This document shows positions 1 through 6,398 of a stretch of 6,398 nt of DNA, in pieces. The translations under genes were made by a program, and so were the position numbers. Every line of letters starts with the position of its first letter. Position 1 is the first letter of the stretch. The notes under the pieces are model-generated. The model saw nothing but the letters and a program-made list of their open reading frames with translations. It made no database searches and was not told the origin of the DNA. The DNA lies in the NCBI GenBank assembly GCA_003170935.1, contig PMYA01000076.1, positions 1 to 6,398 on the forward strand. Reading direction: 5' to 3'. The stretch comes from Methanobacteriota archaeon. GTDB taxonomy: Archaea > Halobacteriota > Bog-38 > Methanoflorentales > Methanoflorentaceae.

Positions 1-70
1 GGTCATCATCTTGTGGAATCGGCGATACCCCCTCCAGAAAAAGACTGCATCTTTTTGTATGTTTGCACTT

Positions 71-82
71 CTATATAAAAGC
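71..82 (-). promoter_or_regulatory. TATA-box promoter pointing left, out of the window
   Basis: On the minus strand the sequence reads AAAGCTTTTATATAG, a close match to an archaeal TATA box with a purine run in front that could be the BRE. The expected transcription start, about 26 bases downstream, falls near position 50. No gene of convincing length starts inside the window after it, so it probably serves a gene to the left of position 1. Position 50 is itself the first base of an ATG that opens a 14-codon frame ending at position 6, where it overlaps another ATG. This is a prediction from the motif only. Confidence 0.5.
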
Positions 83-188
83 TTTTAAGAGAGTTAAATT
101 GAAAAAGATCGAGTCTGTGCCTTTTTTCAGTTTTATTTTCACATCTAGTCATTCCGGTTAGTCGCTCCAATTCTGCTACGTCCTGCAT

Positions 189-253
189 CTAAACTGTGAA
201 ACTCACTTCAAAATTTGAAAATCGAAAGATCGCGTGACGGAACTTTTGCCGTC
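189..253 (-). terminator. Possible transcription end of the GlmU-like gene
   Basis: Directly after the stop codon of the GlmU-like gene the minus strand carries a 5-bp inverted repeat, GACGG and CCGTC, with an 8-base loop (236-253). It is followed by T-rich sequence that includes a second, AT-only dyad, TTCAAA-A-TTTGAA (208-220). Archaeal termination mainly needs oligo-T stretches, which are present here but interrupted. The position between a gene end and a new leftward TATA box supports a terminator. The individual motifs are weak. Confidence 0.3.
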
Positions 254-1468
254 TTAAACAATATTGCTGTAATTTTCGATATTCTTTCTGATTGTCGTTG
301 CCGATTCAACGGTGCAGTGCACCCCAATGATTTTTCCCGCCTCGACGAGAATCCCATGCCCAAAACGACAGTTCTCTCCAATTATAGCACCCAAGTTCAT
401 TACATGGTGGAGCTCTCCATCAAGAAACGGCATCGCAATCTTTGTTTGCTCGGTAATGAAATGCGAACCGATCATCGTGTTTTTACCTATAATTGAGTTT
501 GCGACAAGCGAATGAGAGCCCAACCGCACATCATTCATTATCAATGAGTTTCGCACTTCAGTAAATGAGTCAATCGTAACGCCGTTGCCAATGCTAGTTG
601 ACGGTAAAATGGTGACATTAGGTCCAATCTCAACATCTCTGCCCACAACTACCGGTCCAAGCACGTAAGATCCTGATCTTATAATTGAATTCTCTCCAAC
701 GATAACGCTGCCTCGCACTTTCGCATCATCTTCGATCTGGCCATTCTGCTGCGAGGATACATCTTTGACAGAGGATAGCACTGCAGCGTTTGCATTGAGT
801 AGATCCCACGGATAGCTCGCGTCGATCCACATCGATGTCGTATGAACCCCAGTAACATCGTAATGCTTGTCAATCATCCTCTGAATGGTGTCAGTGATCT
901 CGTATTCTCCTCTTGTGGATATCTTGGTGTAGGGAATTTCATTAAATACTGCAGGCTCAAAAACATAGATGCCTGTGTTAATATAATGGCTAATATCCGT
1001 GCCAGGTTTTTCGACTATTTGCGTTACGCGGGGCCCTTCCGTTGTAACGACTCCATAACCTTTGACGTTTTCTTTCACAGTTAACAGTAGCGTTACGTCG
1101 CCGGATGCATTACCCAGGACTTCTCCAATAGCCTCCGGACTGATTAAGTTATCACCGTTTAGAACTAAGAATTTTTCTTCGATTGAATCTTCAGCTAACT
1201 TAATAGCGTGGGCCGTTCCGAGCTGTTGTGGCTGCTCAACATATGTTATTTTTACGCCGAAGTTCTTCCCACCTTCGAAATAATTCATTACTTTTTCTTT
1301 CTTGTAGCCGACTACAAGACTTATTTCGGTAACACCGCTCCGAGCGAGAGAGTCAATCACATATTCAAGGATGGGACGGTTAGCTACAGGTACCATCGCT
1401 TTTGGCTGAGTTAAAGTAAATGGCCTTAAACGCGTTCCTTCGCCTGCAGCTAGGACAATAGCTTTCAC
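254..1468 (-). CDS. glmU: GlmU-like bifunctional sugar-1-phosphate nucleotidylyltransferase / acyltransferase
   Basis: This 404-residue cytoplasmic protein should join a sugar-1-phosphate to UTP or dTTP and acetylate an amino sugar-1-phosphate, giving UDP-GlcNAc or a related activated sugar. The N-terminal nucleotidyltransferase domain (about 1-230) shows LAAGEGTRLRPFT (6-18), the lysine of QPKAMVPV (K23), GTAHA (84-88), the metal-binding NGDN (D106), EKP (153-155), NTGIY (164-168) and WIDASYPWDLL (214-224), the last typical of archaeal GlmU enzymes. Hexapeptide repeats of a left-handed beta helix fill about 245-390. The frame stays open to 1684, but homology begins at the GTG at 1468, which has GAAGG six bases upstream; the extension would run through the divergent gene. 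Sulfolobus-type homologues accept several sugars, so the substrate cannot be fixed from sequence; a single-function dTDP-glucose synthase relative is the main alternative. Divergent from the BshC/PIG-L pair, for which it could supply UDP-GlcNAc. Confidence 0.88.
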   Translation of the reverse strand: MKAIVLAAGEGTRLRPFTLTQPKAMVPVANRPILEYVIDSLARSGVTEISLVVGYKKEKVMNYFEGGKNFGVKITYVEQPQQLGTAHAIKLAEDSIEEKFLVLNGDNLISPEAIGEVLGNASGDVTLLLTVKENVKGYGVVTTEGPRVTQIVEKPGTDISHYINTGIYVFEPAVFNEIPYTKISTRGEYEITDTIQRMIDKHYDVTGVHTTSMWIDASYPWDLLNANAAVLSSVKDVSSQQNGQIEDDAKVRGSVIVGENSIIRSGSYVLGPVVVGRDVEIGPNVTILPSTSIGNGVTIDSFTEVRNSLIMNDVRLGSHSLVANSIIGKNTMIGSHFITEQTKIAMPFLDGELHHVMNLGAIIGENCRFGHGILVEAGKIIGVHCTVESATTIRKNIENYSNIV

Positions 1469-1474
1469 TGTAAA

Positions 1475-1479
1475 CCTTC
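1475..1479 (-). promoter_or_regulatory. Ribosome binding site deciding the GTG start of the GlmU-like gene
   Basis: The minus strand reads GAAGG, then six bases, then GTG at 1468. This supports the GTG over the long upstream open extension. The GTG also places the residues AIVLAAGEG at the normal N-terminal position for the family. Confidence 0.6.
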
Positions 1480-1508
1480 GTATATCTATACGGAAAATAA
1501 CTATATAG
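1480..1508. promoter_or_regulatory. Divergent promoter region with two TATA-like palindromes
   Basis: The 121-base gap between the divergent genes contains two AT-rich palindromes: GTATA-TC-TATAC (1480-1491) and CTATATAG (1501-1508). The second lies about 36-40 bases before the GTG of the leftward gene, so that transcript would have a leader of about 10 bases that includes the GAAGG site. Read rightward, the same CTATATAG, preceded by AAAATAA, would start a transcript near 1530 with a leader of about 60 bases for the BshC-like gene. The first palindrome could be an alternative TATA box or a regulator site between promoter and start. Assignment is by motif and spacing only. Confidence 0.5.
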
Positions 1509-1580
1509 CCGTTACTTCTCATGCTGATTGGAACACAGAAATGAAAGTCCCTGTTGTGGGTCGTGCTACCGCTTGCGTAT

Positions 1581-1585
1581 GAGGT
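1581..1585 (+). promoter_or_regulatory. Ribosome binding site deciding the start of the BshC-like gene
   Basis: GAGGT ends four bases before ATG 1590. This favours that ATG over an in-frame TTG at 1554, which has no comparable site and would add 12 residues. Confidence 0.55.
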
Positions 1586-1589
1586 CATT

Positions 1590-3206
1590 ATGAAAGGAGC
1601 GCAATGCAAGAACCTTGAAGAGCTTACGCGAGCTGTCGTTAACAATGCCATTTTCCCTGACAACAAAGTCTTGGACAAGCGCAAAGCGTTTGCAAAACAC
1701 GTCGAATCTTTTCACAACGATTCCCAAATCCCGCTCCGCATAGATTACGATGGGATCATTGTGATGACTGCCCACCAGCCAAATTTTTTTCCGTACAGTG
1801 GAGTTGTACGAAAGGCAGTATTGCTTCACGCTGTGGCAGAACGTGTTCGAGATAGGCTTAACTGTCCTGTAGCAGAGCTATTCTGCTTTGCTGACCAGGA
1901 CTTTGCCGATGAAAGATGGTTCCGAGAAGCGCAACTCCCGAGCGTTAGAAACAAAAACGGAACTCTTAGCCTGCATTTGCCTGTCGCTGACAGTTACAAC
2001 AACAAAATCCTCCGTGCTGTTCCTAAACCCGAAAATGACGAAATCGAAAAGATAAAAAATGAAATTCAGCAGTGGGCATCTGACTCACGACAATCAATTT
2101 TAAAAAGCTTGAAGCAATTGGGGTTAGAGGTCCCCGACGTTTGCTTCGACACTAGATCTCTCTTCGAACTAATTGATCGCGCGAGAGAGCGAAGCTCAAA
2201 CGCGACTGATTTTAACGCTCTTTTTTTAGCGTACCTCATCGAACAGTCAGGTTACAAAACTGCTTTTGCACGCTTTTCTGAATGTCAACAAGTGTTCAGT
2301 GATGAAATCGCCTTCATGTTAGAAAACGGCGGCCAATATGCAAGATTGATGGCTGAATCACAGAAGAAGCCGAGCTCAATTGCTCAAACTCCCATCTGGT
2401 ACCATTGCCCTTGCAACGGAAAAGCAGACGTCGAGGTAATGTCCGCTCACAACTATGCGCTCGTTACTAGGTGCCGTGCGTGTAACACAACCTCCGAGTT
2501 TAAAGGCAACTTACGCTCAGCGTTGCAGCAGATGTTGCCAAACGTGTCGCTGCGAGCAGAAGCTATGCTGATTGCTTTCAGCGGCATCGGCATTACATTC
2601 TATGTTGGAGGCATGGGAGGTACCGAATATCTCCGCAGAGCCGCAAAAATAGCTGAAGCCCTTGACGTTCGTTTTCCAATTGTCTCAACGTGGAGGCCTA
2701 AAGATGTTTACGCAGGCCTCGGCCAGTTGGATGCAATGCTAGAACTATTAAGGATTAAGGCTCGATACAATCTTTTTCAGGACGGCGAGAAGTGCGACGT
2801 CGCACTTCTGCAGCGCGAGTTGGATGGTATGTTAACGGAAATAGATGGGGGAGTCTGTGCGCTCGACAATCTCAAAAGTGCCGTTGCAAATAGGAAAGGT
2901 GATGGTTTTAAAGAGAAGATAGGTTTCATCGTCAACATGCAAACTCAGTTGAAGACGCAATTCGAACGGAATAAAATCGCAAGAGATCGTTCGATTGTGG
3001 CCAACACAAAAAAGACACTCAGTATTATTCCGTCTATCATCGATTATGAAGTCAATATCGGCGTGCATTCGACCTTCGCACAATGGTTGGCCGCACTGGA
3101 AAAAAATACGCATTTTGACGAGACGCTGCTGCTGAAGACCAATACTGCAATGGACGCATTGTTCGACATGACGAGACGATTATTCGTCGGTGATTTATTT
3201 GAATAA
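1590..3206 (+). CDS. BshC-family protein (putative cysteine-adding enzyme) with inserted cysteine-pair motif
   Basis: A 538-residue soluble protein, about the normal BshC length. BshC proteins are thought to add cysteine to glucosaminyl-malate in the last step of bacillithiol synthesis. Family-like features are a glycine/glutamine-type loop TAHQPNFFPYSG (60-71) where BshC has TGQQxGxxxGP, a helix with basic residues, then CPVAELFCFADQDFADERWF (92-111), matching the 'P-V-FW-DHDF-E' region. Later come LPNVSLR (316-322) and FYVGGMGGTEYLRRA (337-351), matching the 'sPNVlLRP...YVGGPGE..Y' region. A charged, helical C-terminal part (about 380-475) fits the family coiled coil. Unusual is a C273-P-C275 ... 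C295-RA-C298 pair of cysteine motifs, a likely zinc site not typical of bacterial BshC as I know it. The first 55 residues are also poorly conserved-looking. The N-terminal motif faintly recalls WbqC proteins. Overlaps the PIG-L deacetylase gene by 8 bases, so the two are almost certainly co-translated. Confidence 0.72.
   Translation: MKGAQCKNLEELTRAVVNNAIFPDNKVLDKRKAFAKHVESFHNDSQIPLRIDYDGIIVMTAHQPNFFPYSGVVRKAVLLHAVAERVRDRLNCPVAELFCFADQDFADERWFREAQLPSVRNKNGTLSLHLPVADSYNNKILRAVPKPENDEIEKIKNEIQQWASDSRQSILKSLKQLGLEVPDVCFDTRSLFELIDRARERSSNATDFNALFLAYLIEQSGYKTAFARFSECQQVFSDEIAFMLENGGQYARLMAESQKKPSSIAQTPIWYHCPCNGKADVEVMSAHNYALVTRCRACNTTSEFKGNLRSALQQMLPNVSLRAEAMLIAFSGIGITFYVGGMGGTEYLRRAAKIAEALDVRFPIVSTWRPKDVYAGLGQLDAMLELLRIKARYNLFQDGEKCDVALLQRELDGMLTEIDGGVCALDNLKSAVANRKGDGFKEKIGFIVNMQTQLKTQFERNKIARDRSIVANTKKTLSIIPSIIDYEVNIGVHSTFAQWLAALEKNTHFDETLLLKTNTAMDALFDMTRRLFVGDLFE
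3189..3194 (+). promoter_or_regulatory. GGTGAT ribosome binding site deciding a TTG start
   Basis: GGTGAT is a perfect match to the archaeal Shine-Dalgarno sequence. It lies inside the end of the BshC-like gene and ends four bases before TTG 3199. The competing GTG start at 3190 lies within this site and has no ribosome binding site of its own. Confidence 0.6.
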
Positions 3207-3822
3207 AGTAGTGTTAGCGATCGGAGCTCATCCTGATGATTGTGAAATAGGTTGCTATGCCACGTTAGCCCATCATAAAAACACCGGGGACTCAGTTCAC
3301 CTGCTCGTTCTCTCAAAAGGCGAGGCAGGGGGGCCAAGCGAAAAAAGAGTCTCAGAGAGCAAAGAAGCGGCCCAGCTTCTTGGTGCGGATAGCATCACGA
3401 TCGGGGACCTCAGAGATCGGATGATCACGACTGACTATCGGACGATCGAGCTTATTCAGGCAAAGTTAGAGGAATTAAAGCCCGACCGGATATACACTCA
3501 TAGCCCGCACGACAATCATCAAGACCATCGAAACGCTGCGCTAGCAACAATGACGCTTTATCGACACGTTGACGATATATTTCTTTATGAATCCCCAAGC
3601 GTGTCGCTTGAGTTTACTCCGCGAGTTTTTGTCAATATAACTAACTTCTTCCATGTTAAAATCGCGGCTTTAAAACTCCACGAAACGCAGAATGACAAAT
3701 ACTATGTTAGGACAGAAGCGATTGCCGGTCTTGCTCAGTATCGCGCTTTTCAGGCCGGGATGCTAGTTACGCATAATCACAGCAAAGCCGAAGCTTTCGA
3801 TTTAGCAAAATTAACTTTATAA
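3199..3822 (+). CDS. PIG-L/LmbE-family zinc-dependent N-deacetylase (BshB-like)
   Basis: This 207-residue cytoplasmic enzyme should remove the acetyl group from an N-acetylglucosamine conjugate. With TTG 3199 as start it begins MNKVVLAIGAHPDDCEIG. The AHPDD motif (10-14) gives zinc ligand H11, metal ligand D14 and the general base D13. HSPHDNHQDHRNA (101-113) supplies the third zinc ligand, H110. KGEAGG (40-45), the R-ESKEAAQLLG helix (50-62) and the 'KIAAL-LHETQ' segment (154-164) are also family features. It is a little shorter than most BshB/MshB proteins but complete. GTG 3190 is an alternative start adding three residues. The 8-base overlap with the BshC-like gene mirrors the functional pairing of BshB and BshC in bacillithiol synthesis. 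A GlcNAc-lipid or surface-glycan substrate is the alternative. Fold and catalysis are secure; substrate is not. Confidence 0.9.
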   Translation: MNKVVLAIGAHPDDCEIGCYATLAHHKNTGDSVHLLVLSKGEAGGPSEKRVSESKEAAQLLGADSITIGDLRDRMITTDYRTIELIQAKLEELKPDRIYTHSPHDNHQDHRNAALATMTLYRHVDDIFLYESPSVSLEFTPRVFVNITNFFHVKIAALKLHETQNDKYYVRTEAIAGLAQYRAFQAGMLVTHNHSKAEAFDLAKLTL

Positions 3823-3829
3823 CCGTTTA

Positions 3830-3850
3830 CCCCCTAAGACGTTGAGGAGG
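3830..3850. terminator. Imperfect inverted repeat between convergent genes
   Basis: CCCCCT (3830-3835) can pair with AGGAGG (3845-3850), with one mismatch and a 9-base loop. It fills nearly all of the 29-base gap between two gene ends facing each other. That is where a two-way terminator would lie, but no T-run follows on either strand, so the call is weak. Confidence 0.25.
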
Positions 3851-3851
3851 G

Positions 3852-4190
3852 CTAAGCACCTTGTCGAGGTTTATCTACCTTACGCCTGTCTTTGACCGCC
3901 AAGCTCGCTGCTCGTAAAGGCCATATAATTAAGAAAAAGATGGTTACGATGGTAAGAACCGCCAGCAGGCTGACAGCGGTGATTCCGCCTGTGAGACTTA
4001 TGAGCGATTGAGAATAGCCCATGAGAAGCCCAATCGTAACTAAGATTGTAATGCTTAGTCCGATAGATATTGCAAGCCGCTCGGTCACTTCTAGTTGATT
4101 CAATCTTGGAAAAAATGCGAGCGACATGGCGAACCCCGGAACGACAAGGACAGCAATAAAGGCAAGGGCAATTTGTATGATGCTCGACAT
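3852..4190 (-). CDS. Small DUF1616-like membrane protein
   Basis: A 112-residue protein with three hydrophobic segments at about 4-27, 39-59 and 64-91, and a short basic tail, KDRRKVDKPRQ (100-110). The stretch with VPGFAMSLAFFPR followed by L-ERLAISIGLSI resembles the N-terminal part of DUF1616 membrane proteins ('lPGyal..alFPr...l...ERlalsfGLSl'). Those are found in archaea and are usually longer, with more membrane helices and a soluble domain. This copy is either a short stand-alone version or a truncated one; the basic, proline-containing end looks like a natural terminus. It has its own TATA box and probably a leaderless start. Function unknown; by location it might act with the sugar-nucleotide genes at the membrane. 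The basic tail after the third helix suggests a cytoplasmic C-terminus. Confidence 0.72.
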   Translation of the reverse strand: MSSIIQIALAFIAVLVVPGFAMSLAFFPRLNQLEVTERLAISIGLSITILVTIGLLMGYSQSLISLTGGITAVSLLAVLTIVTIFFLIIWPLRAASLAVKDRRKVDKPRQGA

Positions 4191-4210
4191 GATCCCCCAA
4201 AACTCATTTA

Positions 4211-4220
4211 CTTATATACT
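4211..4220 (-). promoter_or_regulatory. TATA box giving a probable leaderless transcript
   Basis: The minus strand reads AGTATATAAG. Its centre is about 25 bases before the first base of ATG 4190, the distance at which archaeal transcription normally begins, so the mRNA would start at or within a few bases of the ATG. The GGGGGATC just before the ATG would then not be transcribed and need not be a ribosome binding site. Confidence 0.5.
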
Positions 4221-4280
4221 TCAGACAGACGTGAAACCTTAGACTTGCTTTCTCAAATAGAGGCTGAACGAACCTAGTCT

Positions 4281-4300
4281 TTTCTTATAAAAATAAAGCT
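4281..4300 (-). terminator. T-rich terminator after the epimerase gene
   Basis: Starting about eight bases past the epimerase stop codon, the minus strand reads AGCTTTATTTTTATAAG. It contains a run of five T and further T-rich sequence, which fits archaeal oligo-T termination. No stable hairpin is seen. The rest of the gap up to 4211 shows nothing else I can name. Confidence 0.4.
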
Positions 4301-4307
4301 ACAAAAT

Positions 4308-5219
4308 CTAGCTCATAAAACGACTTAACTTTTCAAGACCGTCAGCGATTTTGGTTTCTGGCTCATAGTTTATGAGCTTCTTTGCTAAGCTAATGTCTGC
4401 CAGAGATCGCCTCCCATCGCCAACCCGTGGCGTCACATGTTCGATACGTACATTTGAGGGAACCATCTCTTTTATTTTTATTGCTAGGTCGTTGATGGAC
4501 GTCTCTACTCCACTTCCGATGTTAATAGCAGCACCTGAAGCTTTACTTTTTGCAGCTAGTAGATTTGCCCTAACTATGTCCTTTACGTAAACGAAATCGC
4601 GAGTCTGCTTCCCATCCCCAAATATCTCAATTTTGGCATTTGATCTCGCGTCGTAGAAAAACTTGCTTATCACACCAGAGTATGCGTTTTCGGGTCGCTG
4701 ATATGGCCCATAGACATTAAAATAACGCAACGAAATCGTGTCTATGCCGTACAAGCTGTGATAAGCGGCCAGATACAGCTCGCCGGAATACTTACTAGCT
4801 GCGTATTGCGAGATGGGCCGGATCGGTTGCATCTCGTCAATAGGAAAAACATCTGCATTTCCATACACGGCAGCGCTTGATGAATAGATTATCTTAGATA
4901 CATCATTCTTCCGAGCAGCTTCACACACCGAGAGAGTCCCTAATATATTGTTTCCCAAATCGACAAATGGCTCTCGCGTGCTTGCAACAACATCTACGCG
5001 CGCAGCAGTATGGAAGACTATATCAACGTCTCTAAGTGCCTTAAAAGTCGTTTCAGCATCCCTAATGTCACCTTCAATAAGATGAACATTAGGCAATCGA
5101 ACCACTCGCGCTACGTTGCTGAGGTTGTCTAAAATCCGTACTTCTGAGAACTCGTTTGAAAGCAATTCAGCAAGTTGATTGCCAATAAATCCGTATCCAC
5201 CTGTAACTAGTCCAATCAT
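4308..5219 (-). CDS. NAD-dependent sugar-nucleotide epimerase/dehydratase (GalE-like extended SDR)
   Basis: A complete 303-residue extended short-chain dehydrogenase, expected to act on a UDP- or similar nucleotide sugar in the cytoplasm, most likely as a 4-epimerase. It shows the NAD-binding TGGYGFIG (6-13), the acidic residue after beta-2 in ILDNLS (29-34), GDIRD (50-54), HTAARVDV (70-77), the catalytic serine region SSSAAVYG (113-120), YAASK (Y139, K143), RYFNVYGP (165-172) and GDGKQTRDFVYVKD (201-214). These are shared by UDP-glucose/UDP-GlcNAc 4-epimerases and close relatives such as UDP-glucuronate epimerases or decarboxylases, so the exact sugar is not certain. The ATG fits the Rossmann motif, but no ribosome binding site is well placed: GTGAT touches the ATG directly. 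The gene follows the radical SAM gene by 35 bases in the same direction. Confidence 0.9.
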   Translation of the reverse strand: MIGLVTGGYGFIGNQLAELLSNEFSEVRILDNLSNVARVVRLPNVHLIEGDIRDAETTFKALRDVDIVFHTAARVDVVASTREPFVDLGNNILGTLSVCEAARKNDVSKIIYSSSAAVYGNADVFPIDEMQPIRPISQYAASKYSGELYLAAYHSLYGIDTISLRYFNVYGPYQRPENAYSGVISKFFYDARSNAKIEIFGDGKQTRDFVYVKDIVRANLLAAKSKASGAAINIGSGVETSINDLAIKIKEMVPSNVRIEHVTPRVGDGRRSLADISLAKKLINYEPETKIADGLEKLSRFMS

Positions 5220-5254
5220 ATCACGAAAACATAAGACAAGTTCATTCCCGTCGG

Positions 5255-6370
5255 CTAATATTTAAAAGCATCGTAAAGCTCAAAGTGGCTTTCTTTACGA
5301 TAGCTCCGCTTAGTTTTGGTCTGTCGAAGGGTCCCCCATTTATAGGGATACTCGAACGCAAGCTTTCTGTTTTGACACAACGGTGCAGCTTTGTCTGGGC
5401 ATGCAGTTAGGCAGTCACCGTTACAAATTGGCGTGAAACGCCCGCTCTCGTCCCTCATAGTTAATTTACCGAGCGTTGTGCATTGCGTTGGCCGGAATAG
5501 GGCAGGATCATACTGCTCCAAACATATTGACAGGGTCATTTCGTACTTCCCACAAAGTGACTCAACTTGCCTATATAGTTTTAACCGATCAACAAAACTA
5601 AGTGAGTGGTTCCCTTCTTTAAGCGTATAGTTAGCTCGTATTTCAGCCACCAAATCTGAGAATGAACTATTCTCTATTCTAGAGGTTAGTCTGTTAAAAA
5701 CCCTCGCGTTGAAAGTGCCCGTCGATATAGTAACATTCTTAATTCCTATCGAACTTAGCCTCTCAAAAAGCTCGGTCAGTTCTTCGTGATCGTCTGTAAA
5801 CCCACAAATGATCGGATCGACTCTTGCCACTACATCGACGCCTGCGTTTAAGAGCTGTTCGATCGCTCTAAACCTTCTGAAAGCGGAGGGTGCCTTGCTT
5901 AGCACGCGCAATTTTTTCTCATTAATGCTTTCACACGTAAGCGAAACGCGAAGTCGTTTGTAGTCGAACCAATTGGTATCAAGGATTTTAAGCACGAGAT
6001 CCGACTTGGTAACGATAGTGAAGTAGACATTGTGTTCAACAGCAACGTTCATGGAGCGTAGTGCGGTGTTATACACGAGGTCAAGTGGTTGGAAAGGGTC
6101 CGTGACTGCGCAAAAATAGAGCGGGGGACAGATCGCTAGGCTACTTAGCTCCGCTTCAAGCAATTCCGGCGTGTTTTCATAGACTTCAATTGAGCGCCCA
6201 GGACGAGACCATGGGTAACCCTTGGCGTAGCAATAAACGCAGTCAAAAATACAATCTCCGCTTTTCGTCAGGTTCACAATTGCTGCATGCGGACATCTCC
6301 TATGATTAGCACGATATGGGAAATCATGGATAAGTCTGCTGCGTCGCTCTATTGGAACCGCTTTAAACAT
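5255..6370 (-). CDS. Radical SAM protein, SplB-like (COG1533 type), with cysteine-rich C-terminus
   Basis: A 371-residue cytoplasmic iron-sulfur enzyme. C40-IFD-C44-VY-C47 in GDCIFDCVYCYAKGYP is the classic CxxxCxxC motif that binds the [4Fe-4S] cluster which cleaves S-adenosylmethionine. TDPFQP (90-95), FTIVTKSDLVL (117-127), SLTCESINEKKLRVLSKAP (143-161) and the VDPIICGFTDD region (184-194) follow the pattern of the group often labelled 'DNA repair photolyase' (SplB-like). That label is by similarity; nothing here proves lesion repair. After the radical SAM core come C273, C283, C297, C316, C320, C324 and C332, including CNGDCLTAC, which could hold one or two extra iron-sulfur clusters. Start ATG 6370 has only a weak site (AAAGG) and the frame is open to the window edge, so a further upstream start cannot be excluded. 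No functional tie to the neighbours is visible. Confidence 0.83.
   Translation of the reverse strand: MFKAVPIERRSRLIHDFPYRANHRRCPHAAIVNLTKSGDCIFDCVYCYAKGYPWSRPGRSIEVYENTPELLEAELSSLAICPPLYFCAVTDPFQPLDLVYNTALRSMNVAVEHNVYFTIVTKSDLVLKILDTNWFDYKRLRVSLTCESINEKKLRVLSKAPSAFRRFRAIEQLLNAGVDVVARVDPIICGFTDDHEELTELFERLSSIGIKNVTISTGTFNARVFNRLTSRIENSSFSDLVAEIRANYTLKEGNHSLSFVDRLKLYRQVESLCGKYEMTLSICLEQYDPALFRPTQCTTLGKLTMRDESGRFTPICNGDCLTACPDKAAPLCQNRKLAFEYPYKWGTLRQTKTKRSYRKESHFELYDAFKY
5257..5269 (-). promoter_or_regulatory. Possible TATA box of the epimerase gene inside the preceding gene's end
   Basis: The minus strand reads CTTTTAAATATTA, centred about 44 bases before the epimerase ATG. That would give a transcript starting near 5237 with a leader of about 18 bases. 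The same bases encode the last residues of the radical SAM protein (AFKY), so the AT-rich match could be incidental. Transcription together with the upstream gene is equally possible. Confidence 0.35.
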
Positions 6371-6398
6371 GCTAAAGCCTTTGGTTATGATTATGTAT

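Follow-up and report, generated by a model that had tools for sequence, protein, structure and literature searches.

A conserved archaeal gene pair encoding a BshC-like protein and a PIG-L deacetylase, with a putative role in aminoacylating an amino sugar

In the archaeal DNA studied here, a gene for a BshC-like protein is followed by a gene for a PIG-L family deacetylase, and this gene pair is real and conserved in archaea. The pair is BshC-like by fold, but a variant by sequence and by context. On balance we slightly favour a role in which both proteins act in sequence on one amino sugar, exchanging its acetyl group for an amino acid. The carrier of this sugar is probably a nucleotide or a lipid, and its probable destination the cell surface. 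Such an aminoacyl-sugar role is more likely for the pair than a role in thiol synthesis.

Organization of the locus

The window, meaning the whole stretch that was analysed, is one entire contig (C41) of 6398 bases from a 1.79 Mb assembly that is 77% complete. Both reading frames of the pair lie where a first-pass annotation of this DNA had placed them (Table 1), and the archaeal host proposed there agrees with the named relatives, which are archaeal. The start methionine of the BshC-like protein is common to close relatives. The 8-base overlap that had been described between the two genes depends on the start of PIG-L: it holds for TTG 3199, whereas GTG 3190 would give 17 bases and GTG 3211 none.

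Table 1. Genes of the window and their positions
Feature	Position	Strand	Details
GlmU-like bifunctional sugar-1-phosphate nucleotidylyltransferase/acetyltransferase	254..1498	-	TIGR03992 above cut-off
BshC-like / class I LysRS-like protein	1590..3206	+	538 aa, ATG 1590 to stop 3206
PIG-L family deacetylase	3199..3822	+	start GTG 3190, TTG 3199 or GTG 3211
DUF1616 (PF07760) short membrane protein	3852..4190	-	Pfam
NAD-dependent epimerase/dehydratase	4308..5219	-	PF01370
Radical SAM protein	5255-6370	-	PF04055, 38.8 bits

The only glycan-type neighbours in the window itself are the GlmU-like gene, which is divergent from the pair and conserved in loci L001-L005 and L007, and the epimerase gene, which is conserved in L001-L004. 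The epimerase resembles LegB, GalE and TviC, under the cut-offs of those equivalog models. The radical SAM gene adjoins the epimerase gene in L001-L004 too, and its product shows weak likeness to PA0069-family and spore photoproduct lyase models.

The pairing with PIG-L recurs in both gene orders

When 392 genomes of the window's phylum (Halobacteriota, judged by how its close relatives are named) were searched with a profile of the BshC-like protein, 28 matched; two of these (G106 and G192) hold weak fragments with stops and were left out, which gave 26 carriers. We fetched 31 loci and dropped four (L061 at a contig end, L062 and L082 as fragments, L083 without the gene). In 24 of the 27 remaining, resolvable loci, a PIG-L gene overlaps the BshC-like gene or lies at most 29 bases from it on the same strand. 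No adjacent PIG-L was found in L054 (G005), L069 (G362) and L073 (G252); the other BshC-like copy of G005 (L060) does have one. In a second sample, from the phylum of a Bathyarchaeota-labelled genome (L009), which we take to be Thermoproteota, seven of 300 genomes matched, two of them weakly, and PIG-L is adjacent in four of the five full loci. In the fifth (L125) it lies 1.1 kb off, beyond an ATP-grasp-like gene and on the opposite strand. Two of these five genomes are the sources of L009 and L012 as well. A third set comprised 40 motif-selected loci, whose organisms overlap with those of the first sample. Here PIG-L is adjacent in 31 loci (30 directly, plus L040 of Methanogenium cariaci, where the BshC-like frame reads split) and lies 2.1 kb away in L017 and 3.1 kb away in L021; L006 lies at the end of its contig, and no PIG-L was found in six loci (L008, L018, L019, L028, L033 and L036).

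In the two profile-based samples the adjacency far exceeds chance for one or two PIG-L genes per genome. The gene is usually found with PIG-L; the first-pass annotation had named broad presence without this partner as counting against its proposal. The BshC-like gene is also carried by all seven genomes of the window's family examined (one genus). Where the two genes adjoin, the BshC-like gene comes first in the window's phylum; PIG-L comes first in L032 and in the loci from Bathyarchaeota, Nanohalarchaeota and Methanomethylicus. Since both orders occur, the association outlasts a change in gene order.

The BshC-like protein is predicted to combine a BshC fold with a synthetase-like core

The predicted model of the BshC-like protein matches the BshC fold over its full length, at 12% identity in the structural alignment with BshC (PDB 4wbd). 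It also contains the catalytic-core fold of class I aminoacyl-tRNA synthetases, and this core superposes on class I lysyl-tRNA synthetase (LysRS-I; PDB 1irx) at 3.0 A over 297 residues. HHalign aligned the family with BshC over residues 43-366 (E 5e-4, probability 32%) and with LysRS-I over residues 162-293, up to the cysteine ribbon (E 3e-4, probability 39%). As both probabilities are low, the alignments back the fold result but do not carry it, and taken alone the sequence-level ties to either family would be weak. A PDB search with the single sequence gave no match; with the alignment it reached BshC at no better than E 0.023. Direct profile comparison of BshC with LysRS-I returned no useful match.

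At the level of profiles the protein stands apart from BshC. No Pfam or NCBIfam model matched it at E <= 1, and a PF10079 search matched neither the protein (1590-3206) nor anything else in the window's genome, which ruled out filing it as BshC by profile. Precomputed PF10079 assignments are present on many relatives at 31-35% identity. When five relatives were scanned, two passed the cut-off of 27 bits (L009 with 29.9 and L017 with 40.5), and L011, L018 and L022 were without any match. The BshC label given in the first-pass annotation is therefore kept at the superfamily level, on fold and distant homology, but not as PF10079 membership.

An identity as lysyl-tRNA synthetase was rejected, a separate LysRS being encoded elsewhere in the window's genome (G000:C87). 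Beside the core superposition and the local alignment, the protein differs from LysRS-I in that its C-terminal part, which is helical from about residue 404, does not align to the rest of LysRS, in the lack of a match to PF01921 (Pfam scan, E <= 1), and in its signatures: HIGH and KMSKS are not visible, and YSGV occupies the place of HIGN of LysRS-I, where the alignment is of low confidence. An attempt to map the amino-acid pocket residue by residue on LysRS-I was dropped because the alignments are unreliable outside residues 162-293, and for the same reason we name no amino acid.

The protein carries the motifs TAHQPN (residues 60-65) and ADQD (101-104). In the HHalign alignment with BshC, TAHQPN falls on TGQQ.G and YVGGMGG on YVGGPGE. 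The TGQQ loop itself is absent. The earlier statement that HQPNFF replaces TGQQ was thus correct in that the loop differs, but TAHQ stands on TGQQ in the profile alignment, so that the threonine and the last glutamine are common to both.

All 82 aligned members share four cysteines (Cys 273, 275, 295 and 298; WYHCxC...CxxC), which are predicted to form a zinc ribbon. Twenty locus rows of this alignment came from a search with the cysteine motif among its patterns, and the P rows were found without the motif. The motif is also present in all 32 loci found by whole-genome profile search, although the profile used there had been built from A2. For comparison, BshC sequences were collected with BshC of another genome as query; a length filter left 119 of the 120 listed for alignment. 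The motif is missing from every one of these 119, and cysteines number at most 14 in any column of their aligned region. Altogether 17 columns are invariant across the 82 divergent members, including His62, Gln63, Asn65, the four cysteines, Tyr374 and Asp485.

The PIG-L protein

The PIG-L identity proposed for 3199-3822 was confirmed by the Pfam scan (PF02585, 92.1 bits, cut-off 28.2), and both metal-site motifs, HPDD and HQDH, are present. The BshB equivalog models scored below their cut-offs (TIGR04001, 86.7 against 182.5 bits; TIGR04000, 33.5 against 195.25 bits). A second PIG-L gene is found in the window's genome at G000:C29:4022-4366.

Surface-glycan genes surround the pair in related archaea

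The recurrent neighbours in the fetched archaeal loci are nucleotide-sugar, Glycos_transf_4 (WecA/MraY-like), DUF1616, VanZ and archaeosortase genes, and further DUF354, FemAB, an AMP-ligase-like protein and an Exosortase_EpsH protein. DUF1616 directly adjoins the pair or the BshC-like gene in 14 of 27 loci. Genes for UDP-sugar dehydrogenase, GT2 and epimerase, in this order, precede PIG-L and then the BshC-like gene in L011, L013, L014 and L015; L022 and L024 contain Glycos_transf_4, DUF354, FemAB and hexapeptide-transferase genes. The FemAB neighbour in L021 exceeds the cut-off of PF02388, and a neighbour in L020 matches the model of the deacetylase VimE at 109.8 bits (cut-off 440). A flippase label for one cluster of neighbour proteins was dropped, as it had no Pfam family match. 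Cluster C21 consists of small proteins (for example L040 2231-2647 and L031 7965-8378). The one in L040 has a weak match to the latter half of DUF1616 (16.6 bits, cut-off 31.6), and the first half is matched by the protein next to the pair, so clusters with C21 proteins may have a split DUF1616.

A diverged archaeosortase accompanies a sister subtype

In the same 392 genomes, TIGR03762 (archaeosortase C) exceeded its cut-off in 52. By score these comprise 38 classic matches (239.5 to 446 bits) and 13 diverged ones (108-161 bits); G286, which passes only as pieces in neighbouring frames, was counted as classic, giving 39. In eleven of the 13 diverged genomes the contig with the archaeosortase also bears a BshC-like gene, complete or nearly so, with 0.7 to 4.4 kb between the profile matches, and nine of these 11 have an adjacent PIG-L (absent in G362 and G252). 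As for the other two, G192 has a broken BshC-like remnant only and G257 has none; in G192 the diverged archaeosortase is on a contig other than that of the remnant. Within the classic group the BshC-like gene occurs in one of 39 genomes (G132), on a different contig. With the split chosen after the scores were seen and phylogeny ignored, the difference between 11 of 26 carriers and 2 of 366 others has a Fisher p of 8e-13. Counting any TIGR03762 match at E <= 0.001, 20 of 26 carriers and 75 of 366 non-carriers are positive. PF09721 exceeded its cut-off in 22 of the 26 scanned genomes behind the 40 motif-selected loci, a count from carriers alone, without a baseline.

The archaeosortase-linked BshC-like proteins form a sister subtype with mostly ESGHQPN, FISGxGG and DYYLG loops, in which the invariant residues are retained; the loops of the window's subtype are TAHQPN, ADQD, YVGG and WRPxD. 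A physical link to an archaeosortase was not found for the window's genus: there is none beside the pair in the window, whose genome encodes one on another contig, and in G001 and G002 some 77 kb separate the pair from the archaeosortase, which has a locus of its own. This locus has a GT4-like and a deacetylase-like gene (the G002 protein exceeds the cut-off of PF01522). Near the G002 archaeosortase, L150 7319-8581 (G002:C9) encodes a NosD/beta-helix protein (PF05048) that matched no sorting model and has a tail that we take to be PGF-CTERM-like.

An archaeosortase-family gene near the pair in some related archaea suggests that the pair may make a sugar for surface-protein attachment. The L021, L022, L025 and L031 clusters encode proteins with C-termini that fit a home-made tail pattern and that we presume to be PEF-CTERM-like. 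None of the NCBIfam sorting-signal models exceeded its cut-off in nine proteins, of which seven had suitably shaped tails and came from these clusters or relatives; five of the pattern-fitting proteins and one more from L031 were included. This lowered our estimate for an archaeosortase acceptor. The diverged archaeosortases near the sister-subtype gene exceed the TIGR03762 cut-off, as the classic archaeosortase C group does, but they score well below that group, and the tails encoded nearby match no NCBIfam sorting model. For the sister subtype the acceptor role is a lead; for the window it is no more than an extrapolation.

Proposed function of the pair

In the mechanism that we favour, PIG-L would deacetylate an N-acetylated amino sugar, and the freed amine would then receive an amino acid, which need not be cysteine, from the BshC-like protein. 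This would fit the logic of BshB/BshC and MshB/MshC, in which a deacetylase frees a glucosamine amine and a ligase acylates it with cysteine. MshC, the CysRS-like cysteine ligase of mycothiol synthesis (PDB 3c8z), is likewise a class I synthetase-like ligase acting after a PIG-L deacetylase, MshB. The LysRS-like core suggests that the amino acid would be activated with ATP as an aminoacyl-adenylate, as in LysRS and MshC; since HIGH and KMSKS are not visible, we only infer this step. The glycan-gene neighbours, together with the lack of a BshA over cut-off in the window's genome, suggest a surface or lipid-linked sugar in preference to a small soluble thiol.

Among working systems, the linking sugar of type IX secretion comes closest to an aminoacylated surface sugar. 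There VimE is proposed to strip the C2 acetyl group and VimA to attach Ser or Gly; an amide bond joins the sugar to the C-terminus of the cargo, and the authors speculate about a similar compound for exosortase partners (PMC7468200). The two proposed steps resemble those suggested for our pair, and a VimE-like protein and FemAB genes occur in several archaeal clusters, but VimE is a CE4 deacetylase and VimA is N-acetyltransferase/FemAB-like, neither belonging to the PIG-L and BshC families. For haloarchaeal ArtA, archaetidylethanolamine has been proposed as the nucleophile (PMC7157517).

In a rather unlikely extension of this mechanism, the aminoacyl sugar made by PIG-L and the zinc-ribbon ligase would be the amine acceptor of the distinct archaeosortase subtype, and the ligase lineage would lie near the split of LysRS-I and BshC. 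If true, C-terminally sorted surface proteins of some archaea are anchored to an aminoacyl sugar, which adds a third solution to the Wbp/Vim linking sugar of type IX secretion and the lipid proposed for ArtA, and the ligase shows a route from a tRNA synthetase core to a sugar ligase. If this reading of the context is right, the acceptor joined by some archaeosortases to their substrates becomes testable.

There is a real, if smaller, chance that a bulk exopolysaccharide or N-glycan sugar is decorated as an N-aminoacyl hexosamine, with no part in protein anchoring. The chemistry is shared with the favoured mechanism and the end use alone differs. Polysaccharide-type clusters do recur (L011, L013, L014 and L015; L022 and L024), but decoration alone leaves unexplained why, in 11 genomes, the BshC-like gene is so closely tied to a single archaeosortase subtype.

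The first-pass annotation had inferred a low-molecular-weight thiol while suspecting that the donor, acceptor or added group was not that of bacillithiol; our data support the suspicion but not the thiol. It had seen no BshA-type glycosyltransferase in the window, and among 28 matches to the BshA model (TIGR03999) in the window's genome, which is 77% complete, none exceeded the cut-off (best 105.2 against 273.7 bits), so that none was accepted as a BshA partner for the pair. We consider it quite improbable that the pair completes a cysteinyl-glucosamine thiol with a genomic GT4 as unrecognised BshA. The nearest characterised relatives include BshB and BshC, and the 28 sub-cut-off matches could hide such an enzyme, but the PIG-L score is under the cut-off of the BshB1 model and the recurrent neighbours are surface-glycan genes. 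A review counts 39 hits in archaea for BshA and as many for BshC, most of them Asgard (PMC7278568), whereas a RefSeq survey finds the whole pathway in no archaeon (PMC12719100). The deacetylase-then-cysteine-ligase logic of BshB/BshC is outlined in the literature (PMC4360819, PMC7278568), with BshC activity unproven in vitro as of the 2015 review (PMC4360819). An archaeal BshC-like and PIG-L pair alone is insufficient ground for annotating bacillithiol synthesis.

It is very improbable that the BshC-like protein is a scaffold or other PIG-L partner that makes no amide bond, for although HIGH and KMSKS are not visible and the enzymatic activity of BshC-like members is a prediction, the 17 invariant columns in such divergent members suggest an active enzyme.

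In open-licence PMC literature we found no paper joining any two of BshC, PIG-L and lysyl-tRNA synthetase, and among the matches listed for archaeosortase, DUF1616, PEF-CTERM and linking sugar, no title or shown abstract concerned the pair. A LysRS-like cysteine ribbon on a BshC relative would make amino-acid adenylation a testable route for the mechanism of BshC.

Additional copies of the gene

Two genomes of the window's genus hold second BshC-like copies, L054 (G005:C6) and L061 (G003:C83). The broken remnant L082 (G192:C31) lies beside DUF354 and VimE-cluster genes. L024 is on a contig labelled Deltaproteobacteria with an archaeal-type cluster of GT4, DUF1616, BshC-like, PIG-L, DUF354, VimE-cluster protein and FemAB; the contig also encodes an archaeosortase and may reflect either transfer or mis-binning.
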